Virus record (IMG/VR): IMGVR_UViG_3300046777_002716
Span: 1 to 64,000 of that record
DNA length: 64,000 nt
Direction: 5' to 3' (one strand)
From: a virus
Position 1 is the first letter of the stretch. Each line of letters opens with the position of its first letter. Shown here one piece after another: positions 1 through 64,000 of the stretch. The position numbers were made by a program, and so were the translations under genes. The notes under the pieces are model-generated. The model did not search any database, had not been told where the DNA came from, and saw only the letters and a list, made by a program, of their open reading frames with translations.

Positions 1-622
1 CATAAACTTTTTTACCATTAATTACTTTTTTGTAAAATTGTTCGAAACTCCTGTACTGGTAATGTCTAATTCCAATTAAATTATTAACTCTTTTTCCCGG
101 ATGATTTATGATATCATGATTTCCAATTTCAAGGTATGATCCAGGAAATTTTCTAAAGGCAACTGACGGAAATGAATCTGAATTTTTTTTCTTATAACAC
201 ATAGACTTTATTGGATTTTTATCATCAGTATCATTTTCTGTTGGAATAAAGTCTATAACTTCGGCAACAAATATATCACCATCAGATTCTTTTAAAACCT
301 TTCCCAAAGTTTTTCCTTCTATTTTAGAATACCATATCTCATCAGCATCAATGGGAATAATAATATTAGCTCCCATTTTGTAACAGCGTGAGATCCACTC
401 ATTCATTTTATCTGGTTGATAATATGCAAATTCATTATCATCAAACACCGTTATATTATCATATTTCTCAGATAATTCAATAAGTTTTTCTCTAGTTCCA
501 TCTGACGATAAATTATTAGATACAAAGATATGATCAATATCCTGTGTTTCCAAGTACTCTATATTATATCCAATGATGTCAATCTCATCCTTGACCATCA
601 TTACCGCAAACACTTTATTCAT
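1..622 (-). CDS. Glycosyltransferase family 2-like protein (3' end cut by window edge)
   Basis: The reading frame starts at an ATG at 620-622 and runs off the left edge, so about 207 codons are visible. The N-terminus has a V-K-D-E-x-D-I-I segment followed by N-x-S-S-D-G-T, as in the Glyco_tranf_2_4 type of GT-A glycosyltransferase. An I-D-A-D-E acidic motif at about residues 91-95 would bind the metal and nucleotide sugar. The ATG overlaps the stop of the upstream gene (ATGA), so the two are probably co-translated in a sugar-modification operon. The acceptor (phage glycan or host surface sugar) cannot be told. Confidence 0.75.
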   Translation of the reverse strand, partial: MNKVFAVMMVKDEIDIIGYNIEYLETQDIDHIFVSNNLSSDGTREKLIELSEKYDNITVFDDNEFAYYQPDKMNEWISRCYKMGANIIIPIDADEIWYSKIEGKTLGKVLKESDGDIFVAEVIDFIPTENDTDDKNPIKSMCYKKKNSDSFPSVAFRKFPGSYLEIGNHDIINHPGKRVNNLIGIRHYQYRSFEQFYKKVINGKKVY

Positions 623-1275
623 ACGTTATTAATGGGATCGTAAACATGTCTTCCATCACCAATATGACTTACAGTCTTATTCTTTAAAGATACTGTATAG
701 TACTCCTTTTTATTGTATAATAATCCAACATCTTTTTCTGATTTACCAACTACTGGTTTTATTTCCTCATATGCAGAAAATTTAAACAAATTTGGATTGT
801 AAGTAAATCCAGGCCACCCATTATATCCAGGAATTAGTATACTAAATTCAGATTCCGTACCTTCCTCATAAACTTCATCTTCGGTTGGATGAGGACTATC
901 CTTCCTAAAAGTAACCTGAATGATATTATCATATTTTTCTAGAATAGGAATACTTCTAGAAATAAATTCACCATCATCAAAATACCAATCATCCTCACAA
1001 TGAAAAACATACTTCGTCTTAACGTAAGAGTATGCTTTATCAATGCTTGCAGGTTGACCTAGTTTTTCTTGATTATAAAGAACTGTCCAATTCTTAAGAT
1101 ACCCATTTTCATTTTCTTCTTTTAATTGTGAGTACCATTCTTGATCAGTTGAGTCATCAATTAAAATTTTTGTCGGAATTTTATCAAGGGTTTCTTTAGG
1201 TATAGACAAGATAGTTTTTTTTAAAAGATCTGGACGATTACAACTCGTCAAAACCATAGTTACGTCAGTATACAT
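619..1275 (-). CDS. Glycosyltransferase family 2-like protein
   Basis: This 218-residue protein is GT-A like. It has a V-L-T-S-C-N-R-P start at about residues 8-15, an I-D-D-S-T-D nucleotide-binding motif near 39-44 and an E-D-D-W acidic motif at 94-97. No membrane segment is seen. It is the second of five linked sugar-transfer genes and its stop overlaps the start of the next. The sugar and acceptor are unknown. It is soluble by composition and probably acts on a phage or host glycan in the infected cell. Confidence 0.75.
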   Translation of the reverse strand: MYTDVTMVLTSCNRPDLLKKTILSIPKETLDKIPTKILIDDSTDQEWYSQLKEENENGYLKNWTVLYNQEKLGQPASIDKAYSYVKTKYVFHCEDDWYFDDGEFISRSIPILEKYDNIIQVTFRKDSPHPTEDEVYEEGTESEFSILIPGYNGWPGFTYNPNLFKFSAYEEIKPVVGKSEKDVGLLYNKKEYYTVSLKNKTVSHIGDGRHVYDPINNV

Positions 1276-1294
1276 AACATCTCTCCAATTTTAT

Positions 1295-1906
1295 TTACAG
1301 ATTTATTTTATGAACGTGAGTATAATCAACATATTCTTCACAGATATCAGAGTATCCAGGTTTTTGCCATGCTAAATGTGGGTTAACAACATATGCATTA
1401 ATAGATGATTGAATATTAGCATATACAACATCTAGTGGATCCTTTGTTATTGATAAAATATTAATCAATGGATCAAACATGTTATTACGAATTGCATAAC
1501 AATGTGCTGAATATGAATAATTTAATTTATAAATTCTTTCATTTATTTTATTTGGTTTTTGTATATGATTAGCACCCAGAAAGATCATATTCCAATTATC
1601 AGGAACTAATTTCATACACTCATCAAATTGATTAGAAAAATCATCACAAAATTCCACATCATCTTCTAAAATCATGACAGAAGAAAGATTAGATTCTTTT
1701 GCCATTTTAATGACACTAAGTTGAGATATTAAACATCCAATTTGACCTGGAAGTAATGGAGGAACTTGATCTACGATTTTTCCATCAACTGCAGAAAATC
1801 TTTCCGCAATAATATTATGTTTTACAAATTCCTGCTGACAATCACTCCAACGATCGGTTCTTTTATCTAAATTAATACAGTAAATTTTATCAAAATAATT
1901 ATTCAT
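1295..1906 (-). CDS. Glycosyltransferase family 25 (LPS-type) protein
   Basis: The 203-residue sequence opens with Y-C-I-N-L-D-K-R-T-D-R-W (about residues 9-20), the signature of GT25 LPS glycosyltransferases. It then has G-C-L-I-S at 57-61 and the catalytic or metal-binding E-D-D at 81-83. It lies in the same orientation as its neighbours and its first codons overlap the end of the FkbM-like gene by a few bases. It probably adds galactose or glucose to a glycan; which one cannot be read from sequence. Confidence 0.8.
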   Translation of the reverse strand: MNNYFDKIYCINLDKRTDRWSDCQQEFVKHNIIAERFSAVDGKIVDQVPPLLPGQIGCLISQLSVIKMAKESNLSSVMILEDDVEFCDDFSNQFDECMKLVPDNWNMIFLGANHIQKPNKINERIYKLNYSYSAHCYAIRNNMFDPLINILSITKDPLDVVYANIQSSINAYVVNPHLAWQKPGYSDICEEYVDYTHVHKINL

Positions 1907-2534
1907 TTGGTGATGTCAGTAAGTGTGATTTAATATACAATGCATCTCCCCAGGTTCCACCAGACCAATCAGTTTCAACTCTAATTATATCATATTTTTG
2001 TAAGTATTCATCGAGATCTTCAATTAAAGCATTATTTTCATAAACTTCATCACGATTAACTTCACAATAAACATAATCAATATATTTTAATGTATTTTCT
2101 CCACCCTTCAAAACTTCTAGTTCATAACCTTGAACATCCATGTTGATAAAATTACAGTTAGTAATCTCAAATTGATCTAATTTTTTGACTTCAACTTCTT
2201 CCGTTAATGGAAAACTAACATCTGGATGTTGTGTTAAATGTACTTTAGGTTTAAGAATAGAACTACTTTGTTTTTGATTACTACTAACATACATTGTAGC
2301 AAATCCTGGATTAGATCCAAGAGCCACTTGATATCCTTGTATATTTGCATTTAAATGTTTTACATTCTCTTCCAAAATACTAAAATTTTCACAAAGAGGC
2401 TCAAACAATACAATATCATTGATATTATTATTGACATATTCTGGTATTTCTTCCCCGTAGTGTGCTCCAATATGAATAATTCCTTTAATATTCATATTAT
2501 ATTTTTTAACCATTTCTGAAAAACTAATTAACAT
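1899..2534 (-). CDS. FkbM-family methyltransferase
   Basis: The protein (about 211 residues) has a Rossmann SAM-binding motif I-I-H-I-G-A-H-Y-G near its N-terminus, an F-E-P-L strand and the N-M-D-V-Q-G-Y-E motif typical of FkbM O-methyltransferases. I start it at the ATG at 2532-2534 because AAGGAG lies 8 nt upstream; a longer GTG-started version has no such site. In a glycosyltransferase cluster the likely role is methylation of a sugar, as on capping residues of surface polysaccharides. Confidence 0.8.
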   Translation of the reverse strand: MLISFSEMVKKYNMNIKGIIHIGAHYGEEIPEYVNNNINDIVLFEPLCENFSILEENVKHLNANIQGYQVALGSNPGFATMYVSSNQKQSSSILKPKVHLTQHPDVSFPLTEEVEVKKLDQFEITNCNFINMDVQGYELEVLKGGENTLKYIDYVYCEVNRDEVYENNALIEDLDEYLQKYDIIRVETDWSGGTWGDALYIKSHLLTSPNE

Positions 2535-3325
2535 TGTACCCACTCCTTACAATAAAGATCATCTGTATTATGCGTTAATGGTGGACCAAACCATTTTTTT
2601 GGTGCTACTACTTTTTTACTATTAGATAACCATGCTCCCCACCAACTAAATGAACTATTACAGATGATGTGATTATTACATTTAGATTGAAGATATAAAT
2701 CAACGGCAGTATTGTTTTCTTCAGACATGGTGAATCTATTTGATTCAAAAATTTTCTGACTTTTACACCATTCAATATCATCAGAAAATACAATTACTGG
2801 AATATCATTATCAAAGTGACTCAATGCTAACTTATAATAATTAATATCCTGTACTGGGTGATGCGAATAATTTAGATAATCTCCTCTTCTAACATGTAAC
2901 GATAAAATATCAGAATCACCAAACTCAGATTCTAATAACTCATCACAAGGATTTGATATTTCTTCGATGAAAGTAAAATCATTTTTTAATTCTTCCTTGA
3001 TATGATTGAAATATTTTTCAGTTTGAAAATATCCGAAAAGATCTACATTATCTGGACAATTATTCCAGATATTCTCATCAAAATTAAAAGATGATTCTTC
3101 AATCATTATATTGTCGGTGATTTTTCTTTCCACTTCTGGTAATTTAAAGCACTGAAAAATATTAAAATCAGATCTGGCACAATTTGGATCCCTAGTTCCA
3201 ACAAAAGAACTTGGTGGTAGACAATATTCATAATTAAATTTTGATGCTATTCCCCGCAAAGAAGCATATTGGAACATTTGATTTCCAAGTCTACCAAGAT
3301 TGCCAATAGAGTTGTTAGATATCAT
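2528..3325 (-). CDS. Alpha-1,2-fucosyltransferase-like protein (GT11)
   Basis: The 265-residue protein has the GT11 hallmarks: G-R-L-G-N-Q-M-F-Q-Y at about residues 11-20, the H-V-R-R-G-D-Y GDP-fucose motif near residue 145, and a C-terminal S-S-F-S-W-W-G-A-W block. Family members transfer fucose from GDP-fucose in alpha-1,2 linkage. It is the promoter-proximal gene of the sugar cluster, and a strong inverted repeat at 3385-3408 lies upstream. It overlaps the start of the FkbM-like gene. Confidence 0.85.
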   Translation of the reverse strand: MISNNSIGNLGRLGNQMFQYASLRGIASKFNYEYCLPPSSFVGTRDPNCARSDFNIFQCFKLPEVERKITDNIMIEESSFNFDENIWNNCPDNVDLFGYFQTEKYFNHIKEELKNDFTFIEEISNPCDELLESEFGDSDILSLHVRRGDYLNYSHHPVQDINYYKLALSHFDNDIPVIVFSDDIEWCKSQKIFESNRFTMSEENNTAVDLYLQSKCNNHIICNSSFSWWGAWLSNSKKVVAPKKWFGPPLTHNTDDLYCKEWVQC

Positions 3326-3384
3326 AAATTAATAGCAAACATTTAAAATATATTTTACTACATTTAAAATATATATTGAATAAA

Positions 3385-3408
3385 AAAGAGAGGTTTAAAC
3401 CTCTCTTT
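3385..3408. terminator. Perfect inverted repeat, probable bidirectional terminator
   Basis: The segment is a perfect 24-bp palindrome (12-nt arms around TTT/AAA) with A-rich and T-rich flanks. It separates the sugar cluster from the small genes upstream and could end transcripts in either direction. Confidence 0.6.
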
Positions 3409-3545
3409 AAAATATTTTAAATAGATAATTTTTTTACTGGAAATTATAAACCAGGCGGAGAAAGAATTCCCCATCCGCACCACCAATCCTTGAGAGAGAT
3501 TGGAAACTCATAAGAGGGTCATATTTGACTCCACCAGGGCAAGTT

Positions 3546-3839
3546 TTAAGTCATTCCTGGACTAAGTAAAAGTTGGGTTAGTTTTGTAATCTCACTAAAA
3601 CTAAAGAATACACATAAAATAAGTACATCCCACAATTTTAGTTTAATTGCAAAAGGTACTGTAAGTAATCCCCCAATACACTTTATTAATAACCCATTTT
3701 TAAAATCTCCCCATAACATGATTTGATAACCAAATATGAGAAGAATATTCCCAAGATATCTTAGGATACTTGTTTTAGACATAAGGGGGTTGCTACCGAC
3801 CAGTACTTTTAAAGTCTCTCCGTGACTATTTAATCCCAA
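3546..3839 (-). CDS. Small membrane protein of unknown function
   Basis: The 97-residue product is very hydrophobic. Two or three membrane-length stretches can be seen (about residues 27-45, 50-64 and 68-90). It follows the 80-residue gene with a 10-nt overlap and ends about 35 bp before a short remnant frame. No family was recognised. Confidence 0.55.
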   Translation of the reverse strand: MGLNSHGETLKVLVGSNPLMSKTSILRYLGNILLIFGYQIMLWGDFKNGLLIKCIGGLLTVPFAIKLKLWDVLILCVFFSFSEITKLTQLLLSPGMT

Positions 3840-4072
3840 TCTTCAATGTCATTTTCATCAATATAGCATGGTTGATTAGTTAACCATTTTGCATATTCGA
3901 TGTCTTCCATTGCTAATGAACATTGCATTGAATTATCGAATAAGTAAACGTCATTCCACCTTTTAGAATAGTAATCTTGCGTTTGAAGGCGATAATCAGG
4001 TTTGCCATTTAATTCAATAATTCCCTTTTCGACAAATCTAAATCCTTCTCGTTCTAGAAGAATTTTTGTCAT
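3830..4072 (-). CDS. Hypothetical protein, 80 residues
   Basis: The product is acidic and tyrosine/tryptophan rich, with no recognised domain. Its ATG overlaps the stop of the 71-residue gene upstream (4069-4072), and its stop overlaps the start of the membrane protein gene. The tight coupling in a run of small genes supports that it is real; the function is unknown. Confidence 0.6.
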   Translation of the reverse strand: MTKILLEREGFRFVEKGIIELNGKPDYRLQTQDYYSKRWNDVYLFDNSMQCSLAMEDIEYAKWLTNQPCYIDENDIEDWD

Positions 4073-4284
4073 GCAACTTCAACCGATTCTAGATCTTGAT
4101 AGAGATACTCCATTAGAATTTCATAATCATCAAGAGGATCACCAGAAAATACAACCCCTTCATTTTCATAGAAACGGCGTACCTTTTTATAAAGTTTCGG
4201 ATTCTTTACATCAAGATAGAAATCACCGTTAGCAGCACCACGAAGGGTTTGAACGTCTTTCTTGAATTTAGCGATCAGAGACAT
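4069..4284 (-). CDS. Hypothetical protein, 71 residues
   Basis: This is the first gene behind the consensus promoter at 4308-4336. The start ATG lies only about 16 nt after the expected transcript start, and no clear Shine-Dalgarno sequence is seen. The product mixes basic and acidic helical segments and has no recognised family. It is coupled to the next gene through an ATGA-type overlap. Confidence 0.6.
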   Translation of the reverse strand: MSLIAKFKKDVQTLRGAANGDFYLDVKNPKLYKKVRRFYENEGVVFSGDPLDDYEILMEYLYQDLESVEVA

Positions 4285-4307
4285 TGTTTTGTGTTGTTTG
4301 CTCTAGT

Positions 4308-4336
4308 ATTATAAGGGTTTGAACTTGTTGTGTCAA
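4308..4336 (-). promoter_or_regulatory. Consensus sigma-70 promoter
   Basis: On the minus strand TTGACA (4331-4336) and TATAAT (4308-4313) are separated by exactly 17 bp. It drives the 71-, 80- and 97-residue genes. The -35 box lies 2 bp from the palindrome that follows tRNA-Pro. Confidence 0.85.
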
Positions 4337-4338
4337 GT

Positions 4339-4360
4339 GTGCCAGTTTTGGAACTGGCAC
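4339..4360. repeat. 22-bp palindrome between tRNA-Pro and a -35 box
   Basis: Nine-base arms (GTGCCAGTT and AACTGGCAC) flank a TTGG loop. It begins one base after the 3' end of tRNA-Pro and stops two bases before TTGACA. A near copy is at 9141-9158, in the same place between a tRNA and a promoter. It may be a processing or termination hairpin or an operator. Confidence 0.7.
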
Positions 4361-4361
4361 T

Positions 4362-4432
4362 CGGGGTGGAGAGGATCGAACTCCCGTCTTCATCTTCCCA
4401 AAAGATGCCGTCTACCGCTGACTTACACCCCG
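4362..4432 (-). tRNA. tRNA-Pro(TGG)
   Basis: A 71-nt cloverleaf with acceptor CGGGGTG/CACCCCG. C1:G72 is typical of bacterial tRNA-Pro. The anticodon loop is TTTGGGA and the T-loop TTCGATC. No 3' CCA is encoded. It is read from the promoter at 4463-4491. Confidence 0.92.
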
Positions 4433-4462
4433 TTGTGCCGTTATTTAGTTCGGTGTACAATC

Positions 4463-4491
4463 ATTATACCTATAACAGGAACGATTGTCAA
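4463..4491 (-). promoter_or_regulatory. Consensus sigma-70 promoter for tRNA-Pro
   Basis: TTGACA (4486-4491), 17 bp, TATAAT (4463-4468) on the minus strand, about 30 bp upstream of the tRNA-Pro 5' end. Confidence 0.85.
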
Positions 4492-4550
4492 GAGGTAACA
4501 AAGGATAAACAAAAACACATTATTATTTAACAAAGTTGCTATAAAATGAC

Positions 4551-4742
4551 TCATTTGTTTAAAAATTTAAAAAATTCTTCATTGATTACTTTATCAAGTT
4601 CAGTCAATTGATATCTAGTAAAATCCCAATTATCTAAAATTAACTTATCAATAAATCTATAAACTTCTGTTGATATTTTAATTTTCTGCCTATAAAAAGA
4701 ACTAAGTATGAATTGTCTTTTTTGCCAAACCTCATCTTTCAT
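4551..4742 (-). CDS. Hypothetical protein, 63 residues
   Basis: The product is basic and largely helical, with no recognised family. Its ATG overlaps the TGA of the upstream 49-residue gene (ATGA), which argues for a real translationally coupled gene. Confidence 0.6.
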   Translation of the reverse strand: MKDEVWQKRQFILSSFYRQKIKISTEVYRFIDKLILDNWDFTRYQLTELDKVINEEFFKFLNK

Positions 4743-4888
4743 TTTTCGTCACCAAGATACTTTGCTAAGGGATCTTTTTTAGTTTTTACTATTTCAACCG
4801 CTCTCTTATAGAACATGTTTTCGGTGTTACCAGAAGATTCGAAGGTTTCCTTGATCTTCACCCAATTGTTATAGGTGTGCTGATCCAT
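4739..4888 (-). CDS. Conserved-looking small protein, 49 residues
   Basis: The frame begins M-D-Q-H-T-Y-N-N-W-V and ends in a lysine-rich tail. It is short but has a clean start, coupled junction with the next gene (ATGA) and phage-like codon use. I recall similar short proteins in cyanomyoviruses, but assign no function. Confidence 0.6.
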   Translation of the reverse strand: MDQHTYNNWVKIKETFESSGNTENMFYKRAVEIVKTKKDPLAKYLGDEK

Positions 4889-4906
4889 AAGATTATAAGT
4901 TGAATA

Positions 4907-4925
4907 CTACTAGTTATACTAGTAG
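4907..4925. repeat. Hairpin upstream of the 49-residue gene
   Basis: Eight-base arms CTACTAGT and ACTAGTAG surround a 3-nt loop. It sits between tRNA-Ser and the 49-residue gene and could be a terminator, operator or mRNA leader hairpin. Confidence 0.5.
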
Positions 4926-5002
4926 ATAGTTTGATATTGTCATGTTTGTGTTGATACAAAAATATAGATTAAAAAAATCTAAAATTTTGTAGTATTTGTA
5001 AC

Positions 5003-5083
5003 GGAGAATAATAGAATCGAACTATCAGGTGTTACCCTGGCATCGTTTTCAAGACGATTTACCGACCATCGGTGCTATTCTCC
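5003..5083 (-). tRNA. tRNA-Ser(TGA)
   Basis: An 81-nt class II tRNA with acceptor GGAGAAT, anticodon loop CTTGAAA and a variable arm, as expected for serine. The T-loop is TTCGATT. It stands alone between small protein genes. Confidence 0.9.
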
Positions 5084-5122
5084 ATATTTTGAATATCCCA
5101 AATGTTTTGCGTAGTGACAATA

Positions 5123-5380
5123 TCAGCGGACTTCAAAATCTAATCTTCTTACTTTACGTTGACGCCTTGCTTCTTGAAATGCAAGATCTTCGTTTGTAAG
5201 TAATCCAGATTTTATTTTATTATTTAGAGAGTTTAGCATGACTATCTGTGATAAGTCAACTGCAGAGATCTTATTACCCCTAATAGTTGCCATATTTGGG
5301 CATCCACATGAAACTGTTTTCGTATGATGCCCTTCTATCTCCCTGTTACAGGATCTGCATCTAATTCTTATATTTTCCAT
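5123..5380 (-). CDS. Small zinc-ribbon-like protein, 85 residues
   Basis: Cysteines at about residues 8 and 11 (C-R-S-C) and 25 and 27 (C-G-C-P), with histidines between, suggest one zinc site in the N-terminal third. The C-terminus is basic (R-R-Q-R-K-V-R-R). It may bind nucleic acid. It follows the dps-like gene by 19 bp and is probably co-transcribed with it from the late motif at 5858-5865. Confidence 0.65.
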   Translation of the reverse strand: MENIRIRCRSCNREIEGHHTKTVSCGCPNMATIRGNKISAVDLSQIVMLNSLNNKIKSGLLTNEDLAFQEARRQRKVRRLDFEVR

Positions 5381-5399
5381 TTTTAATTATAAAATTTAT

Positions 5400-5837
5400 T
5401 TATTTTTCAGTGAAAGATCTTAAAAACCAAACAAACTTACCGTGTGCCTCGTTTAAATCATCAAGTAGATTTGTAGTTCCTCTTGAATTAAGTTCTTCTG
5501 CAACTTTTGCTGCTTCACTAAACATATCTATAAGAGTTTTATGGTCATCAAGTAGGTCTTTAATCATTTCCATCTCAGATAGACCACTCTTTGCTTCTGA
5601 AACCCTTGATACTTCAGAAACCCTTGAAAGAGCACTAACTGGTTTTGCACCAAGAAAACGAATATGCTCCGAAATTCTATCAACTTCTTCAAAGAGAGCA
5701 TTATACTGCTCACCAAATAAAGTATGAATTTGATAAAAATCAGGTCCACTAATGTGCCAATGATATACCCAAGTTTTTTGAAAAAGAACAAAAAGACTTG
5801 CCTGAGTATCAGATAAAATCTTATATAGTTTTTCCAT
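5400..5837 (-). CDS. Dps/ferritin-like protein
   Basis: The 145-residue protein keeps the Dps pattern: W-H-I-S-G-P-D-F near residues 27-34, then L-H/T-L-F-G-E-Q-Y, E-V-D-R-I-S-E-H-I-R and G-A-K-P. The histidine and the D/E residues would form the inter-subunit ferroxidase site. Family members assemble as dodecamers that oxidise and store iron and can coat DNA. A late motif lies 21 bp upstream, so it is probably made late and could protect replicated DNA from oxidative damage. Confidence 0.8.
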   Translation of the reverse strand: MEKLYKILSDTQASLFVLFQKTWVYHWHISGPDFYQIHTLFGEQYNALFEEVDRISEHIRFLGAKPVSALSRVSEVSRVSEAKSGLSEMEMIKDLLDDHKTLIDMFSEAAKVAEELNSRGTTNLLDDLNEAHGKFVWFLRSFTEK

Positions 5838-5857
5838 TATACCAATTAATTTTTAGG

Positions 5858-5865
5858 TATTTATA
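5858..5865 (-). promoter_or_regulatory. Late promoter motif TATAAATA
   Basis: An exact T4-type late -10 motif on the minus strand, 21 bp upstream of the dps-like ATG and just before tRNA-Val. Confidence 0.7.
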
Positions 5866-5869
5866 ATAT

Positions 5870-5940
5870 GGGTGATGACGGGATTGAACCGCCGGCCGCC
5901 TCAATGTAAACGAGATGCTCTACCGCTGAGCTAATCACCC
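5870..5940 (-). tRNA. tRNA-Val(TAC)
   Basis: A 71-nt cloverleaf with acceptor GGGTGAT/ATCACCC, anticodon loop TTTACAT and T-loop TTCAATC. It is the only valine tRNA seen. Confidence 0.9.
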
Positions 5941-5947
5941 AAAAAAG

Positions 5948-6112
5948 TCATGATTGACTTAGCATATACTCTACAGTATTAGCAATGTCATTCATAGCAG
6001 CACGAAGATCTTTTTGACCTCCAGATTCTTGCTTAATAATTGGTCGTGAAGAATCAGTAAGAGTCCAACGCCATTCATCAGCATGTTCAGAGTACCATAA
6101 TTTAATGTTCAT
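5948..6112 (-). CDS. Hypothetical protein, 54 residues
   Basis: The frame starts M-N-I-K-L-W-Y-S-E-H and is rich in tryptophan early on. It overlaps the upstream 52-residue gene by 11 nt. It ends 7 bp before tRNA-Val. No domain is recognised. Confidence 0.55.
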   Translation of the reverse strand: MNIKLWYSEHADEWRWTLTDSSRPIIKQESGGQKDLRAAMNDIANTVEYMLSQS

Positions 6113-6260
6113 TTTTCTGATACTCCAGTTTAACCCAATTTAAAAGCGCATTATAAGAATAAATTGCCGCTTCATTGCACTTATTCTTTTCCATATCATA
6201 GATATAGAACTCAAGTGCTTCAATGACCATTTGTCGGTCTTTTTGTGAAATAAGAGACAT
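6102..6260 (-). CDS. Hypothetical protein, 52 residues
   Basis: A short helical protein beginning M-S-L-I-S-Q-K-D-R-Q, first of an overlapping pair with the 54-residue gene. Its start lies within 10 bp of the hairpin that ends the SLH gene, so it may be read through from it. Unknown function. Confidence 0.5.
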   Translation of the reverse strand: MSLISQKDRQMVIEALEFYIYDMEKNKCNEAAIYSYNALLNWVKLEYQKNEH

Positions 6261-6268
6261 TGCTGAAA

Positions 6269-6286
6269 GGGGAGGTTTCCCTCCCC
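6269..6286 (-). terminator. Hairpin after the SLH protein gene
   Basis: GGGGAGG and CCTCCCC arms, 9 bp past the stop codon. The T-tract is short (CCTTTC), so termination may be partial. Confidence 0.5.
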
Positions 6287-6294
6287 AAGTTACA

Positions 6295-7179
6295 TCAGAA
6301 CTTGAAACCTAGACCAGTGGTGAATACTGGAGAGTATGCACCGTTGGTAGCACCGTAACTGTTAGCAGCATTGGTGGTAGGGAACTTCAGGTCAGCGAAA
6401 CCAACCAGAGAGTTGGTGATACGACCTTCCAGACCCACGGCGAGAACAACTTGACCCTTCTCACCCACAGCGGATTGGAAGTTAGCAGCGGTGTTGTTCA
6501 CGAAAGGAACTTGATAACCCACACCAGCGTACAGGTTTGCCTTGCTCACACCAGAAGCAGCACGGGCGAGACTCCAATCATAAGAAACTAGAGCACCACC
6601 AGCGGCACCGATTTGACCAGCAGGAGTACCAACGAAGTTAGCATAAGGACGGACGGCAACAGCATTTTGGTTGCTGAAGGTACGCACTGCATAACGACCT
6701 TGGATAGTACCACCAGACACGGTACGGTTCTCGGTGTAACCATTACCATCAACACCCTGCTTGTTCAGGAGAACACCAGCACCCAGGTAGTTACCTACGC
6801 CTTGTGCTTTCTGAGCAGAGGCAACTTCCAGAGCACTCACACGGGCGTTGGTGGCACCCAGTTCACGGGAGAACTCAGCACGGAGAGCAGCAGCGGTTTG
6901 GGCATCAGCAGCGGTGTAGAACTCGGTGATGCGGTCCAGGCAAGCATTAGTCAGGGCAGCGAGTTCAGCACGAGTAGCGGGTTGACCAGACTGGAAAGTA
7001 CCATTGGGATAACCAGCAACACAACCATAACGGGCAACAAGATTAGAGATCGCCTGATAGGACCACTCAGTAGGTTGCACATCACGCAGTTGAGAAACGC
7101 TAGTGACTTGTGCCATAGCAGGAGCAGCGATAGAAGTCGCGGCAACTACACCAGCAGTAATAATATTTTGAAAATTCAT
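6295..7179 (-). CDS. SLH-domain porin-like outer membrane protein
   Basis: The 294-residue protein has a signal peptide ending A-M-A-Q at about residue 24. It is followed by one SLH domain (about residues 28-85, with G-Y-P-N-G-T-F and T-R-A-E) and then a glycine/alanine-rich, beta-type C-terminal part ending in F-K-F, as in outer-membrane barrels. Cyanobacterial porins have this SLH-plus-barrel plan but are far longer (over 500 residues). This looks like a shortened, host-derived porin or surface protein. Its GC content is clearly above that of most neighbours. Secretion to the host envelope during infection is an inference. Confidence 0.75.
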   Translation of the reverse strand: MNFQNIITAGVVAATSIAAPAMAQVTSVSQLRDVQPTEWSYQAISNLVARYGCVAGYPNGTFQSGQPATRAELAALTNACLDRITEFYTAADAQTAAALRAEFSRELGATNARVSALEVASAQKAQGVGNYLGAGVLLNKQGVDGNGYTENRTVSGGTIQGRYAVRTFSNQNAVAVRPYANFVGTPAGQIGAAGGALVSYDWSLARAASGVSKANLYAGVGYQVPFVNNTAANFQSAVGEKGQVVLAVGLEGRITNSLVGFADLKFPTTNAANSYGATNGAYSPVFTTGLGFKF

Positions 7180-7236
7180 ATTGTATTAATAATTACAACT
7201 ACGAGGTTTATTTAGACGCCCTGAGTATTAGGGCAA

Positions 7237-7307
7237 GCGGCATATCGGATTCGAACCGATGACATTCAGCTTGGAAGGCTGACGTTCTACCACTGAACTA
7301 ATGCCGC
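7237..7307 (-). tRNA. tRNA-Gly(TCC)
   Basis: A 71-nt cloverleaf with acceptor GCGGCAT/ATGCCGC, anticodon loop CTTCCAA and T-loop TTCGAAT. It is read from the promoter at 7359-7387. Confidence 0.93.
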
Positions 7308-7358
7308 AAATGGTGGGGAGAAATAAATCTCCCAGCACACTTCTTTCACACGGAAGGG

Positions 7359-7387
7359 ATTATAAGACAAACTTTAAAGTTTGTCAA
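7359..7387 (-). promoter_or_regulatory. Consensus sigma-70 promoter
   Basis: TTGACA (7382-7387), 17 bp, TATAAT (7359-7364) on the minus strand. It lies directly after the 3' end of tRNA-Thr and drives tRNA-Gly and perhaps the SLH gene. The spacer contains the palindromic AACTTTAAAGTT. Confidence 0.85.
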
Positions 7388-7460
7388 GCCCCAGACAAGA
7401 CTTGAACTTGCGACCTGAGCTTTACAAAAGCCCTGCTCTATCCAACTGAGCTACTGAGGC
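7388..7460 (-). tRNA. tRNA-Thr(TGT)
   Basis: A 73-nt cloverleaf with acceptor GCCTCAG/CTGGGGC (one T-G pair), anticodon loop TTTGTAA and T-loop TTCAAGT. Confidence 0.92.
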
Positions 7461-7464
7461 AAAG

Positions 7465-7559
7465 GTGCCATGAGTGTCCACGGCACACCAGACACTTGGT
7501 TGTTTCGGATATGATGGTCCCGAAACTTATGATAGAATCGGAAATTTCCAACCCTATCA
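7465..7559 (-). ncRNA. Structured RNA candidate between tRNA-Thr and tRNA-Asn (two hairpins plus pseudoknot)
   Basis: This 95-nt spacer has no tRNA and no ORF but folds strongly. From its 5' end on the minus strand there are a TGATAG/CTATCA stem around GGAAATTTCC, and a 7-bp GTTTCGG/CCGAAAC hairpin. Two interleaved stems follow: AGTGTC (496-491) with GACACT (478-473), and GTGCC (486-482) with GGCAC (469-465). The interleaving predicts a pseudoknot. Function unknown. Confidence 0.5.
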
Positions 7560-7561
7560 AC

Positions 7562-7633
7562 TGGGGCGGCAGGGATCGAACCTGCGACCTAGATGTTAAC
7601 AGCATCCCGCTACTACCGCTGAGCTACACCCCA
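7562..7633 (-). tRNA. tRNA-Asn(GTT)
   Basis: A 72-nt cloverleaf with acceptor TGGGGTG/CGCCCCA, anticodon loop CTGTTAA and T-loop TTCGATC. Confidence 0.92.
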
Positions 7634-7643
7634 ATGTTTATTT

Positions 7644-7651
7644 TATAAATA
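7644..7651 (+). promoter_or_regulatory. Late promoter motif TATAAATA for the HNH gene
   Basis: An exact late -10 motif on the plus strand, 25 bp upstream of the HNH start codon and right beside tRNA-Asn. Confidence 0.7.
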
Positions 7652-7675
7652 AGATTAGCAGTTCGTGTTAATCTT

Positions 7676-8020
7676 ATGAAATGTGCTTGGCATCTATGTT
7701 TAGAAGAAGCAGTACTTTACAATGGCAGAGGCAAGTTTTGCTCCAAACAATGTAAAAACAAGTATCATGTAGACCAGAGAAGAAAGAAACTCAAGCAAGA
7801 CAGTATAGCATATAAAGGAGGTGCTTGTCAATGTTGTGGTTATAATCGTTCTCACTGGGCATTAGAGTTTCACCATTTAGACCCTAAAGAAAAAGATTTT
7901 CATTTATCTAAAGGTGGTCATACTAGAAGTTGGGAAAAAATCAAAGAAGAATTGGATAAATGTATTCTAGTATGTTCTAACTGCCATTCCGAAATTCATC
8001 ACGGAATTCGTGAATTATAA
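7676..8020 (+). CDS. HNH homing endonuclease-like protein
   Basis: The 114-residue protein has two zinc-binding pairs (C-A-W-H-L-C at the N-terminus; C-Q-C-C in the middle) and the HNH core L-E-F-H-H-L-D-P with a closing C-S-N-C-H-S-E-I-H-H. It is one of four plus-strand genes in the window and lies inside the tRNA array between tRNA-Asn and tRNA-Ala, as expected for a mobile free-standing endonuclease. It has its own late motif. Confidence 0.85.
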   Translation: MKCAWHLCLEEAVLYNGRGKFCSKQCKNKYHVDQRRKKLKQDSIAYKGGACQCCGYNRSHWALEFHHLDPKEKDFHLSKGGHTRSWEKIKEELDKCILVCSNCHSEIHHGIREL

Positions 8021-8076
8021 TGGAATGTAAGGGAAAGGAGTGCTCTTGGGCGAACCCGCAGGATCACTTTCCCGAT

Positions 8077-8148
8077 GGAGAATAGGAGACTCGAACTCCT
8101 GACCTTCGCCTTGCAAAGGCGCTGCTCTACCAACTGAGCTAATTCCCC
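8077..8148 (-). tRNA. tRNA-Ala(TGC)
   Basis: A 72-nt cloverleaf with acceptor GGGGAAT/ATTCTCC, anticodon loop TTTGCAA and T-loop TTCGAGT. The top anticodon-stem pair is G-A. The usual alanine G3:U70 pair is present. Confidence 0.9.
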
Positions 8149-8153
8149 TTGGG

Positions 8154-8224
8154 AGCGAGAGGGTGGAATTGAACCACCTACCTGAGGCTTATGAGACCTC
8201 CGTGCAACCGTTACACCTCTCCGC
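8154..8224 (-). tRNA. tRNA-Met-like (CAT), irregular acceptor stem
   Basis: The anticodon loop CTCATAA, D-stem GTGT/GCAC and T-arm GGTGG-TTCAATT-CCACC are clear. The acceptor strands GCGGAGAG and CTCTCGC pair only if one G is bulged. It could be an elongator or initiator methionine tRNA, or a lysidine-modified isoleucine tRNA; none of the three CAT tRNAs here has a clean initiator signature. Confidence 0.7.
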
Positions 8225-8239
8225 AATGCGTTTATGACA

Positions 8240-8268
8240 ATCATAAGGTATATATACCAGATTGTCAA
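8240..8268 (-). promoter_or_regulatory. Sigma-70 promoter for the tRNA-Met/Ala block
   Basis: TTGACA (8263-8268), 17 bp, TATGAT (8240-8245) on the minus strand. The spacer holds the palindromic GGTATATATACC. Confidence 0.8.
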
Positions 8269-8269
8269 G

Positions 8270-8343
8270 TGCCCGTGATAGGAGTCGAACCTACACTGTA
8301 TGGATTCTAAGTCCACCCTCTCTGCCAGTTGGAGTACACGGGC
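8270..8343 (-). tRNA. tRNA-Leu(TAG)
   Basis: A 74-nt tRNA with acceptor GCCCGTG/CACGGGC, anticodon loop CTTAGAA and T-loop TTCGACT. The variable region is unusually short for leucine, a feature shared with the Leu(TAA) and Leu(GAG) genes nearby. Confidence 0.88.
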
Positions 8344-8407
8344 AAGATGGATTAAGTGTGATATACCTCATAAGGATATAACAGGGACCTAACCTCTATC
8401 TCTTTAT

Positions 8408-8436
8408 ATAGTAACAAATTCTAAAGAATTTGTCAA
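8408..8436 (-). promoter_or_regulatory. Sigma-70 promoter for tRNA-Leu(TAG)
   Basis: TTGACA (8431-8436), 17 bp, TACTAT (8408-8413) on the minus strand, directly after the 3' end of tRNA-Arg(ACG). Confidence 0.75.
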
Positions 8437-8438
8437 GC

Positions 8439-8511
8439 GTCCTCTGCAGGATTTGAACCTGCGACTTCTTCGTTCGTAGCGAAGCACTCTGTTCCACTGA
8501 GTTAAGAGGAC
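8439..8511 (-). tRNA. tRNA-Arg(ACG)
   Basis: A 73-nt cloverleaf with acceptor GTCCTCT/AGAGGAC, anticodon loop CTACGAA and T-loop TTCAAAT. The A34 would need conversion to inosine by the host to read all CGN-type codons. Confidence 0.92.
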
Positions 8512-8516
8512 AAAGG

Positions 8517-8589
8517 CACCCTCGGTAGGATTCGAACCTACGACTAATCGCTTAGAAGGCGAATACTCTAGCCACTGAGTTACGAGGGC
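8517..8589 (-). tRNA. tRNA-Arg(TCT)
   Basis: A 73-nt cloverleaf with acceptor GCCCTCG/CGAGGGT, anticodon loop CTTCTAA and T-loop TTCGAAT. A second Arg(TCT) gene is at 11888. Confidence 0.92.
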
Positions 8590-8596
8590 ATTTTGG

Positions 8597-8667
8597 CGAA
8601 GGATGAGGGATTTGAACCCCCACTAACAGTTTTGGAGACTGTCGTGCTACCATTACACTAATCCAAC
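8597..8667 (-). tRNA. tRNA-Trp(CCA)
   Basis: The anticodon loop CTCCAAA is flanked by a perfect 5-bp stem. The acceptor GTTGGAT/ATCCTTC has two T-T mismatches at positions 2 and 3, so charging or stability may be impaired. G73 fits tryptophan. Confidence 0.82.
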
Positions 8668-8689
8668 ATAAGTTCCTCAAGATGAGGAA

Positions 8690-8777
8690 TACCAGCCGAG
8701 GGTATCGAACCCTCCCAAAGGCCCTAATCTGGGGCAAATCGCTTATAAGGCGACTCTGAACACCTGTTCTGACTGGC
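8690..8777 (-). tRNA. Class II tRNA with TAT anticodon (tRNA-Ile(TAT)-like, identity uncertain)
   Basis: An 88-nt tRNA with acceptor GCCAGTC/GGCTGGT, a short-loop D-arm GAACAGGTGTTC, anticodon loop CTTATAA and a T-arm GAGGG-TTCGATA-CCCTC. It has a long variable arm built on GCCC/GGGC pairing. The loop reads UAU, which would decode AUA (isoleucine), yet long variable arms belong to leucine, serine and tyrosine tRNAs. A73 is compatible with Leu, Ile or Tyr. Confidence 0.75.
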
Positions 8778-8800
8778 GATTATTTACTCATAAAGAGCAA

Positions 8801-8879
8801 TACTCCACCTCAGACTTGAACTGAGAATCCGAAGAAGTAGATTTTGAGTCTACCGCGTTTACCATTTCGCCAGTGGAGC
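8801..8879 (-). tRNA. tRNA-Leu(CAA)
   Basis: A 79-nt class II tRNA with acceptor GCTCCAC/GTGGAGT, anticodon loop CTCAAAA in a 5-bp stem, a longer variable arm and T-loop TTCAAGT. Confidence 0.9.
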
Positions 8880-8906
8880 GTAATTATACAAACTTTAAGT
8901 TTGCAA

Positions 8907-8979
8907 TACCCGTGGTCGGATTCGAACCGACACTGTAGAGATTTTAAGTCTCCTGTCTCTGCCGTTGGACTACACGGGC
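8907..8979 (-). tRNA. tRNA-Leu(TAA)
   Basis: A 73-nt tRNA with acceptor GCCCGTG/CACGGGT, anticodon loop CTTAAAA and T-loop TTCGAAT. It is close in sequence to Leu(TAG) at 8270, including the short variable region, and suggests a duplication within the array. Confidence 0.9.
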
Positions 8980-8983
8980 ATAG

Positions 8984-9056
8984 TGCTCGATGAGGGGATC
9001 GAACCCACCTATATCCGATTATGAGTCGGGTGCTTTCACCAGATAGCTAATCGAGC
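8984..9056 (-). tRNA. tRNA-Met(CAT)
   Basis: A 73-nt cloverleaf with a perfect acceptor GCTCGAT/ATCGAGC, anticodon loop CTCATAA and T-loop TTCGATC. It is the first gene behind the promoter at 9103-9131. Confidence 0.9.
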
Positions 9057-9080
9057 AGTGTTAGGTTTTCAAGGTTCGAA

Positions 9081-9098
9081 GTGGTCTCTCAACCACCC
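9081..9098 (-). repeat. Promoter-proximal 5' hairpin, copy 1
   Basis: On the minus strand GTGGT and ACCAC arms flank a TGAGAG loop, beginning about 5 bp after the -10 box of the 9103-9131 promoter. The same 18 bases recur at 11587-11604 behind a matching promoter. Confidence 0.7.
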
Positions 9099-9102
9099 TC
9101 TT

Positions 9103-9131
9103 AGAATAACACCAAACCCAGTCTGGGTCAA
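9103..9131 (-). promoter_or_regulatory. Sigma-70-like promoter (TTGACC/TATTCT)
   Basis: TTGACC (9126-9131), 17 bp, TATTCT (9103-9108) on the minus strand. It has a sister promoter at 11609-11637 with the same boxes and the same 5' hairpin. Confidence 0.7.
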
Positions 9132-9140
9132 GTGGGTTGT

Positions 9141-9158
9141 GCCAGTTTGGGAACTGGC
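9141..9158. repeat. Palindrome between tRNA-Leu(GAG) and a promoter
   Basis: GCCAGTT and AACTGGC arms with a TGGG loop. It is a near copy of the 4339-4360 palindrome and lies 2 bp after the tRNA 3' end and 9 bp before the -35 box. Confidence 0.65.
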
Positions 9159-9160
9159 GA

Positions 9161-9234
9161 TGTCCGTGAGAGGATTCGAACCTCCAACACCTACCCCCTC
9201 AAGGTAGTGCCTCTTCCAGTTGGGCTACACGGAC
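9161..9234 (-). tRNA. tRNA-Leu(GAG)
   Basis: A 74-nt tRNA with acceptor GTCCGTG/CACGGAC, anticodon loop TTGAGGG in a CTACC/GGTAG stem and T-loop TTCGAAT. The variable region is short for leucine. Confidence 0.88.
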
Positions 9235-9237
9235 GAG

Positions 9238-9309
9238 TTCCAGAACTAGGATTCGAACCTAGACAAACACAGTCAAAGTGTGTTGACCTGCCAGTTAGTC
9301 GATTCTGGA
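9238..9309 (-). tRNA. tRNA-Gln(TTG)
   Basis: A 72-nt cloverleaf with acceptor TCCAGAA/TTCTGGA, anticodon loop CTTTGAC and T-loop TTCGAAT. Confidence 0.92.
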
Positions 9310-9328
9310 TTGAAATGGGATTACCCCA

Positions 9329-9658
9329 TTAGTAATATGAAAATGATGCAGAAGTAGCAGTAGCAGTGTCTGTAGCATCATCATCATCTTGATGTTTACG
9401 ATTTTTAAAATACATAAACAAAGGTGATTTTTCGGTTGGAACTAGTACATCAGACCAAAAAGATTCTCCTGACGAACATTGATAAAGAACATCACCCTCA
9501 TAAGGAATCATAGCAACAGCATTGCAAGAATTGTCTTTAATGTAATTATATTCTTTATAATATACTGGACGATTTTTTGCTGCTTGCATAGCAAACACTG
9601 GTTCACTGATTCCAAAAATAATCAAAAACAGAAAAAATAATTTAATGATAAATTTCAT
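9329..9658 (-). CDS. Small secreted protein inside the tRNA array
   Basis: I start this 109-residue protein at the ATG at 9656-9658; a TTG two codons upstream is less likely. Residues 1-23 form a signal peptide (K-F-I-I-K-L then a leucine/phenylalanine core, ending V-F-A). The mature part has a cysteine pair, an aspartate run (about residues 90-94) and a serine/threonine-rich tail. No family is recognised. It interrupts the tRNA array between tRNA-Cys and tRNA-Gln. Confidence 0.65.
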   Translation of the reverse strand: MKFIIKLFFLFLIIFGISEPVFAMQAAKNRPVYYKEYNYIKDNSCNAVAMIPYEGDVLYQCSSGESFWSDVLVPTEKSPLFMYFKNRKHQDDDDATDTATATSASFSYY

Positions 9659-9678
9659 AATCAATTGTAGTTTGTTTA

Positions 9679-9696
9679 TTATCTCAAAAGAGATAA
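9679..9696. repeat. Hairpin after tRNA-Cys
   Basis: Perfect 7-nt arms TTATCTC and GAGATAA with a 4-nt loop, one base beyond the tRNA-Cys 3' end. It may end or trim the tRNA precursor. Confidence 0.55.
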
Positions 9697-9697
9697 G

Positions 9698-9773
9698 AGT
9701 TCAGGGTGGGATTTGAACCCACGGTGAAAGAAGTTTTGCAGACTTCCGCATTCGACCACTCTGCCACCTGAAC
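9698..9773 (-). tRNA. tRNA-Cys(GCA)
   Basis: A 76-nt tRNA with acceptor GTTCAGG/CCTGAAC, anticodon loop CTGCAAA, T-loop TTCAAAT and U73, the cysteine discriminator. Confidence 0.92.
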
Positions 9774-9776
9774 ATA

Positions 9777-9849
9777 TGGGTCTGGTGGGGTTTGAACCCA
9801 CAACTTTTCGGTTAAGAGCCGACTACTCTACCAATTGAGTTACAGACCC
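9777..9849 (-). tRNA. tRNA-Lys(CTT)
   Basis: A 73-nt cloverleaf with acceptor GGGTCTG/CAGACCC and anticodon loop CTCTTAA. It is a close relative of Lys(TTT) at 11400 and probably arose from it by duplication. Confidence 0.9.
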
Positions 9850-9852
9850 AAG

Positions 9853-9924
9853 AGCCCTTAGTGAGAATCAAACTCACGACCTCATTCTTACCAAGAATGC
9901 GTTCTATCACTGAACTATAAGGGC
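9853..9924 (-). tRNA. tRNA-Thr(GGT)
   Basis: A 72-nt cloverleaf with acceptor GCCCTTA/TAAGGGC, anticodon loop TTGGTAA and an unusual T-loop TTTGATT. Confidence 0.9.
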
Positions 9925-9926
9925 GG

Positions 9927-9998
9927 GGTGCCATACGAGATTTGAACTCGTCTACCCAGTTTCACAAACTGGTTCCTTAACCACTAGGATAATGGCAC
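9927..9998 (-). tRNA. tRNA-His(GTG)
   Basis: A 72-nt cloverleaf with acceptor GTGCCAT/ATGGCAC, anticodon loop TTGTGAA and C73, as histidine needs. The -1 position is T in the DNA, so G-1 would have to be added or retained by other means. Confidence 0.92.
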
Positions 9999-9999
9999 A

Positions 10000-10073
10000 T
10001 GGCAGTAGATGGATTTGAACCACCGACCATAGGAATATGAGACCCGTGCTCTACCAAACTGAGCTATACTGCC
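10000..10073 (-). tRNA. tRNA with CAT anticodon (Met or Ile2)
   Basis: Acceptor GGCAGTA/TACTGCC and T-arm are regular. The anticodon loop CTCATAT sits on an irregular stem. It could be an elongator Met tRNA or an isoleucine tRNA whose C34 becomes lysidine; sequence alone does not decide. Confidence 0.8.
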
Positions 10074-10076
10074 AAA

Positions 10077-10161
10077 CGGAGAGTAGAGGATTCGAACCTC
10101 TGGTGCTGTTACACACAAGACCTTTCCAAGATCTCACCATAAACCACTCGGACAACTCTCC
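10077..10161 (-). tRNA. tRNA-Ser(GGA)
   Basis: An 85-nt class II tRNA with acceptor GGAGAGT/ACTCTCC, anticodon loop TTGGAAA, a long variable arm and G73. Confidence 0.92.
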
Positions 10162-10165
10162 AAGG

Positions 10166-10254
10166 CGGAAGTGGTTGGATTCGAACCAACGGTGCCGATT
10201 ACTCGACACGGAATCTTAGCAGGATTCTGCGATAAGCCTCTCTGCCACACTTCC
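10166..10254 (-). tRNA. tRNA-Ser(GCT)
   Basis: An 89-nt class II tRNA with acceptor GGAAGTG/CACTTCC, anticodon loop CTGCTAA, a long variable arm and G73. Confidence 0.92.
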
Positions 10255-10257
10255 AAG

Positions 10258-10350
10258 TTGATAAGGGCACCTGTCCGAATTTAAAGTGCGCTTGGGTCGT
10301 TTAATCCACCGCCGTCACACTAATGTTTGGTGGCGATGGACCCTTATCAA
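10258..10350 (-). ncRNA. Structured RNA candidate, 93 nt, closed by a 10-bp stem
   Basis: TTGATAAGGG (10258-10267) pairs perfectly with CCCTTATCAA (10341-10350). Inside, TCCA/CGCC pairs with GGCG/TGGA, and a GCAC/GTGC hairpin follows. There is no ORF and no T-loop. It lies between tRNA-Ser(GCT) and tRNA-Ile, in the way stable RNAs C and D lie in the T4 tRNA cluster. Function unknown. Confidence 0.55.
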
Positions 10351-10364
10351 ATCCCCGAAGGGAA

Positions 10365-10436
10365 TTGGAACGGTGAGATTTGAACTCACGACTTCTGCGT
10401 TATCAGCACAGCACTCTACCACTGAGTTACATTCCA
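10365..10436 (-). tRNA. tRNA-Ile(GAT)
   Basis: A 72-nt cloverleaf with acceptor TGGAATG/CGTTCCA, anticodon loop CTGATAA and T-loop TTCAAAT. Confidence 0.92.
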
Positions 10437-10441
10437 TCGAA

Positions 10442-10554
10442 GTAAGAGACACTAGTATCATCTTACCTGTTTCAGTTTTCGGACTGAAAAACCTATCACT
10501 AACCAACCTAAGTTTCATAACGGAGGAAGTGAATCTCCGTGACCATAAAGGTCA
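10442..10554 (-). ncRNA. Four consecutive hairpins between tRNA-Ile and tRNA-Phe
   Basis: This 113-nt spacer contains GTAAGA/TCTTAC (10442-10466), TTTCAGT/ACTGAAA (10470-10489), CGGAG/CTCCG (10521-10539) and TGACC/GGTCA (10540-10554). No start codon frame or tRNA is present. It may be a non-coding RNA or a processed spacer. Confidence 0.4.
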
Positions 10555-10556
10555 AG

Positions 10557-10630
10557 TGGGAACACACAGAATTGAACTGTGACCTCATGTTCTTCAGACA
10601 TACGTGCCGACCAACCTACACCATGTTCCC
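10557..10630 (-). tRNA. tRNA-Phe(GAA)
   Basis: A 74-nt cloverleaf with acceptor GGGAACA/TGTTCCC, anticodon loop CTGAAGA and T-loop TTCAATT. Confidence 0.9.
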
Positions 10631-10636
10631 AAAGTT

Positions 10637-10711
10637 TGGAAATTCAGGAATCGAACCTGTCGGGCAGTAAGGGCGATCAACTCCCCACTTTCCTGTGTTC
10701 CACACATTTCC
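10637..10711 (-). tRNA. tRNA-like gene, isotype undetermined
   Basis: The acceptor GGAAATG/AATTTCC and T-arm ACAGG-TTCGATT-CCTG are good, and the length (75 nt) is normal. The D-arm is a tight GTGT/ACAC hairpin without the usual GG loop. The anticodon arm (GGGG...GCCC) gives no 7-nt loop with U33 and a purine at 37; TGA or GAT are the nearest readings. It is a decayed tRNA or a tRNA mimic. Confidence 0.6.
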
Positions 10712-10714
10712 AAG

Positions 10715-10788
10715 TCGGAATGACAGGATTCGAACCTGCGACATCTCGCTCCCAAAGCGAGTGCTCTACCAAACTGAGCTACATTCCG
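10715..10788 (-). tRNA. tRNA-Pro(TGG), second copy
   Basis: A 74-nt cloverleaf with acceptor CGGAATG/CATTCCG (C1:G72), anticodon loop TTTGGGA in a perfect CTCGC/GCGAG stem and T-loop TTCGAAT. Confidence 0.92.
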
Positions 10789-10865
10789 TGGTCTGAGAGG
10801 CAGGATTTGAACCTGCGACCTGAGCGTTCCAAACACCCAGCTCTACCAAACTGAGCTACTCCCAG
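10789..10865 (-). tRNA. tRNA-Pro(TGG), third copy, with encoded CCA
   Basis: Acceptor CTGGGAG/CTCTCAG keeps C1:G72, followed by A73 and a genomic CCA, the only encoded CCA among these tRNAs. The anticodon loop TTTGGAA has A37 instead of the G37 expected for proline, so the assignment is a little less certain. Confidence 0.82.
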
Positions 10866-10868
10866 AGG

Positions 10869-10940
10869 TATTCCTAACGGGATTCGAACCCGTGCTACAA
10901 CCTTGAAAGGGTTGTGACCTAACCGCTAGTCGATAGGAAC
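10869..10940 (-). tRNA. tRNA-Glu(TTC)
   Basis: A 72-nt cloverleaf with acceptor GTTCCTA/TAGGAAT, anticodon loop CTTTCAA in a CAACC/GGTTG stem and T-loop TTCGAAT. Confidence 0.92.
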
Positions 10941-10944
10941 TTGA

Positions 10945-11037
10945 GAGAGGGGTATCCCACACGAAGTTACTTACGGATCACGCTTCGTAGCCTTATGGAT
11001 CCTGCCAGGGTCAATCTGGTGCCTAGGAATCCCTCTC
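10945..11037 (-). ncRNA. Structured RNA candidate, 93 nt, between tRNA-Glu and tRNA-Asp
   Basis: A GAGAGGG/CCCTCTC closing stem encloses a second GGATTCC/GGGATACC helix, a CCAG/CTGG hairpin with a 7-nt loop and an ACGAAG/CTTCGT hairpin. No TTCRA T-loop is found, so it is not a standard tRNA. Its length equals that of the RNA at 10258-10350. Confidence 0.5.
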
Positions 11038-11042
11038 CAATT

Positions 11043-11117
11043 CCAGTTATCGCTACGTCATTTCTTACCTAACTGGCAACCTTCAGAATGACGTGGAGAT
11101 TCGTACTGATGATCTCC
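11043..11117 (-). ncRNA. Hairpin plus predicted H-type pseudoknot beside tRNA-Asp
   Basis: On the minus strand a GGAGAT/ATCTCC hairpin (11117-11095) is followed by two interleaved perfect helices: ACGTCATT (11094-11087) with AATGACGT (11062-11055), and CCAGTTA (11076-11070) with TAACTGG (11049-11043). The 8-bp and 7-bp stems cannot both form without a pseudoknot. No ORF. Unknown function. Confidence 0.55.
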
Positions 11118-11119
11118 AA

Positions 11120-11192
11120 CGACCCTATGGGAATTCGAATCCCAGATTCCTACTAGACAGGTAGGCGTGATAGACCACTTCACTATAGGGCC
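11120..11192 (-). tRNA. tRNA-Asp(GTC)
   Basis: A 73-nt cloverleaf with acceptor GGCCCTA/TAGGGTC, anticodon loop CTGTCTA, T-loop TTCGAAT and G73, the aspartate discriminator. Confidence 0.92.
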
Positions 11193-11196
11193 ATGT

Positions 11197-11266
11197 TCAC
11201 CCGAGCAGGATTCGAACCTGCATCTCTTTCCATGGAAAGACGACATACCATTAGCCGCATCGGATG
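11197..11266 (-). tRNA. tRNA, isotype undetermined (6-nt anticodon loop)
   Basis: Acceptor CATCCGA/TCGGGTG (extendable by two pairs) and T-arm GCAGG-TTCGAAT-CCTGC are regular. The anticodon arm is a perfect palindrome TCTTT-CCATGG-AAAGA, leaving only six loop bases, so CAT, CCA and TCC readings all need a distorted arm. Total length is 70 nt. Confidence 0.65.
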
Positions 11267-11270
11267 AAGG

Positions 11271-11361
11271 TGGGAGAGGAGGGAATCGAACCCCCGATGG
11301 TTCTTATGTAACGGTTTTACAGACCGCCGCCACACATATTGCCGACAGTAGCCACTCTCCC
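11271..11361 (-). tRNA. tRNA-Tyr(GTA)
   Basis: A 91-nt class II tRNA with acceptor GGGAGAG/CTCTCCC, anticodon loop CTGTAAA, a long variable arm and A73, all fitting bacterial tyrosine tRNA. Confidence 0.93.
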
Positions 11362-11399
11362 AAATAGTTTATATTTAACGACCGAACTAAAACGGTCAA

Positions 11400-11471
11400 T
11401 GGGTCTGGTGGGATTTGAACCCACAACTTCCAGGTTAAAAGCCCGTTACTCTACCGTTGAGTTACAGACCC
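11400..11471 (-). tRNA. tRNA-Lys(TTT)
   Basis: A 72-nt cloverleaf with acceptor GGGTCTG/CAGACCC and anticodon loop CTTTTAA. It resembles Lys(CTT) at 9777 over most of its length. Confidence 0.92.
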
Positions 11472-11501
11472 ATAAAAGGTTTAGATTGTCAAGGTGCGAT
11501 T

Positions 11502-11581
11502 GTCACTGGAAGATAATGTTTTATCCAGAGGCCCAAGATAAATCTTAGGACTTAGACTGATGCTAGAAGCAGAGCAGTGAC
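11502..11581 (-). ncRNA. Structured RNA candidate transcribed from the 11609-11637 promoter
   Basis: CAGTGAC (11581-11575, read on the minus strand as GTCACTG) pairs with GTCACTG/CAGTGAC at 11508-11502. The stem encloses an AAGAT/ATCTT hairpin (about 11533-11549) and a GATAA/TTATC hairpin (about 11511-11525). The segment lies between the promoter's 5' hairpin and tRNA-Lys, so it is either a long tRNA leader or a separate RNA. Confidence 0.4.
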
Positions 11582-11586
11582 TTGTG

Positions 11587-11604
11587 GTGGTCTCTCAACC
11601 ACCC
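11587..11604 (-). repeat. Promoter-proximal 5' hairpin, copy 2
   Basis: The same 18 bases as 9081-9098, here with one more stem pair, beginning about 5 bp after the -10 box. Confidence 0.7.
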
Positions 11605-11608
11605 TTTA

Positions 11609-11637
11609 AGAATACCACTCTGTCCGTTAGGGGTCAA
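11609..11637 (-). promoter_or_regulatory. Sigma-70-like promoter (TTGACC/TATTCT), sister of 9103-9131
   Basis: TTGACC (11632-11637), 17 bp, TATTCT (11609-11614) on the minus strand, directed at the structured segment and tRNA-Lys(TTT). Confidence 0.7.
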
Positions 11638-11642
11638 GTGGG

Positions 11643-11668
11643 TTGTGACACTTAGAGAACTGTCACAA
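11643..11668. repeat. Palindrome upstream of the 11609 promoter
   Basis: Eight-base arms TTGTGACA and TGTCACAA with a 10-nt loop. It takes the place that the GTGCCAGTT palindromes hold at 4339 and 9141, between a transcript end and a promoter. Confidence 0.6.
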
Positions 11669-11673
11669 GCAAC

Positions 11674-11707
11674 AAAAAAGGGGAGGAAACTTTTGGTTTC
11701 TCTCCCC
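11674..11707 (-). terminator. Rho-independent terminator
   Basis: On the minus strand GGGGAGAGAAACC and GTTTCCTCCCC form a stem followed by six T. It lies 25 bp after the stop of the 33-codon ORF. Confidence 0.75.
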
Positions 11708-11732
11708 TGTCTTTTTGCTTTTATGGCAGTTA

Positions 11733-11834
11733 CTACATCTGACCTACCATACTCGCAAACAGGGGAGCACCCTCAATATGCCAATAGCGGCAATCGAGAA
11801 TACTAAACTGTTTTGTGGGCATTGGGTAAGACAT
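11733..11834 (-). CDS. Possible micro-protein, 33 residues
   Basis: This short frame (M-S-Y-P-M-P-T-K-Q-F start) sits exactly between its own promoter (11858-11886) and its own terminator (11674-11707). The ATG would be about 17 nt from the transcript start and has no clear ribosome site. It is either a micro-protein or a small RNA that happens to be open; no family is recognised. Confidence 0.35.
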   Translation of the reverse strand: MSYPMPTKQFSILDCRYWHIEGAPLFASMVGQM

Positions 11835-11857
11835 TGTTTTCGACCTAAGTGTTATTA

Positions 11858-11886
11858 TTTATAATACTTTTATTTTTAAAAGTCAA
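11858..11886 (-). promoter_or_regulatory. Sigma-70-like promoter (TTGACT/TATAAA)
   Basis: TTGACT (11881-11886), 17 bp, TATAAA (11858-11863) on the minus strand, immediately after the 3' end of tRNA-Arg. Confidence 0.65.
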
Positions 11887-11887
11887 G

Positions 11888-11962
11888 CGTCTCAGGTTGG
11901 ATTCGAACCAACGACTCACGCTTTAGAAGAGCGTTACTCTAATTCCACTGAGTTACTGAGAC
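11888..11962 (-). tRNA. tRNA-Arg(TCT), second copy
   Basis: A 75-nt cloverleaf with acceptor GTCTCAG/CTGAGAC, anticodon loop CTTCTAA in an ACGCT/AGCGT stem and T-loop TTCGAAT. It differs from Arg(TCT) at 8517 in the acceptor. Confidence 0.92.
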
Positions 11963-12048
11963 AAGAGACCTCCTGGTTTGTGCATCGTTGAGAGGCATAG
12001 GAGGGGAAGGACTTATGCGAAGTTTGGACCTCCGCCGCCTATGAGGAT

Positions 12049-12077
12049 ATTATAGGGTATCAGGAGCGGCGTGTCAA
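12049..12077 (-). promoter_or_regulatory. Consensus sigma-70 promoter for tRNA-Arg
   Basis: TTGACA (12072-12077), 17 bp, TATAAT (12049-12054) on the minus strand. The -35 box overlaps the stop codon of the Hc1-like gene. Confidence 0.85.
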
Positions 12078-12265
12078 CCCTTTGCTTCCTTACGGGCGTT
12101 ACGCTCCTCAGTAATCTCGCCTCTACGTGCCTTGACGAGTTTGGCAACTTCCTGAAGTGCCTTACGGGCACGGGTGCCTGCTGCGTTGTTTCCACCAGCA
12201 AACTTTTCGTCTTCTACTTTCCAAGCTTCAACAGCATCAAGTAGTTGTTGTGATGTTTCAGACAT
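12074..12265 (-). CDS. Histone H1-like (Hc1-type) DNA-binding protein
   Basis: I start this 63-residue protein at the ATG preceded by TTGGAG at 6 nt; an in-frame ATG four codons upstream has no such site. The middle G-x-N-x-A-A-G-T-R-A-R-K-A-L-Q-E block is typical of small bacterial Hc1-like proteins, and the C-terminus is lysine/arginine rich. A role in binding phage or host DNA is an inference from this similarity. Confidence 0.65.
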   Translation of the reverse strand: MSETSQQLLDAVEAWKVEDEKFAGGNNAAGTRARKALQEVAKLVKARRGEITEERNARKEAKG

Positions 12266-12302
12266 AATAATCTCCAATAAAAATAAGATATGTGTATATA
12301 TG

Positions 12303-12710
12303 CTAGTTTTTAGGGCAGTTTTCTATCCAGGGGGCACATAACCTCATTTCACCACCCAAAGATTTACATTCTTCAGTATAGCAAACAGAAGAATCTACTG
12401 GTTTCTCGGAGAATATTGGAGCAGGAACTTCTGCTGGTTTTTCGCCAGTCTGTCTCCAATAATCCTCAATTGCTCTATCAACATCCCTCTTGATTCTCCT
12501 ATCCAGTTTTTCTGGGTCTTTGATTATAAAATCGTTGAGAATAGTTTGAGGAAAATGTCTTCTTTGGATTTCATCAAATAAGTCCCAAATCTTATTTTCA
12601 GAAATACCCGTGCATTGAGAGAGTGCCGCAATAATAGAAGATAATACTATACCAATTATTACGTACTGCTTTATATCTGGTTTCTTGTTGCCAAAATTAA
12701 ATTTGAACAT
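12303..12710 (-). CDS. Hypothetical membrane-anchored protein, 135 residues
   Basis: A single hydrophobic segment at about residues 16-33 follows a lysine-rich start, so the rest is probably outside the cytoplasm. The C-terminal part has four cysteines (C-Y-T-E-E-C, then C-A-P-W-I-E-N-C) that could form disulphides. It lies directly behind the lysozyme gene, in a lysis-type neighbourhood; a spanin or holin role is possible but not shown. Confidence 0.55.
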   Translation of the reverse strand: MFKFNFGNKKPDIKQYVIIGIVLSSIIAALSQCTGISENKIWDLFDEIQRRHFPQTILNDFIIKDPEKLDRRIKRDVDRAIEDYWRQTGEKPAEVPAPIFSEKPVDSSVCYTEECKSLGGEMRLCAPWIENCPKN

Positions 12711-12738
12711 AAAAAAGGGGAGGTTGCAGCACTCCCCT
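12711..12738 (-). terminator. Rho-independent terminator after the tail-lysozyme gene
   Basis: GGGGAG/CTCCCC stem with a loop and six T on the minus strand. It reaches the start codon of the next gene at 12710. Confidence 0.65.
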
Positions 12739-12753
12739 TATTTATTCAGTTTT

Positions 12754-13425
12754 TTATACTTCAGTGAGAATCATTTTGTTCGCATAGTTATAGGCATAAT
12801 CTGTGCGAGCACCATGATGACCCCAACGAATCCACTTACGGGCAAGACGCATATAGTCATTGATTGTACGACCAGGAGTCTTCATATGTCGTTCAATCAT
12901 TCTCCAGTCAGACTCATTTAACATATAGTCAAGTTGAGTTTCAAGACTGGATGGATTAGCGCCGATTTTGGTAGCGTGTCTTCCAAGACCATTATACCTG
13001 GCAGAATCAGTCCATTGAATTAGACCATATCCACCACTCCTACAACTGTGATAGGAAACTCTAGCACCACCTTCACAAATATTCGGAATGAATGTTGATT
13101 CCTGCCTAATGTTACCCATAATGGTAGCAAGGGCATTTTTGTCATAAATTCCACGGTCTTGCAGGAATGCAAGAGTACGGGATTCATATTTATTACACCC
13201 TTTACAAATAAGTCGCTTTTCTTTTGGTTTTTCGGGAGCAACCTCGCGGATTGCTGTCTTCTTTTCATCTACAAGATCAAACTCTTTAATAATCGAATAA
13301 GGTGCCTTTTCCTCTATTGGAGGAGGGGGACCTTGCATCTTGTAGTTGACGAATGGCAGTGAAGCCGTACTGGTTGTAACCGATGCCAAAAGGGGAACGG
13401 CTACAGTTGTAAAGTTAAAAAGCAT
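12754..13425 (-). CDS. Tail-lysozyme-like muralytic protein (Phage_lysozyme2 type)
   Basis: The 223-residue protein has a hydrophobic N-terminus (residues 1-25) and a proline/charge-rich linker with C-K-G-C. A lysozyme-like domain runs from about residue 80 to the end, with the catalytic-type glutamate in G-N-I-R-Q-E-S and the downstream G-G-Y-G-L-I-Q-W-T. Such domains cut peptidoglycan from phage tails or during lysis. A consensus promoter at 13556-13584 gives it a folded leader of about 120 nt. Confidence 0.8.
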   Translation of the reverse strand: MLFNFTTVAVPLLASVTTSTASLPFVNYKMQGPPPPIEEKAPYSIIKEFDLVDEKKTAIREVAPEKPKEKRLICKGCNKYESRTLAFLQDRGIYDKNALATIMGNIRQESTFIPNICEGGARVSYHSCRSGGYGLIQWTDSARYNGLGRHATKIGANPSSLETQLDYMLNESDWRMIERHMKTPGRTINDYMRLARKWIRWGHHGARTDYAYNYANKMILTEV

Positions 13426-13555
13426 TTAAGTTAATTGAATTCGGCATCCGTATAAAAGATGGGGTACACCCTTTTCTCAAAGGGCATCTTCCACGGCTCT
13501 AAGTGTCACGATCAAATTCTCATAATAAAAAGAACCTGCTCATAACAGGATTTTC

Positions 13556-13584
13556 ATAATAAGTTAATATTTAGTATTTGTCAA
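13556..13584 (-). promoter_or_regulatory. Sigma-70 promoter for the tail-lysozyme gene
   Basis: TTGACA (13579-13584), 17 bp, TATTAT (13556-13561) on the minus strand. The leader that follows holds a CCTG/CAGG hairpin and nested AAGATG/CATCTT and CCCTTT/AAAGGG stems (13453-13490). Confidence 0.8.
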
Positions 13585-13636
13585 GTGTTCGGTTTTCTTA
13601 CTGGTATATCTAAATACAAATAAACAGCAATCAACA

Positions 13637-13828
13637 ATGGCGCGTGAGTGGAATACTCCAAAGCGTGAACCTTGGAACGCACCAATACACCAAATATTAA
13701 AGGCGATAGACAATCATACAAGATTGTGGATGGAAACTGGAGATCTATGGCACAGAGACCAAGCAGAGTACCTTAGATCTTATGTTAATGAATTGAAAAC
13801 CTGGATACACAAAGAAGAGGGTCGTTAG
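13637..13828 (+). CDS. Small plus-strand protein, 63 residues
   Basis: The frame starts M-A-R-E-W-N-T-P-K-R and has regularly spaced tryptophans and histidines with no membrane segment. It points against nearly all neighbours and its last codons meet the end of the lysozyme frame tail to tail. Codon use is phage-like, and I recall similar short proteins in cyanomyoviruses. Function unknown. Confidence 0.6.
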   Translation: MAREWNTPKREPWNAPIHQILKAIDNHTRLWMETGDLWHRDQAEYLRSYVNELKTWIHKEEGR

Positions 13829-14295
13829 GACCTCCAGAGTTTTCCTTCTGCTTTCCTTCGTCTTGCAAGTCCCGCCTCAACGTCAGTACCAGGATCTCTA
13901 TAAAGATACAAAGCATTGGGAACTTTATCCCATTCCTTGTTTTTCAAGACCCGTGTAATAGTATCAAAGTTAGGAGCACCATAGAAATCTGCACCAAGAT
14001 TGTAAGCAAAGCAAAGTAGAGCCCCTCTTTGATTGTCATTCATTTCCCCCCAATAAGGTATTTTCCTGAGTTCTGGAAGAAACTCATTTTGGATTTGATA
14101 ATCAAATAGGTCATCTGCTTCTTTTTGTGTAATCTTTTCTCCCAGTTTGAAAGGAGACCCACCCTTTTTACGGGTACTTCCCCATCCTACAGTATAAGGT
14201 TTTCCTTTCGTTTTAGGGTCTGGATAGGCAACTAAATGACAATTTTCAAATTCTTTGATGAGTTCTACTCCAGATTGTGGAATAGAACTATCTAC
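13825..14295 (-). CDS. GH24-type lysozyme domain in the -1 frame (3' part of a frameshift fusion)
   Basis: From the GTA codon at 14295-14293 the frame is open for 156 residues. The GH24 triad is present: E in I-K-E-F-E, D in A-Y-P-D-P and T in P-Y-T-V-G-W-G. No ATG, GTG or TTG lies before the catalytic glutamate; the first ATG (14043) would lose all three catalytic residues. The frame begins exactly where the upstream peptidase frame ends, over an A-AAA-AAG heptamer. It should be made only as a fusion of about 386 residues. Confidence 0.75.
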   Translation of the reverse strand, partial: VDSSIPQSGVELIKEFENCHLVAYPDPKTKGKPYTVGWGSTRKKGGSPFKLGEKITQKEADDLFDYQIQNEFLPELRKIPYWGEMNDNQRGALLCFAYNLGADFYGAPNFDTITRVLKNKEWDKVPNALYLYRDPGTDVEAGLARRRKAEGKLWRS

Positions 14296-14301
14296 TTTTT
14301 T
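14261..14301 (-). promoter_or_regulatory. Candidate programmed -1 ribosomal frameshift signal
   Basis: The heptamer A-AAA-AAG (14301-14295) lies in the zero frame of the peptidase gene, directly before its TAG stop (14294-14292). After a 5-nt spacer a hairpin follows at 14289-14261: 12 pairs including one G-U, with a 5-nt loop. A -1 slip continues into the lysozyme frame. Heptamer, spacer and hairpin match the layout of known bacterial and viral -1 signals such as dnaX. Confidence 0.7.
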
Positions 14302-14984
14302 ACTGGTTCGAAGATTCTACCCCACCCGTCATTGCCTGCAGGGCACCATCTACGGGCAAGTTCTGAACGCTTGTAGACTGCACCCTTACCGTTCGCTACG
14401 GCACCCGTATATCCGTCATTGAGACTGCCATAGGGGTCGTTGACAACATAATCCCCATTTGGTGTCTTACCAATGACTACAACCATGTGCCCACCAGTAG
14501 GTGCAGAAAGAGGACCCCTGTGTAAGATACCAATAACAACAGGTCTACCGTTGGATAATTCACGATCAAGATCAGAAAAAGTAAGATTGTAACTAAAACG
14601 TGAATTGAGACCATAACCTTGTAGAACACGGGTTTGAACCGCATGATCTGTTGTATCACCAATTGCGAATACTTTGCGAATGTATGCATCATCGCCTTTG
14701 GGTCCTACGAGTGTGCCTGGTTTAATATACTCAAGACACATCGCACAGGCAGATGAATTACAGGTTCTATTTGCGTCTCTATAATTATCTGTCTGTGGAT
14801 AAAATGGTACAGTAAGAATATTGTTCTTTGGAGGTTGTACTTTGGTCCTATAGACCTTCACCCACTCTGCGGTATCATCTAGGAATAGACCAGGCAAAGC
14901 ATTTTCAAGAATCTCAACTGCTTTAACGTGATTAGGATTCTTCTCGTCGTAATACTTGAAAAAATTGTGGAGGTCGATTTTCAT
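14292..14984 (-). CDS. C39-like cysteine peptidase protein (zero-frame product)
   Basis: The 230-residue product has a Peptidase_C39_2-like domain: V-P-F-Y-P-Q-T-D-N at about residues 59-67, the likely catalytic cysteine in R-T-C-N-S-S-A-C, the histidine in G-G-H-M-V-V-V and the N-D-P-Y-G motif. It ends E-P-V-K-K at the stop that overlaps the frameshift heptamer. Alone it would be a peptidase or amidase of the cell wall; after frameshifting it carries a lysozyme domain. It overlaps no neighbour and starts 2 bp after the 59-residue gene. Confidence 0.75.
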   Translation of the reverse strand: MKIDLHNFFKYYDEKNPNHVKAVEILENALPGLFLDDTAEWVKVYRTKVQPPKNNILTVPFYPQTDNYRDANRTCNSSACAMCLEYIKPGTLVGPKGDDAYIRKVFAIGDTTDHAVQTRVLQGYGLNSRFSYNLTFSDLDRELSNGRPVVIGILHRGPLSAPTGGHMVVVIGKTPNGDYVVNDPYGSLNDGYTGAVANGKGAVYKRSELARRWCPAGNDGWGRIFEPVKK

Positions 14985-14985
14985 T

Positions 14986-15165
14986 TTAGTCCTCTATGTA
15001 TTCTAATGAAAGAATCTCGTGTTCTAAGATATCAACATTAAACCACTCTTTAAATTCAGATTGGATTGCATATGCATCATCAAGATCACCTTCATCACAT
15101 AACGTATGTATGCGGTCCACTGCCCAATCATGGGAGTGACTTAGAACCTCTTCGAGAATAGTCAT
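14986..15165 (-). CDS. Hypothetical acidic protein, 59 residues
   Basis: The frame (M-T-I-L-E-E-V-L-S-H start) is acidic and helical. It stops 2 bp before the peptidase ATG, so the two are probably co-translated. No family is recognised. Confidence 0.6.
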   Translation of the reverse strand: MTILEEVLSHSHDWAVDRIHTLCDEGDLDDAYAIQSEFKEWFNVDILEHEILSLEYIED

Positions 15166-15222
15166 CAGTATTTAGGAATGACACTAGACCCAACTCTAAC
15201 ACAAGTTACCCCATGAGGCAAG

Positions 15223-15230
15223 GATAAATA
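15223..15230 (+). promoter_or_regulatory. Late-type motif GATAAATA for the GIY-YIG gene
   Basis: A one-base variant of the late -10 motif, on the plus strand and 18 bp upstream of the endonuclease start. Confidence 0.5.
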
Positions 15231-15247
15231 AAAAAATAAAAGGAATT

Positions 15248-15685
15248 ATGACTTGGAAATATAATGGTGAGGACTTTATTGAAGTTCCTAAAAAAATGGA
15301 AGGTTTTGTTTATATAATTACCAATATTACTAATGATAGAAAATATATTGGTAAAAAACATTTTTGGACAAGACAAAAAGATAGAAAAACTGGTAGAAGA
15401 AAAACTAAAGAAAGTGATTGGAAAAATTATTATGGTTCTTGTGATGAATTAAATGAAGATGTAAAAAATCTAGGTAAAGATAAATTCATTAGAGAAATAT
15501 TATATCTTTGTCCTCATAAAAAAAGTATGAGTTATTATGAAACCTATGAACAGTTTACTAGAAATGTTCTTATGGATGAAAGTTATTACAATACAAATAT
15601 TGAAGGTAAGTTCTTTGAAAGTGAAAGAACCAATATTTATGAAGCAGTTCTCAAGAGTACCTCATTAGATTTCTTAGTGTCTTAG
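15248..15685 (+). CDS. GIY-YIG homing endonuclease-like protein (SegE type)
   Basis: The 145-residue protein has the nuclease core as F-V-Y-I-I-T-N (about 21-27) and K-Y-I-G-K-K (33-38), then W-K-N-Y-Y-G-S and the metal-binding E in Y-Y-E-T-Y-E. This variant is seen in SegE-like phage enzymes. It is encoded against the direction of its neighbours and has its own late-type motif. It is A+T rich compared with nearby genes, which fits recent arrival. Confidence 0.75.
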   Translation: MTWKYNGEDFIEVPKKMEGFVYIITNITNDRKYIGKKHFWTRQKDRKTGRRKTKESDWKNYYGSCDELNEDVKNLGKDKFIREILYLCPHKKSMSYYETYEQFTRNVLMDESYYNTNIEGKFFESERTNIYEAVLKSTSLDFLVS

Positions 15686-15722
15686 AGAAGCTTATAACCT
15701 ATCCATCAACCGGGACAAAGGT

Positions 15723-15751
15723 AGTCTAGACAAAAAAAGGGGACTTGTCAA
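15723..15751 (-). promoter_or_regulatory. Duplicated promoter-like element, copy 2 (TTGACA/TAGACT)
   Basis: TTGACA (15746-15751), 17 bp, TAGACT (15723-15728) on the minus strand. The bases at 15706-15728 and 15744-15757 are identical to the plus-strand element at 53820-53871. A transcript would run antisense to the GIY-YIG gene. The -35 box also lies inside a terminator stem. Confidence 0.5.
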
Positions 15752-15757
15752 GCCCCC
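15731..15757 (-). terminator. Rho-independent terminator after the 468-residue gene
   Basis: GGGG-CTTG pairs with CAAG-CCCC (one bulge), followed by seven T on the minus strand, 27 bp beyond the stop codon. Confidence 0.75.
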
Positions 15758-15783
15758 TAGATTATGTTATAATATCTGTATAA

Positions 15784-17190
15784 TCACCTTACATCAGTTA
15801 CATAATACTCAATAAGATCATCCCATGAGTATTCTGAAAGATTATACCCTTCACTTAGAAGAGAATTAACCCACTCTTGAACCTCTTCTGCAAGCAGAGT
15901 ATCATTATAATCATCAATAATATTTTTTACTGCACTTTCATCCATTTCTAACATAATATAATTTGCTTCTTCAATAGTATCCGCATGACCATAATTAATT
16001 AGATATTCAAGAATAATATCATAAGACTCTTTTGTTGTTTCTTTTTCCATTTTTTTCTTTAATCTTTCATTTTCCTTTTCAATATCTGCCTTTACACTTG
16101 CAGCATCAATCTTTGCTTCTGGATTACCAGTTGTTGGTGTTTGATCTTTCTTTTCACCAGGTGCTGGTTTATCTTTCATCTTTGAAATTTCTTCATATCC
16201 AGATTGACCAGGTTTTACCTTAGTAGCAAGATTTGGATGAAGTCTTGCCCACTTTTGCATTGGAGTTTCACCCGAAGTTTCTTTCTTAGATGCTGGTTTA
16301 GGTGCAGTAGATGCTCCTCCACTTGATGATCCTTTAGAACCATCACCACCGCCAGCAGCACCACCAGAAGATCCAGATCCACCACTTGTTGTTAATGAAG
16401 GTAAAGATATATTTGGTAATCTAATTGTCGGTACTTTTATATCACTTGAAGCACTGGTAGTTGATTTTTGTGGTGCTGCTGGTTTAGAATCTTCTCCAGA
16501 ACCTGCTAGTTTTGCACCAGTATATCCAGCAAGAACACCAGTTCCAGCAACTAAAGAACCCTTGGCAAGATCTTTTACACCCTTAACTGCCTTAGAAATT
16601 CTTGCCTGCTTAATTAGTTCAGTTGCCTGTTTTGGAGATAGATTACCAGTTGGAACCTTGATTCCTGCCTTTGATGCTTTAGATCTGGCAAGTCTTTCAA
16701 CTGCCTGAGCAGTTTTGTTAATATTGGGGCTTTTAGCAAATTGTTTACCAATTCTGCGTTCAACACCAGCAGATGCTGCCTTTTCTACACCTTTCTTGAT
16801 TAGATTTTTCGTACCTTTAGCGGCCTTAACTGCAGCACCTGCACCTCTAGCAAGAAGACCTAAGAAACCACCTGCCTCAAGAATTGTAAACTGCTCTTCA
16901 ACAAATTCGTTATGTACAATCTCTTCAGAAATTGTAGTAACATCACTCATTAAATATTTTTCCAGAATATCTAATTCGTCAGAATTTGCTAGAAATTTAA
17001 CAACAGTCTCTGCAGTATAACCCTCAGAGAACATTGATAAAGATACTGAAAGAATAATATCTTCCGCTAAATCTGCTACTTCCTCATCATAGTATTCAGA
17101 TTCTTCATTTAAAAAATCTTGGTCACTAATATGAATTTGCTCATATAAATGACCAAGATCGTTGATAAAATCTTGAGAAATTTTAGACAT
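15784..17190 (-). CDS. Low-complexity late protein with shared helical modules, 468 residues
   Basis: The N-terminus is acidic. The middle has a glycine/alanine hydrophobic stretch (about 103-225), then a serine/glycine/proline-rich part (about 225-350). Near the C-terminus it has a G-H-A-D-T-I-E-E-A-N-Y-I-M segment and a final E-W-V-N-S-L-L-S-E-G-Y / L-S-E-Y-S-W-D-D module. The same modules occur in the proteins at 18522-19631 and 47280-48977. Late-type motif upstream. A virion-associated role is likely but unproved. Confidence 0.6.
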   Translation of the reverse strand: MSKISQDFINDLGHLYEQIHISDQDFLNEESEYYDEEVADLAEDIILSVSLSMFSEGYTAETVVKFLANSDELDILEKYLMSDVTTISEEIVHNEFVEEQFTILEAGGFLGLLARGAGAAVKAAKGTKNLIKKGVEKAASAGVERRIGKQFAKSPNINKTAQAVERLARSKASKAGIKVPTGNLSPKQATELIKQARISKAVKGVKDLAKGSLVAGTGVLAGYTGAKLAGSGEDSKPAAPQKSTTSASSDIKVPTIRLPNISLPSLTTSGGSGSSGGAAGGGDGSKGSSSGGASTAPKPASKKETSGETPMQKWARLHPNLATKVKPGQSGYEEISKMKDKPAPGEKKDQTPTTGNPEAKIDAASVKADIEKENERLKKKMEKETTKESYDIILEYLINYGHADTIEEANYIMLEMDESAVKNIIDDYNDTLLAEEVQEWVNSLLSEGYNLSEYSWDDLIEYYVTDVR

Positions 17191-17220
17191 CTTTATAATT
17201 AAAATACTTTTATATGAAAG

Positions 17221-17228
17221 TATTTATT
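17221..17228 (-). promoter_or_regulatory. Late-type motif AATAAATA
   Basis: A one-base variant of the late -10 motif, 31 bp upstream of the 468-residue gene. Confidence 0.45.
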
Positions 17229-17232
17229 AAAA

Positions 17233-18438
17233 TCACTTGCCAGGTTGGAATTTAACTCCAAGTGCTTTATTTCTTGCAGTATCTGATGCTCTTGCTTTTT
17301 GAAGTGCTTGCTGTGCTTTCGCGGCATCATGCTTTTTGTATGCTCCAGCAAAAAGTGTTCTACCAACTCTTTCTAATGGATTAGAAGATGTTTTAGCAAG
17401 TGATTGAGCACTTGGTCCTGCTTTATAGACTGCTTTACCACCTTTGAATGCAAGATGTCCAGCAGTTGATTGACCGCCTCTTTGAACTACACCAGTCTTA
17501 GCAAGTTGAACTGTTTTTCTTTGTGATCCAGAACCAGTTGACATAAATGCTGGTCCACCTGGTTTTTTCTGACTGAATGTAGTATTGCCACCAATACCTT
17601 TAACTGCAGTTCCTGCTTGACGCTGGCGATTTGCAGTTGCCATTGCTTTTCTTTCTCTTGCATTAGCACCAGCAACAGTATCAAATGCTTTTTCGGCCGC
17701 AGCAGCGCCTGCCAATGCGCCAGCAGTTCCTGTTACAGCACTACCAATTCCACCACCACCAATCGCTCCAGCAGTTCCTCCTAAAAGACCACCAGCAGCA
17801 ACTGTAGCACCTTTTGCCAAAGATCTTGCCCAACCAGATCCCTTTGCTCTCTCATCCGCTGTAGAAAGTGCAGTATCAAGAGCTGCTGATGCTGGTCCAG
17901 CAATTTTACCAATCTTTGCCCATTTTCCTGCTGGTTTTGCTATTTGTGGAGTTTGAGTAGTTGGTGGTTTTCCTTGACTTGGTACATTTCTTACTCTTTC
18001 AGTTCTTCCAGCACCAGAATTCCTATAAGGTCTTGATGATCTACCTGAAGATGTAGAACTTCTTTTTGGTCCAGGAGAAGATTGAGATTGTTGTGGATTT
18101 TGTGGGGGTGGTGGGGGAGGAGTACCACCTCCAGATCCTCCAGAAGGTTGCTTAGGAGGTGTTTGAGTTCCTTTAGGTGGTGGAGGAGGTGTTTGAGTTC
18201 GTGCCTTATTTCCAGATCTTATATCTTCACCAGAAACATTAGTTTTTTTTGCTCTATTCTTTAATAATTCTTCTTTTGCCTTTCTTCTAGCTTCTTGGCG
18301 AGACTTTTCTTCCCAATTGGGATCTCTCCCCATTTTAGCTTCACGACGACGAATCCTTTCCTGCTCTTCGGGATCAATAGTCGCATAATCTTTAACAGAT
18401 TCTCTTGCTTCAATTATAAACTCGTTAAAACTCTTCAT
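17233..18438 (-). CDS. Low-complexity late protein with a T4-type capsid-targeting N-terminus, 401 residues
   Basis: The first residues, M-K-S-F-N-E-F-I-I-E-A, match position by position the start of T4 internal protein III (M-K-T-Y-Q-E-F-I-A-E-A), which targets it to the prohead and is cut by gp21 after E10. A charged helical part (about 20-70), a proline-rich part (80-175) and a glycine/alanine hydrophobic stretch (about 190-265) follow. The rest is basic. It is a candidate internal head protein; a late motif lies upstream. Confidence 0.65.
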   Translation of the reverse strand: MKSFNEFIIEARESVKDYATIDPEEQERIRRREAKMGRDPNWEEKSRQEARRKAKEELLKNRAKKTNVSGEDIRSGNKARTQTPPPPPKGTQTPPKQPSGGSGGGTPPPPPPQNPQQSQSSPGPKRSSTSSGRSSRPYRNSGAGRTERVRNVPSQGKPPTTQTPQIAKPAGKWAKIGKIAGPASAALDTALSTADERAKGSGWARSLAKGATVAAGGLLGGTAGAIGGGGIGSAVTGTAGALAGAAAAEKAFDTVAGANARERKAMATANRQRQAGTAVKGIGGNTTFSQKKPGGPAFMSTGSGSQRKTVQLAKTGVVQRGGQSTAGHLAFKGGKAVYKAGPSAQSLAKTSSNPLERVGRTLFAGAYKKHDAAKAQQALQKARASDTARNKALGVKFQPGK

Positions 18439-18458
18439 TGGAATTTTTACTTTTTAGA

Positions 18459-18466
18459 TATTTATG
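18459..18466 (-). promoter_or_regulatory. Late-type motif CATAAATA
   Basis: A one-base variant of the late -10 motif, 21 bp upstream of the 401-residue gene and just inside the upstream terminator. Confidence 0.55.
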
Positions 18467-18494
18467 AAAAAAGAGGGATATTAACTCCCCCCTT
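18467..18494 (-). terminator. Rho-independent terminator after the 369-residue gene
   Basis: AAGGGGG pairs with CCCTCTT (one G-T pair), followed by a T run that leads into the next late motif. Confidence 0.6.
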
Positions 18495-18521
18495 AACTAT
18501 TGTTGTCGATAAGAAAAAATA

Positions 18522-19631
18522 TTAAACTCCTTCAAGTTTCCCCATTGATCTAGCAGATTGTATTGCTTTATATAATGCCTGACCAGTATTTTGTTTTCCT
18601 GGAATTTCAGCATGTGCAGATCCAGATCTTTTAGCATTCTCTTTATCAAATTTATCTCTAACATAATCAATTCTAGCAGTTTGCTCAATAATATTAGATC
18701 TCCACTCTTCACTCATATTTGCCATAATTTGTAGTGCAGATTCCTCACTATCGGCATAACCTTCATCAAGAAGATGACCTTTGATTACATCAAATACATC
18801 GAAGTCTTGTTGGAGAATTGCTGCTCTAGTTGGAGCAGTTCTTTTTGCAGGTGCTGCAGTTCTAGCAGCAAGATTTGGAGTACTTGGTGCAAATGCTGTT
18901 GCAGTTCTTTGTGCTGCTGTTTGCTGTGCTGCAACTTGACTTGGTGCTTGTCCAGTCTGATACCCGAAAGTTCTTTGCATCAAAGGATTTGGAGTTTTTG
19001 CCTGAGTAGATAGCATTGTTGGAGTACCAATTGATGTTCCAACAGGTTTTACTCCAGTTGCACCAGTATAAGATGTTGTTGATGATGCTGCAGGTTTAGG
19101 TGCTGCTGTAGCACCTCTAGAAGGTTGTGCAGCAGGTCTAGCAGCAGCGGCAGGTCTTTGTTGCGCTTGAGTAGCGGGACGGGCAGCAGGAGCGGCAGAA
19201 GGTCGTGCTGGAGCTGCAGGTCTTGCTCCAGGTCTTTGGAAGATTGGTGACATTCCTGGTTGTACTGGTCTACCATTAATTTGGAATCCACCCTTCCCAA
19301 CAGAAAGACCTCTTTGTGGGGCAGCGGGTCTTGCTCCAGGTCTTTGGAAGATTGGTGACATTCTGGTTTGTCCAGATTGAACTGGTCTGCCACCAATTTG
19401 AAATCCACCAGGTCCAATGGAAAGACCACTTTGTGGTGCCTCATTCAAATAGTGCTCATACATCTCTTCCCAGGTATATTCACTTAAATCGTGACCCTCT
19501 CCAACAAGTTGATTTACCCAGTTTTCAAAATCTTCTTTGATTTGCTCTTCGGTGATTTCTTCTTGTGGTGAATAAACTGAAGCGTATGCCTCCATCAAAT
19601 CACTTACCTGGTGCGATGTAATTCTTTCCAT
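18522..19631 (-). CDS. Low-complexity late protein with shared helical modules, 369 residues
   Basis: The start has L-M-E-A-Y-A-S-V-Y, then F-E-N-W-V-N-Q-L-V-G-E-G-H with L-S-E-Y-T-W-E-E (about 31-54). Two near-identical repeats follow (S-I-G-P-G-G-F-Q-I and S-V-G-K-G-G-F-Q-I, each with I-F-Q-R-P-G-A-R-P), then a long alanine/proline/threonine-rich part. Near residues 285-310 it has E-G-Y-A-D-S-E-E-S-A-L-Q-I-M. It is a late, probably virion-linked protein of unknown role. Confidence 0.6.
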   Translation of the reverse strand: MERITSHQVSDLMEAYASVYSPQEEITEEQIKEDFENWVNQLVGEGHDLSEYTWEEMYEHYLNEAPQSGLSIGPGGFQIGGRPVQSGQTRMSPIFQRPGARPAAPQRGLSVGKGGFQINGRPVQPGMSPIFQRPGARPAAPARPSAAPAARPATQAQQRPAAAARPAAQPSRGATAAPKPAASSTTSYTGATGVKPVGTSIGTPTMLSTQAKTPNPLMQRTFGYQTGQAPSQVAAQQTAAQRTATAFAPSTPNLAARTAAPAKRTAPTRAAILQQDFDVFDVIKGHLLDEGYADSEESALQIMANMSEEWRSNIIEQTARIDYVRDKFDKENAKRSGSAHAEIPGKQNTGQALYKAIQSARSMGKLEGV

Positions 19632-19661
19632 TTTGGTTATTACTTTTATTTTTGATACAAG

Positions 19662-19669
19662 TATTTATA
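19662..19669 (-). promoter_or_regulatory. Late promoter motif TATAAATA
   Basis: An exact late motif on the minus strand, 31 bp upstream of the 369-residue gene and directly after the upstream terminator T-run. Confidence 0.7.
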
Positions 19670-19694
19670 AAAAAAGAGGGTCTAAGACCCTCTT
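19669..19694 (-). terminator. Rho-independent terminator
   Basis: Perfect AAGAGGGTC/GACCCTCTT stem with seven T on the minus strand, 2 bp after the 53-residue gene. Confidence 0.85.
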
Positions 19695-19695
19695 A

Positions 19696-19857
19696 TCACT
19701 TTACATCATCATTTTTCTTTCCTAACCACTCTTTCTCATAATCATAATCACCAAACAAATATTCATCATTTTCTGCCGCTTCTTTGTATGCGTTCAAGAT
19801 TTCCTGTTCGCACCACTCATCATAATTGGAATCCTGAGAAAGTATCTTTGGTAACAT
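19696..19857 (-). CDS. Hypothetical acidic protein, 53 residues
   Basis: A short acidic frame (M-L-P-K-I-L-S-Q-D-S start) coupled to the upstream gene by a TAATG overlap and followed at once by a terminator. No family is recognised. Confidence 0.55.
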   Translation of the reverse strand: MLPKILSQDSNYDEWCEQEILNAYKEAAENDEYLFGDYDYEKEWLGKKNDDVK

Positions 19858-20270
19858 TAGATTATATTAATTCCTGGTTCTAATAATTTATATTCTTTTC
19901 CATTATAAGTAACTCCAGAGTAATATTCAGTATCATTTAGTACAGAAAACATATTATATTTTCTACTATCTTTAAATGGGGTTATATCTATCAAATCTCC
20001 ATAAGTATTTTTCCAAATGCTATGATATATTGCACACCCATAGGTTTCATCATCAATATCTGTAATTAAATAATAACCACTTATTTTTTTCCCACCATAA
20101 GTATTCACGTAATGATTTACATTATTGTGGCAGTTTGCATCAACACATAATGGTTTAGATACTACAGGAACTTTTAACAAAGTATTAGAGAACTTGCAAT
20201 ACTCCTGAAGTTTTACCACACACTTATCTTCTGGTAATGATATTCTAAACTTTCTCAATACTCCATCCAT
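19857..20270 (-). CDS. Hypothetical protein with a C-H-N-N motif, about 137 residues
   Basis: The recognisable core is C-H-N-N-V-N-H-Y-V, then G-G-K-K-I-S-G-Y, a C-A-I-Y-H-S-I-W strand and L-I-D-I-T-P-F. I recall this order of motifs (C-H-x-N, then H-x-x-W, then D-x-T-P) from uncharacterised bacterial and phage proteins. I take the ATG at 20268-20270; an upstream in-frame ATG at 20309 would overlap the GIY-YIG gene by 65 bases. Confidence 0.55.
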   Translation of the reverse strand: MDGVLRKFRISLPEDKCVVKLQEYCKFSNTLLKVPVVSKPLCVDANCHNNVNHYVNTYGGKKISGYYLITDIDDETYGCAIYHSIWKNTYGDLIDITPFKDSRKYNMFSVLNDTEYYSGVTYNGKEYKLLEPGINII

Positions 20271-20982
20271 TTTTTCTTGGTCCTCTTCTATCATACTTAA
20301 TTGCGGCACTCATAGTAGCATATGAAATATTTTGAGACTTACAAAACTTTTTAAGTTCTCCAAACACCTCAAATTTTTCTCCAGAAGGACTTGTTAGAAG
20401 ATAAGTTACTGATGTATTATTTTTTCTTCCGTTCTTGAATTGTTCCTTTAATGAAGAACTAATCCTTTCAAGAGTTTCTTTAGAATGTTTTTTTCCATAA
20501 TTTGGATTATTTTCTCCAGAAACTTTTAAAGAAGTTTTTTTCTTACTTTCTTCAGTATGAGATTTTCCAGTAAATCCCATATTCCCTCGTTCTTTTTTTG
20601 TTTCCAATCTTTTCTGGATTTGTTCTTCCCATTTATCCCCATATATTTCTTGATATGTTCTTCCTTTTAATTTTGGTGGTCTTGAATTATCACATATATT
20701 TGTTAATATTCCACTCTCATCATACCTAATTCTGCCATATTCTTTTATCAACTGCTCTTCATAATTATAAGCATCATTTTCATTTTCAAAATATTCAACT
20801 ATTTTAATTTCCGGTTCATATCCGTCTTTTCTTATTTTTTGTATTTTATTATATTTTCTCTTATTCTCACTTTTTGCTCTTGATTTTTCAGACAAATGAA
20901 AATAGACCCTATCATCTTTCCCCTTTCCAACATAGAAAGGGAGATTAACTCTTGGGTCTATTAATTCATAAACATAATACAT
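20245..20982 (-). CDS. GIY-YIG homing endonuclease
   Basis: The protein (245 residues from the ATG at 20980-20982) starts with the nuclease core Y-Y-V-Y-E-L-I-D / F-Y-V-G-K-G. It has the E of Y-E-E-Q-L near residue 80, and a C-terminal NUMOD-like part with S-G-E-N-N-P-N-Y-G-K-K-H-S and a helix-turn-helix tail (about 195-245). It lies right after nrdB, a common home for phage homing genes. A long hairpin with a late motif in its loop precedes it. Confidence 0.85.
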   Translation of the reverse strand: MYYVYELIDPRVNLPFYVGKGKDDRVYFHLSEKSRAKSENKRKYNKIQKIRKDGYEPEIKIVEYFENENDAYNYEEQLIKEYGRIRYDESGILTNICDNSRPPKLKGRTYQEIYGDKWEEQIQKRLETKKERGNMGFTGKSHTEESKKKTSLKVSGENNPNYGKKHSKETLERISSSLKEQFKNGRKNNTSVTYLLTSPSGEKFEVFGELKKFCKSQNISYATMSAAIKYDRRGPRKNGWSIEKV

Positions 20983-20990
20983 AAACAACA

Positions 20991-21032
20991 AACTGAACTA
21001 CAACATTATTTATGTACTATTGTAGTGCAGTT
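20991..21032 (-). promoter_or_regulatory. Long inverted repeat with a late motif in the loop
   Basis: AACTG-ACTACAA and TTGTAGT-CAGTT arms (12 pairs, one mismatch) enclose CATAAATA (minus strand, 21007-21014). The 3' arm ends 9 nt before the GIY-YIG ATG. In T4, I-TevI has the same plan: early readthrough RNA hides the ribosome site, and late transcripts starting in the loop do not. Confidence 0.6.
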
Positions 21033-21043
21033 TTTTAAATTAG

Positions 21044-22186
21044 TCAAAGTTTAAATCCAGCAAATGCATTATTTTTCATATCTTGTTTAATTCCACCAAC
21101 CAAATAACTGGTAATTTGCGTTTGCTGTGGGGCTACTTGAACTTCTTTTGAATTAATCCAGTGAGAAGTCCAAGGAAGTGGATTATTCTTTGCTGGAATA
21201 TCATAAAGTGGTTTCAGACCAATTGCCTTCATTCTACGATTGGCAATCCATTCAACATATTGATGTAATAGTTTGTCATTTAGACCAATCATGGATCCAT
21301 CCTTGAATAGATACTCTGCCCAAAGTTTTTCTTGATTTACAGCATTCTCAAAAGTCTTATAGACCCACTGTTCTTCTTCCTGTGAGATTCTCTTCATCTC
21401 TGGATCATCACCCTCTTTCCACTTGTTTAGAATGTTCTGAGTGATAACCAAGTGTTGATTCTCATCACGAGCAATCAATGAGATGATCTTTGCACTTCCT
21501 TCCATAATCTTGAGTTCGCCAAATGCAAAACTGCAAGCAAAACTGACGTAAAAGCGAATACCTTCAAGAATATTAACGTTTGCAACTGCTCTGAACAATT
21601 TACGTTTGAGTTCATACCTTTCTGCCTGTGCGTAGGGAACTGATTCTTGAGCGTGTATCCAAAGATCAGAAGAACCATAATGCTGAGCACTATTGATGAA
21701 GTCATTATATGCCTCAGTTACACTAACTGCACGTTCTAGAATGCGATCATCTTTCAGAATAGTATCAAATACGTCTGAAGGATCCGAATAAACATTCTTG
21801 ATGATATAAGTGTATGAACGAGAATGAATCATTTCCATAAATTCCCAAACTTTCATACATGCTTCTAGTTCGGGAAGAGAACAGTATGGTGCAAATGCCA
21901 TACCTGGACCGCGACCCTGAACAGAGTCAAGCATAACCTGATATTTCAGGTTACTTGTAAAAATATGCTTCTGTTCAGGACGGAGAGTTTGATAATCTCC
22001 ACGGTCTTTTTGGAGGGAGACCTCCTCGGGTCTCCAGAAATAACCCAGTTGCTGAGTAGTTAACTTTTCAAAAATTGGATACTTGTAAGAATCATATCTT
22101 TGAATACCTAGTGGTTGTCCAAAAAACATAGGTTGCTTTTTGGTATCTACTTCCTGAGAATTGAAGACGGTCATAGATTCGACCAT
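21044..22186 (-). CDS. nrdB: Ribonucleotide reductase small subunit (class I)
   Basis: The 380-residue protein carries the di-iron ligands in F-M-E-M-I-H-S-R-S-Y and I-A-R-D-E-N-Q-H. It makes the radical that NrdA uses to reduce ribonucleotides to deoxyribonucleotides for phage DNA. I start at the ATG preceded by AGAGGAG at 7 nt, 22 bp after nrdA; a GTG inside nrdA is less likely. It shares the primase-nrdA transcript. Confidence 0.95.
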   Translation of the reverse strand: MVESMTVFNSQEVDTKKQPMFFGQPLGIQRYDSYKYPIFEKLTTQQLGYFWRPEEVSLQKDRGDYQTLRPEQKHIFTSNLKYQVMLDSVQGRGPGMAFAPYCSLPELEACMKVWEFMEMIHSRSYTYIIKNVYSDPSDVFDTILKDDRILERAVSVTEAYNDFINSAQHYGSSDLWIHAQESVPYAQAERYELKRKLFRAVANVNILEGIRFYVSFACSFAFGELKIMEGSAKIISLIARDENQHLVITQNILNKWKEGDDPEMKRISQEEEQWVYKTFENAVNQEKLWAEYLFKDGSMIGLNDKLLHQYVEWIANRRMKAIGLKPLYDIPAKNNPLPWTSHWINSKEVQVAPQQTQITSYLVGGIKQDMKNNAFAGFKL

Positions 22187-22208
22187 ATTTTTCTCCTCTG
22201 AATTTGTT

Positions 22209-24506
22209 TTAAATCTTACAAGACTCACAATCTTCCTCCTCTGAATTAAGAATATCGGAAACTAAATCATTGACTGATGGTTTGGATTCTTCCATTTCAT
22301 CAGTTTTAATATCGTAGGTGTTTTGATAGTAACTGGTTTTCCAACCGTACTTATATGTAGTCAACAGATCTTGAGCCATTACTGACACAGGAACTTCGTT
22401 ATCTGGATAATTTTGGGGATTATATGACCAGTTTCCAGAAATCGCTTGATCAAAGAATTTTTGCATAACAGCAACAATATTGATATAACCACGATTGCTA
22501 GGCATATCCCAAAGAAGCGTATAATTGTTCTTAAGTGTTTGATACTGAGGAACAATTTGCTTGAGAGGTCCTTTCTTCGATTTTTTAATGGACAGGTATC
22601 CGCGAGGAGGTTCGATTCCATTTGTTGCATTTGACACAACGGAACTGCTCTCCGATGGCATCTGTGCGGACAGTGTTGAGTTCCTAACACCGTATTGCTT
22701 AACTTGTTCTCTAAGACTCTCCCAATCATACTTTAGTTCATTAGAGACAATTTCATCAACATCTTTCTTATAGGTGTCAATTGGTAGAATACCATTGCCA
22801 TACTTAGTTCTGTGAGAATACTCACAAGCACCTTTTTCTTTGGCAAGGTTTACTGTTGCTTGAATAAGGTAGTATTGGAATGCCTCAGTCAAATCATGAA
22901 CAAGTTTCCAAGCACCTGGATCATCATAATGTTCTCCGTGTTTAGCAAGATAATGTGCTAGACCAATATATCCAATTCCAAGAGATCTACGTGCTCTGGT
23001 AGCAATTTCTGCTGCTTTCACGGGATATCCTTGGAAATCAATGAGTTCATCAAGACTTCTGACAGCAAGATCACAAAGAACTTCTAGATCATCATTTTCC
23101 CTGATCTTTCCAACATTGATTGCACTCAGAATACAGAGAGCAATTTCTCCGTCCGGATCATCAATATGTTGGATAGGTTTAGTGGGTAGAGTAATCTCTT
23201 GACACAAATTGCTCATCTCAACTTTATCCATAAAGGATGAGTGAGAGTTGCAGTGGTCAATGTTCATAATGTAGATTCTACCAGTTTCTGCCCTTTCTTT
23301 CAAGAGGTCTAGGAAGAGTTCTTGAGCACCGATAGTTTTTCTAGGAATAGACTCATCTCGTTCTGCAGCCACGTATAGATCGTCAAATCTATCAGTGCCA
23401 AAAGCATCATAAAGACCAGGAACTGAGTGTGGAGAGAAGAGAGAGATCTCTTCATTCTTAATGAATCGTTCATAGAACAGTTTAGAGATTTGGATGCTGT
23501 AGTCTAACTTACGAACACGGTTATCTTCAGTTCCTTTATTATTCTTTAAGACCAGGATATCTTCTATCTCTTGGTGCCAGATAGGAAAGTGAACTGTAGC
23601 AGAACCACCTCTGATGCCGTTCTGAGTGCAGCATCGGACAGTTGCCTCAAACTTCTTAAGGAAGGGGACAACGCCTGTGTGCTGTACCTCTCCGCCTCTG
23701 ATTTTGCTATTGATGCCACGGATCCGACCAGCGTTGATACCGATACCAGCCCTTTGTGCAACGTATTTGCCAATAGCCATATCACTGCTAAAGATACTAT
23801 CGAGGGTGTCATCAACATCAACGAGAACACAAGATGCATATTGACGAAGTGGTGTTCTGACTCCCGCCATGATTGGTGTTGGGATGTTGATCTTGTGCTT
23901 GCTGATTGCGTCATAATACTTTCTAACGTAATCCAATCGAGTCTCTTTTGGATATTTAGAGAAAATAGTTGCAGCAATCAGAAGGTACATAAACTGAGGA
24001 GTCTCATAAAGTTCCCCAGTACTACGATCTTGAACAAGGTACTTATCAACTACCTGACGAAGACCAGCATATGTAAACAGGTAATCTCTGTCATGATCAA
24101 TAAATGATTGGAGTTTTTCAAACTCTTCTTCGGTATAAAGATTTAAGATCTCCTCATCATAAACTCCCCGTTCAACACATTTACGTGTATGTGTAAGAAG
24201 AGTTGGGCATTCATACATGCGCCCAAATAACTGCTTACGAAGGGCAAAAAGAAGAAGACGAGCAGCAACAAATTGATAATTGGGATGATCCAAATCAATG
24301 AGATCACTGGCAGAACGAATCAGAATCTCCTGAATTTCTGCAGTGGTAATACCATCATAAAATTGGATACCAGATTGCATTTCAACTTGAGATGCTGATA
24401 CTCCTGCAAGATCTTTACATGCCTCATCTACCATAAGGTGAAGTTTGTTCAGATCCAAACTTTCAATTGACCCATTTCTTTTTATTACTTTTGTACCGTT
24501 GCTCAT
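22209..24506 (-). CDS. nrdA: Ribonucleotide reductase large subunit (class I)
   Basis: About 765 residues, close to the usual length. An N-terminal ATP-cone (about 1-90) is followed by the barrel with the active-site N-L-C-Q-E motif, the partner cysteines (A-S-C-V-L-V and A-L-C-I-L-S) and the C-terminal C-E-S-C-K-I that takes electrons from a thioredoxin-type reductant. The ATG at 24504-24506, with GGAAG 5 nt before it, is preferred to one four codons upstream. The start overlaps the primase stop by 4 bases. Confidence 0.95.
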   Translation of the reverse strand: MSNGTKVIKRNGSIESLDLNKLHLMVDEACKDLAGVSASQVEMQSGIQFYDGITTAEIQEILIRSASDLIDLDHPNYQFVAARLLLFALRKQLFGRMYECPTLLTHTRKCVERGVYDEEILNLYTEEEFEKLQSFIDHDRDYLFTYAGLRQVVDKYLVQDRSTGELYETPQFMYLLIAATIFSKYPKETRLDYVRKYYDAISKHKINIPTPIMAGVRTPLRQYASCVLVDVDDTLDSIFSSDMAIGKYVAQRAGIGINAGRIRGINSKIRGGEVQHTGVVPFLKKFEATVRCCTQNGIRGGSATVHFPIWHQEIEDILVLKNNKGTEDNRVRKLDYSIQISKLFYERFIKNEEISLFSPHSVPGLYDAFGTDRFDDLYVAAERDESIPRKTIGAQELFLDLLKERAETGRIYIMNIDHCNSHSSFMDKVEMSNLCQEITLPTKPIQHIDDPDGEIALCILSAINVGKIRENDDLEVLCDLAVRSLDELIDFQGYPVKAAEIATRARRSLGIGYIGLAHYLAKHGEHYDDPGAWKLVHDLTEAFQYYLIQATVNLAKEKGACEYSHRTKYGNGILPIDTYKKDVDEIVSNELKYDWESLREQVKQYGVRNSTLSAQMPSESSSVVSNATNGIEPPRGYLSIKKSKKGPLKQIVPQYQTLKNNYTLLWDMPSNRGYINIVAVMQKFFDQAISGNWSYNPQNYPDNEVPVSVMAQDLLTTYKYGWKTSYYQNTYDIKTDEMEESKPSVNDLVSDILNSEEEDCESCKI

Positions 24507-25489
24507 ACTTTCTTCCATTCGTTAAACTTTACTTTTGCCTCTAACCCTTTGTATGTATGTGATTTTAACACATGCATAATTTCTTGTCCAGCAAGAACCA
24601 TATCATTAATATCCTTTTCAATAATTGATTTTGGCCAAATAACTACTTTTTCACCTCTGTCGATGAGTTTGGATATCCTGTTACAGATTTCTTTGTTTCT
24701 AGGTTCATTATCAAGAACATACACAATATCATCGCCCAAATTAAGACTATCGAGTAAAATATCCGATCCGCACATTGCGAGGGAATTTTTGACAAACGTT
24801 GAGTCAAAAGGACCTTCTGTAACATAAATCGTTTCATTTTTATTTACTCCATCTAATCCATAAACTTTCGGCAGACTTTCGTCTAAAATGACTGTAATGT
24901 ATTTAACAGGACTTTTTCCTAATGCACGTCCTTGAAAACCAAAGACTTTTCCATTTTCATCTAATAGTGGAATTACTATTCTAGATTCTTCATACTTTAG
25001 ACTTTTTTCATCAAAAGTATTAATATGAGTATTAACCCATTCTTTAAACTTTTCCGCAAAGTAAAATCTATCTGGATCTAATTTCCTGTCCAATAGATAC
25101 TTTTTTGCAGTCTTATCCTCGGATGCTTTTGGTAGATTTAATTTTTCCTTTTTCTTAAATTCAGGTTTCTTAAACTCAAACTTTGGTTCTTCAACAACAA
25201 AGTTTTTCCCAGTATGACCTTGTTTAAATTTTTCTAGAGTATATTGTTGATGTAGTATTGGATCAAGTTTTTTTAAAAAATTATTAAATGAGAGACTAGA
25301 TCCACAATTATGACATTTAAAGTTACTATTGTTTTTGATGGAGTAAATATACCCTCTAGTTTTACTTTTATTCTTTTGCGAATCACCACAAAGAGGACAC
25401 CTAAAGTTGTATAGGTCAGACTTTACCTTTTTGAATTTTTCAAGTCTAGTAGATAGCAGACCAATGTATTTGGAATCAATTGTGTCCAT
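24503..25489 (-). CDS. 61: DNA primase, T4 gp61-like
   Basis: The 328-residue protein has an N-terminal zinc-binding motif (C-P-L-C ... C-H-N-C, about residues 31-60), a lysine-rich linker, and a TOPRIM-type core with V-T-E-G-P-F-D and V-L-D-N-E-P. It makes RNA primers with helicase gp41 on the lagging strand. It heads the primase-nrdA-nrdB operon behind the promoter at 25513-25541. Confidence 0.9.
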   Translation of the reverse strand: MDTIDSKYIGLLSTRLEKFKKVKSDLYNFRCPLCGDSQKNKSKTRGYIYSIKNNSNFKCHNCGSSLSFNNFLKKLDPILHQQYTLEKFKQGHTGKNFVVEEPKFEFKKPEFKKKEKLNLPKASEDKTAKKYLLDRKLDPDRFYFAEKFKEWVNTHINTFDEKSLKYEESRIVIPLLDENGKVFGFQGRALGKSPVKYITVILDESLPKVYGLDGVNKNETIYVTEGPFDSTFVKNSLAMCGSDILLDSLNLGDDIVYVLDNEPRNKEICNRISKLIDRGEKVVIWPKSIIEKDINDMVLAGQEIMHVLKSHTYKGLEAKVKFNEWKKV

Positions 25490-25512
25490 TCATAATGATG
25501 ATCAGGAATTCT

Positions 25513-25541
25513 AGACTAACACACTATTGGGTCTTTGTCAA
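25513..25541 (-). promoter_or_regulatory. Sigma-70 promoter for the primase-nrd operon
   Basis: TTGACA (25536-25541), 17 bp, TAGTCT (25513-25518) on the minus strand. The -35 overlaps the stop codon of the coiled-coil gene. Confidence 0.65.
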
Positions 25542-25969
25542 CGAACTCTTTGATTGATAATTGCTTCCCTATGGACCTGCATCTCACTTGGTGTCCACCA
25601 TCCAGATGCAAGACTGGAAATTGCAGCAGTTAAAACTGCCAAAAGAACTCCACATCCAACAGTCATCCACTTAATTTTACCAATTTCTTTAACTTCTTCT
25701 TCAATTTTATCAATTCTTTCTGATACTGCTTCGTGTTGATCTTTGTTTTCCTTTTTTAGATCATTGATCAGATTAGATATCATTGTATCAGTCTTTGTAC
25801 ACTGTTCTATTCTTTCATCATGAACAGCGAGCATTTTTGAAATACTTTGACTAGTTTTTCCCATGATTTGGATAGCTTCATCTATCTTTTTCATCATGGT
25901 TTCATATGAAGAAAGTCTTTCTTCTAAAACTGCGATTTTGGTGTCTGCAGTTGAATTATTGCTAAACAT
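25538..25969 (-). CDS. Coiled-coil membrane protein, 143 residues
   Basis: Residues 8-95 form a long heptad-rich coiled coil. A single membrane span (about 102-124, V-G-C-G-V-L-L-A-V-L) follows, then a short tail. Small proteins with this plan are common in cyanophages, but their function is unknown. It stands between late head-type genes and the early primase operon. Confidence 0.6.
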   Translation of the reverse strand: MFSNNSTADTKIAVLEERLSSYETMMKKIDEAIQIMGKTSQSISKMLAVHDERIEQCTKTDTMISNLINDLKKENKDQHEAVSERIDKIEEEVKEIGKIKWMTVGCGVLLAVLTAAISSLASGWWTPSEMQVHREAIINQRVR

Positions 25970-26023
25970 ATTCGCTATATGGTGTTAGATGTGGGTATAT
26001 AACGAATTATTTTCATCTTAATA

Positions 26024-26269
26024 TTATTTATTCGTTGAATTATTTCTCCTTACCATCCAGTTTTTTCTAGTATTTTTTTGGTAAATATACTTTTTCCTTT
26101 TTCCCAAAATTTGATCATATCCAGCAGTAGGTCCTGGGTCAAATCCTTGAGCACTTCCACCAAAACCCGCTTTATTTGCGGTACTTGCAGTATTCATCGT
26201 TGGTGCTGATCCAACAACACCTTCTTCACGCAAATTTCTAACTATTCCAATAATTCTATTAATGTCCAT
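26024..26269 (-). CDS. Small protein repeating the gp23 N-terminal arm motif, 81 residues
   Basis: Residues 27-52 (T-A-S-T-A then A-G-F-G-G-S-A-Q-G-F and G-P-T-A-G-Y-D) match residues 60-85 of this phage's own gp23 at 21 of 26 positions. The underlying DNA has drifted at third positions, so the match is held at protein level. The C-terminus is very basic. Probably a head-associated protein; its stop-start junction with the upstream gene overlaps. Confidence 0.65.
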   Translation of the reverse strand: MDINRIIGIVRNLREEGVVGSAPTMNTASTANKAGFGGSAQGFDPGPTAGYDQILGKRKKYIYQKNTRKNWMVRRNNSTNK

Positions 26270-26640
26270 TAGATTTCCTGCAGTAGGAGTAAACAGTTTT
26301 TATCTTCCTCAATATTATCAATTTGAGATTTTGGATATTCTGGAAGACGATTTAAAAATATTAAAAAACTTTTGATTAAAGGCCAAAGGTCCCTCTCTAA
26401 ATTATAAAATAATAGAGGAACAGTAGCGTCATCAAAAACATTAAAAAGAACGGTAAGATGATTTAGAATAAGGTGTATTTTTAGTACACCAGTAGTCTTA
26501 TATCTTTTTAATAATCTTTTTACATATTTTATTCGCTTCAAGTCATCCTCAAAATCTTCTTTAGTGAGTGCTTGAGGGTTATTATAGAATTTTATTGCAA
26601 AAAGCAAATAATTATTTTCATTCAATTCATCAAATCTCAT
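26269..26640 (-). CDS. Conserved-type phage protein of unknown function, 123 residues
   Basis: An all-helical protein with a basic region (R-I-K-Y-V-K-R-L-L-K-R-Y) and an I-L-N-H-L-T-V-L-F-N-V-F core. I recall this core from other T4-like phages without a function. It is coupled to the 81-residue head-type gene downstream. Confidence 0.6.
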   Translation of the reverse strand: MRFDELNENNYLLFAIKFYNNPQALTKEDFEDDLKRIKYVKRLLKRYKTTGVLKIHLILNHLTVLFNVFDDATVPLLFYNLERDLWPLIKSFLIFLNRLPEYPKSQIDNIEEDKNCLLLLQEI

Positions 26641-26647
26641 ATACTAA

Positions 26648-27169
26648 TTATTTCTGTCCAGGGAATCTAGGTACATTACCAGTCTGAATACCAGACATAG
26701 CAACAAGTGTTTCTTCTTTAACTCTTAGATTGCCATGGTTATCGACGTAAGTAACAATACCAACCCATCCAGAGTGTGTTACTGCATATTGTGTGTTAAT
26801 TGCTGCAGATGCTCCTGCTTCTGATACACCATATACAAATGCATCAGCATTGGTTCTTGTTCTACTATAATGACTATCTAATGTTAGATATTTTGGTTCT
26901 TGATTGATTGTAAATGAGGTACCAGCAATTGAAGCACCACTAAGCATTGCGGTAGATCCAATTGTTAGTTGTGTGCTACTAGCGATGCTAACAATTACTG
27001 CATCACCATAGTAGGTACCTTCTCTGCTACCAAATCTGATTACATCACCTGTTGCAGCAGCACCAACACTACCAAAACTAGTTCCAGAACCAGTTACAGT
27101 TAAAGTGCTGTAGTTAAGTGAAACGGTTCCACCAGCACCGATATTGTCTTTATTGCCCCAGAGAGACAT
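26648..27169 (-). CDS. Beta-rich late protein, 173 residues
   Basis: The sequence is rich in glycine, serine, threonine and valine, with no cysteine-rich or catalytic motif. Repeated T-V-T-G-S-G-T and S-S-T-Q-L-T-I-G-S-T strands look like a virion surface or decoration fold. A late TATAAATA lies 33 bp upstream. The structural role is inferred. Confidence 0.6.
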   Translation of the reverse strand: MSLWGNKDNIGAGGTVSLNYSTLTVTGSGTSFGSVGAAATGDVIRFGSREGTYYGDAVIVSIASSTQLTIGSTAMLSGASIAGTSFTINQEPKYLTLDSHYSRTRTNADAFVYGVSEAGASAAINTQYAVTHSGWVGIVTYVDNHGNLRVKEETLVAMSGIQTGNVPRFPGQK

Positions 27170-27201
27170 ATGCTTTACCTATAAAGTTCTTTTTCTAGTA
27201 A

Positions 27202-27209
27202 TATTTATA
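27202..27209 (-). promoter_or_regulatory. Late promoter motif TATAAATA
   Basis: An exact late motif on the minus strand, upstream of the 173-residue gene and directly after a terminator T-run. Confidence 0.7.
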
Positions 27210-27238
27210 AAAAAAGGAGATCTTAGTCGATCTCCTTT
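27209..27238 (-). terminator. Rho-independent terminator
   Basis: AAGGAGATC/GATCTCCTT stem followed by seven T on the minus strand. It overlaps the last codons of the 60-residue gene. Confidence 0.85.
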
Positions 27239-27405
27239 TCATTCTTTTTTGTTGAAGTTACTACACGTAAAAAATTTATTACAAATTTATGAACACTGTT
27301 AGCTTTTATACTTGGAATATCATCTAGAAGTTCTGAGATTGCTAACAGTATTGCTAGAGTAATTGTTATTCCCCAGTTGATAAGGATACACTCTAGCAGT
27401 GCCAT
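27223..27405 (-). CDS. Small membrane protein, 60 residues
   Basis: A hydrophobic N-terminal half (I-N-W-G-I-T-I-T-L-A-I-L-L-A-I) and a basic C-terminus. Its ATG overlaps the TGA of the 58-residue gene (TGATG). Unknown function. Confidence 0.55.
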   Translation of the reverse strand: MALLECILINWGITITLAILLAISELLDDIPSIKANSVHKFVINFLRVVTSTKKNEKEID

Positions 27406-27581
27406 CAGCAGTTCTTAAGAAGTGCAGTTCTTACAAGATCAACCAGTTTGTCGTCAACGTCATTATCGGTGCTCTTTGAGTACTTCTCAAGGAGATATAC
27501 GACAAACTTTTTAACTTCGCAACTCTGCCAGAACATTCCAACAAGACTTTCACCTAATTTTACAAGTACGTTCCAGTTCAT
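27405..27581 (-). CDS. Hypothetical protein, 58 residues
   Basis: The frame starts M-N-W-N-V-L-V-K-L-G with a strong CGGAGG ribosome site 7 nt upstream. It is coupled to the next gene by a TGATG overlap. No family is recognised, but the ribosome site and coupling make it convincing. Confidence 0.65.
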   Translation of the reverse strand: MNWNVLVKLGESLVGMFWQSCEVKKFVVYLLEKYSKSTDNDVDDKLVDLVRTALLKNC

Positions 27582-27622
27582 GATTTTCCTCCGTGTGAAG
27601 AGTATCTGATCTATTTAGACTT

Positions 27623-29119
27623 TCAATCCTTTCCAAGAGACTTGTCTGTTGGACCTTGACGGAATTCAGACTTATCACTCTGTCTTGCATGTCTTAATCT
27701 ATCAATTCTGGATCCCATTCTTTCAGATCTTCTCTGAAGTTCTTTCTTCTTTGGGGAATCCTTAACAAAAGCTCTTTGTCTTTTTGTCAGGTCATCTTTG
27801 GCACGAGTAGCAGTACCAATCAAACGAGTTTTGGTTTCTCCCTCACTACGATCACCATGCTTCTGGAATCTTCTTTCTTGTGCTTCTTTGGTTCCCTCAT
27901 CAACCAATTCTACACCTTCTGCAGCAATTACAATAGGATTCTTTACTCCCATTGCTCTTATTTTATTTTTAATAAGATTGGTTGAGGTAGGAACGGATCT
28001 CTTATCCTTTTCATTATCATCACAACCACATTCAGTTTCTTCTGCAACTTTTTTTGCAATTTTAGTTGCAGTGGCATACATTACTTCTTTTCCACGACCA
28101 GGATATTTTTTTTCAAATTCGGAAGATTTATCTTTCATTGATTTAACAATTTCTTCCCTTTTCTTAGTTTCTGCAGATGTTAATTTTTTTTCTTGAATCA
28201 TTTCAAGAAATTTTGAATATCCATTTTCACTGAGGACATTACCTTGAAGTTCAGTGTGTGCCATTACAGTAGTGGTAGGATTTACAACTACTTTATTTTT
28301 CTTGTTTGAAGGAAGAACATCAATTTTCTTTTGATTTGCATCTGGATTTACTTCAGTAGTAATCTCTCTAATATATTCTTCTTTTTGTGTTCTAGAACTG
28401 ATAGCACTACCAATCTTATCTCTTCTATTTTTTAGGTATCCATCGGTTTTATTTACCTTACCATCATTATTGATGTCACTATCCTCTTTTCCAACTGGAT
28501 CGAGTTTACCTGTCTTGGACTTTGCAGTTTGCTCTCCTTTGGTCCTTTCACCTTCATATGGAGTACCGTACTCGGTCATTTCGACAGATTCAATATTTGG
28601 ATTTGCTCTCAATTCATTAATTTTTTGTCTATTGGCAAATCTAACATAAGAAGTACCATTTTTATCGGTTACTCTTACTTTATATTTTCTATCGTTTATT
28701 GAACCTTGAGATGCTTCTTCTAACTGATTTTTTAATTCAGTTTCAGAAACTTTATCAGAATTTTTACCCTCAACAAATACTTTGTATAGAACTTTTGCAA
28801 CTGTACTAGATGCAAATTGTTCAATATTGTAATCTTCTTGTACAGGTCCTTTTCCAAACAGTTTATTTCGTACTTCAGTTTTTTCCATCTCACTCATGGA
28901 ACTATTCTGCATGTACTGGGAGTACGCTTGACGGAGAGGAATTTCTTCCCTTCTAGCACGGTATCTGATATCATAAACTGCCTGTCTAACTCTTTCCTCA
29001 GGGGTTTTACCTTCACCCTTTTTATCTTTATCTGCACCATCTCTACCTTGAGGTGGTGTGGACAGTTTTGCCTGAGGATGACTTCTTACTGGTAGTTCTT
29101 CAGAAATATTTTTTTTCAT
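27623..29119 (-). CDS. Large charged late protein with an EF-hand/dockerin-like loop, 498 residues
   Basis: The product is rich in lysine and glutamate. Around residues 214-226 it has [15 protein letters not shown], which fits a calcium-binding loop. Near residues 300-355 it has a [17 protein letters not shown] segment followed by [15 protein letters not shown], which I recall from cyanophage late proteins. A late motif lies 34 bp upstream. Probably virion-associated. Confidence 0.6.
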
Positions 29120-29136
29120 GAGAAGAAATGATCGTC

Positions 29137-30465
29137 TTACTTTTTTCTATGTTTATTTATAAATTCAACACCATACGCTTTTCCGCCAGGTTGTAAATTT
29201 TTAGAATTTGTCTTTACTGCTCCTGGTGTCATCATTGATGCGTATTTAAAATACCCAGTAGTACCTATTAATGTATTTGGTTTATTGGGCATTCTCATAA
29301 TATTATCATTTCTTACTTCAGTATATTCTTTTAAATCTTTAATCCAAGATTTAAACATCATACCGTTTTCTGTAACGCAAATAAGATAGTTGGTACCACG
29401 TCGAATAATTTTTCCAACCAGTCCAGTATTAAGATTTTCAACAATTTCACCAATTCTAAAAAGATTTTCTTGCAAATAATTCTCTCTTAGATTTTGAAAA
29501 TCAAACTTAGGAGCAATCTCCCAAGTATTGTATCCTTCTTGTTGAATTTCCTGAATTCCCATACCTTGTCTAACAAAATAAAAAAGATCTAATGCTTCTT
29601 TATTTTTTAATTCTTTAGGTAATGCAGATCTGAAAGTAACAAAATCACCCTCTGCAGCAGCAAGTCTTAATCTTGAGGCAGAAACACCCTCAATACCTTT
29701 TCCATCTGGGTCACGATCACCAGCAGAAATTACTTCAATAACGTCAAATTGATATAATTGACCGTTATAATTGTTAGAAAGTTTTTCAAATTCTTTTACT
29801 CTATCAGACCCACCAACAATTCTCACATTAGCATATCCATCATTATGCGCTTTTTTAAGCACGTCAAAAATAGTAATATAATTAACATCATTTACAATTC
29901 TTTCACTATGTTCAGGGAACATTTTTCTCATGAAAGAAATTTTCGTATCAGGATCTAGTGGATTCTTTTTCTTGTCTTGAGAACGAGATGGTACAATAAT
30001 ATAATCACCACCATCTTCCATTGCAGAAAGAGCAGCGGTATCCATTAATTGTTGGTGCCCAATTGTTGGAGGATTAAATCTTCCAAATGCAATAGTTAAG
30101 GTTCCTTTAGTTTTTGGTACAGGAGGAAGAGAAAATAAAGGTTCTTCCTGTGGAATTTGTTCTTGTGACAATTGATATTCTTGAGGAATTTCTTCCTGAG
30201 GTAAAGGTTGTTGAACAGGAACTTGCTGTTGAGGTAGGACGGATCCTGAAGGAATGTTTTTTTCAAATTCGCTTTGCTTTGGATCCTTACCCCCAATATT
30301 TTGCCTTTTATTGAAGTATTTCAGTTGTCCACCCACGGTTTTCGCTTCAAATTCACCAGTGGCCCTATTATACCATCCACCGTGACCGTCTCCAACTAAT
30401 CCAAGACGAGCTGCTTGCACTGATGCGGATGTTGCCTCTACAATAAACTGGGGAAATAATTTCAT
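29137..30465 (-). CDS. Nucleotidyltransferase (NMNAT-like) with a capsid-targeting N-terminus, 442 residues
   Basis: The core (about residues 122-300) has the adenylyltransferase signature [11 protein letters not shown] and the matching S-A-S-R-L-R-L motif. The first residues [11 protein letters not shown] fit the T4 internal-protein targeting and gp21 cleavage pattern. A glutamine/proline linker lies between, and the C-terminus has a small beta domain ([11 protein letters not shown]). The enzyme could make NAD or activate another nucleotide, perhaps from within the head. Confidence 0.75.
29154..29161 (-). promoter_or_regulatory. Late promoter motif TATAAATA
   Basis: An exact late motif 35 bp upstream of the 498-residue gene; it lies inside the last codons of the nucleotidyltransferase gene. 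Confidence 0.65.
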
Positions 30466-30533
30466 TATTACTTATACTATCAGAAATATTTTAAAATAAT
30501 TCTTATCTATTTATTGTTATTTTAATTATCTAA

Positions 30534-30932
30534 TTATCTGATAGGCATAAGATCAAATAATTCTGGATGTAGTTCACCATATTTTCGAATAATTTCTCCA
30601 GACTTTGCATTTGCAAAATTTTCAGTAGAACTACCAACTTTAGAATTTGTTAGTTTTCCTTCAATACTTCGTTTATAATGTACAAATTCATGAGCAAGTG
30701 TTCTCAGTATATCCATTGGATGTCTGTTAATAATGGACAAATAAATTACATTATCTTTTATTTGCCCAAAAGATTTTATTTTCTTTGAGAAATTTGCATC
30801 ATCTATTAAAATTATTGGTATATCATAAGTTATACGCAATTCCCTTTTAAGGAAGACCTTAAATTGATTCAGAATAATATTAAACTGAATGTTTGTAGTT
30901 GGTCTTCCTTTTCCTTTTCCAAGAATGGACAT
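30534..30932 (-). CDS. Small zincin-like protein (HExxH), 132 residues
   Basis: The motif L-A-H-E-F-V-H-Y-K-R near residue 80 fits the zinc-binding HExxH helix of SprT-like and related metallopeptidases. The N-terminus is basic. No signal or membrane segment is seen. It may be a phage protease or a catalytically inactive fold; the substrate is unknown. Confidence 0.6.
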   Translation of the reverse strand: MSILGKGKGRPTTNIQFNIILNQFKVFLKRELRITYDIPIILIDDANFSKKIKSFGQIKDNVIYLSIINRHPMDILRTLAHEFVHYKRSIEGKLTNSKVGSSTENFANAKSGEIIRKYGELHPELFDLMPIR

Positions 30933-30946
30933 ATTTTTGTTTTTAT

Positions 30947-31132
30947 TTATTCTTCGCCGATAGCAGTGCCAATTTTTTCATCAAGATCACGAATTACCGA
31001 TCTAATATCATTAATCCTTGGGGGAACTGATTCTTGATTGTAAGTATATCCTTTTTGGGATTCAAAAAGAATTTGGCGGACCGCAGCGGCAGAACGAACA
31101 TCAAGTTCTATGGTTAAAACTTTTTCCATCAA
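30947..31132 (-). CDS. Hypothetical protein, 61 residues
   Basis: A short, mostly helical protein following mazG with an ATGA-type overlap (31129-31132). It is acidic at the C-terminus. No family is recognised. Confidence 0.55.
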   Translation of the reverse strand: MMEKVLTIELDVRSAAAVRQILFESQKGYTYNQESVPPRINDIRSVIRDLDEKIGTAIGEE

Positions 31133-31539
31133 ATGTCACCTACTTCACGATTTTCGCTGTAATATACATCAAAGAAACCATCAGGATAACGCTTCATAAG
31201 TTTATCAATATTGGTTTGAATTACTTCATCAAAAGATACTTCAAGAGCAATACATGCTTGTGCAACATACCATAGGGTATCACCCAGTTCTTTAATTAGG
31301 TGAATTTTAGTTTCTTCATTCCATGATTTTCCTTGGAAAACCAGTTTTTTGACAATCTCCATAAACTCTCCACCTTCTGCATTAATACCAACGGCGGCAG
31401 TGAGAAGGCGCTCAATATTTGCACCTTTCTCATCCAATTCAACCATTCGATCAGAAAGTGCAAGGAAATCTTTAGATGCATCAGAAGTTACGGCATCTAC
31501 AAATTTTTGGTACTTACCGAAATCAACTCGTTGTGTCAT
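31129..31539 (-). CDS. mazG: MazG-like nucleotide pyrophosphohydrolase
   Basis: The 136-residue all-helical protein has the E-x-x-E plus E-x-x-D metal-binding pattern: E-G-G-E-F-M-E-I and K-E-L-G-D-T-L. The family hydrolyses (d)NTPs to NMPs and pyrophosphate. In cyanophages it was proposed to lower ppGpp, but the phage enzymes tested prefer dGTP/dCTP-type substrates. It overlaps the gp41 stop by 4 bases. Confidence 0.85.
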   Translation of the reverse strand: MTQRVDFGKYQKFVDAVTSDASKDFLALSDRMVELDEKGANIERLLTAAVGINAEGGEFMEIVKKLVFQGKSWNEETKIHLIKELGDTLWYVAQACIALEVSFDEVIQTNIDKLMKRYPDGFFDVYYSENREVGDI

Positions 31540-32918
31540 GAAAACTTAAATCCTTCGAACGACTTTTTGTGTTTTTTATCTTCTTCATAATCATACTCGG
31601 CATCGTGTCCTTTGTCAAGTATGTCATTTTGTGCTGACTGTTCACAATCATACAGTCGCATTTTAGCACGATCAATTCCAATAACAAATCTCTTGTAAAT
31701 AGTTGGATCGTTATAACGATTCTTTAATTGTTTGACCATAATTTGACCAAGTTGCTCTAACTCTTCTGTAGAAATAAGAGCAAACATAAGGTCAGCAGTA
31801 GCAGGAAGACCAAAAGACTCTGAAGTATCAGTAAGTTCCACATCAGAACTTCCGTAACCAGAGCGAGTAGTCTGGGTAGCAGAAACAATAGGAACATTAA
31901 ATTCTACAGCAAGACCTCTTAGTTCCTCCGCAATTGCCTTAATGTATGAATAAGAATTTACTGAACTATTTGCCTTATGTCTTGAAGAAGCACAGATATT
32001 AAGGTAGTCAATAAAAATAATATCAGGTCTAAATGATTTCTTAAGTGCAAGTTCATTTAGAAGTGCTTTAAAGTGACCAGCATGAGCAGAAGCAGTTGGA
32101 TACTCCTTAATAATAAGAGTTCCTTGAGTCTTTTTGGTCAAATTTGTTACTTTATTTTCAAACATTTGGCGAGGAAGTTCAACCAATTGCTGAATTGGTA
32201 CATTAAGAAGATTAGCATCAATCCTTTCGGCAATGCGCTCCTCTGCCATTTCCATTGTAATGTAAAGAACATTTTTGTTCTGAAGCAATGCGGCACTAGC
32301 TACGTGGCACATAAAAAGTGATTTACCAACTCCAGTACCAGCAAGAGCAATGTTAAGAGTTTTATTTGGTAGACCACCTTTAGTAATCTTATTAAAATAA
32401 TCAAGATCAAACTGAATCTTATCTTCTTTGCGATGATAGAATTCATAACGCTCTTCATAATTCTGAAGATAGTCGTGTCCGATATTATTATCAAAACTTA
32501 CTGAAAGTGCATCGGAGAGAATACTAGGAATTGCATCCCTGTTCTTCTTTTCATTATTGCCATCAGCAATATGAATAGATTCCATTAGTGCAAGATAAAT
32601 TGCACGATCACGACACCATTTCTCAGTATTATCAGTCAACCACTGAGGATCTACTGGTAGATTATTTAAAGAAGAATTAATTTCCCTAATTTCTTTAATC
32701 TCACTCTCAGTAAGATCAGTTCTATTTTCTATTTCAATAGAAAGTGCTTCAATTGTTATTGCCGAACCATAGTTGACAATAAATTTAACAATTTCTTCAA
32801 AAATAACTTTTTCCGATCTGTTTTCAAAATAATTTGGTTGTATGAAAGGTATGACTTTACGGGAGTAATCTTCATTAAATACTAAATTTCTGAGAATAGT
32901 TGTCTCAATTCTTTCCAT
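31536..32918 (-). CDS. 41: Replicative helicase, T4 gp41-like (DnaB family)
   Basis: The 460-residue protein has an N-terminal helical part and a RecA-like motor with Walker A A-G-T-G-V-G-K-S (about residue 198), Walker B I-I-F-I-D-Y-L and an arginine-finger-like C-terminal motif. It unwinds the fork with primase gp61 and probably a loader. It overlaps the oxygenase gene by 1 base. Confidence 0.92.
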   Translation of the reverse strand: MERIETTILRNLVFNEDYSRKVIPFIQPNYFENRSEKVIFEEIVKFIVNYGSAITIEALSIEIENRTDLTESEIKEIREINSSLNNLPVDPQWLTDNTEKWCRDRAIYLALMESIHIADGNNEKKNRDAIPSILSDALSVSFDNNIGHDYLQNYEERYEFYHRKEDKIQFDLDYFNKITKGGLPNKTLNIALAGTGVGKSLFMCHVASAALLQNKNVLYITMEMAEERIAERIDANLLNVPIQQLVELPRQMFENKVTNLTKKTQGTLIIKEYPTASAHAGHFKALLNELALKKSFRPDIIFIDYLNICASSRHKANSSVNSYSYIKAIAEELRGLAVEFNVPIVSATQTTRSGYGSSDVELTDTSESFGLPATADLMFALISTEELEQLGQIMVKQLKNRYNDPTIYKRFVIGIDRAKMRLYDCEQSAQNDILDKGHDAEYDYEEDKKHKKSFEGFKFS

Positions 32919-33475
32919 TACTTATAGTGCAAATATGTACTCATAATATACTTTGAATTACTTATCGGAGGTTCACCTCGATGGGGATACATCCAAAGCG
33001 GGGGGAAAACCAATAAAGTCCCCTTTTTTGGTTTGATTTCAATTTCTTTAAAAACAGTTTTTCCACCTTCTTCTACATCATTTAAATACCACAAAAAAGA
33101 TAAGTACCTACGAGCAGTTCCATATTCTACCACATCAACATGTGTATCAAATTGGTCTATTCCATTAGGTTCATATTTTTTAATTCTAAATTGCTCTAGG
33201 GCATGATCCTCGGGAAATACTCTTTTATCAACATATTCATAGTACTTATCACGATATTCAAATACTTTTTTAATGATGTAATTATGAACATTGTTTACTT
33301 CAGAACTTATTTCCCTGTTTTCAGTGAAATTAAATTGTAAGAAGTTAGGTTTTCCACTATTATCATGACGTTCATGTTTTTCAGTAACTTGCTCAAATAA
33401 ATTTACTAAAAAATCACAAACATCAGATTCTAAAGAATTTTCATAGATGTGAATGAGGTCTTTAAGTTCATCCAT
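32918..33475 (-). CDS. 2OG-Fe(II) oxygenase (prolyl hydroxylase type)
   Basis: The protein (about 185 residues) has the iron ligands H-x-D in F-D-T-H-V-D and the distal histidine in Y-P-H-R-G-E-P, followed by a basic residue in N-S-K-Y for 2-oxoglutarate. I start at the ATG at 33473-33475, which has AAGGTGA 9 nt upstream. A longer start would overlap uvsX by 29 bases instead of 8. The substrate is unknown; it lies within the replication operon. Confidence 0.8.
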
Positions 33476-34469
33476 AACTGAATTCACCTTGAGCAATCAC
33501 ATCCAATTTTTGCATTACTTCTTCAGTAAAGTACTCTTCTGGATTTGCAAGAATCTGTTTGCCATAGATTTTTTTACCATCAATCTCATAACGTCCTGCT
33601 ACATTCTTCCAGAGTCCACCAATCTCACCAAGTTCCAGAAGACCGTAGTAACGATCAAGACCGCGCTCATCATAATACAGACGGACTTCAACATCTTTGT
33701 TCTCCTTACTCAAACGCGATTTAGCAGTCTTAGCCTTGATAATATTTCCGACCACTTCCGTTCCGTCCTTTTCTTTCTTTTTGCTGAGATAAATGATCGT
33801 AGATGCTGCGTACTTGAGTCCGCTGCCTCCACCCATTTCCTTAGTTGGTACGTAAGATCCGATAACATCATAAGTGTGATTTGTAACGATCATTGGAATG
33901 TTTGCTTGTCCCAACTTCAGAGTAAGCATACGGAATGCACCCTTAATTAGTTGAGATTTAGTCATATCACGTACTTGCTTATCATTCAAAGCATCCGTGA
34001 TTTCCTTGTCTGTTGAAAGCATACCTAGAGAGTCTAGCACAAACATACAAGGTTTACGATCTTCTACTGGTTTTTTAAGATAGATGTCAACTGCCTTCAG
34101 TGCTTTACCACGGAATTCTTCAACAGTGACAACATTAACAACAACCAGACGATTGGTATCAATTCCACGACTTTCTAGAAGAGATTTAGTGATAGCAGCC
34201 TCAGTATCAAAGTAGAGACAGTAACCATCGGGATTAGTATCAAGAAAGTTCTTAACCACGGCGAGAGAGAAAAAAGTCTTTCCAGTAGAAGACTCTCCAG
34301 CAATAGCAGTAATTTTATTCCCAGATACACCACCAAAAATACTACCTGAAACCAGTGCATTAAAAATGTATGAACCTGTATCAACATAAGTTTCAGTCTC
34401 TTCAATTTCAGATGCTAATTTAGTGTAATCCCCACCAATTTCTTTAACAATATCTTTAAGAAAGTCCAT
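33468..34469 (-). CDS. uvsX: RecA-like recombinase, T4 UvsX-like
   Basis: The 333-residue protein has Walker A G-E-S-S-T-G-K-T (about residues 57-64) and Walker B M-F-V-L-D-S-L-G. It coats single-stranded DNA and drives strand exchange in recombination-dependent replication, helped by UvsY. Its ATG overlaps the TGA of the 45-residue ORF. Confidence 0.95.
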
Positions 34470-34606
34470 CAGGTATTCTCCTTTTTCTCTTTATTTAAAT
34501 AGTTCATTTTATAGCACCAAAGTTTTTGGTATAGCGCAACGTCTCCACCTATTCTCAATGCACTAATAATTGCATTAAGTTCTTTTTCGTTAATCGGTAA
34601 TTCCAT
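34469..34606 (-). CDS. Mini-protein between gp43 and UvsX, 45 residues
   Basis: The frame fills the gap exactly: its ATG overlaps the gp43 stop (TAATG) and its TGA overlaps the uvsX start (TGATG). It starts [10 protein letters not shown] and ends in a lysine-rich tail. No family recognised; the double coupling supports translation. Confidence 0.65.
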
Positions 34607-37113
34607 TAAAAGAAGAATGATTCAAGGTTTACAGTTTTTTCAACTTTCCATCCAATTGCATCAAGAATGGACTTAATAGGTTCTACAAAACTCTTTTCAA
34701 ATTGTAATTCATAGTCAATATATTTGTCAAGTCCAAGTTCTTTGGGAAACTCTTGAATGAAAGAAATAATATTTTCTTGAATAATATTAGGTTTTTTCAA
34801 ATAAACAAATTTTATCTTTTCTCCATTATTAATAAGAGAATATTTATTTGTAAGATTTTTTTGCTTTACATAATGATTGAACAACAAAGCACCACGAACA
34901 TGAATAGGGGTACCTTTTAGGTAGATATCTGATGAAGAACTATATTTTTTAACATCAGATACAGTTCTTGGAAATGCAATCTGTTCTGGTGGTAGTTTCC
35001 TAAAATCAGATCTAAATTTATCAATAAATTCAATTACATCATCCTCAGTGCCACTCATTAAAATCTCAAAAGATTTTTTAAGCATCTTACGGCATGGTGC
35101 GGGAGTAGAAGATTTGATTGCCTCAATACCTTTGATTTTAAGTTTAGGTTCCTCATAGCGAACACCCTCACTGTCCCACACACTCAGAATATATCGCTTC
35201 TTTGCAGTCCAAATACCACGTTCAGCAATACATTCACGCTTCATAAACATTTTTTGGTCGTAAGCATTTACATATTTCGCCAGTTCTTGGTAAGAACTTT
35301 CAATATACTTCTCAAATTCCACATTACAGACCTTATCAAGGAACGAAACAATGCTTTGAGTAGTTTTCTCTCTTCCTTTGAATACCTTTTTAACCAAAGG
35401 ACCCATATTGACGTAAAGAGAATCAGTATCAGAAGCAATAACATAATCTACATCTCCACTTTTAAGTATTTTATTCAAATATGAATTCATTTTATTCATA
35501 ATCCAGTTAATGGAAACCTGACCAGAAAGTGTAATTGCCTCAGCATTTGCTAGTTTGAAATAACGGAAATACTGATTGCCAATAGCACCATAAGCAGAGT
35601 TAAGTTGAATCTTCCTCGCCATTTGGATGTTGTTACAGCGAGCAATTTCTTTTTCCAACTCCTTTGTTTTTTTCTTTTCATATTCTTGCTCTGCCGCAAG
35701 CATTTTTTTCTTAAAAATTACACGTTCATTGTAAATCTTCTCCATTAACTCTGGAAGAAATCCACGAATATCCTTGCGATACATTGCACCATTGGCACAA
35801 ACCGCATAATCCTTATACAGTTCAAATGTAAGTTCCTGATTTAGGATCTTATCTACAGTAACAGAGGGATGCTTTTCTTCTATAAGTGTCTCTGGTGAGA
35901 TATTGTATTGCATAATCAAATGCGGATAGAGACTATTCAAGTCAAAAGAAACAACCCAATCATACATTCCAGGAATTGGTTCCTTTACATAAGCACCCTC
36001 ATACTTAGAGTCTTTATCAGTTTTCTCTTTGGGTGGAATTACAATATTCCTCTTTTTTAGGTAGTTGTATATGATGATGTCCCACATCCGTACTTGAGAA
36101 AATACATCAGTGTAATTTACCTTGGCGTCATATGCCATAGTAAGTGCAAGTTCAATCAGTTTCATCTTGTCTTCCAGACGGTCAACAAGTTCTACGTCAA
36201 TGATGTTATATTCTACAAACTTTTGCCAACCCTTGGTATAAAAATCTTTGAATGTCTCGAACTCTGAGTGATCCAGTTTTTGCTGCCCAAGTTCTACATT
36301 TACAATGTGATCTAGTCGGTAAGATTCCTGTGCCTTGTAAGTAAACTTCTTATAAAGATCAAGATAGTCTAACTGAGAAATACCACCAATGTCATAACTA
36401 ATATGCTTACGTCCAGAAATATAAGTTTCAGTTTCTGTAACCAGTCCCCATGGAGACATTCGTTTCATTAATTTCTCACCTAAAATTCGATCTAAACGTC
36501 GAACAAGATATGGAATATCATAAAGTTTACTATTCCATCCAGTTACTACTTCGGGAATATTTTCCTCAACCATCCACCAATTAATAAAATCATATAACAG
36601 ATCATATTCATTAGTAAATGACCTATAAATTACATCATTTCTGGTATTTTTATAGGGACCTAGACCCCAAGTGCGAATCTGTTTGGATGTATAATCTTGC
36701 AATGTAATAAGAAGAACTTCTTCTGCAGCATTTTCTACATCTGGGAACCCATTCTCAGAAGCAACCTCAATATCAATGGTAGTCAGTTTAATTTTACTAA
36801 TATCAAATTTAATTTCGTCTTCCGGATATTTTTCTGAAATATATTGGTAGATATATTTTTCATTACCATATATTTTAAATCCCTCTACATTTTCATATTG
36901 TTTAATAAATTCCCTACAATCCCTAACAGATCCTGGTTGAACTTCTTGAACATAATCACCATCAAGGGTTTTGTACTTTGTTACTTTTTTAGAGGGGACA
37001 AAAAGAGTCGGAGAAAACTTTTCCCGTGTCATAAAATGTTTACCATTTTCATAACCACGAACAAGAAAATGATCCCCGACCATTTGAATATTAGTGTAAA
37101 ATTTTAAAGACAT
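34606..37113 (-). CDS. 43: DNA polymerase, family B (T4 gp43-like)
   Basis: The 835-residue protein has the exonuclease motifs T-I-D-I-E (about 110), W-N-S-K-L-Y-D and Y-N-I-I-D-V-E, and the polymerase motifs D-L-N-S-L-Y-P, K-I-Q-L-N-S-A-Y-G and S-D-T-D-S-L. It ends with a clamp-binding-like L-E-S-F-F-F. It is slightly shorter than T4 gp43 (898). It copies the genome with clamp gp45. Confidence 0.97.
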   Translation of the reverse strand: MSLKFYTNIQMVGDHFLVRGYENGKHFMTREKFSPTLFVPSKKVTKYKTLDGDYVQEVQPGSVRDCREFIKQYENVEGFKIYGNEKYIYQYISEKYPEDEIKFDISKIKLTTIDIEVASENGFPDVENAAEEVLLITLQDYTSKQIRTWGLGPYKNTRNDVIYRSFTNEYDLLYDFINWWMVEENIPEVVTGWNSKLYDIPYLVRRLDRILGEKLMKRMSPWGLVTETETYISGRKHISYDIGGISQLDYLDLYKKFTYKAQESYRLDHIVNVELGQQKLDHSEFETFKDFYTKGWQKFVEYNIIDVELVDRLEDKMKLIELALTMAYDAKVNYTDVFSQVRMWDIIIYNYLKKRNIVIPPKEKTDKDSKYEGAYVKEPIPGMYDWVVSFDLNSLYPHLIMQYNISPETLIEEKHPSVTVDKILNQELTFELYKDYAVCANGAMYRKDIRGFLPELMEKIYNERVIFKKKMLAAEQEYEKKKTKELEKEIARCNNIQMARKIQLNSAYGAIGNQYFRYFKLANAEAITLSGQVSINWIMNKMNSYLNKILKSGDVDYVIASDTDSLYVNMGPLVKKVFKGREKTTQSIVSFLDKVCNVEFEKYIESSYQELAKYVNAYDQKMFMKRECIAERGIWTAKKRYILSVWDSEGVRYEEPKLKIKGIEAIKSSTPAPCRKMLKKSFEILMSGTEDDVIEFIDKFRSDFRKLPPEQIAFPRTVSDVKKYSSSSDIYLKGTPIHVRGALLFNHYVKQKNLTNKYSLINNGEKIKFVYLKKPNIIQENIISFIQEFPKELGLDKYIDYELQFEKSFVEPIKSILDAIGWKVEKTVNLESFFF

Positions 37114-37367
37114 CAGGTAGTTAATTCAAGATACTTTTCAACAATTTCTGGTTTTGGATCCACAATAGTAAGAATACTATCGGAATGAATCATTAATTCT
37201 CTCTGATCAGTTACTTCGGGCCAAGGAATAAGTTCACCTTGGTCATTAATCTGATATGGGTTAATTAACCTACAATCAGGTTCACCAAGTTCCGATCCAA
37301 CCTCAATAATTTCTGTAATAATTACGTTATCAATCTTCAGTAAAAGACACTTGACTGTTTTGCTCAT
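37113..37367 (-). CDS. Small beta-type protein upstream of gp43, 84 residues
   Basis: It has an L-L-L-K-I-D-N-V-I-I-T strand, an I-N-P-Y-Q-I and a C-terminal I-L-T-I-V-D-P segment. The same order is seen in the neighbour at 37330-37674 and in the 140-residue protein at 53946-54368. The three look like distant paralogues with an Sm-like layout (inferred). It overlaps both neighbours. Confidence 0.6.
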   Translation of the reverse strand: MSKTVKCLLLKIDNVIITEIIEVGSELGEPDCRLINPYQINDQGELIPWPEVTDQRELMIHSDSILTIVDPKPEIVEKYLELTT

Positions 37368-37674
37368 TTAATTTTTCCTCATACATTTCTTTAATCGTAT
37401 CAACTGGTTCTACAATAGTAACAATCCAGTCTGGTGGTACTGGAATCTGTTTATCTTTTGCAAGAACAATCCAAGGAGAAATAGATACTTCCAAATCTCC
37501 AGAAGCATCATCATTTGATTCTACAAGAAGAATTGCCTTACGAACTTCTACCTTATGTGGATTTTCAAATAGATAACCACAAACTTTGTTATCGGAAATT
37601 AGTTCTTTAGCATCGGAAATTATAGTCTCACCAGACTTTAGTAGTGCAAGTTTAATAGACATTTTTTCTGTCAC
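37330..37674 (-). CDS. Small beta-type protein, first gene of the gp43 operon, 114 residues
   Basis: The pattern L-L-K-S-G-E-T-I-I, then N-P-H-K-V, then S-P-W-I-V and V-T-I-V-E-P matches the two paralogue-like proteins named above. It is the first gene behind the consensus promoter at 37684-37712 and so one of the earliest products of the replication operon. Function unknown. Confidence 0.6.
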   Translation of the reverse strand: MTEKMSIKLALLKSGETIISDAKELISDNKVCGYLFENPHKVEVRKAILLVESNDDASGDLEVSISPWIVLAKDKQIPVPPDWIVTIVEPVDTIKEMYEEKLNEQNSQVSFTED

Positions 37675-37683
37675 TCTCCAATG

Positions 37684-37712
37684 ATTATAGCAAAAAAATA
37701 AGGGAGTGTCAA
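37684..37712 (-). promoter_or_regulatory. Consensus sigma-70 promoter of the gp43 operon
   Basis: TTGACA (37707-37712), 17 bp, TATAAT (37684-37689) on the minus strand. The -35 box is part of the terminator hairpin of the upstream transcript. Confidence 0.85.
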
Positions 37713-37737
37713 ACTGGATTGTGCCAGTTCCTCCCTT
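37692..37737 (-). terminator. Terminator hairpin overlapping the gp43 promoter
   Basis: Outer arms AAGGGAG/CTCCCTT (37731-37737 with 37700-37706) and inner arms AACTGG/CCAGTT form a long hairpin. An A followed by seven T comes next on the minus strand. Confidence 0.65.
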
Positions 37738-37774
37738 TGCGGCAACGATATTTGAGGGTAGCCAATTCTATTTA

Positions 37775-37942
37775 TTACTCACCATCAGAACCAGAGTCTG
37801 TATTTTTTGAGCAAACTCTTTTCTTTATCTGCTTATAATAAACAGTTCTACCATAACAATTTTCTTTTGTTGATAATGGTGGGTTTCCAAAATCTCCAAC
37901 TTTTTCTTCAATAGTTTTCTGAAATTCCCGAAACGATTTCAT
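37775..37942 (-). CDS. Small protein with an M-K-S-F-x-E-F start, 55 residues
   Basis: The frame begins M-K-S-F-R-E-F-Q-K-T and overlaps the last 35 bases of hsp20 in another frame. Its start resembles the T4 internal-protein targeting sequence, but without the I-x-E cleavage site. The C-terminus is basic with two cysteines. It is followed by the terminator at 37692-37737. Confidence 0.5.
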   Translation of the reverse strand: MKSFREFQKTIEEKVGDFGNPPLSTKENCYGRTVYYKQIKKRVCSKNTDSGSDGE

Positions 37943-38372
37943 AAACTTTCTTTTTCTGATGTTCTGGAATAATCTTATTTAGTTTTATGATAAGCATTCC
38001 ATTTTCAAATTTTACATCAGAAATTTTTACATCATCAGAAAGAGTTCTACTCCAAGTAAATGCTCTTTTTGCAAGTCCTTTATGCAAATACTCATCAGTG
38101 TCGGAGGACTCAACTTTTTTAGATTCTACAAACAACTTATTGTTTTCAGTAGAAACTTCGATATCATCTTTCTTATATCCAGCAAGAGCAAACTCCAGTC
38201 TGAACTCCGTGCTGCTTTCCTTTACATAGTTATATGGTGGATAATTTGGAGAAGATTCATTTGCTGTTGCAAATCTCTGAATCCACTCATCCATTCCAAT
38301 TCCCCATCTTGCAGAATCATTTAGTAGTTTATCAACATCAATAGCGTATTTTACAGTTGTTGTATGAAACAT
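37908..38372 (-). CDS. Small heat shock protein (Hsp20/alpha-crystallin)
   Basis: The 154-residue protein has the alpha-crystallin domain (about residues 48-142) with L-E-F-A-L-A-G-Y-K-K-D-D-I and the conserved G-M-L-I-I-K-L. A good AAGGAGA site precedes the start. The family binds unfolding proteins without ATP, and cyanophages often carry it. Its 85-nt leader can form alternative hairpins and may regulate translation. Confidence 0.9.
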   Translation of the reverse strand: MFHTTTVKYAIDVDKLLNDSARWGIGMDEWIQRFATANESSPNYPPYNYVKESSTEFRLEFALAGYKKDDIEVSTENNKLFVESKKVESSDTDEYLHKGLAKRAFTWSRTLSDDVKISDVKFENGMLIIKLNKIIPEHQKKKVYEIVSGISENY

Positions 38373-38469
38373 GGTTTTTCTCCTTAAGTAAGCGAGTTTG
38401 TAACTTAGGACCCCTAAGGCATCCGTAGCGTATGGGGGGTGCTAGCACCTCTCTCCCATCAATATTATA
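38373..38469 (-). promoter_or_regulatory. hsp20 promoter -10 box and structured leader
   Basis: A TATAAT box lies at 38464-38469, without a good -35. The leader holds the palindrome GGTGCTAGCACC (38440-38451) and a CTTAGG/CCTAAG hairpin (38404-38418). The CCTTAG of that hairpin could instead pair with TTAAGG of the ribosome site, which would hide it. Confidence 0.4.
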
Positions 38470-38481
38470 TATCGAAGAATA

Positions 38482-38507
38482 CAAAAAAGGGGAGTGTTGA
38501 ACTCCCC
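38482..38507 (-). terminator. Rho-independent terminator after regA
   Basis: GGGGAGT/ACTCCCC stem with six T on the minus strand, 7 bp beyond the regA stop. It separates the clamp-loader/RegA transcript from hsp20. Confidence 0.85.
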
Positions 38508-38513
38508 ACAAAA

Positions 38514-38954
38514 TCATTCGGTTTCTTCTACCTTCTTTTTCTTTGCACCAATATTGTATTTGGTTTCAAGAGTCCATTCACCCTTGTCCTTATAAGACAA
38601 TACTTTAATTTGATTTAAAGGAGCAATATCTTGAATTTTTGTCTCATCTACAACGGTAATCAATCCCCAATCTGCAAGAAGTTGCACAATACGATTTCTG
38701 CGCTGTACATCATTTACAGTTAGATTTGCATGTTTACCGTCAAGAGCAAAAAGTTCCTTAAAACTTACAATGAAATATCTACCTTGCTTATGCAAAATAT
38801 GACAAGATTGGTATAGTTTCTTTTCTTTACGAGACGCGACTCCAATTCTAGTCAAAGTTTCACGAACCTTTAGAAAATCATCAGGTTCATTTAAAATAAC
38901 TTCCACCATTTGATCAGGTGTCCAACTCACAACAGGTTCTTTAACAACGCTCAT
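38514..38954 (-). CDS. regA: Translational repressor RegA
   Basis: The 146-residue protein aligns in length and pattern with T4 RegA (122), with V-R-E-T-L-T-R-I-G-V-A-S, L-Y-Q-S-C-H-I-L-H-K and H-A-N-L-T-V-N-D-V-Q-R-R-N. In T4 it binds the start regions of early mRNAs and blocks their translation. As in T4, it follows gp62. Confidence 0.9.
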   Translation of the reverse strand: MSVVKEPVVSWTPDQMVEVILNEPDDFLKVRETLTRIGVASRKEKKLYQSCHILHKQGRYFIVSFKELFALDGKHANLTVNDVQRRNRIVQLLADWGLITVVDETKIQDIAPLNQIKVLSYKDKGEWTLETKYNIGAKKKKVEETE

Positions 38955-39337
38955 TTTTTTCCTCCAGTCTCAAATTTTGATTTAATAAAATTAAGTTGTT
39001 CTTTAGTAAGAATCCTCAAAGCGTTTTTTGCCTTTTCATTATTGTAACCATAATATCGTTTGACATATTCTAAGTCTTTGATTTCATCTTTACCGATCCA
39101 AGGAGAAAATCCCCTATTGATCCTCAGACTATTTATAAAAAAATCATATTGCATCTTTTTAGGAAGAAAATGATATTGATTTATTTCATTAACAAACATC
39201 AACCTGTCAATATATCCAGATAGGCACTTATTAATAATATATGGTGAATAATCCTTTTCTGCAGAAGGATCATTATCCATTAAATTTTCTTTTGTTTTGT
39301 TGATTGAATTTAACCAATCTTTTAACTCATAAGTCAT
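38951..39337 (-). CDS. 62: Clamp loader small subunit, T4 gp62-like
   Basis: The 128-residue protein has L-K-D-W-L-N-S-I-N near its start and F-L-P-K-K-M-Q-Y-D-F in the middle, as in gp62 of cyanomyoviruses. It is shorter than T4 gp62 (187). It works with the gp44 ATPase to load clamp gp45. Overlaps of 4 bases join it to both neighbours. Confidence 0.85.
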   Translation of the reverse strand: MTYELKDWLNSINKTKENLMDNDPSAEKDYSPYIINKCLSGYIDRLMFVNEINQYHFLPKKMQYDFFINSLRINRGFSPWIGKDEIKDLEYVKRYYGYNNEKAKNALRILTKEQLNFIKSKFETGGKK

Positions 39338-40392
39338 CTGATAATCTCCAAATCATTCCCTTGTTTCCAAAGTTCAAGTTCAGTTCTTAAAGTACCTTCT
39401 GCCTTAAGTTTATCGTACCTCTTAGTAGACTTTTTTTTCCACCATGCAATAACCTCTTCTGGTTCATAACCAAATTTGGAAAGATAATACCTTTTCTTCT
39501 CAGTCAAAGATTTGGCATGTTCTATGCATAGATTAAATTCATTTAATTTCGGATGATTTTTTAAAGAGTTTCTAATAATGGAAATCATCTTAGTTTGAAT
39601 CTTCAATTTTTTAGATGACTTATCAGCAGATATAAGTCTTTCTCCACCATTGGCATTATTATTAAACCACCAAAACATTTCCCTAAAATAATCATCATGA
39701 AAAAGAGGAAGAAAATTACTTTCAGTGTCCCCTATGTGTCGGATAAAAGGTTTAAGACCATCATACATGGATACCCCCTTTGTTGTACCGTATAATGAAG
39801 TTGTTTCAAAGTATTGAAGATCAGTTCCATACTTTCCATCAAATTGTCTTTTGAGTTCATTAGAAGATGCCAGTAGTGCAAGAAGTTTTCCACCAAGATA
39901 ATTATATCCAAATGGTTGAACTGGGACAATGTTAAATCCCATAACAAAATTTTTATTAATTGTCGATAATTCAAGCACCTCACCAAAATAATCGTTCCTT
40001 GGTTTAGAGTTGATTGTTGGTGATCCAAATCTAATCACCCCGACAATTTTATTAGTATTATTCTCTACTACAATCCATTTTATTGTCCTACCAGGAATTG
40101 CTTCTTCAATAGGATTAGATGCAGTAGAGTTTAATATTTCAGAATAAAGTTCTTGATTATACTTACTCTTTGGTTTAGAACTAGTATCAACCTCATGTAT
40201 GGAGAAGTCCATATCCATTGGATGAATATTAAAATCCGAAAAAATTTCATCTTCAGGTCCAAACAATTTACCTAAAGAGTTATCTAACCTACTCTTTTTT
40301 ACAAATCTAAGATAATCATCAATACGATTAAATTTAGAATAGTATTGTATAAACTGATCTGCTGCCCAAATTGCATCTTCAATAGATAACAT
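39334..40392 (-). CDS. Unknown 352-residue protein, possibly DUF4338/DruA-related
   Basis: A central region (about residues 100-215) has I-V-V-E-N-N-T-N-K-I-V-G-V-I-R-F, a conserved-looking N-I-V-P-V-Q-P-F-G-Y-N-Y-L-G-G-K-L-L-A-L, then K-Y-G-T-D and F-E-T-T-S-L-Y-G. The order resembles the DUF4338 family (DruA of the Druantia defence system): nRFliLP, then LAS, then YG and a vETFVD block. The similarity is by eye and weak. It lies between gp62 and gp44, inside the clamp-loader operon. Confidence 0.45.
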   Translation of the reverse strand: MLSIEDAIWAADQFIQYYSKFNRIDDYLRFVKKSRLDNSLGKLFGPEDEIFSDFNIHPMDMDFSIHEVDTSSKPKSKYNQELYSEILNSTASNPIEEAIPGRTIKWIVVENNTNKIVGVIRFGSPTINSKPRNDYFGEVLELSTINKNFVMGFNIVPVQPFGYNYLGGKLLALLASSNELKRQFDGKYGTDLQYFETTSLYGTTKGVSMYDGLKPFIRHIGDTESNFLPLFHDDYFREMFWWFNNNANGGERLISADKSSKKLKIQTKMISIIRNSLKNHPKLNEFNLCIEHAKSLTEKKRYYLSKFGYEPEEVIAWWKKKSTKRYDKLKAEGTLRTELELWKQGNDLEIIR

Positions 40393-40393
40393 A

Positions 40394-40981
40394 TCAACTA
40401 ACTAAAAATTTCTTTTCATATTCTAGTAATTCTTGTGGAGTCACAATATAATTACTAACAGGATCTACTGGTTTATTATACCACTGTCTACCATAGTTTC
40501 TGGTAACAAGTTTAATGTCTAGATATTGATATTTTTTATCTGTCGGAACATATACCCGATACTTTCCTCCTCTGTTAGAAGTCAAGAGAGAAAGACTTTT
40601 ATTTTGTTCTGATAAAATATCAATAGTTGTACATGCGGTTTTAAATATTTGCAAATATCTATCATAATCATTGACATAAATTTCATGATTATCCATTAGC
40701 ATCTGATAGATAAATTGCGGGGAATAGCAGTGATCTTTACATATTACCCATTTTGGATCACTTTTCTTTTTCTCTAATGCTTTTTCAGTAATGAATCCAG
40801 AGGGAACTGAAAGAGAATGCACAAGATCATAAAAAGGGCGAGTGATAGATCTAACTGCATCGGTTTTATTTCTATTCTTTCTCCAAAAATCAAGAACCTC
40901 AAGATTTTTAAAATCTAAAAATGTTCTATAGCAATAAACCTCTAGACGAGATTCATTAGTAATAACTTCAATTTTCTTCAT
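40394..40981 (-). CDS. Hypothetical protein, 195 residues
   Basis: A soluble, tyrosine- and lysine-rich protein with no recognised domain. A W-V-I-C-K-D-H-C-Y-S segment near residue 75 is the only cysteine-histidine cluster. It lies between the unknown 352-residue gene and the 69-residue gene, and overlaps the latter by 14 bases. Confidence 0.55.
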   Translation of the reverse strand: MKKIEVITNESRLEVYCYRTFLDFKNLEVLDFWRKNRNKTDAVRSITRPFYDLVHSLSVPSGFITEKALEKKKSDPKWVICKDHCYSPQFIYQMLMDNHEIYVNDYDRYLQIFKTACTTIDILSEQNKSLSLLTSNRGGKYRVYVPTDKKYQYLDIKLVTRNYGRQWYNKPVDPVSNYIVTPQELLEYEKKFLVS

Positions 40982-41177
40982 AATCAGGTTTGTTGTACTT
41001 CAAGTATTCATAAAAAGTCAGTTTCATCTCTTTTTGCGACATACCACAGTGCTTTGCTGCGGCAGGAAGAGTCATTTTTGCCCTAAAAAGTGCTTCATTT
41101 GCCTCCTTCACATTTTCGGGAGTAGTCTTTACTGATTCTTCCTTTAGATCCTTATAATTAATTTTGTATGGGTTCAT
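40968..41177 (-). CDS. Small helix-turn-helix-like protein, 69 residues
   Basis: Residues 28-60 (A-L-F-R-A-K-M-T-L-P-A-A-A-K-H-C-G-M-S) look like a helix-turn-helix, as in Fis-type or homeodomain-like DNA binders. It overlaps the gp44 stop by 4 bases, so it is made with the clamp loader. A regulator or a DNA-structure protein are both possible. Confidence 0.55.
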   Translation of the reverse strand: MNPYKINYKDLKEESVKTTPENVKEANEALFRAKMTLPAAAKHCGMSQKEMKLTFYEYLKYNKPDYEEN

Positions 41178-42133
41178 TTAAAAGTACAATCACACATTAT
41201 TTCAGTAAGACATGCCAGAAGATTAATTTCTTGGTCAGCAACAAAACTTGCCTGATATTGATACTTGGCAATTATGAGTACTGCAGAAGCAATGCCAGGA
41301 CCATCTAAGTGCTCATATGCTGAATCATAGATACGACGCAAGATAATGTTAACATCATTGTCAAGGTTTGAACTAACCCATTTACGAACTTCTGGAAAAT
41401 TTTTATCTTTAAGATGTTTAATTAGTTCATTTACTGTAACATCAGAAAATGATGCAAGAATACTACTATCGATTTCTCCATTAATAGAGTGTCTCTGAAG
41501 AACATTGAGTAATCTCCTAGTGTCAGGGAAATGACTCTTGATTAGTTCAACAATAACCTTTTTATCATACTTAATATTCTCTTGATCAAGAATATAGGAT
41601 ACTCTCTTGAAAGTATCCGCCATCATTTGTGGTTTTTGTTCCTTGGGAATTGGAGTGTACTTTAGAACAACACATCTTGACTGAATGGGTTCAATAATTT
41701 TATTCAAATTATTGCAAGTAAAAATAAAACAAACATTGTTGTGTAGTTGCTCAATCACACCACGAAGACAGAGCATTACATCATTAGTAGTACCATCAAA
41801 CTCATCAAAAAATACAACCTTTTTCTTATCACTGAACATTGAAACTGTAGTTCCAAAGTTAATTACCTGATTTCTAATAGTGTCAAGGTATCTTCCTTCA
41901 GATGAACCATTAAGAAATAGTACATCTTGCTTTGTAATTTTGCACAGTGTTTTGATAGTTTGTGTTTTACCACATCCCTGAGAACCTTGAAGGATAAGAT
42001 TCTGATTTAGTTGACCTTCTTTCACTGTGCTAAGGAAAAAATCCTTAACATCATTAGAAAGAATTAAGTCTTCTACTGTTTCTGGTGCCCATTTCTCAAC
42101 CCACAGAAAAGGTTTGTTATCAGTAATTTGCAT
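41174..42133 (-). CDS. 44: Clamp loader large subunit, T4 gp44-like AAA+ ATPase
   Basis: The 319-residue protein has Walker A G-S-Q-G-C-G-K-T (about residues 48-55), Walker B V-V-F-F-D-E-F-D and the S-R-C arginine-finger motif in I-Q-S-R-C-V. It opens and loads the gp45 ring using ATP, with gp62. The length equals T4 gp44 (319). Confidence 0.95.
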   Translation of the reverse strand: MQITDNKPFLWVEKWAPETVEDLILSNDVKDFFLSTVKEGQLNQNLILQGSQGCGKTQTIKTLCKITKQDVLFLNGSSEGRYLDTIRNQVINFGTTVSMFSDKKKVVFFDEFDGTTNDVMLCLRGVIEQLHNNVCFIFTCNNLNKIIEPIQSRCVVLKYTPIPKEQKPQMMADTFKRVSYILDQENIKYDKKVIVELIKSHFPDTRRLLNVLQRHSINGEIDSSILASFSDVTVNELIKHLKDKNFPEVRKWVSSNLDNDVNIILRRIYDSAYEHLDGPGIASAVLIIAKYQYQASFVADQEINLLACLTEIMCDCTFK

Positions 42134-42148
42134 ATCAAAAATTAAAAA

Positions 42149-42586
42149 TCAAAAACAATATTTTTTCAAGACGTATGTAACTTTTTCTTCCTTATCCTCC
42201 ATCCAATATGCTTCATGTTCAAAGTGCCTGTATTCTTTCCCATATTTGGAAACTAATTGATTAATCTCTAGTTCTTTATCTTTAGAGATTGGCATCTTAG
42301 AAATAGGAATTCCAAATTCTAAGATATTACCGAATGAATTTTTACATGATTGGGCAAAATGGACAGATTCGTGTAATAAGGTTTCATTTATTGTACTATG
42401 AATATCCATACTGACAGATTTGATTTTGTCAGTGCAGATATTCATAGTTTTACTTTTTGAATTATACCACCCAAAAATATCATGTTGTCTACAAATTGAA
42501 CCGTTTTCTACAACGTTAATTTTTTTTGAGATTAATTGGTAGACCTCATAATTAATTGGAGTAAGATAAAGTAAAAACTCCATCAT
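42149..42586 (-). CDS. Zincin-like protein (HExxH) between gp44 and gp45, 145 residues
   Basis: The motif L-L-H-E-S-V-H-F-A-Q near residue 70 fits a zinc-binding HExxH helix. A distal E or H cluster (H-F-E-H-E-A-Y-W) lies near residue 118. The protein is soluble. It overlaps the gp45 stop by 4 bases and so is made with the clamp. Role unknown. Confidence 0.55.
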   Translation of the reverse strand: MMEFLLYLTPINYEVYQLISKKINVVENGSICRQHDIFGWYNSKSKTMNICTDKIKSVSMDIHSTINETLLHESVHFAQSCKNSFGNILEFGIPISKMPISKDKELEINQLVSKYGKEYRHFEHEAYWMEDKEEKVTYVLKKYCF

Positions 42587-43251
42587 TCAAAAGTAGAGTC
42601 TGGTTCCATAGCAATGTAATACTGTACATTAGCATTAGTATTTGTGAACTGAGAAAGAAGTTTTTTTGATACTACTACATCGTAAGCACCGGAGATAATT
42701 TTACTGAGATTCTCAACTTTAAAGTTAAATGTAAACTCCTTGTCAGTTTCACCTACAATGATTGAATATTCATTAGAAGTGTCGGTTTTCTTATCCCGAA
42801 CCACCAGTCTAATAACCCCAGCGTCACCGATAGCAGAAATATCAGGAAGTTGATAAACTGCTGCTGCCTTTACTAGTTTTTCTAGAGAACCATTTTCTAG
42901 TTGGAAACATACATCCTGGGAAGGAAGTTGAATTTCTTTTTCTGGTGGTGAAATAATCACATTGGGGTCTGCATAAAAATACTTTACCCTGCGCTTACCT
43001 TCACGAATAGTAATATAGTTATCTTCAGCAAAATCGAGATCAGGATCTTTATGAAGACTCAAACCATTCAAGAACTGGTTTAGATCATAAATTGCAAATT
43101 CCCTAGGAAATAACTCACTAATTTCTGCTTCTGCGAGAATATTCTTAGCAATAGAAATAGTGCGAAGTTTATTACCCTGTTTTACAAGAATTGATTGATT
43201 AATTCCAGCAAAGTTCTTGAGAATGGTAAGAGTGTTATCAGATAGTTTCAT
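42583..43251 (-). CDS. 45: Sliding clamp, T4 gp45-like
   Basis: The 222-residue protein matches T4 gp45 (228) in length and place, with the two-domain beta/alpha pattern and acid-rich face (L-H-K-D-P-D-L-D-F-A-E-D). The trimeric ring tethers polymerase gp43 and, in T4, also activates late transcription with gp55 and gp33. Confidence 0.92.
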   Translation of the reverse strand: MKLSDNTLTILKNFAGINQSILVKQGNKLRTISIAKNILAEAEISELFPREFAIYDLNQFLNGLSLHKDPDLDFAEDNYITIREGKRRVKYFYADPNVIISPPEKEIQLPSQDVCFQLENGSLEKLVKAAAVYQLPDISAIGDAGVIRLVVRDKKTDTSNEYSIIVGETDKEFTFNFKVENLSKIISGAYDVVVSKKLLSQFTNTNANVQYYIAMEPDSTFE

Positions 43252-43274
43252 AGTTTCGTATTAAAATTTTATAA

Positions 43275-43754
43275 TCAGCGGAATTCGGTCAGACCATTAT
43301 CTTTGCGCGAATAATGACCATCGAAGTGAAGCAGAAGCATTGCGTAGTGAATCACTTTAAGAAGATCGCGCTTGTTGCGTCCATCCTTATCACCATATCG
43401 AGAACCATACTTAAGGATGTTTGCCTGACAAAAACCAGGAGCAAGGTCTTTTGCTGCCATCAGGTCAATTGTCTGAATGTCATTGTAACTTTCATTGTGA
43501 CCACAGTAGTGACTACCATAAGTACTGGTCACATAGTCCTCAATATCCTTGAGGATTTTGTCTTCGTTGTATTTCCAGAGATGATTTTTAATTTCGCTCA
43601 TTTTAGGATTGTTAATCAAGAATTCTAGATCGCTATGTCCCCAAGGGGTCATACTTTCGTTAACGGTGGTTTTTTCAATGTTAATCTTATCATCACTACC
43701 AATAGAAAATTTGTATACATTGGTAATGTTTCTTTCTTCTTCAGGTCCAAACAT
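43275..43754 (-). CDS. DUF3310-like protein, 159 residues
   Basis: The C-terminal part has D-L-M-A-A-K-D-L-A-P-G-F-C-Q-A-N-I, then I-L-K-Y-G-S-R-Y-G-D-K-D-G and a D-L-L-K-V-I-H-Y-A helix. The order is like the SaV/DUF3310 family seen in many phages. The function of that family is not settled. The N-terminus is acidic and unique. Confidence 0.6.
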   Translation of the reverse strand: MFGPEEERNITNVYKFSIGSDDKINIEKTTVNESMTPWGHSDLEFLINNPKMSEIKNHLWKYNEDKILKDIEDYVTSTYGSHYCGHNESYNDIQTIDLMAAKDLAPGFCQANILKYGSRYGDKDGRNKRDLLKVIHYAMLLLHFDGHYSRKDNGLTEFR

Positions 43755-43794
43755 AATTAGGGGAGGAAGTCATAATTAACCTCCCCCAATTATA

Positions 43795-44952
43795 TCAGAA
43801 TGGTTTAGCGAAGTCAACAGGCGTAGTTGCAGGTTCCACCGATTCGGTACTAGGCATCTGGAAATCCACATCCACCTTGTCATACAGTTCCAGGAAGGAC
43901 TGTTTGGTTTCGTCGTCAAAGCGATTCACACAAACCTGAATTGCTTTTGCCTTATCGTTGAAGATACTGTAGGCACGAATGATGTGAACCAGACGACGAG
44001 TGCTGATGATTTCCTCAATACCACCATCGTAGAAGGTCTTGCGGATGATGTCTGCCCAATCAACCAGACGCTTACAGAAGTTGCGGTCTTCTACACCAAG
44101 GTCCAGAGCAACTCCCTCAAGAATCTTCTGTTCCGCAGAAGGGGCAGGATAGGACTGCTCAAAGGTCACAGGGAAACGCTCAAGGAATGCTTCGTTGAGA
44201 ACGTTAGTACCAATGAAACGACCATCATCAGAACCCTTACCCTTAGTGTTTGCGGTGGCAACTACGTTGAAACCAGGGGCAGGTTTCACAAAACGACCGA
44301 TTTTCTTGAGGAACACACCCTTGCCTTCAAGGATGGATTGGAGACACAGAATCTTGTTAGAGGCAAGGTCAATCTCGTCAAGAAGCAGAATAGCACCACG
44401 CTCAAGTGCTTCAATCACGGGACCGTTATGCCAGGCAGTTTCACCATTCACCAGACGGAAACCGCCAATCAGGTCATCCTCATCAGTCTCGATGGTGATG
44501 TTCACACGAATCAGTTCACGCTTCAGTTGAGCACACGCTTGTTCAACAGCGAACGTTTTACCGTTACCCGAAAGACCCGTAATGAACGTAGGATAGAAGA
44601 GACGGGACTGAATAATTTTTTTGATATCGTTAAAATTACCAAACTTGACGAAGGTATCATCTTTTGTAGGGATCAGATTTTGCTCAAAAGCGGGCATAGC
44701 AGGAGGTGCTTGGAAAGTACGCTCAATTTCTTCCACTACGTCCTGGGTCACTTCCAGATTCCAGCGACCACGATTGGTTTTATATTTTTCAAGGCGACGA
44801 GTAACAGTGGGATAAGAAAGGTTGTTAGCAGCACAGAAACCTTTGATATCACCAGAAGTGATTTCAGTACCAAAACTTTGCTTCAGATTATCGATGAGTT
44901 GTTGTTCAGTCATTTTTTGGCGAGGCATAATGAAGGGTGTTGTTGTTTTCAA
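43795..44952 (-). CDS. cobS: CobS-like MoxR-type AAA+ ATPase
   Basis: The 385-residue protein has an N-terminal helix-turn-helix-like part (L-S-Y-P-T-V-T-R-R-L). An AAA core follows with Walker A T-G-L-S-G-N-G-K-T (about residue 112) and Walker B I-L-L-L-D-E-I-D-L-A. Cyanophages widely carry it under the name CobS, the cobaltochelatase ATPase. With the VWA/HExxH protein upstream it looks like a MoxR-VWA pair that remodels or inserts metal into a target. GC content is higher than in most neighbours. Confidence 0.85.
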   Translation of the reverse strand: MKTTTPFIMPRQKMTEQQLIDNLKQSFGTEITSGDIKGFCAANNLSYPTVTRRLEKYKTNRGRWNLEVTQDVVEEIERTFQAPPAMPAFEQNLIPTKDDTFVKFGNFNDIKKIIQSRLFYPTFITGLSGNGKTFAVEQACAQLKRELIRVNITIETDEDDLIGGFRLVNGETAWHNGPVIEALERGAILLLDEIDLASNKILCLQSILEGKGVFLKKIGRFVKPAPGFNVVATANTKGKGSDDGRFIGTNVLNEAFLERFPVTFEQSYPAPSAEQKILEGVALDLGVEDRNFCKRLVDWADIIRKTFYDGGIEEIISTRRLVHIIRAYSIFNDKAKAIQVCVNRFDDETKQSFLELYDKVDVDFQMPSTESVEPATTPVDFAKPF

Positions 44953-45016
44953 CTGAAGTAATTATAACAGGATGGTGGGGAGCGGGATGCTCCCCGTGGA
45001 CGGTTTGGAAAGTGGA

Positions 45017-47197
45017 TCAGGCAACCAACTCCACAAATTCCCCAAGAACTTTTTTGTTCATCTTTTTGCCCTTTAGGGATTTCACAAATGCGGATTTGAT
45101 TTGAGATTTGCTTGCATCATCAGATACAGAGAATTCTGCATCATTAGACAAAGCACTTGCGGAAATACCAAAGTAGGTATGATACCCAGAACTCTTGATG
45201 GAGAAAGTCTTCTCTTTCCTCCAAGAGTTCATTACACGGTCATAGTCATCACCATAATATCCACAATAACGGCGAATGAAACTACCAGAATCACGAGACT
45301 CCAGAACTCGCATACCGATAAAGTTCACGGTAGGAAACTTATCGCGGAGATTGCGGAGAAGAACATCAGTAAAACCGTGATACTCACAGTCCAGAGAGTA
45401 GGTGTTTCCAGTCTTTCGGTCACGGAGGAATGTGGTTGATGGGTTGTAGTGAACCGTACCGATATAAGGTTCCTTCTCCCAACGTCGTTGGACTTCCTTG
45501 TGAACCTTTAGTTGTGATGCCTCACCATCGGTAAGAACCACACACTGAACCTTCTGGAGTTTATTCTCCTTCTGGAATTGTGGAAGAATTTCGTGAAGAG
45601 TAATCAGTGCTTCATTCAGAGGAGTGCCAGAAAGACTCCACCCAATAGGAACACTATAACGCACCCTGTATTGGGCATTATACCCAAAACACTTAGCAAT
45701 ACGATACATATTCATCATCTGTTTTTCAAGGGTCGAACTGTTCACTTTGCTGGTGAGCATATTCATCATAGAGAACCAGGGACCAACCTCCAGAAGACCA
45801 TCTTTCTTCACATAGTAATCTTCGGGCATAATTGCCTTACCGTTTTCATCATAACGAACACGGGGATAATCTGTGGTGAATGCATAAACCTCAAAAGGAA
45901 TACTGACTTTCTTACAGAACCAAATAAGGTTGAAGAGTTGCTTGATGGTATCAAGCATCACATCCTGCATAGAACCAGACCAGTCAAGAATAAAGATAAG
46001 ACCGTGATTCTTACCGTTGGCAAGAGTGGTTACTTTCTTGAAAAGGTCTTCATTGTACTTATAGGTATGAAGTTTGGAGCAATCAAGAATACCAGTACGG
46101 GCAGTAGAAGCACGGGCATAAGAGTCTGCTGCCTTACGGCACTCAAACTCTTTCACCAGATAGTTCACTTCCTTCTGGGCAGAACGCTTGAATTCTCGGT
46201 ACTCTTTATCAACCTCACCAAAGATTTCATCCTTACTATACCCACATCCTTCAAGATAGGATGCCCAAGAATCATCACATGCTTTGTGAATCTCGGTATT
46301 TGAATTGATTACTCGGTTCAGATTCACCTTAGGAATCTCAACATAAGTATTCTCATATCCATTACTATTCATAAGTTCCTTGAGTGCTTCCTCAAGGGAC
46401 TTGACAGTTTTTACATCGGGTTCTTCTGGTTCAGAAGGTCCACCATTAGTAACAGAATCCTGAAGGTCTGAGGGTTTCTTCTGATTGCTACTTTCACCAG
46501 AATTATCTGGGGTAGATTTTTCGTTACCCTGACTCTCATCCTGGTCATTCTCACCTTCCTCCTGGTCTGCAAAATCGGATGCAGAAGAACTACCAGAACC
46601 ACTAGTTTGGTTCTCGTGAGAATCCCAATCAATCTTGGTTTGTTCTTCCTTTTTGTTCTTACAATACTTGTAGAGAACTTCTGCAGCATCTAGGGCATCT
46701 GCAAAAGTTTCGGTTGCAGCAATTTGGTCAATAATTTCCCGCTCCTCATCGGTGAATTGGAGATTCAGATGAGTACCAATTTTGAAATATAGGTTTGCAC
46801 GGTCGGCAAGATTATAGGTGTTCAGGTCATCATCACCAATCTGGAAGAAATCCTGTTCAGCAAGTTCTTTGTAACCACCAAAGAAAGTCTTACCCAGACC
46901 AGCATAACGACGCTTCATCAGACGCTCAATACGAGCATCCTCAACCACATTGACGAACTGAGGAGGAATCTTACGCTCCTTCAACCAATCCTCATCGGGA
47001 GTGTAAAGTGCGTGACCCACTTCGTGACCCACCAGAAGGTCATACACGGTCCCACTCGCCTTCTCCCACATAGGAAGAGTCAGAACGCGAGTATGGACGT
47101 TGAAGCAGGCAGTCTGAACCTTCTTATGCTCAACCACAAGGTCTTCAGTGGCAAGCAGTTTTGCGAGTTGAGACTTGATTTCGTGATTGACGGGCAT
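45017..47197 (-). CDS. CobT-like VWA protein with an HExxH metallopeptidase motif, 726 residues
   Basis: The N-terminus has G-H-E-V-G-H-A-L-Y (about residues 52-60), a zinc-binding HExxH, followed by V-V-E-D-A-R-I-E. A serine/glutamate-rich linker spans about 190-275. A VWA domain follows, with the MIDAS motif I-L-D-W-S-G-S-M (about 402-409) and L-T-D-G-E-A. This peptidase-plus-VWA plan belongs with MoxR ATPases and is found next to cobS in cyanophages. It lies directly upstream of cobS. Confidence 0.85.
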   Translation of the reverse strand: MPVNHEIKSQLAKLLATEDLVVEHKKVQTACFNVHTRVLTLPMWEKASGTVYDLLVGHEVGHALYTPDEDWLKERKIPPQFVNVVEDARIERLMKRRYAGLGKTFFGGYKELAEQDFFQIGDDDLNTYNLADRANLYFKIGTHLNLQFTDEEREIIDQIAATETFADALDAAEVLYKYCKNKKEEQTKIDWDSHENQTSGSGSSSASDFADQEEGENDQDESQGNEKSTPDNSGESSNQKKPSDLQDSVTNGGPSEPEEPDVKTVKSLEEALKELMNSNGYENTYVEIPKVNLNRVINSNTEIHKACDDSWASYLEGCGYSKDEIFGEVDKEYREFKRSAQKEVNYLVKEFECRKAADSYARASTARTGILDCSKLHTYKYNEDLFKKVTTLANGKNHGLIFILDWSGSMQDVMLDTIKQLFNLIWFCKKVSIPFEVYAFTTDYPRVRYDENGKAIMPEDYYVKKDGLLEVGPWFSMMNMLTSKVNSSTLEKQMMNMYRIAKCFGYNAQYRVRYSVPIGWSLSGTPLNEALITLHEILPQFQKENKLQKVQCVVLTDGEASQLKVHKEVQRRWEKEPYIGTVHYNPSTTFLRDRKTGNTYSLDCEYHGFTDVLLRNLRDKFPTVNFIGMRVLESRDSGSFIRRYCGYYGDDYDRVMNSWRKEKTFSIKSSGYHTYFGISASALSNDAEFSVSDDASKSQIKSAFVKSLKGKKMNKKVLGEFVELVA

Positions 47198-47224
47198 TTG
47201 TTTTTCTCAGTTGCCACTATCATA

Positions 47225-47252
47225 CAAAAAAAGAGGGTGGTTAGACCCTCTC
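47225..47252 (-). terminator. Rho-independent terminator after the 565-residue gene
   Basis: AGAGGG/CCCTCT stem with an 8-nt loop and seven T on the minus strand, 28 bp beyond the stop. Confidence 0.8.
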
Positions 47253-47279
47253 TTGTGCCAGTTTGGAAAGTGGTTCAAA

Positions 47280-48977
47280 TCAATCAAGTTTGTCCAGATT
47301 TGTTTCAAAGATATTATTAATCCAATTACCACCCATTGCATCCATAATTGCCTCTGCAGACTTTTTATCAGAAGCAAAACCTTCACTTAAAAGATAATCA
47401 GTAATTAGATTTTCTGCCATTTTTGTAGTATATTCTTTACCAGCATATTTAAATGTCTTATCTCCACGCTTTCTATAAAATCTAAATGCATCCTCAAATG
47501 TAGATCCAATTTTAGCAGGACCTACTTTTGCACGACTACGAATCCTACCGCTAGGATCCATTGTGTTGTATACATTAGTTTTTATATTCTTTGGTTTTTC
47601 CTCTTTTGGTTCCTGTGATCCAGCAATTCCAGCACCAACGAGACCTGCTCCTGCTGCAATAGGTCCAATTTTACTACCTTTTGGTTTTTTAATTGGAGGT
47701 TCTTTACCAGTTGTAGCATACTTTTCCATTCCTGGATATCTCATATTACCACCTTTTTCCGCAGGTGATAAAGTTGCCCTTACAGTGTGTGTTAAACCAC
47801 TACCAGTTCCACCTTTTCCAGTTGAAGGTTCGGAGGATTTTTTATTCTTTTTAGTGGATGATGTTGAAGAACTGCCAGGAGGTAAAGCAATATCTCTTTG
47901 TGCTTGTCCAGGAAGTTGTTGTGGTTTAGGTGCAGTTGCTCCTTTATTCAATTCTGGTTTTGGTGATTTAGCAGTAGGAACTAATTTTCCTCCAGGTTGT
48001 GCAGGTGTTGGAGATGATTTAGGAAGTGCCTCAGGTTTGAATGTAGGTTTGGATGATGTTTTTCCTGCAGATGGGAGTGCTTTAGGAGTTGGAGAACCTG
48101 GTAATACTCTATTTGGAAGTTTACTAGAAGGACCTTCTTTTGGAAGACCACGTTGTGCTTGAGGTTTTTTAGGGAATTGCTTCCAAGGATCTGCTGCAGA
48201 ACCTTTTGGCATTCTTCCCGCTGTCTTAGAAACTGTCTTAGAGACTGTAGGTGCAGATTTTTGCCCAACATTACCAACAGTTCTAACGATTGGTTGTGAG
48301 AACTGTTTTAAAACGTTGGTTGCCGGTTTTAGTCCAGCCATGTGTCCCATTCCCAATGCCAATGTTGTTGCTAGTGTATCAGTTACACCTCTTTTTGCAA
48401 CATAAGAAGGGGTCATTCCTCCAGATTTTGGAGTTGATGGTTTTGGTGAAGATGCTGCTTGAGATGCTTTTTTCTGAGCAAGCATATCAGCATACTTATT
48501 CGCTCTTTCTGGTGCGGGTGGTTTTCTTTCTGCTCTCGCTTGTCTAATTGCTCTAGTTTGGGTTTCAAATGCTGGTTTGTTAACCTTACTTAACTGTTTT
48601 CCGGTAGAACTAAATCCACCTGGGGTATAACCTTGCTTAACTAGAGTTTTTGCAGGTAGTCCTCTAACTGCAGGTGTTGCTTTCTTAAGAAGACCACCAG
48701 CAGCTTTTAATCCTGCCTTAACTAAAGATAATTTTACTTCAGTAATATATGATTCTTCTAGCAACTGTTCTTCATCATAATATTCCAATACATCTTCAAC
48801 AAATGTTAGTGCAAGATCATTCTCAATAATTAGATCTGCAAAATACTCAGATTCTTCTACAGATTCAAAAATATTATTACTATCACAGAAATTTACAATA
48901 TCTACGAAAAGAGATTCTTCTACATTATAAACATTATTATATGCTTCTTGGAGATCCCTAAGGTGAAATGCTTCCAT
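47280..48977 (-). CDS. Low-complexity late protein with shared helical modules, 565 residues
   Basis: The N-terminal 80 residues are acidic and include L-Q-E-A-Y-N-N-V-Y. Proline/serine/lysine-rich sequence fills most of the middle, with an alanine/glycine hydrophobic stretch near residue 445. The C-terminus has E-G-F-A-S-D-K-K-S-A-E-A-I-M-D-A-M, the module seen at 15784-17190 and 18522-19631. A late TATAAATA precedes it. Probably virion-associated. Confidence 0.6.
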   Translation of the reverse strand: MEAFHLRDLQEAYNNVYNVEESLFVDIVNFCDSNNIFESVEESEYFADLIIENDLALTFVEDVLEYYDEEQLLEESYITEVKLSLVKAGLKAAGGLLKKATPAVRGLPAKTLVKQGYTPGGFSSTGKQLSKVNKPAFETQTRAIRQARAERKPPAPERANKYADMLAQKKASQAASSPKPSTPKSGGMTPSYVAKRGVTDTLATTLALGMGHMAGLKPATNVLKQFSQPIVRTVGNVGQKSAPTVSKTVSKTAGRMPKGSAADPWKQFPKKPQAQRGLPKEGPSSKLPNRVLPGSPTPKALPSAGKTSSKPTFKPEALPKSSPTPAQPGGKLVPTAKSPKPELNKGATAPKPQQLPGQAQRDIALPPGSSSTSSTKKNKKSSEPSTGKGGTGSGLTHTVRATLSPAEKGGNMRYPGMEKYATTGKEPPIKKPKGSKIGPIAAGAGLVGAGIAGSQEPKEEKPKNIKTNVYNTMDPSGRIRSRAKVGPAKIGSTFEDAFRFYRKRGDKTFKYAGKEYTTKMAENLITDYLLSEGFASDKKSAEAIMDAMGGNWINNIFETNLDKLD

Positions 48978-48999
48978 TTTTTAAAAATAATTTTTTAGT

Positions 49000-49007
49000 T
49001 ATTTATA
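49000..49007 (-). promoter_or_regulatory. Late promoter motif TATAAATA
   Basis: An exact late motif 23 bp upstream of the 565-residue gene. The TAA stop of the small basic ORF is part of it. Confidence 0.7.
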
Positions 49008-49140
49008 AAAAAGAAGCACCCCTTTCGGAGTGCTTTTTCTTGAGTGCTTGGCGTCGTGCCTTTGCTTGTCGGAGTGCTTGCGGTTTGAGTTTTCGCTTCT
49101 GCTCTTTTTTAGAATGGTGATAGCGGTTAGGGACTATCAT
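49003..49140 (-). CDS. Tiny highly basic protein, 45 residues
   Basis: The frame (M-I-V-P-N-R-Y-H-H-S start) has about one lysine or arginine in every three residues through its middle and no acidic cluster, so it should bind nucleic acid or an acidic surface. It is framed by its own consensus promoter (49166-49194) and a terminator whose hairpin lies in its last codons. No family is recognised. Confidence 0.5.
   Translation of the reverse strand: MIVPNRYHHSKKEQKRKLKPQALRQAKARRQALKKKHSERGASFL
49007..49034 (-). terminator. Rho-independent terminator with GAAA loop
   Basis: AGCACTCC/GGGGTGCT stem (one T-G pair), GAAA loop, then a C/T-rich tract ending in six T on the minus strand. Confidence 0.8.
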
Positions 49141-49165
49141 AATTTTGATGTAGTAGAGGAAATCT

Positions 49166-49194
49166 ATTATAGAATAACACTATTTATTTGTCAA
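49166..49194 (-). promoter_or_regulatory. Consensus sigma-70 promoter for the tiny basic ORF
   Basis: TTGACA (49189-49194), 17 bp, TATAAT (49166-49171) on the minus strand, overlapping the end of the HNH gene. Confidence 0.85.
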
Positions 49195-49593
49195 GTGTCC
49201 ATAATATCCCATTTTTTTCATTAAAGCAACCGCTTCATCATACTTATCAGGTTTCACTGCTATGTAAAGATGTTTTCCAATTTTATCCCTATTATTATCA
49301 GATACACTTCCTATCTGCAGATGGTTTGGATTTACACAAAGTTTATTATCACATATATGTCTAATAACTTTTCCCTTTGGAATAATTCCTTTATGAAGTT
49401 CATAAGATACTCTGTGTGCCTTTTTTTGTTTATAATTATCTCGTATTACTCCATATTTTTTATTAACAACTCCACAGATAGTTCCAGTCCATTCCCAACA
49501 ATCATCACCTTTTTTTACATTTTTCCAAAACCTTTCTTCTAAAGTTCCCTGATAGTTTCCACCAACGTGATTATTATGAACTCCTTTAGGCAT
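49180..49593 (-). CDS. HNH homing endonuclease
   Basis: The 137-residue protein has W-E-W-T-G near residue 33 and the HNH core V-I-R-H-I-C-D-N-K-L-C / N-P-N-H-L (about 78-94), followed by N-N-R-D. This is the HNH_3 layout of free-standing phage endonucleases. It sits just after gp46 and has its own exact late motif. Confidence 0.88.
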   Translation of the reverse strand: MPKGVHNNHVGGNYQGTLEERFWKNVKKGDDCWEWTGTICGVVNKKYGVIRDNYKQKKAHRVSYELHKGIIPKGKVIRHICDNKLCVNPNHLQIGSVSDNNRDKIGKHLYIAVKPDKYDEAVALMKKMGYYGHLTNK

Positions 49594-49613
49594 TTTTTAG
49601 TAGCAGTTATACT

Positions 49614-49621
49614 TATTTATA
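49614..49621 (-). promoter_or_regulatory. Late promoter motif TATAAATA for the HNH gene
   Basis: An exact late motif 21 bp upstream of the HNH start codon. Confidence 0.7.
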
Positions 49622-49645
49622 AAAATAACACTTCTACTAAAAATA

Positions 49646-51361
49646 TTACAATTCAGTTTTATAGGAAAAACCAGATTTTTTTTCAAATTTTACTGTGCGA
49701 TCAAATTTATCCTGAAGATCTGATTTATGAGAAATTACAAATACATTAGTATCTTTAACAACATATCTAATAATTTTTAAGAATTCATCTGCACCAAATC
49801 CATCAAGTGATCCATCAAAAACTTCATCAAATATAAGGATATTGCAATTTACGGAATTTTTGACTCTCGCCACTTCACGCCAAGCAAACAACAAACTCAA
49901 ATCAATTCTTGCTTTTTCACCTTCACTGAAAGAACTATAAGAAAAGTCTTCGTGAATGGGTGATTTTACAGTCTCGTTGAATTCTTCATCTAGGTGGAAA
50001 TTGATATAAAAATCCATCATTTGAAGATAACGATTTACCTGCTGATTTATGAACGGAAGATACTTTTTGATAATCTTCGTTTTTACACCATCATCCTTGA
50101 GTAGGGAATAGGCAAAATCGTAATAGACGATTTCTTCTTTTTTCTTTGAGAGGTCTTCTATTGTATTCTGGAGATTTGTTTTAAATTCCTCTAACTTGTC
50201 GTGCTCAATATTTCTATTTTCAAGTTGTTCGGCAATAGTTTGAATTTCAGATTCAAGATCTCGAATTTGTCTTTGGTTGAGTGAAATCCGAGTATTGTTT
50301 TGAGAAATCTCATGATTGAGTTTAGTAATCTCCTTAGATATTTCTAGAAATTGACGCTCTCGTTCTTGTTCTAATTTTATAGTCTCCTCAAGTTCTTGAA
50401 AACCTTTTTGGAGTTCCTTTGCCTTATTTTGAGCGTCGGCAATTCTATCTAGGCGAAATCTTTCATCAATGTCTTGAGTACAGGTTGGGCAAACCGTATT
50501 TTCGTTAAAAAACTTATGCTCTTTAGTAATGACAGATACTTTCTGAGATAATTTACCCCTGAGATTATTAAGTTTTACTAACTTTTCTCCAGCACCAATA
50601 AGATCCTCTTGTAGTTGAGACTTATTAGAAATTTCTACCTCTACTTCTGAGTTATGAGACATATGCTCACTAATCTCATCAGTCAACTTTAAAATTTTCT
50701 TCTTATTCGCTTTTATATTAGCGTTTCCACGATTCTCAAGTTCCTCAATAAAGTTCTCTTGCATTCTCATTTTTTCTTTGAGATTTTCCCTAAGAACTTC
50801 AAGAGATTTGATTTGGTCTTTTTGAGATCTGATCTTATCCTTTACTAAGGAATTCATCGCAGAAAAAATGCGAATATCCAAGAGATCTTCAATTACTTCT
50901 CTGCGATTTGCAGTTGTCAACTGCATAAATGGAACGAAGGTACTGGAACCAAGAATTACAATTTGAGTAAAGGACTTATAATTTACCTTTAGAATACTTT
51001 CCTCAAGAATCTTTTGATTGGCGCGATCATCCGCTTCTTTATGAAGGAGAGAACCATTAACTTCGATGTCGAAAACATTTGGTTTAATGCCACGACGAAC
51101 AAGATACTCTCTACTGTTGATAGAAAATTCAATCTCAACGAGACAATCCTTTTCATTTGTCGTATTTACTAATTGGGGTTTATTGATTTTGCGGAAAGGT
51201 TTATTGAATAGTACAAATGTAAGAGCATCAAGAACTGTAGATTTACCTGCACCGTTTGTTCCTATGATTAAATTTGTCTGATTTTTCTGAAAATCAATTT
51301 CCGTCCAATTGTTTCCCGTACTTAGAAAATTTTTCCATCGAATTTTTTTAAATGTTATCAT
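49646..51361 (-). CDS. 46: Recombination nuclease ATPase subunit, T4 gp46-like (Rad50/SbcC)
   Basis: The 571-residue protein has Walker A G-T-N-G-A-G-K-S-T (about 34-42), long coiled coils meeting at a C-P-T-C zinc hook (about residue 285), the ABC signature F-S-E-G-E-K-A-R and Walker B I-L-I-F-D-E-V-F. With gp47 it resects DNA ends to load UvsX. Confidence 0.95.
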   Translation of the reverse strand: MITFKKIRWKNFLSTGNNWTEIDFQKNQTNLIIGTNGAGKSTVLDALTFVLFNKPFRKINKPQLVNTTNEKDCLVEIEFSINSREYLVRRGIKPNVFDIEVNGSLLHKEADDRANQKILEESILKVNYKSFTQIVILGSSTFVPFMQLTTANRREVIEDLLDIRIFSAMNSLVKDKIRSQKDQIKSLEVLRENLKEKMRMQENFIEELENRGNANIKANKKKILKLTDEISEHMSHNSEVEVEISNKSQLQEDLIGAGEKLVKLNNLRGKLSQKVSVITKEHKFFNENTVCPTCTQDIDERFRLDRIADAQNKAKELQKGFQELEETIKLEQERERQFLEISKEITKLNHEISQNNTRISLNQRQIRDLESEIQTIAEQLENRNIEHDKLEEFKTNLQNTIEDLSKKKEEIVYYDFAYSLLKDDGVKTKIIKKYLPFINQQVNRYLQMMDFYINFHLDEEFNETVKSPIHEDFSYSSFSEGEKARIDLSLLFAWREVARVKNSVNCNILIFDEVFDGSLDGFGADEFLKIIRYVVKDTNVFVISHKSDLQDKFDRTVKFEKKSGFSYKTEL

Positions 51362-51614
51362 TTTTGGGAGGAATTACGATATCGTCTGGTGTAATCACGG
51401 CATACTTGTAATTATACAGTTTACAAGTCTTTATGGCAAGTTCATCATCAACTTCAACCACATCCATTTCTTGGTCTTCCTGTTCTTCAACCATTTGGGC
51501 ATATCTAATGGCATCATCCTCCTCTTCAAAAAGAAATAATACCTTATGCCCATATTGATCTTGAACGGCATAGGCACCGTCATCTTTTCTATCTTTAAGA
51601 GTGAGAAGAAACAT
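51348..51614 (-). CDS. DUF3110-like small protein
   Basis: The 88-residue protein has F-L-F-E-E-E-D-D-A-I-R-Y-A-Q-M-V-E and a later C-K-L-Y-N-Y. This matches the plan of DUF3110, a family known mainly from cyanobacteria and their phages. It lies between gp47 and gp46 and overlaps gp46 by 14 bases. Function unknown. Confidence 0.65.
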   Translation of the reverse strand: MFLLTLKDRKDDGAYAVQDQYGHKVLFLFEEEDDAIRYAQMVEEQEDQEMDVVEVDDELAIKTCKLYNYKYAVITPDDIVIPPKNDNI

Positions 51615-51615
51615 T

Positions 51616-52650
51616 TTATTCTACTTCGCAAGCTTGTTGATATAAATCTTTGAAAATTCCTTTGATAATATTTTTATCATAATTAAATTCAGACTCTTCA
51701 ATATAGCGATTCAATATTGAAAGGGTGTTTTCGTCCTCATCTACTACAAAATCTTCACTTTCCTGGATATCAAAATTCTCTACGATTTTGAGTTCATGAA
51801 CTCCAGAATTGTATAGTTTATCAATAAACTTTTCAAAATCTTTAGGATTTGATTTTTTTCTAACAATAACTTTTACAATTTTGTTCTCGTATTCTGAAGT
51901 ATTGAAAAGTTTGTGGTTGGTATCCTCATAATAGATGTTATGGAATAATTTATAAGGATTATCAATTGGGGTGTGTTCTAGGGTTTCAGTATCAAAGATG
52001 TGAAATCCACGAGTATCATTCACATCATTCCAATACATTTCATATGGATTACCTAGGTAGAAGACCGTTCCATTGTCTGATCTAGTGTGATAGTGTCCCG
52101 AGTAGACACGCTCGAACTTCTCAAATAATTCGCTACCCAAACCATGCTCCATGACGAGGTTTTTATTAACTCTAAATCCATGGAGTTCAAGGTGCCCCAT
52201 CGCACACTTGCAAGATGTCTTTTGAATAAGTTTGAGAGTTTTTTCCTCATTTTGTTGATTAATCCAGGGTAAGAATAGAATACTGAGTCCTTTTATATTA
52301 ACTTCTGTTGGTTCGCTATAAGTTCTAATATTAGAATAAGTTTGGAGAAGAAGTTCTGGAGAATTTACATTATTGGTATTCTTGTAATAAGTGTCATGAT
52401 TGCCAATAATCATATGAACTTCATATTTTTTGAGTGGATCAAATACTACACGCTTTGCCCACTCAAGACTTTGATAATCAATTGATTTGCGACTATCAAA
52501 AGCATCTCCCATATGAATTACTGCTTCCACTCCGTACTCTTCCAATTTGGGGAAAAAAACATTTTTATAAAAAAGTTCAAAGTAATCGTGAAGATGTTTT
52601 GAACCTTTTTTCGCACCGTAATGGGTGTCACAAATTAAACCCACCTTCAC
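51616..52650 (-). CDS. 47: Recombination endonuclease, T4 gp47-like (Mre11/SbcD)
   Basis: The 344-residue protein has the metallophosphatase motifs C-D-T-H-Y-G (about 7-12), H-M-G-D-A-F-D, I-G-N-H-D-T and S-G-H-Y-H-T. It is the nuclease partner of gp46. Its start overlaps the HNH gene stop by 4 bases. Confidence 0.95.
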   Translation of the reverse strand: MKVGLICDTHYGAKKGSKHLHDYFELFYKNVFFPKLEEYGVEAVIHMGDAFDSRKSIDYQSLEWAKRVVFDPLKKYEVHMIIGNHDTYYKNTNNVNSPELLLQTYSNIRTYSEPTEVNIKGLSILFLPWINQQNEEKTLKLIQKTSCKCAMGHLELHGFRVNKNLVMEHGLGSELFEKFERVYSGHYHTRSDNGTVFYLGNPYEMYWNDVNDTRGFHIFDTETLEHTPIDNPYKLFHNIYYEDTNHKLFNTSEYENKIVKVIVRKKSNPKDFEKFIDKLYNSGVHELKIVENFDIQESEDFVVDEDENTLSILNRYIEESEFNYDKNIIKGIFKDLYQQACEVE

Positions 52651-53207
52651 TTTTGCTGCCTCCTACTATTTTCTTTTGCAGTTTTCATAAGATGCTCTTC
52701 ATGAGTAATGATTTGGAGATTATCTGGGTGATGTAGTCCACCCTCAAACAACGGAATGATATGGTCTACATCATACTGCACTCCAGTGGTAAAAGTCAAG
52801 TGCTGTGCTTCTTGATATATTTCTTGTATTTCTCTCAATTCATTTTCAGTAATTTCAATTGGAATACCTTGTTTCAATCTAGCATGTCTTCTTCTTTGTT
52901 TTTCACAACCTACTGCTTTACCTCTTTCAGATTTAGCATATTTTCTTTTGATAGAATTAACTAATTCTCTATTATTTTCACAATATTGTTGTTTCTTTTC
53001 TTTCGTCCTATAAGGTTTCATCAACTTTTCATTATTAAGTTTTTCTAAACCTTTCAATATAGCACAAGGAGCGCAATTATAACTACTAACATATTTTTCA
53101 TAACTGCCACAATATTTACAAGCGGTGGAACCGATATAAGTTTTTTTACCTTCTGCTATTGCTTGCAATCTATTTTGTCTTCCAACACCACTATATTGAT
53201 TAGGCAT
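52647..53207 (-). CDS. HNH homing endonuclease between gp55 and gp47
   Basis: The 186-residue protein has an N-terminal zinc site (C-K-Y-C ... C-A-P-C), a basic middle (R-R-R-H-A-R-L) and the HNH core D-V-D-H-I-I-P-L / H-H-P-D-N-L-Q. An exact late motif lies 22 bp upstream. Its stop is coupled to gp47, so the insertion keeps the operon intact. Confidence 0.88.
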   Translation of the reverse strand: MPNQYSGVGRQNRLQAIAEGKKTYIGSTACKYCGSYEKYVSSYNCAPCAILKGLEKLNNEKLMKPYRTKEKKQQYCENNRELVNSIKRKYAKSERGKAVGCEKQRRRHARLKQGIPIEITENELREIQEIYQEAQHLTFTTGVQYDVDHIIPLFEGGLHHPDNLQIITHEEHLMKTAKENSRRQQK

Positions 53208-53228
53208 ATTGCTCCAAAATGTTATTGC

Positions 53229-53236
53229 TATTTATA
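53229..53236 (-). promoter_or_regulatory. Late promoter motif TATAAATA for the HNH gene
   Basis: An exact late motif on the minus strand, 22 bp before the HNH start and in the short gap after gp55. Confidence 0.7.
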
Positions 53237-53248
53237 CATTATGGTGCT

Positions 53249-53770
53249 TCATCTGTTTTGGGAACGATAAGATACATTATCCTTGATCGTATTATAGTCG
53301 GAACTGCTCCCAGAAAGCAAACTGTCATCGACCATCATAACTTCATCGAATCCAGTTCTTTCAATAATTTTAGTTTTAATATCTAATTGTTTCTTTTCTC
53401 TTTGAATTCTCCTCAAGAATGCATAATGAATAATCTGAGTAAAATATGCAAAAGGATTTTTAGATTTTTCTGGATCAAAATTGTGAATGTACTGAACACA
53501 GTTTTCAATACCATCAGAAATCATATCATCCCTAAACATGTAATTAACAAAGTTTGGTTTATATGATAAATGAGTGGCAATCTTTAAAAAGCATTCTCCC
53601 AAATAATTAGGAATTTTTGGTTTACCTTCCCAATAACCAGATTTTGGTGGATACTTATCATGCTTTTCAAAGTATAATTGTTCTGCCTTAGCAACTTTGG
53701 TTCGATAAACTATAAGTGCTTCCAACAATTCTTTATTATTTACATAATGTTCTGGTTTTTTCTTGGGCAT
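53249..53770 (-). CDS. 55: Late sigma factor, T4 gp55-like
   Basis: The 173-residue protein (T4: 185) has the sigma region 2-like stretch M-I-S-D-G-I-E-N-C-V / F-D-P-E-K-S-K-N-P-F-A-Y-F. It binds host RNA polymerase and directs it to TATAAATA late promoters, many of which are seen in this window. Confidence 0.9.
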   Translation of the reverse strand: MPKKKPEHYVNNKELLEALIVYRTKVAKAEQLYFEKHDKYPPKSGYWEGKPKIPNYLGECFLKIATHLSYKPNFVNYMFRDDMISDGIENCVQYIHNFDPEKSKNPFAYFTQIIHYAFLRRIQREKKQLDIKTKIIERTGFDEVMMVDDSLLSGSSSDYNTIKDNVSYRSQNR

Positions 53771-53825
53771 GGCATTGTTCTCAAATAATACATGTTGATG
53801 ATATTATACCACATCTTTAGGGGGC

Positions 53826-53854
53826 TTGACAAGGTATCAAAATGTGTGTAGACT
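53826..53854 (+). promoter_or_regulatory. Duplicated promoter-like element, copy 1 (TTGACA/TAGACT)
   Basis: TTGACA (53826-53831), 17 bp, TAGACT (53849-53854) on the plus strand. The 23 bases from 53849 and the 14 bases from 53820 are repeated exactly, with the same spacing, at 15.7 kb. A transcript would run antisense into the 140-residue gene. Confidence 0.5.
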
Positions 53855-53945
53855 ACCTTTGTCCCGGTTGAAGATAAGTACTAAGAAGCTTTTAAATTTT
53901 AAAGTACTTAAAGATACTTAAGAGAAAATAATATTAAAAAATACC

Positions 53946-54368
53946 TTAAAGATCATCGGTAGAATCCACTTGAAGATCTTTAAATAATCTTTCTAGTCTT
54001 TTTCTAGCATCCTTTACTGATGATAGATATCCCATTTTCTTAGATGGTTTAATCATTCCACTCTCCATAGATGATATACCATCATCATCCATCATTAAGT
54101 AATTTTGATAAACATCTATTAGTTTTTCATCATTACTTTCAGTCATAGTTATAACTTTATCAAGTTTAATCATAAAGAAATCATCATTAGATAATTCCAT
54201 CCATGGTTTTATCTTGACATATTGAGATCTGTTGTTATGAAGTATTTTAATTACAACAGGATTCTGGAGAACAATTATAGGATCTCCATCATTTTCATCT
54301 ATCATGATGAGTGAGAAAATCTCTTCTCCAGATACCAGTTTTAATACACAGTAAAACTCTTCTCCCAT
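53946..54368 (-). CDS. Small beta-type protein next to UvsW, 140 residues
   Basis: The N-terminal 95 residues follow the order L-K-L-V-S-G-E-E-I, V-L-Q-N-P-V-V-I, I-K-P-W-M-E-L and D-K-V-I-T-M-T-E. This is shared with the two small proteins upstream of gp43. A basic C-terminal tail (A-R-K-R-L-E-R-L) follows. Its ATG overlaps the uvsW stop. Function unknown. Confidence 0.6.
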   Translation of the reverse strand: MGEEFYCVLKLVSGEEIFSLIMIDENDGDPIIVLQNPVVIKILHNNRSQYVKIKPWMELSNDDFFMIKLDKVITMTESNDEKLIDVYQNYLMMDDDGISSMESGMIKPSKKMGYLSSVKDARKRLERLFKDLQVDSTDDL

Positions 54369-55831
54369 TAGTCTTTAATTGGTATAGTTACAATTTCATA
54401 ATTAAAATTCTCTTCAGAATAGATTTTAATTCTTTCTATAAGATGATTTAATGTATAATTTTTTCTAGCCTTATAACTGATGTCATCGGCAATGTCATAT
54501 AATGTTGCTTTGGTTTTGTTATTTCCTTTTCTTAACACTCTGCCGATAGATTGTAGATTTCTAATTCTAGATTTGGATGGAGAAGCAAAAATTACGTTAT
54601 GAAGATTTTTGATGTTAATTCCAGTACTGAAAGTACCGTAAGAAGCAACAATAATCGCATTATTTTCCCTTTCAGTAATTTCTCTTACTTTTTCTCTATC
54701 TTCAACATCAACACCACCATGTACCAGAAATACATGACGATCATCAGTCTTGCTGTTATTTATTAAATCGTAAAGAGGTTTACCGTGACCTTCTACCCTT
54801 GAAAAAAGAATAAGACTATTACCCTTCAAATCTAAGGCAAGGTTTTTGATAAAGTTATTTCTTTTTTCGTGATTAATAATATACTGCACTTCATCTTCAA
54901 AAGTTTCAAACTTATTTGGTTTATGCTTTAGGAGTAGAACTTTAATGTCCAATTGTGCAACATGACCCTTTTGCATAAGTTCATCGGTTCTTATGATTTT
55001 ATAAGAGGGACCAAATAAACCTTCTAAGACCCACTTATGTGTTTGGGATCCATCTAGTGTTCCAGTAAATCCAAAACGATATTTTGCATCAAAAAGTTTT
55101 GTCATTATAGATACTAATGACTTGGATTTAAAATTGTGTGCCTCATCACCAATAACCACATTAAATCTGGAGAAATACTGTTTTGGCAGTTTATAAATGG
55201 ATTGCCATGTAGTGATTATGACTTGGGAATCAGTTTCTCTTTCTTTTCCCGCATAGATTTTGTGGCAGTATGAACCAACATCCCATCCATAATCTGCAAA
55301 ATCTTTATACATTTGTTCTACAAGGGAAGTCGTTGGAACAACTACAAGAATATTTTGCTCTTTCTCAACGTAATATCTTGTTATCGAATAGATCATCAAC
55401 GACTTTCCAGAAGCAGTTGGAGATATCAATAATTTGCGATTATGTCTTAAGGCGTCGTATACTCCCTCAATTTGGTAATCGCGGGGAGAATGTTTACTGA
55501 TAGCAGTCATATAATCTTTTACACCTTCTTTTGAAATCATCTCATTGACTTCAAAAGGAAGACCATAATACTTATTGTCTTTGAAATCGTAAGTATAATT
55601 ATGGTCTTTGCAAAATTTGATTATTTTGTCTAATAACCCAGCATAAATTTCTCCAGTGTTTACATTAAACAAGTAGATAAATCCATCCCACCACTTGTTT
55701 TTGTACGCTGGAGAAAATTTTGCGTTTGGAACTTCAAACTGAAATGCGTCACGAAGTTCATAATATACATGAGGTTCAGATTCTATGTGGAGATAAACCT
55801 CATTCTTTTTTGATATAACCAAATGCGACAT
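54368..55831 (-). CDS. uvsW: DNA/RNA helicase, T4 UvsW-like
   Basis: The 487-residue SF2 helicase has motif I S-P-T-A-S-G-K-S (about residue 135), motif II G-D-E-A-H-N and the C-terminal S-I-G-R-V-L-R-K motif VI. UvsW unwinds branched recombination intermediates and R-loops, and switches off origin-dependent replication late in infection. It lies next to UvsY, as in T4. Confidence 0.93.
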   Translation of the reverse strand: MSHLVISKKNEVYLHIESEPHVYYELRDAFQFEVPNAKFSPAYKNKWWDGFIYLFNVNTGEIYAGLLDKIIKFCKDHNYTYDFKDNKYYGLPFEVNEMISKEGVKDYMTAISKHSPRDYQIEGVYDALRHNRKLLISPTASGKSLMIYSITRYYVEKEQNILVVVPTTSLVEQMYKDFADYGWDVGSYCHKIYAGKERETDSQVIITTWQSIYKLPKQYFSRFNVVIGDEAHNFKSKSLVSIMTKLFDAKYRFGFTGTLDGSQTHKWVLEGLFGPSYKIIRTDELMQKGHVAQLDIKVLLLKHKPNKFETFEDEVQYIINHEKRNNFIKNLALDLKGNSLILFSRVEGHGKPLYDLINNSKTDDRHVFLVHGGVDVEDREKVREITERENNAIIVASYGTFSTGINIKNLHNVIFASPSKSRIRNLQSIGRVLRKGNNKTKATLYDIADDISYKARKNYTLNHLIERIKIYSEENFNYEIVTIPIKD

Positions 55832-55864
55832 TCATATTATTATCAGTTACAAATATTTATTTGG

Positions 55865-56296
55865 TCAATTATATCCTGCAGTAAACTTCATGAATTCAAT
55901 CGCATTTTTAATTTGAAAAGTTCTATTAGAAATAGTTTTAATTATCTCCTCAAGAAACCTTAGCATTACATCATAATATTTTACCTTTAATTCAAGTTTA
56001 CTTAGTCTCTCATCGGCGTCCATATGCCTCTGTATGGCGTCCTTTTCTCTTACCTTATACGGAAATGGTTCCTCTACGTAAACCTCTGCTGGCGCCTTTC
56101 CTGTGTAGTAATTATACCGTTCTAACTTAACTCTTTTATATGATTCAGTAGCCTTTTCTCTGAGAAGTGTTATTGTATTGTATATTGTATAATATTTGGA
56201 ATGAAGTTGTGGAATTTTTAAAGATTCATCGTGCAAATTGTCAGGATCGATGACAGAATCTCTCTGCCACATTTCCTGAATTTCATCAAGATTCAT
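55865..56296 (-). CDS. uvsY: Recombination mediator, T4 UvsY-like
   Basis: The 143-residue protein matches T4 UvsY (137) in length and pattern: L-D-E-I-Q-E-M-W, then K-L-E-R-Y-N-Y-Y-T-G, and a final F-Q-I-K-N-A-I-E-F-M with G near the end. It helps UvsX replace single-strand binding protein gp32. It is coupled to the tube-like gene by 4 bases. Confidence 0.88.
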   Translation of the reverse strand: MNLDEIQEMWQRDSVIDPDNLHDESLKIPQLHSKYYTIYNTITLLREKATESYKRVKLERYNYYTGKAPAEVYVEEPFPYKVREKDAIQRHMDADERLSKLELKVKYYDVMLRFLEEIIKTISNRTFQIKNAIEFMKFTAGYN

Positions 56297-56853
56297 AAAG
56301 GTTTGCCGTTAGTGTCTAGTATATTGTAAATAGTATACTTGAAAGTTGCATCCGCTGTAAAGTACTGGACATCTGGTTGTGTCGCATTAAAATCTAAAGA
56401 TGATAATGATGTAGGATATAAATCTTTAAATTTTACAATAGCGGTAGTTTTGTAATTGCTATTTAATATGTAAAGACTCCCATCACTGAACGCTCTTTTA
56501 GGATCATATGGTTGAAGAGTGTCATCTGGATCAGAAATAAGATCTCTATAATTTTGTGCAGATTCTGGAAAACCAAGACCAGTTATCCAATTGTGGACGG
56601 CCATATAATTTTCCATGTTCTCATCGACCATGAATCTAATACTCAGATCTCCATAAGTGATCTTATCTCCAGGTACATCAATATCTTTCAAATAGTTTGG
56701 TTGCAATTCAGTACCAAGTACGATTTCTGGAATTTTTGCAGAATTAGAAAAGAAAGATATCTTGGGATCTTTTGCAATAGTAAATTTAAATCCTATTGGG
56801 GATAAAAAATTTCTATTTGTAATTTGACCTGGAAATGAACAAGGATTTGCCAT
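56293..56853 (-). CDS. Tail tube-like protein at the gp3 position
   Basis: The 186-residue beta-rich protein has N-R-N-F-L-S-P-I-G-F-K-F-T and L-S-I-R-F-M-V-D-E-N-M-E-N-Y, the latter like the F-x-x-D-x-x-x-x-N-Y-x-x-x-x-x-W of myovirus tail tube and gp54-type proteins. In cyanomyoviruses the gene between gp23 and uvsY is usually called gp3, the tail terminator. Tail tube-family fold is likely; which role is less sure. Confidence 0.65.
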   Translation of the reverse strand: MANPCSFPGQITNRNFLSPIGFKFTIAKDPKISFFSNSAKIPEIVLGTELQPNYLKDIDVPGDKITYGDLSIRFMVDENMENYMAVHNWITGLGFPESAQNYRDLISDPDDTLQPYDPKRAFSDGSLYILNSNYKTTAIVKFKDLYPTSLSSLDFNATQPDVQYFTADATFKYTIYNILDTNGKPL

Positions 56854-57023
56854 TATTTCATAGGAATATTAGTTGGTTCTAATTTAAATGTCATCTGACG
56901 GACACCTTTTGATCCGGGTCCAATTTGTCCTTTTCTAGATTTATTTAAATTCTCTTGGGATTTTTTATCTAGAGGAATTACATTCCTAGAAAGATCTTCT
57001 TTAAATTCTTGAAATGATTTCAT
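56853..57023 (-). CDS. Small basic protein with an M-K-S-F-x-E-F start, 56 residues
   Basis: The frame starts M-K-S-F-Q-E-F-K-E-D and is lysine rich, ending T-N-I-P-M-K. Its stop overlaps the next start (TAATG). The start resembles T4 internal-protein targeting sequences but has no I-x-E cut site. It is placed among head and tail genes right after gp23. Confidence 0.6.
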   Translation of the reverse strand: MKSFQEFKEDLSRNVIPLDKKSQENLNKSRKGQIGPGSKGVRQMTFKLEPTNIPMK

Positions 57024-57041
57024 TTTTATTTTTATTTAGAT

Positions 57042-57070
57042 AAAAAAAGACCCCCTCGAAAGGGGGTCTG
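57042..57070 (-). terminator. Rho-independent terminator after gp23
   Basis: GACCCCCT/AGGGGGTC stem with a TTCG tetraloop and seven T on the minus strand, 19 bp beyond the gp23 stop. Strong, as fits the most abundant late mRNA. Confidence 0.9.
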
Positions 57071-57088
57071 GTCCTTGTGAAGCAATGC

Positions 57089-58489
57089 TCACATTAGGTT
57101 TGCAACCTTTACTCTTCTGTAGTAAACGTTGGCGTTGGTGGTTAGAGCACCTTGACCTTGTGCAGCGCCTTCTGCGAATGGGTTTGCAACTAGACCATAT
57201 CTGGTCTTAAATCCAATCTTAGGCTGGAAGCTGTTCTCACCAACCGCACGTACCATCTGTAGAGGTACATATGGGCAGTAGAATAGACCTGCGTCATAAG
57301 GTGAAGAACCCTTATAACCAACAACGTAGAACTGGTTAGCAGATACGTTAGCAGAATAAGGATCGATATAAACCTTATACTTGCCCTGAAGAACACCTGC
57401 GAAGGTGTTACCAGTGTCATCTACCTGGAGGTTTGCGTTGAGTGCAGGGGTGTAATCAAGAACACCTGCCATGGTGAGTGCAGAAGCAACGTCAGCAGAG
57501 CAGAGGATCATGTTACCCTTTCCTCTACGAGTTTGCTGTGCGATAGCGTTAGCATCGCGCTCGATTTGGAAGATTAGACCCTTGAACTTCTCAACAGACC
57601 AACGACCGTTGGAGTCAACGTCGAGGTCGAAAGTACCAGCGGTAGCGGTATTTACTTGAGCACCAGGCTTAGCAACCTTGTAGATGGTACGGATGATTTC
57701 GCGGTTGATCTCAGCAAGAATCTCAGTTGAGAGAATGTTTGCGAGTTCCGCTTCAGCATTCAGACCGTGGATTGCCTTGAGGTCCTGAGCAAGCTCAAGT
57801 GAGTACTCAGCCTTTAGGGCACGTGACTTGGCGGTAACGGTGACTTTCTCGATTGAGAATGCCATCTGGTTGAATGCACCAGATCCACTACCATCAAGAC
57901 CTTCTGCGTCAGCAGTATTCATGCCTTCACCAGCATTATATGCTAGTTGATTTGCAGCAGAAGCATCTAGGATAGATGGGTTAGTACCACCTTGGGCGGT
58001 TGTACCCATACCAACAGCAGCATTGGTGAATCCTGCGGTTAGGGTGCGGCCAGCGTTTTGACCAGAGAATGCGGAATCTACTTCGTTGTAGAAGGTCTCA
58101 TTTCCGCTCTGGTTGTCGTAACGTGAGCGCATTGCGAAGATTAGTCCAGTAGGACCGTTCATTGGTTGAACGCCACACAGATCGTAAGCGATCAGGTTAG
58201 GCATTGAACGACGAATAAGGCTGATTAGAACAGGATCGAAACCTGCAGTAGGACCAGCGTTGAAACCTTGAGCACTACCACCGAAACCAGCAGCACCTGC
58301 AGTTGAAGCAGTGAAGTTGGTTGGGGTCTCATAGAGGAACTCGCGGGCTTCGCGTAGTTCTCTCTCTTGGTTTTCGAGCAGGATAGCGGTTACAGATCTA
58401 CGGTGTGAATCTTTGATCTGATCTAGTCCTTGATAGTCAAGGATAGGAGCCCACTTCTCCTGCAGGTATTCGGTATTGAACATCTGCAT
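57089..58489 (-). CDS. 23: Major capsid protein, T4 gp23-like
   Basis: The 466-residue precursor begins with a charged propeptide, a T-A-S-T-A-G-A-A-G-F-G-G-S-A arm (about 60-73) and the D-P-V-L-I-S-L-I-R-R-S-M-P capsid motif. In T4 the propeptide is removed by gp21. GC content and codon use are raised, as expected for a highly made protein. GAGG lies about 10 nt before the first ATG. Gp22 and gp21 are upstream. Confidence 0.97.
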   Translation of the reverse strand: MQMFNTEYLQEKWAPILDYQGLDQIKDSHRRSVTAILLENQERELREAREFLYETPTNFTASTAGAAGFGGSAQGFNAGPTAGFDPVLISLIRRSMPNLIAYDLCGVQPMNGPTGLIFAMRSRYDNQSGNETFYNEVDSAFSGQNAGRTLTAGFTNAAVGMGTTAQGGTNPSILDASAANQLAYNAGEGMNTADAEGLDGSGSGAFNQMAFSIEKVTVTAKSRALKAEYSLELAQDLKAIHGLNAEAELANILSTEILAEINREIIRTIYKVAKPGAQVNTATAGTFDLDVDSNGRWSVEKFKGLIFQIERDANAIAQQTRRGKGNMILCSADVASALTMAGVLDYTPALNANLQVDDTGNTFAGVLQGKYKVYIDPYSANVSANQFYVVGYKGSSPYDAGLFYCPYVPLQMVRAVGENSFQPKIGFKTRYGLVANPFAEGAAQGQGALTTNANVYYRRVKVANLM

Positions 58490-58539
58490 TTTTGTTTACC
58501 TCTTTAAAAAAGTTTTAGTTTGACTTTATGATATATAAA

Positions 58540-59700
58540 TCACTTTTTGGCGACTCTGCCAAGAGTCTGAAGATATGCTTCCATCATTGGTGATACTGAT
58601 TCTTGATAAGAATCATTACCTATAGTTGCTTCTTCGGATAAATTCTCAGAGTCATCTCTTTGAGTACCAGTATTTGCTGGGAAGTATGATTCCCTTAGAG
58701 TTACTAGTTTCTCACGATAGTTCTCTTCACAATCAAACTCAACATTTTCCGCAAGAGAAGCGAGTTTGTCTTTCTGAGAAAGTGCTAGACCCTCAGCGAC
58801 ATCTGCAAAAATTACATCAGCAACTGACTCTGCTAATCTTCTATTTAGAGCAACATTTCTTTCGATTTGCTCGTTGAGTTTTTCTTCCATTTCATCAAGT
58901 TTATCTACCATACTCTCGATTACATCATATCTATCTTCAGGGATTGAAACATAATGATCTTCAAAAAGACTCTTCATTCCTTGTAGGAATGATTCGGTCA
59001 TTTCGGTCTTAAGACCGTGCTCAACTGCGAGTGCATTTTCAGAAATCCACTCATCAGCAACATACTCAAGATAAGCATCTACACGCTCAGTGAGTTCTTG
59101 CTTAATGAACTCAACTTCTTCGACAAGTGCTTGCTCATAGGTCTCTTGAAGTTGCTCTTTGATTTCAACAACTTTTGACTTAATAGCAGCTTCGAAAATA
59201 GTGCGTGCTTTTTCTTGGAATTCTTCAGAAAGTTCTTCACCAGCAAGAAGAGCATTAACATCTTCTTCGATGGAGAATTCTTCTTCAACTTTTTCTTCTT
59301 TATCTTTTTTAGAAGACTTTTTCTTATCTTCTTCTTCCTCGTCTTCCTCTTCATCTTCTTCATTATGAGAAGCTTCGGAAACCACTTCTTCGCCGTCTTC
59401 TAGTTCTTCTTCATCAACTACAAGATCTTCACCCTCTTCTTCAGTTTCTTCTTTAACTGCAGCGGCTTTGGCATTTACTACATCTCTAACTTGTGCTAAA
59501 GTTGCAGCAGGATCTTTTAGTTTTGCGGAATCATCATCTGGACGATAATTTTCTGGAGTAGGTCCACCTAGATCTTCCCAAGCACCAGTTTGACCGGGAG
59601 TTGCAACTCCTGATGCATTACCTGATTTGATTGGTTCGGCAGGTGCAGCCCCTTTGGTTACTACGTTTTCCATTTCTTGTAAATTTCTACCAACGGACAT
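58540..59700 (-). CDS. 22: Prohead scaffold, T4 gp22-like
   Basis: The 386-residue protein is strongly acidic, with glutamate/aspartate runs at about 85-145 and then long helices, as in the core protein that shapes the prohead and is later degraded by gp21. T4 gp22 is shorter (269). It lies between gp21 and gp23, and a late motif is upstream. Confidence 0.85.
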   Translation of the reverse strand: MSVGRNLQEMENVVTKGAAPAEPIKSGNASGVATPGQTGAWEDLGGPTPENYRPDDDSAKLKDPAATLAQVRDVVNAKAAAVKEETEEEGEDLVVDEEELEDGEEVVSEASHNEEDEEEDEEEEDKKKSSKKDKEEKVEEEFSIEEDVNALLAGEELSEEFQEKARTIFEAAIKSKVVEIKEQLQETYEQALVEEVEFIKQELTERVDAYLEYVADEWISENALAVEHGLKTEMTESFLQGMKSLFEDHYVSIPEDRYDVIESMVDKLDEMEEKLNEQIERNVALNRRLAESVADVIFADVAEGLALSQKDKLASLAENVEFDCEENYREKLVTLRESYFPANTGTQRDDSENLSEEATIGNDSYQESVSPMMEAYLQTLGRVAKK

Positions 59701-59729
59701 TTTAGATTGATTGTGTTATAATCTATATT

Positions 59730-59737
59730 TATTTATA
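59730..59737 (-). promoter_or_regulatory. Late promoter motif TATAAATA for gp22-gp23
   Basis: An exact late motif 30 bp upstream of gp22, with a second TATTTATT-type variant (59726-59733) overlapping it. Confidence 0.7.
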
Positions 59738-59739
59738 AT

Positions 59740-60390
59740 TTAAAGATTTGAAAGAAATTCTTGGAACAATTCAACCTTATGTTCCTGTAGTTTTCTTTCA
59801 TCTACTAGAGTATTAATTCTACGCTTTGTAGATTCTGCAAGTTTTTCGCGGAGAATTCCTCCTTCCCAAACCCACTCTTTACCTTCCATAATTCCTTGAA
59901 CAAATGCATCAGGTGCTGAAGGATCGGCAACGATATCTGCTGCTGTTGCAAGCATGAAATCTTCACCAACAATTTTATGACCTTCGTTGGTCATTTTGAG
60001 TGAACCAACACCACGAGAAGAAACGCCAAGACAAACGCCTTCGGAAATAAGAGATTTTGCAATCTTACCCATAGGGGTCTCAAGAAGTTGTGCCTTACCA
60101 ATAAAATTATTACCTTTTTGTTCTAAGGAAACAATTTTGTGAGAAACTCTGTCTAGATTTACTGTTGGACCATCTGGATGTCCAAGTTCTCCAAGAGCAC
60201 GACCCTTATTGACGAAAGATTCGTTATATCTCTTTACCTCACGGGCAAGAGTTTGAATAGGATACATTCTTCCATTACGGTTGCAAATGTCTCCTTGAAG
60301 GAAAACACCTTCAATATACATTTTCTTTTCACTACCCTTTCCTTCGGTAATGAATTTAACTTGTGAGACTTCTTCGGTGATGAGTTTCAT
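59740..60390 (-). CDS. 21: Prohead core protease, T4 gp21-like
   Basis: The 216-residue serine protease has G-E-L-G-H-P-D-G (histidine, about 67-74) and L-G-V-S-S-R-G-V-G-S (serine, about 122-131), the herpes-protease-like signature of gp21. It cuts head proteins after I/L-x-E during maturation and would cut the candidate targeting peptides found here. Confidence 0.93.
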   Translation of the reverse strand: MKLITEEVSQVKFITEGKGSEKKMYIEGVFLQGDICNRNGRMYPIQTLAREVKRYNESFVNKGRALGELGHPDGPTVNLDRVSHKIVSLEQKGNNFIGKAQLLETPMGKIAKSLISEGVCLGVSSRGVGSLKMTNEGHKIVGEDFMLATAADIVADPSAPDAFVQGIMEGKEWVWEGGILREKLAESTKRRINTLVDERKLQEHKVELFQEFLSNL

Positions 60391-60391
60391 T

Positions 60392-60922
60392 TTACTCTGA
60401 GACTAACTGTACAATTTCGGTTACGCTGACACCACTATTGGTATCTGTTGTATATGCTGATACTTTTACGCTTCTAGCAATAGTTGCCCCAGTAATATTG
60501 GGGTTTGTTATTGAAGAACTATCATAATTAATGGTTACTGATTTTTCATCAGCAGAAACAATCGAATTATGAACTGTATTAATACCAACAGTAGGTGCTC
60601 CCTCAATAGTCACATAGTCTGATAGTAAAAATGGGTTGCCCGCATTATTATCAAAAGTCAGTTTGGTTGTGACACCAGTTGTGATGCCAACAATTTGTTG
60701 TCTTGCAATTCTTTCTTTAAGAACTTCAGCACTATAAGTACTGATATGAAAATCATTTGCTGTTGCAACAGGGTTTGTACCAATTGCAACATAACAACCA
60801 ACTCCACTGGAAGCAATGGAAATTCTAAGATATCCACTCTTAAGGGTAATTGGATTGCTAACTGCAGCAACTCCTGGAGTTACCGCAATATTTTGTGTAT
60901 TTTGAACAATTTTTACTGCCAT
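60392..60922 (-). CDS. Beta-rich head-region protein, 176 residues
   Basis: The sequence is rich in valine, threonine, serine and asparagine strands, without catalytic motifs, and starts A-V-K-I-V-Q-N-T-Q-N. It occupies the place of T4 gp68, between gp67 and gp21, but gp68 is a helical core protein, so this is not an obvious homologue. It may be a head decoration or neck-type protein. Confidence 0.6.
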   Translation of the reverse strand: MAVKIVQNTQNIAVTPGVAAVSNPITLKSGYLRISIASSGVGCYVAIGTNPVATANDFHISTYSAEVLKERIARQQIVGITTGVTTKLTFDNNAGNPFLLSDYVTIEGAPTVGINTVHNSIVSADEKSVTINYDSSSITNPNITGATIARSVKVSAYTTDTNSGVSVTEIVQLVSE

Positions 60923-61113
60923 TATTCGTTATCCCATTCAGATTCTTCCTCACTTTGTTCATTATTATCACTTCCACCAAACATTGAATCTGCTACAATT
61001 GGGCGAGCATTCTCAATTCTTTCAGAAGCTTTTGCAAACAAGATATTTTTAATACTATCAGATACTTCCGCTGGAGATCCATTGGTAGCAATCAAATCGA
61101 TAAGTTCTTCCAT
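60922..61113 (-). CDS. 67: Prohead core protein, T4 gp67-like
   Basis: The 63-residue protein starts M-E-E-L-I-D-L-I-A-T-N, close to T4 gp67 (M-E-G-L-I-E-A-I-K-S-N), and ends in an acidic tail. T4 gp67 is an 80-residue core protein that is cut by gp21. The place between gp20 and gp21 is the same. Confidence 0.8.
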   Translation of the reverse strand: MEELIDLIATNGSPAEVSDSIKNILFAKASERIENARPIVADSMFGGSDNNEQSEEESEWDNE

Positions 61114-61137
61114 AAATTTATATTTTAATTATAATGT

Positions 61138-61145
61138 TATTTATA
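61138..61145 (-). promoter_or_regulatory. Late promoter motif TATAAATA
   Basis: An exact late motif 25 bp upstream of the gp67-like gene. It overlaps the end of gene 20. Confidence 0.7.
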
Positions 61146-62829
61146 TTTTCCCACCTTTGGGTTTTGGAATTTCTACCATTGAGGTATCTATTGTTGGTTC
61201 AATAGGAGTTTCACCATTTGCACCTTGTTCTATTCCTGCTGCCTGATCTGGTGGTATTTCTCCTTCTGGTGGTAATGGATTACCATTTTCGTCTACTGGA
61301 GCATTAGGATCAGGAAGAATACCTTTTGCAATTTCATCTTCTATTTGCATATCAATATCAATAATTTCAGCATCAGTTTGACGAAGAATCTTTTTGCGTA
61401 CATACTCTGTTGAATAATATTTTCCAATATATGGTTCAATAGTTGTTGCAAGAGTAAGTCTATTTGTAAGAAGTTCTGCTTCTTTTAGTTCGGCAAAATG
61501 ATTATCATATAGGAAATCATATTGTATATGATCTGAAATTTTTTCCCAATCTTCTGGAGAAACTACATTTTTTAAGAGTAGTTGTGTGCGAAGCATATCA
61601 TTGAATAGATTTGCAAAACGCTTTCTTAAACGTCCAACAAATTTGGAGAACATCAATTCGTCTCTGAGAATTTCTGATGAACGCCCCAGATTAAATCCAT
61701 CTCCTCCACCAGCAATTCTAGATTCGGGAACACCTAGTGCTCTATAAAGTTTCTTTTGAAAGTATTCAATATCCGAAAGTTCTCCAAGATTTTGACCACC
61801 TGGTAAAGTTGTAATTTCTGTTCCTCTTCCACCTTCTCTGCGAGGCAACCAGAAATCTTCAAGCATACTCATGAATTTTCTATCATCACGAACTTCGCCG
61901 GTGTTTGCGTCATATACAAGTTTATTTCTATAGCGAGACATAACCTCTTTGAGGTACTGTTCTGCTTTTACTTTAGGAAGATTACCTACATCAATATAAA
62001 AAATACGACGCTCTGGTGCTCTTGATAATCTATAAATTACCAAAGAATCCTCAATCATTCTAAGTTGGTTGAGGGCTTTGATTGCTTTATGTAGATATGA
62101 TAGTACAGTTCCTTTATTTCTATCTACCAATCCAGAAGAACAATATGTTATGGAATCTTTTGCAATCTTTACTCCCTTTTTAGAACCACCAGTAACTGTT
62201 CCTGATGGAAAATTTGGTGTGGGGGTATAAATGTAGAACTCTTCAATATCTGGAAAACTTTGATCCTCATCTGTAGAGGAAAAGTTTATATTTGAGTAAT
62301 TATTTGCACCATTCTTTTTCTTTTCTTGACGCACATGCTTCAGTTTCATGGGATCAATATATCTAAGTTCTTTGATCCCTTCTTCTGGTTTCTTTTGGTC
62401 GATTACTTTCAGATAAAAAAGTCTACCATCAATATACCAATTCCTGAAAATTTCGTGACACTTTTTATCAAAATCCATCATTTCTTTGATGGATTTGAAT
62501 TCGTCTCTTATTACGTCCTTTAATCTATCGCTTGCATTTAAATTAGATAACTCAATTTCAACTGGTGAATCATATAGATCACTAACAATTGCTTCGTTAA
62601 CGACGTTTTCGATAGCATTATCACACTCTGGATGGAGTGCCATTTCACGATATCTACGAATTAAATCGTATTCAGTCCTGTAAACACCTTCAATATCTAC
62701 ATATTGACCATAAAATCCAGATTGGATAAAATAATCAACCCCGTCCTCATTATTAGGAGGAACGGGGGAAACTATAGATTTGGACTTTTTATCATTATCT
62801 TCAATCGAAAAACCAAAAAGTTTCGCCAT
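61141..62829 (-). CDS. 20: Portal vertex protein, T4 gp20-like
   Basis: The 562-residue protein (T4: 524) has the portal patterns F-I-Q-S-G-F-Y-G, Y-R-E-M-A-L-H-P-E-C-D-N-A-I and L-P-G-G-Q-N-L-G-E-L-S-D. It forms the dodecameric ring at the packaging vertex. The C-terminus is proline and acid rich. Confidence 0.96.
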   Translation of the reverse strand: MAKLFGFSIEDNDKKSKSIVSPVPPNNEDGVDYFIQSGFYGQYVDIEGVYRTEYDLIRRYREMALHPECDNAIENVVNEAIVSDLYDSPVEIELSNLNASDRLKDVIRDEFKSIKEMMDFDKKCHEIFRNWYIDGRLFYLKVIDQKKPEEGIKELRYIDPMKLKHVRQEKKKNGANNYSNINFSSTDEDQSFPDIEEFYIYTPTPNFPSGTVTGGSKKGVKIAKDSITYCSSGLVDRNKGTVLSYLHKAIKALNQLRMIEDSLVIYRLSRAPERRIFYIDVGNLPKVKAEQYLKEVMSRYRNKLVYDANTGEVRDDRKFMSMLEDFWLPRREGGRGTEITTLPGGQNLGELSDIEYFQKKLYRALGVPESRIAGGGDGFNLGRSSEILRDELMFSKFVGRLRKRFANLFNDMLRTQLLLKNVVSPEDWEKISDHIQYDFLYDNHFAELKEAELLTNRLTLATTIEPYIGKYYSTEYVRKKILRQTDAEIIDIDMQIEDEIAKGILPDPNAPVDENGNPLPPEGEIPPDQAAGIEQGANGETPIEPTIDTSMVEIPKPKGGKI

Positions 62830-62861
62830 TTTATAAATTTAAACTGCTTATTTTAATATAT

Positions 62862-63452
62862 TTAGTTGATATCTTCACCACCTGCTGATGGAGAATTACC
62901 TTTAATTGCTTCCCACCAGAGAATTTGGAATTCAACAGTAAATTCCTGAATTGTGCTAGTACCATAATCTAGAGCGATTGAACCAACTGCGGTTGGGAAT
63001 ACATCATAAAAATGATATGCTCTAAGGGTAGTTCCGTCACGATCCAATTGATAAACAAATGCATCTGCAGTGTATGCAGTAGGATCTGTTACACCTGTGT
63101 TATCAGAAACTCTATTGATCTTGTTCATCCAGTTCTCAAAAGCAGAACGAATGGCAAAATCTGTATCGTTGATAACTGTTACAGTCCAACTTTCAAAAGA
63201 TCTATCTCCAGCAACTTTTAAAGTACGACCTCTAAAAGGTACATCAATTGGATTTACCTGAGATGCTGGCAAGTTTGCTCCTTTAACTAAGAATCTTGCC
63301 TTATCGAGAACATTAGAGTCTGCTGGAGCAATATCTGGGAAAGAAAGAACAACTTCAAAAAGGTTACTTCTTGCGCCACCACCTGTTAATTTACTTTTAA
63401 AGTCAGTAATCTTCCTTAGTGGAGGTGGATTTAATTGATTTCTGGTTGCCAT
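62862..63452 (-). CDS. 19: Tail tube protein, T4 gp19-like
   Basis: The 196-residue protein has N-L-F-E-V-V-L-S-F-P, then V-P-F-R-G-R-T-L-K-V-A-G-D and a final F-Q-I-L-W-W-E-A, as in T4-type tubes (T4: 163). Its rings build the rigid inner tube. It lies between gp18 and gp20. Confidence 0.93.
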   Translation of the reverse strand: MATRNQLNPPPLRKITDFKSKLTGGGARSNLFEVVLSFPDIAPADSNVLDKARFLVKGANLPASQVNPIDVPFRGRTLKVAGDRSFESWTVTVINDTDFAIRSAFENWMNKINRVSDNTGVTDPTAYTADAFVYQLDRDGTTLRAYHFYDVFPTAVGSIALDYGTSTIQEFTVEFQILWWEAIKGNSPSAGGEDIN

Positions 63453-63471
63453 AGTTTTTTAAACCTCTAAA

Positions 63472-64000
63472 TTAAAAGTTTCCGATTACTTCTTCAAAGT
63501 CAACACCAGTTTTGGTGGCAATGAAGTTTAGACCAATGAAGTTAATTGATCTTGCTGGTTTGATATAAATGTCAGCAACGAATTCGTTGTTGTCAATAAC
63601 TGCAGCAGTATTATTAGTTTCATCACAAATTACGACATAATCAAAAATACCTCTCTTTGCCTGTACATCACGTAGGAATGGTTCAATAGTATTTACAAAG
63701 TTTGTTCTTGTGATTTCATCATTAAATTCAAAGAGTTGATCTTTTGCTGCTTGTGAAATGGCATTCTCAAGATAAATGAACAGACGACGAACATTGATTC
63801 TGTCAAATGCAGATGCTTTACCAAGTCCAGTTCTGTCACCAAAGAGAATAATTCCTGCTCCAGGAGAGAAAATTACTGGATTAATTCTATTTGAGTACAG
63901 TTTATCTCTTTGTGCTTTAGTTGGATTGTATGGTAATTTAATTGCATTGAGGATCGCACCTCTTGATGTGCCCGCAGGTGAATACCAAGCAAAGTTGTTG
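63472..64000 (-). CDS. 18: Tail sheath protein, T4 gp18-like (5' part outside the window)
   Basis: The last 175 or so codons are visible. They include W-Y-S-P-A-G, R-I-N-P-V-I-F-S-P-G-A-G, A-F-D-R-I-N-V-R-R-L-F-I-Y-L-E and the final G-V-D-F-E-E-V-I-G-N-F, all typical of the contractile sheath C-terminus. Order 18-19-20 is as in T4. Confidence 0.95.
   Translation of the reverse strand, partial: NNFAWYSPAGTSRGAILNAIKLPYNPTKAQRDKLYSNRINPVIFSPGAGIILFGDRTGLGKASAFDRINVRRLFIYLENAISQAAKDQLFEFNDEITRTNFVNTIEPFLRDVQAKRGIFDYVVICDETNNTAAVIDNNEFVADIYIKPARSINFIGLNFIATKTGVDFEEVIGNF

Follow-up and report, generated by a model that had tools for sequence, protein, structure and literature searches.

A conserved non-coding RNA with complementary hairpin loops in the tRNA array of a cyanophage-like virus

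INTRODUCTION

In the prohead RNA (pRNA) of phage phi29, which serves DNA packaging, two complementary loops of 4 nt pair hand in hand between molecules. GOLLD and ROOL are homo-oligomeric phage RNAs of unknown function that often lie near tRNA islands, and covarying kissing loops help to join their copies into nanocages (PMC12286853). Crossing pairings occur in short RNAs of another kind, the type III antitoxins ToxI, CptI and TenpI and their known phage mimic pseudo-ToxI; the host systems consist of tandem repeats beside a toxin gene (PMC5449768 and PMC12373285). T4-like cyanophages contain a further small RNA, abiF (RF03085), which in the DNA analysed here and its relatives lies a few nucleotides 5′ of a tRNA; for S-CREM1, three cis-regulatory RNAs have been reported besides abiF (PMC9964418).

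Here, we describe an RNA of ~95 nt, known from sequence, that lies between two tRNA genes of a viral genome. It resembles GOLLD and ROOL in its phage origin, its location near tRNA genes and its covarying complementary loops. However, those RNAs are much larger (many GOLLD >800 nt) and form nanocages, and there is no sequence match: their Rfam models hit nothing at the gathering threshold in the whole stretch of DNA analysed or at E up to 10 in positions 7200-7700. By analogy, the RNA may work like GOLLD and ROOL, though it is no member by the Rfam test. With phi29 pRNA it shares two mutually complementary loops, which are 6 nt long here, but the phages, the size and the layout are different, and the pRNA model gave no match under the same two settings. 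It is short and has a crossing pairing like the type III antitoxins, whereas their repeats and toxin gene, as described in those sources, have no counterpart: a single copy lies between tRNAs, with no second unit in the 101,897-base record and never more than one in 25 records, and no adjoining toxin gene was recognised, the neighbours being tRNAs and the nearest ORFs of at least 80 aa being HNH-like and porin-like. The abiF RNA is a neighbour and not the same RNA, since its model gave no match over the cut-off on the spacer. In the open-licence literature, as far as its text was available, we found no earlier description of spacer RNAs of this kind; the accessible part of the S-SRM01 paper gives eleven tRNAs and does not notice such an RNA (PMC8557907).

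RESULTS

A structured RNA between tRNA-Asn and tRNA-Thr

The stretch analysed (the window) comprises 64 kb out of a 101,897-base IMG/VR virus record. Its source is, judged by its relatives, a T4-like cyanophage; the nearest named relative found, by a search that may pass over very close records, is Synechococcus phage S-SRM01, which covers 26% of the first 25 kb of the window at 81.3%. ARAGORN called 32 tRNA genes in the window, all on the minus strand, from 4361 to 11962. Coordinates of the features discussed are collected in Table 1.

Table 1. Features of the spacer RNA, its surroundings and other elements of the window
Feature	Positions	Strand	Description
Whole non-coding RNA (A-B-H1-H2 cassette)	7461-7559	-	fold z -4.45; covariance model R1 113.6 bits (the window belongs to the R1 training set)
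Hairpin A	7530-7559 (7547-7559 with 7530-7542)	-	13 bp, tetraloop; abuts tRNA-Asn 3′ end
Hairpin B	7502-7526 (7520-7526 with 7502-7508)	-	7 bp, 11-nt loop GACCATCATAT
Hairpin H1	7487-7500 (7497-7500 with 7487-7490)	-	4 bp, ACCA/TGGT; loop AGTGTC at 7491-7496
Hairpin H2	7465-7486 (7479-7486 with 7465-7472)	-	8 bp, GTGCCGTG/CATGGCAC; loop GACACT at 7473-7478
Loop-loop helix	7491-7496 with 7473-7478	-	6 bp; H1 and H2 loops exact complements
tRNA-Asn(GTT)	7560-7634	-	upstream flank of the spacer RNA (ARAGORN)
tRNA-Thr(TGT)	7387-7460	-	downstream flank, 4 nt past H2 (ARAGORN)
Promoter-like site	7802-7831	-	TTGACA-18-TATACT, TG before second hexamer; consensus match only
Sigma-70-type promoter match	7359-7387	-	12/12 (TTGACA-17-TATAAT), within palindrome directly past tRNA-Thr
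Porin-like ORF	6295-7179	-	among nearest ORFs of at least 80 aa to the spacer
114-aa ORF	7676-8020	+	opposite to tRNA array; HNH endonuclease E 0.0083, 16.7 bits, below Pfam cut-off 21.4
abiF RNA (RF03085)	11968-12004	-	49.3 bits, cut-off 37; 5 nt 5′ of tRNA-Arg(TCT); only abiF match of the window
wcaG RNA (RF01761)	3411-3511	-	71 bits, cut-off 42
Hairpin element	8020-8075	-	conserved, GGGAAAGTGATCCTGCGG...CTCCTTTCCC, past tRNA-Ala; relatives in 26 loci
Arg-Leu spacer	8344-8436	-	TTGACA...TATATA palindrome and conserved block ending CACTTAATCCATC; relatives in 144 loci
tRNA-like element	10631-10713	-	T arm and closing stem (by eye); uncalled by ARAGORN or at Rfam gathering threshold; relatives in 4 loci
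Asp-Glu spacer	10941-11118	-	two conserved elements (by eye): hairpin and pseudoknot with varying crossing stem; separate ~97-nt element
tRNA-like gene	11267-11398	-	missed by ARAGORN; apparently tRNA-Tyr (GTA, by eye), enlarged D region; relatives in 23 loci
Sub-threshold tmRNA match	11268-11361		26 bits, cut-off 47; within the tRNA-Tyr-like gene

A preliminary description of this DNA, made from the sequence alone, had noted a spacer without ORF between tRNA-Thr and tRNA-Asn. Both flanks are as described and lie on the minus strand, and no ORF of at least 80 aa overlaps the spacer. Because it sits between two minus-strand tRNA genes, an RNA made together with them would be of the minus strand. 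Folding agrees: the minus strand reaches -40.7 kcal/mol (z -4.45), equalled by none of 200 shuffles, while the plus-strand fold is weaker (z -2.28; 5 of 200 shuffles equal it). The minus strand is thus the better-supported RNA.

Read in this direction, the spacer holds four hairpins. The loop of hairpin B reads GATCATCATAT in six of the seven other cassettes described below. H1 and H2 adjoin directly, and H2 is followed by CTTT and then by tRNA-Thr; the energy model gives H2 a ninth pair at the cost of part of its loop. Neither ARAGORN nor Rfam found a tRNA or decayed tRNA within 7461-7559.

The preliminary description had recognised most of these pairings in a different arrangement. Its 7-bp hairpin is our hairpin B. 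Its 6-bp stem (7530-7535/7554-7559) around the palindrome GGAAATTTCC is present, but forms only a portion of the 13-bp hairpin A. Its two interleaved stems both exist where it had placed them (7473-7478/7491-7496, AGTGTC/GACACT on the plus strand; 7465-7469/7482-7486, GTGCC/GGCAC); however, the 6-bp stem is the helix between the H1 and H2 loops and the 5-bp stem is the base of H2. What it had overlooked is the ACCA/TGGT stem, which turns the crossing 6-bp stem into a loop-loop helix of two adjoining hairpins. Folding and covariation (see below) lend strong support to its central proposal, a structured spacer RNA with hairpins and crossing pairs. The observation is confirmed and had been understated, and the interpretation attached to it is partly supported.

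Rfam searches at the gathering threshold with the window and twelve relatives returned tRNAs, wcaG, abiF, tRNA-Sec and tmRNA, all outside the spacer, and at E up to 10 in 7200-7700 only chance-level names fell on it. Exact scans of IMG/VR with two pieces of the window spacer gave no matches. Among named phages, the window spacer hit three records at E 0.9 to 3 only, the cassette of locus L144 hit none, a relative with an additional module (L013, A-B-C-F) hit only a 26-nt piece of S-SRM01 (none by megablast), and the S-SRM01 spacer hit its own two records only. Plasmids yielded one record, at E 0.4. Exact cores of hairpin B in 52 bacterial contigs were rejected as chance matches: one of the 52 extends the stem by 4 bp, versus 118 of 123 viral-locus cores listed, by 4 or 5. 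The spacer RNA is a real, conserved phage RNA outside every Rfam family.

The RNA is kept as a cassette between different tRNA genes

The full A-B-H1-H2 cassette was found in at least seven further IMG/VR contigs, flanked by Asn/Thr (L103), Thr/Met (L140, L142, L289), Asn/Ala (L141), Arg/Gly (L144) and Ile/Arg (L145). Occurring between five different tRNA pairs, the cassette does not belong to any single tRNA gene but forms a separate unit. These seven score 93.9-118.6 bits with model R1, whose training set holds six of them; L289, outside that set, scores 103.1 bits. Seven of the 14 contigs from the free-loop scan carry A-B followed by a tRNA-Leu-like start and were rejected as cassettes.

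The Asn-Thr spacer of S-SRM01 measures 207 nt. It opens with a hairpin in place of A that still pairs though many positions differ, and ends with two adjoining hairpins whose 6-nt loops pair, 4 nt 5′ of tRNA-Thr (both by eye). The model of H1-H2 scores this phage 64.2 bits, S-SRM01 being in its training set. A pattern made of the S-SRM01 loops and the tRNA D-arm matched 54 IMG/VR contigs, 53 of them with 14 nt between the loops; tRNA-Thr is called directly after the loops in 52 of the 53, and the remaining one (L014) ends inside tRNA-Thr. One contig of the 54 (L011) was discarded as a chance match.

Wider H1-H2 patterns gave 170 raw matches, of which 28 read as opposite-strand mirror images, leaving 142. 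A filter of 4 bp beside the loops lost members such as L045, and a recount made without it gave 154 sites with 41 distinct sequences among the matches listed, loop letters being restricted to AATGCC-like and GGCACT-like choices. In 40 of the 41, H1 is fully paired, seven or all eight H2 pairs form and the loop helix has 6/6 pairs; the other (L285) looks like a chance match, as do L131 and L132. Several contigs stand under two locus ids (L143 = L103; L015/L111; L016/L112), so site counts do not equal independent phages. Loci L004, L005 and L378-L381 duplicate sequence of the window or S-SRM01. When we scanned for pairs of nearby hairpins with complementary 6-nt loops, 123 places came up, 46 in the AGTG[T/C]C classes and at most 8 per loop pair in the others.

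Among the matches listed, the tRNA called next after H1-H2 is Thr, Val, Leu, His, Met, Ala, Gly or Arg. The second loop ends 11-13 nt, and H2 itself about 3-5 nt, 5′ of that tRNA in 131 of the 154 sites. In most of the other 23, a conserved module beginning GTAGGTGCC intervenes (for example, in L152, L161 and L236); L187 and L253 have no tRNA close behind H1-H2.

Eight cassettes fold alike and covary

Folded separately, all eight cassettes adopt the same structure (z -4.45 to -6.43), and for each none of 200 shuffles was as good; L289 has one mismatch in hairpin A. In the alignment of the eight (A4), 99.0% of 301 cells are paired and 11 of 38 pairs show a double change. The covariation score of 0.300, versus 0.115 in shuffles, was reached by 0 of 500 of them, and sliding the partners by 1-3 columns lowers pairing to 34-43%. 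Double changes affect four of the 13 pairs of hairpin A, five of the eight of H2 and two of the six of the loop-loop helix. The latter reads AGTGCC/GGCACT in six cassettes, AGTGTC/GACACT in the window and AATGCC/GGCATT in L289, that is, two compensatory double changes (U-A for C-G in the window, A-U for G-C in L289) with zero mismatches in eight sequences. L289 was found through the B core by a scan that left the loop letters free.

B and H1 are invariant in A4 and draw no covariation support from it, an invariance partly by construction as the search fixed the B core and CCA/TGG. Hairpin B is supported by its varied arms: in 121 of the 125 B-type viral-locus matches listed, the stem continues past the core for four paired bases, and eleven different arm pairs occur. 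For H1, we used an alignment of 28 members of the other subfamily (A5), where two of six pairs show double changes and one a one-sided change. Its covariation score was reached by 0 of 500 shuffles and its number of double-change pairs by 4 of 500; its number of pair types does not stand out, as 200 of 500 shuffles have at least as many. In a third alignment of 36 distinct sequences (A2), double changes occur in all eight pairs of H2. Only H2 counts there, because the searches behind A2 and A5 fixed most loop letters, so that loop invariance is by construction while information comes from the stems and the Y/R choices; L045, L253 and L289 were left out of A2, and H1 was counted in A5 only, since in A2 the gap that the window subfamily has in H1 is put in the wrong place by MAFFT.

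Spacer modules recombine

H1-H2 (F) is one of six pieces, A to F, delimited and named by eye, that recombine in spacers, often between the same tRNAs. The combinations seen were A-B-F (window, L103), A-B-C-F (L013, L018), A-D-E-F (S-SRM01, L006), A-E-F (L008, L041), E-F (L045), A-C-D-E-F (L012), A-C (L060, L085, L104) and A-B (L061). In 80 loci picked solely by an adjoining porin gene, the F model found L103, L111 and L112 and one chance-level match. Among 25 large viral records, 15 carry one copy of F and 10 none; since 14 of the 15 had been obtained via F patterns, the copy number is informative and the frequency is not. H1-H2 occurs in only one (that of L115) of the 11 records not obtained by H1-H2 patterns. 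F is single in the 101,897-base record and in S-SRM01, and never exceeded one copy in the 27 records searched. S-SRM01 is the sole named phage found with these modules, and the group is otherwise known almost wholly from metagenomes.

The preliminary description had named deletion or free variation of the spacer in close relatives as what would speak against it. The outcome is mixed: all eight full cassettes keep the fold with compensatory changes, while module content varies widely among phages. Modules are often lost or swapped, which counts against the explanation we favour below.

HNH-type genes could aid the spread of the cassette. Besides the HNH-like ORF near the spacer, an HNH gene is annotated in S-WAM2, where it lies between tRNA-Ala and tRNA-Asn, and the homing endonuclease SegB is reported to amplify anti-defence loci (PMC13096335).

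Other RNA elements of the array

The preliminary description had also likened the spacer to an element at 11043-11117. The shared plan stands; kinship does not, as the two have no common 6-mer and neither of our covariance models matches there at E up to 10. The 11043-11117 element is, judging by sequence, a different RNA. It is kept in other phages, with the crossing stem altered in sequence and the first hairpin swapped in several loci (by eye). As the first hairpin is swapped and the crossing stem kept, both spacers seem to follow one rule, with exchangeable hairpins beside a fixed crossing-pair element. The ~97-nt element of the same Asp-Glu spacer has a GGAGAGG/CCTCTCT closing stem and a possible second pseudoknot (by eye).

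Of 25 viral records, 14 carry a single abiF RNA, which scores over the cut-off in 12. In relatives it lies 2-8 nt before tRNA-Arg (L001, L013, L033, L045), tRNA-Ile(TAT) (L008, L030) or tRNA-Tyr (L006). A cyanophage abiF RNA may possibly act as an RNA antitoxin or decoy. Beside the tRNAs of another viral contig (L253, 3971-4223, plus strand), we observed a cyanobacterial-type tmRNA match (RF01851, 72.4 bits, cut-off 70).

The two loops fit pairing between molecules better than a pseudoknot

In 64 of 72 flank-distinct sequences, H1 and H2 are joined without a linker, whether H1 has 4, 5 or 6 bp; the remaining eight lack one or more of the outermost pairs of H2. The absence of a linker at any H1 length is as would be expected of coaxially stacked hairpins, and in a coarse A-form model coaxial kissing within one molecule would have to bridge about 44-50 Angstrom with zero linker nucleotides. 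With H1 and H2 adjoining in this way, pairing of the loops between molecules is more likely than pairing within one, unless the loops alternate with a pseudoknot.

The preliminary description had read the crossing stems as a pseudoknot, which is one of two possible topologies. The same RNA might pair its loops in cis as an H-type pseudoknot, perhaps switching with the two-hairpin form: AGTGTC/GACACT and GTGCC/GGCAC can be drawn in this way with connecting loops of 4, 3 and 3 nt, as deduced from the letters, and no partner molecule would be needed. Such a pseudoknot could form only if the whole of H1 and the upper three pairs of H2 opened, yet compensatory changes keep these too, and the spacing of the loops tracks stem length. 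We therefore regard pairing in cis as a credible though rather unlikely arrangement. Conservation of the whole of H1 and H2 alongside the loop-loop helix, at zero linker, fits better with pairing between molecules.

DISCUSSION

The hairpins, the loop-loop helix, the strand, the mobility of the cassette and the limit of one copy per searched record are supported by comparison. Beyond these, we infer transcription, excision, pairing in trans, a target and a benefit to the phage. The explanation that we favour, tentatively and at somewhat less than even confidence, is that of an excised, self-associating phage RNA that presents hairpins A and B to a host factor and titrates it. A non-coding RNA gene of ~95 nt would be co-transcribed with the tRNAs, and tRNA processing would probably release its product, bounded by the 3′ end of tRNA-Asn and by the site where RNase P cuts tRNA-Thr. 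The four hairpins would form, and the complementary 6-nt loops of the two adjoining 3′ hairpins would most likely pair across two or more copies, as a kissing dimer or chain, and less likely within one copy. Displayed on this assembly, hairpins A and B (the latter with its conserved loop) would titrate a host factor during infection; a protein that binds or cuts RNA is the likeliest candidate.

The promoter-like site upstream of tRNA-Asn could, as a consensus match, start a transcript of tRNA-Asn, the RNA and tRNA-Thr; three such sites were found in 7200-8300 versus 1.9 expected. No hairpin with a T run behind it, the mark of an intrinsic terminator, was found in the same interval. S-SRM01 also has a promoter match akin to the one past tRNA-Thr (by eye). 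Three observations suggest that the enzymes maturing the two flanking tRNAs also release the RNA: A begins at the tRNA-Asn end, the gap between H2 and the next tRNA is fixed in 131 of 154 sites and no terminator-like site was found. Given the other 23 sites, most with an intervening module and two with no close tRNA, release by RNase P cannot be general. A host protein that binds or cuts RNA is favoured as the target since the B loop is kept while its stem varies (the B core having been fixed by the scan for it), abiF RNA keeps it company and one phage is described as mimicking an RNA antitoxin. The position beside tRNA genes would equally suit a role in the maturation of the tRNAs.

Such a role could be that of a structured insulator or processing element that separates pre-tRNAs and protects their ends or guides RNase P or RNase Z, with no partner in trans. 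Hairpin A, or its S-SRM01 substitute, adjoins the upstream tRNA directly in both phages, H2 keeps its short distance to the next tRNA at most sites, and 10 of the 11 non-tRNA stretches of the array that were compared have relatives in other loci, all of which an insulator would explain. It requires, however, neither a conserved B loop nor a compensated loop-loop pairing nor a limit of one copy; other spacers of the array hold simple palindromes (for example, 7308-7386 and 8880-8905, by eye), and in the 23 exceptional sites H1-H2 is not immediately 5′ of a called tRNA. We consider it unlikely that insulation is the function.

Another reading has the RNA act as an antitoxin or decoy directed at an Abi nuclease or type III-like toxin of the host, as the pseudo-ToxI of phage phi-TE does, a mimicry described in PMC5449768. 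The abiF RNA just 5′ of tRNAs in the same arrays may itself act so, and a C. difficile member of the abiF family neutralises its toxin by binding (PMC12373285). Against this stand the lack of repeats, of a toxin gene recognised alongside and of an Rfam antitoxin match, and the chance-like nature of the exact B core in the 52 bacterial contigs; we give this reading a low probability. Chance structure in a neutral spacer could draw on the palindrome-rich spacers of compact arrays and on variable module content, but is extremely improbable given the folds of all eight cassettes and covariation scores that, in each of the three alignments, none of 500 shuffles matched.

The favoured reading of a self-associating RNA could be extended to the whole array. 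The modules A-F, the abiF RNA and the further spacer RNAs would then be a kit of exchangeable small RNAs freed by tRNA processing, in which the H1-H2 kissing connector joins copies into dimers or filaments with interchangeable host-binding hairpins, a modular anti-host arsenal. This extension is speculative, and we would not bet on it as it stands.

The covarying loop-loop pair offers a direct bench test. As S-SRM01 is isolated, has a known Synechococcus host and carries H1-H2, expression and deletion can be tested now. The presence of long tRNA arrays in phages has long called for an explanation; in one group of cyanophages, gaps of the array are themselves conserved, recombining RNA genes.

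Follow-up and report, generated by a model that had tools for sequence, protein, structure and literature searches.

Type III antitoxin RNAs (ToxI type) are small, pseudoknotted RNAs that occur as repeat arrays beside a toxin gene. The STAXI motif is described as consisting of repeats of one pseudoknot, frequently near genes for DNA-binding or DNA-manipulating proteins. Phage T4 has two late RNAs, RNA C and RNA D (species 1 and 2), which have been validated by northern blot and are reported as having an as yet unknown function (PMC9697503). ROOL and GOLLD are structured RNAs of unknown function that are often located near phage tRNA islands; ROOL has multiple predicted pseudoknots, and many members of GOLLD exceed 800 nt (PMC12286853). 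We describe here a candidate RNA from a phage tRNA array, called below the pseudoknot RNA, and compare it with these systems.

The window, which is the whole stretch of 64,000 nucleotides (64 kb) analysed here, contains 32 tRNAs according to ARAGORN, all of them (32/32) on the minus strand. In one gap of this array, the original prediction placed a pseudoknotted RNA made from two perfect stems that cross each other, with a hairpin next to them. On reading the sequence, all three are exact: a 7-bp stem (CCAGTTA 11043-11049 with TAACTGG 11070-11076) and an 8-bp stem (ACGTCATT 11055-11062 with AATGACGT 11087-11094), which are interleaved at the coordinates claimed, and an adjacent 6-bp hairpin (GGAGAT 11095-11100 with ATCTCC 11112-11117). 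Because all 32 tRNAs of the window are on the minus strand, the pseudoknot RNA is assigned to this strand as well. Read in this direction, ACGTCATT (11094-11087) is the first strand of the 8-bp stem. The strand had been overlooked by the prediction, as had the distribution of the RNA and its extent, which comprises a 154-nt core together with a 5' hairpin and a second pseudoknot. The features of the locus are as follows.

12049..12077, minus strand: promoter-like TTGACA-17-TATAAT, 12/12 consensus (a sequence match, not a mapped start site)
11119..11193, minus strand: tRNA-Asp(gtc), the upstream neighbour (ARAGORN)
10941..11118, minus strand: the whole RNA unit, which is the 178-nt gap between tRNA-Asp(gtc) and tRNA-Glu(ttc), set by the tRNA ends (ARAGORN)
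11095..11117, minus strand: P0, 5' hairpin GGAGAT/ATCTCC, optional, with a stem that varies between loci
11094 down to 10941, minus strand: conserved core, 154 nt (match of model R1)
11055..11094, minus strand: P1 of pseudoknot 1, 8 bp, 11094-11087 with 11062-11055 (exact pairing)
11043..11076, minus strand: P2 of pseudoknot 1, CCAGTTA 11076-11070 with TAACTGG 11049-11043, crossing P1
10945..11037, minus strand: P3, the closing helix, GAGAGGG 11037-11031 with CCCTCTC 10951-10945
11028-11024 with 10959-10955, minus strand: P3b, the continuation of P3
11005..11019, minus strand: P4, hairpin of the type A apical domain, CCAG/CTGG
10961..11002, minus strand: pseudoknot 2 (type A), P5 crossed by P6
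11002-10998 with 10979-10975, minus strand: P5, GGATC with GATCC
10988-10983 with 10966-10961, minus strand: P6, ACGAAG with CTTCGT
10867..10940, minus strand: tRNA-Glu(ttc), the downstream neighbour (ARAGORN), which the R1 match abuts at 10941 with zero gap

R1 is a covariance model built from 19 sequences. Its match to the window (10941-11094, minus strand, 151.7 bits, E 2.3e-37) arises by construction, since the window is one of these sequences. The promoter-like match is about 930 nt upstream of the pseudoknot RNA, ahead of this part of the array.

The window also contains other elements that are recorded here as side observations. An abiF RNA (RF03085, 49.3 bits; 11968-12004, minus strand) is found shortly after the 12/12 promoter match and heads the part of the tRNA array that holds the pseudoknot RNA, and a wcaG RNA (RF01761, 71 bits) is found at 3411-3511 on the minus strand. 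The other long gaps of the array, at 10255-10364 (with an inverted repeat, TTGATAAGGG/CCCTTATCAA), 10437-10555 and 11473-11886, perhaps hold further structured RNAs. Four stretches of the minus strand are tRNA-like and uncalled by ARAGORN: 8154-8224 matches the Rfam tRNA model, while 10639-10713, 11198-11270 and 11276-11363 have T-arm-like sequence by eye. Further interleaved stems occur at 3346-3429, 7900-7967, 20977, 25177 and elsewhere.

The stems had been considered improbable by chance, which is not supported for the stems taken alone. The 64-kb window was shuffled 100 times with its dinucleotides preserved, and 93 of the shuffles contained interleaved perfect stems of 8 and 7 bp within 75 nt, so that the raw observation of the stems is not significant at the scale of the window. 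The shuffled windows had a mean of 6.66 such occurrences and the real window has 26 (overlapping counts in both). The energy of the best nested fold gave z -1.31 for the window (22/200 shuffles at least equal), z -2.20 for S-CREM1 (3/200) and z +0.21 for locus L010 (110/200), and is not clearly below that of shuffled sequences for the window and L010 copies. These energies speak neither for nor against the fold, because the folding program cannot form pseudoknots.

The pseudoknot RNA was found in 45 loci, namely the window, the cyanophage isolates S-CREM1 and S-CRM01, and 42 IMG/VR contigs. A blastn search with the gap against 50,697 phage records gave one relative, Synechococcus phage S-CREM1, and two further matches at chance level; S-CREM1 has the same Asp-X-Glu order and is 88.0% identical to the window over the first 92 nt. 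The same search with the copies of L010 and L054 found S-CREM1 and weak chance matches only, that with the L075 copy weak chance matches only, and that with the S-CRM01 copy S-CRM01 itself and one weak match only. The 42 contigs were found by pattern scans, with membership judged from the flanks, and comprise 32 loci of one 34-locus set (the rest of which is S-CREM1 and the window) and ten later loci (L130, L136, L139, L140, L143, L146, L147, L149, L151 and L154). An exact 21-mer of the window had zero matches in IMG/VR. Shorter or gapped patterns returned 24, 12, 25, 28, 26 and 66 contigs, of which 1, 9, 8, 28, 26 and 42 respectively were members, where the last two results include L129, the IMG/VR copy of S-CRM01.

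A search with R1 gave 15 of 19 records below E 1e-10. Fourteen of these were already known carriers, several of them used in building the model, and S-CRM01 alone was new (135612-135760, E 8.6e-12), having been missed by all patterns used before. There was no credible R1 match in S-PM2 (E 0.025, a weak match that recurs at E 0.036 in a second search), S-SRM01 (E 0.96), DSL-LC02 (E 0.06) or DSL-LC03 (none). One exact pattern, scanned against genome_contigs (84,980 species), matched 22 loci, and no cyanobacterium appears in their titles; R1 finds nothing in these 22 loci at E 0.1, and all of them look like chance. In the data examined the family is confined to phages, and, because the genome_contigs scan used one exact pattern, divergent cellular copies may exist.

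From 5' to 3', the fold consists of the optional P0, pseudoknot 1, and the closing helix P3/P3b, which holds one of three apical domains. Only 1 nt precedes the core in L075. A hairpin resembling P0 is present in the Asp-Glu gap of S-PM2, without a credible copy of the pseudoknot RNA, and P0 may for this reason be a trailer of tRNA-Asp. P1 is about 8-12 bp across the family, usually with a one-base bulge; in the window it extends to 11085/11065 past a bulged A when judged from the relatives, and the energy model applied to the window strands alone gives only the 8 bp. P2 is 5-10 bp, with several members keeping only 5 perfectly paired bp. AGNNA is found in the loop that separates the second strand of P1 from that of P2. 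Among 35 aligned loci, 20 have a type A apical domain, which includes that of the window and consists of hairpin P4 and pseudoknot 2, with loops CATAAG and GTAAGT (the latter varying to ATAAGT). Five have type B, a pseudoknot of other sequence (S-CREM1, L032, L054, L136, L143), and ten have type C, a short hairpin (L033, L049, L130, L139, L140, L146, L147, L149, L151, L154).

A likeness of GUUGCCAGU..GGUAA to the 530 loop of 16S rRNA was rejected, because GGUAA is restricted to a single sequence group and GCCAG becomes GCUAG when its partner strand in P2 changes as well. In the group that has GGUAA, a small inner hairpin (UUGCC/GGUAA) competes with P2; it is not conserved.

Covariation was measured on a model-made alignment of the 35 loci (32 distinct rows, 1318 cells, 46 pairs). 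Over the distinct rows, 92.5% of the cells pair compared to 83.2% after shuffling, and the covariation score is 0.282, compared to 0.075-0.094 for slid structures. None of 500 shuffles reaches the observed value of any of five covariation measures, and pairing falls to 39-52% when the partners are slid by 1-3 columns. A lack of compensatory changes in homologues was one half of what the original prediction had named as its refutation, and such changes are present: both sides change in 33 of the 46 pairs (12.4 when shuffled), made up of 10/11 in P1, 1/6 in P2, 11/13 in P3 and P3b, 4/5 in P4, 5/5 in P5 and 2/6 in P6. The crossing stems P2 and P6 are the least variable helices. The double change in P2 is from C-G to U-A, in 4 rows that probably represent 2 lineages; one pair of P2 is invariant, and its sixth pair is unformed in 8 of the 32 rows. 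P4 to P6 are blurred in this alignment because the three apical types are placed in common columns, and P2 of L075 is out of register and was scored as unpaired.

Chosen distinct strands were also aligned by eye, with the types kept apart, and compared with 2000 shuffles. In this hand register, the paired cells are 183/188 for P1 (18 rows), 66/77 for P2 (11 rows), 81/84 for P3 (12 rows) and 31/32 for type B P5 (4 distinct rows), and 0/2000 shuffles reach the observed pairing for any of the four; both sides change in 11 of the 12 columns of P1. The other counts are indecisive, because there are too few rows (2-4). They are 18/18 cells for type A P4 (4 rows; reached by 11/2000 shuffles), with the variants CCAGA/TCTGG, CCATC/GATGG and CCTC/GAGG; 15/15 for type A P5 (3 rows; 67/2000), with GGATC/GATCC, GGATT/AATCC and GAGTT/AACTC; 11/12 for type A P6 (2 rows; 119/2000), which varies in S-CRM01 alone (TCAGTT/AACTGT, 5/6 pairs); 28/28 for type B P6 (4 rows; 34/2000); and 18/18 for type C (3 rows; 237/2000). 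Both alignments are biased to the fold, since one was fitted by the model and the other registered by hand.

Two single copies illustrate the compensatory changes. S-CRM01 re-pairs nearly every helix from P1 to P6: CGATTC.CTG with CAG(A)GAATCG in P1, CTAGT with ACTAG in P2, ACCTAC with GTAGGT in P3, CCTC with GAGG in P4, GAGTT with AACTC in P5 and CAGTT with AACTG in P6. In L075 both stems of pseudoknot 1 are replaced and the topology is kept, with UUGCCUACCC/GGGUAGGACAA crossed by GGUAGAUUUU/AAAAUUUACC, about 10 bp each; the AGNNA loop and the type A 3' domain are retained. One copy counts against the fold, namely L066 (12645-12798, minus strand), in which the P3 strands come from different variants and are mismatched in the middle; it is a mosaic, perhaps produced by recombination. 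It is concluded that a pseudoknotted RNA in the tRNA array is supported, and that, judged by these alignments, the family is almost certainly a real conserved RNA that folds as pseudoknot 1 followed by a helix-closed domain. That interleaved stems of 8 and 7 bp are expected somewhere in a shuffled window would suit an origin of the stems by chance or as an assembly artefact. Such an origin is contradicted by the covariation and by the occurrence of the RNA in 45 loci, two of them in sequenced isolates, and can be given practically no credence: it is conservation with compensatory change that places the RNA beyond chance.

The pseudoknot RNA looks noncoding. No sense frame is open throughout in more than 4 of the 32 distinct sequences, and the copies contain no closed ORF longer than 20 aa. 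Its 3' junction is constant: in 31 of the 35 aligned loci, a tRNA starts within 1 nt of the 3' end of the R1 match (Glu 25, Arg 2, Pro 2, Leu 1, Val 1). In L049 the next ARAGORN tRNA is 79 nt off, and the intervening stretch is tRNA-like by eye and uncalled. The R1 match ends in AUCA in 14/35 and in AUCU in 12/35. In three loci (L139, L147 and L151) the flanks scanned, 500 nt upstream and 400 nt downstream, are free of tRNAs. Each of the three has a TTGACA-17-TATAAT match (12/12) about 180-210 nt upstream of the RNA, a second promoter match just downstream of it, and other structured modules between the first promoter match and the pseudoknot RNA. L010 has a 10/12 promoter match about 45 nt ahead of the core. 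Six further loci (L165, L167 and L171-L174) have the flanks of L151 without the pseudoknot RNA, and R1 finds nothing in them at E 0.1; from these empty sites, the RNA seems to come and go as a single unit. Given a junction that is independent of the tRNA, the loci with promoter matches and the empty sites, the pseudoknot RNA looks like a self-contained, movable RNA gene, and we consider it likely that it is an independent gene rather than a spacer.

Other elements were noted in the same surroundings. A second recurrent module of cyanophage tRNA arrays, AAGGTAAGGAAA...GGAGCATGGGA(stem)GGATACCGCACCTGCCTT (varied in some), was found in L029 (1711-1788), L034, L151, L164, L165 and L167-L175, while a 15th match, L166, looks like chance. 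It is located either after a promoter-like site or between two tRNAs; the inner stem varies from locus to locus and is GAAA-capped in L175, and Rfam gave no match over the module in L029, L151 and L172. In L139 (2160-2239, minus strand), an element directly after a TATAAT-like box consists of a hairpin and then interleaved stems, for example GTGCTCC/GGAGCA crossed by GTAGGTTC/GAACCTAC, which differ between phages by eye. This element is also found in L177-L182 (S-SKS1, SynMITS9220M01, P-SSM2, ACG-2014f, AG-345-F15 and S-SCSM2R). A query beginning with it matched 55 phage records; it precedes tRNA-Pro in 2 of 6 records examined, and purM in P-SSM2.

Our best explanation is that the locus is a gene for a noncoding phage RNA, about 115-180 nt in length, with two consecutive structured domains, the first being pseudoknot 1 and the second closed by a helix and usually enclosing another pseudoknot. 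The RNA would be transcribed together with the tRNAs. Its 3' end would be made by RNase P when this cuts the 5' end of the following tRNA, as is suggested by the constant 3' junction, and its 5' end would be freed by 3' processing of the preceding tRNA; release by tRNA processing in this way is probable. The compact fold would make the RNA stable. It could then act in trans during infection, presenting a rigid surface for the binding of a protein, from host or phage, or of the ribosome. This is the least certain step, and we put it forward tentatively, as plausible. The explanation taken whole, a trans-acting noncoding RNA freed by tRNA processing, seems to us evenly balanced. Within it we favour an RNA that offers its partner a shape rather than a sequence, because it occurs at several junctions, has copies with promoter matches, and can have its pseudoknots replaced with the topology kept. 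A more speculative and unlikely version is that, in T4-like cyanophages, interchangeable pseudoknot modules move between tRNA arrays and promoter sites and are directed in trans at a host protein, as decoys or scaffolds; the target might be a tRNA-targeting defence or a factor associated with the ribosome. If this reading were true, an arms race with the partner would lie behind the exchange of whole pseudoknots (in L075 and among types A, B and C).

The RNA could instead work in cis, as a folded spacer that insulates the neighbouring tRNAs, blocks exonucleases or guides cutting. A spacer of this kind would fit the position of tRNA-Glu directly downstream in 25 of the 35 aligned loci and of tRNA-Asp as the nearest upstream tRNA in 23 (14-78 nt off), the filling of the same gap by other hairpins in S-PM2, and the further structured modules found in cyanophage transcripts after promoters or in the spaces between tRNAs. 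It accounts poorly for the copies that precede Arg, Pro, Leu and Val tRNAs, and for the three loci that lie downstream of a promoter match without nearby tRNAs. Nor are spacers obligatory, since 12 of the 31 inter-tRNA gaps in the window are 4 nt or less (19 are longer), and a mere spacer could do without crossing stems and without loops that are conserved (CATAAG and GTAAGT in type A, AGNNA in pseudoknot 1). We regard a cis element as rather unlikely, and give it this much weight because of the 25/35 loci with tRNA-Glu and the other structured modules in the arrays. An RNA antagonist of a defence or toxin, similar to a type III antitoxin and occupying a toxin or a tRNA-cutting nuclease, would be consistent with two successive pseudoknots in a phage, with the exchange of entire pseudoknots (again L075 and the three apical types), such as could result from an arms race, with the abiF RNA in the same array, and with the argument that phage tRNAs serve to evade tRNA-targeting defences (PMC10264068). 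We consider such an antagonist quite improbable, given that the two pseudoknots of the RNA do not repeat a single unit, that its direct neighbours in the array are tRNAs, and that there are zero Rfam family matches.

It is very improbable that the RNA is a diverged tRNA, a piece of a tmRNA or some other known class of RNA. It sits among tRNAs, its P3 has 7 bp, and the R1 match terminates in ACCA in S-CREM1 and L143; the usual final bases are the AUCA or AUCU given above, not CCA. ARAGORN calls no tRNA or tmRNA in the gap. The covariance models of Rfam 15, searched up to E 10, give no family match in the gap beyond a snoRNA fragment of 8.4 bits on the opposite strand, and zero matches over the copies in S-CRM01, S-CREM1 and L075 (E up to 0.05) and in L139, L151 and L029 (E up to 0.5). 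Six loci (L034, L052, L063, L071, L074 and L078) hold the pseudoknot RNA together with a separate permuted tmRNA called by ARAGORN, and only 7-8 nt matches are found between the RNA and the tmRNA of L034. The permuted tmRNA genes in the cyanophage tRNA arrays of these six loci have tags such as ANNIVAFSRSKSTALV and ANKIVAFSRSKVATLV.

The family is apparently undescribed. Among the open-access papers matched in literature searches, no title or start of an abstract names such an RNA. The papers on S-CREM1, S-CREM2 and S-SCSM1 describe finding noncoding RNAs by tRNAscan-SE and Rfam, and a family outside Rfam stays unseen by this approach. The S-CREM1 paper reports abiF, wcaG, manA and glnA from Rfam, and the word pseudoknot is absent from its main text (PMC9964418). 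The pseudoknot RNA is unannotated in the records of both sequenced isolates, S-CREM1 and S-CRM01. S-CREM1 carries the RNA and infects Synechococcus sp. CB0101 in culture (PMC9964418), which makes an infection experiment feasible; the role of noncoding RNAs in phage tRNA clusters is thereby open to a plain experiment.

The known system that had been suggested as an analogue is RNA C and RNA D of T4. The likeness holds for location and size, and does not extend to homology. Both lie in a phage tRNA cluster on the same strand as the tRNAs, the lengths are similar (139 nt for rnaC and 119 nt for rnaD), and rnaD is 1 nt from tRNA-Arg, just as the pseudoknot RNA abuts a tRNA. R1 finds nothing credible in T4 69500-73500 with filters off (best E 3.2), blastn gives no match at E 1 or below, and RNA C has a tRNA-like T-arm sequence, CGGGTTCGAATCCCG, which the pseudoknot RNA lacks. 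By the tests made, they are analogues by place and not relatives. ROOL and GOLLD share with the pseudoknot RNA a position in or near phage tRNA islands, but it has no match to their Rfam models, nor to that of STAXI. R1 finds one credible copy in each of the 15 records, with no tandem repeats of one pseudoknot. Type III antitoxin RNAs are likewise small and pseudoknotted, whereas here there are two pseudoknots, unlike in their stems and loops, and the direct neighbours are tRNAs.
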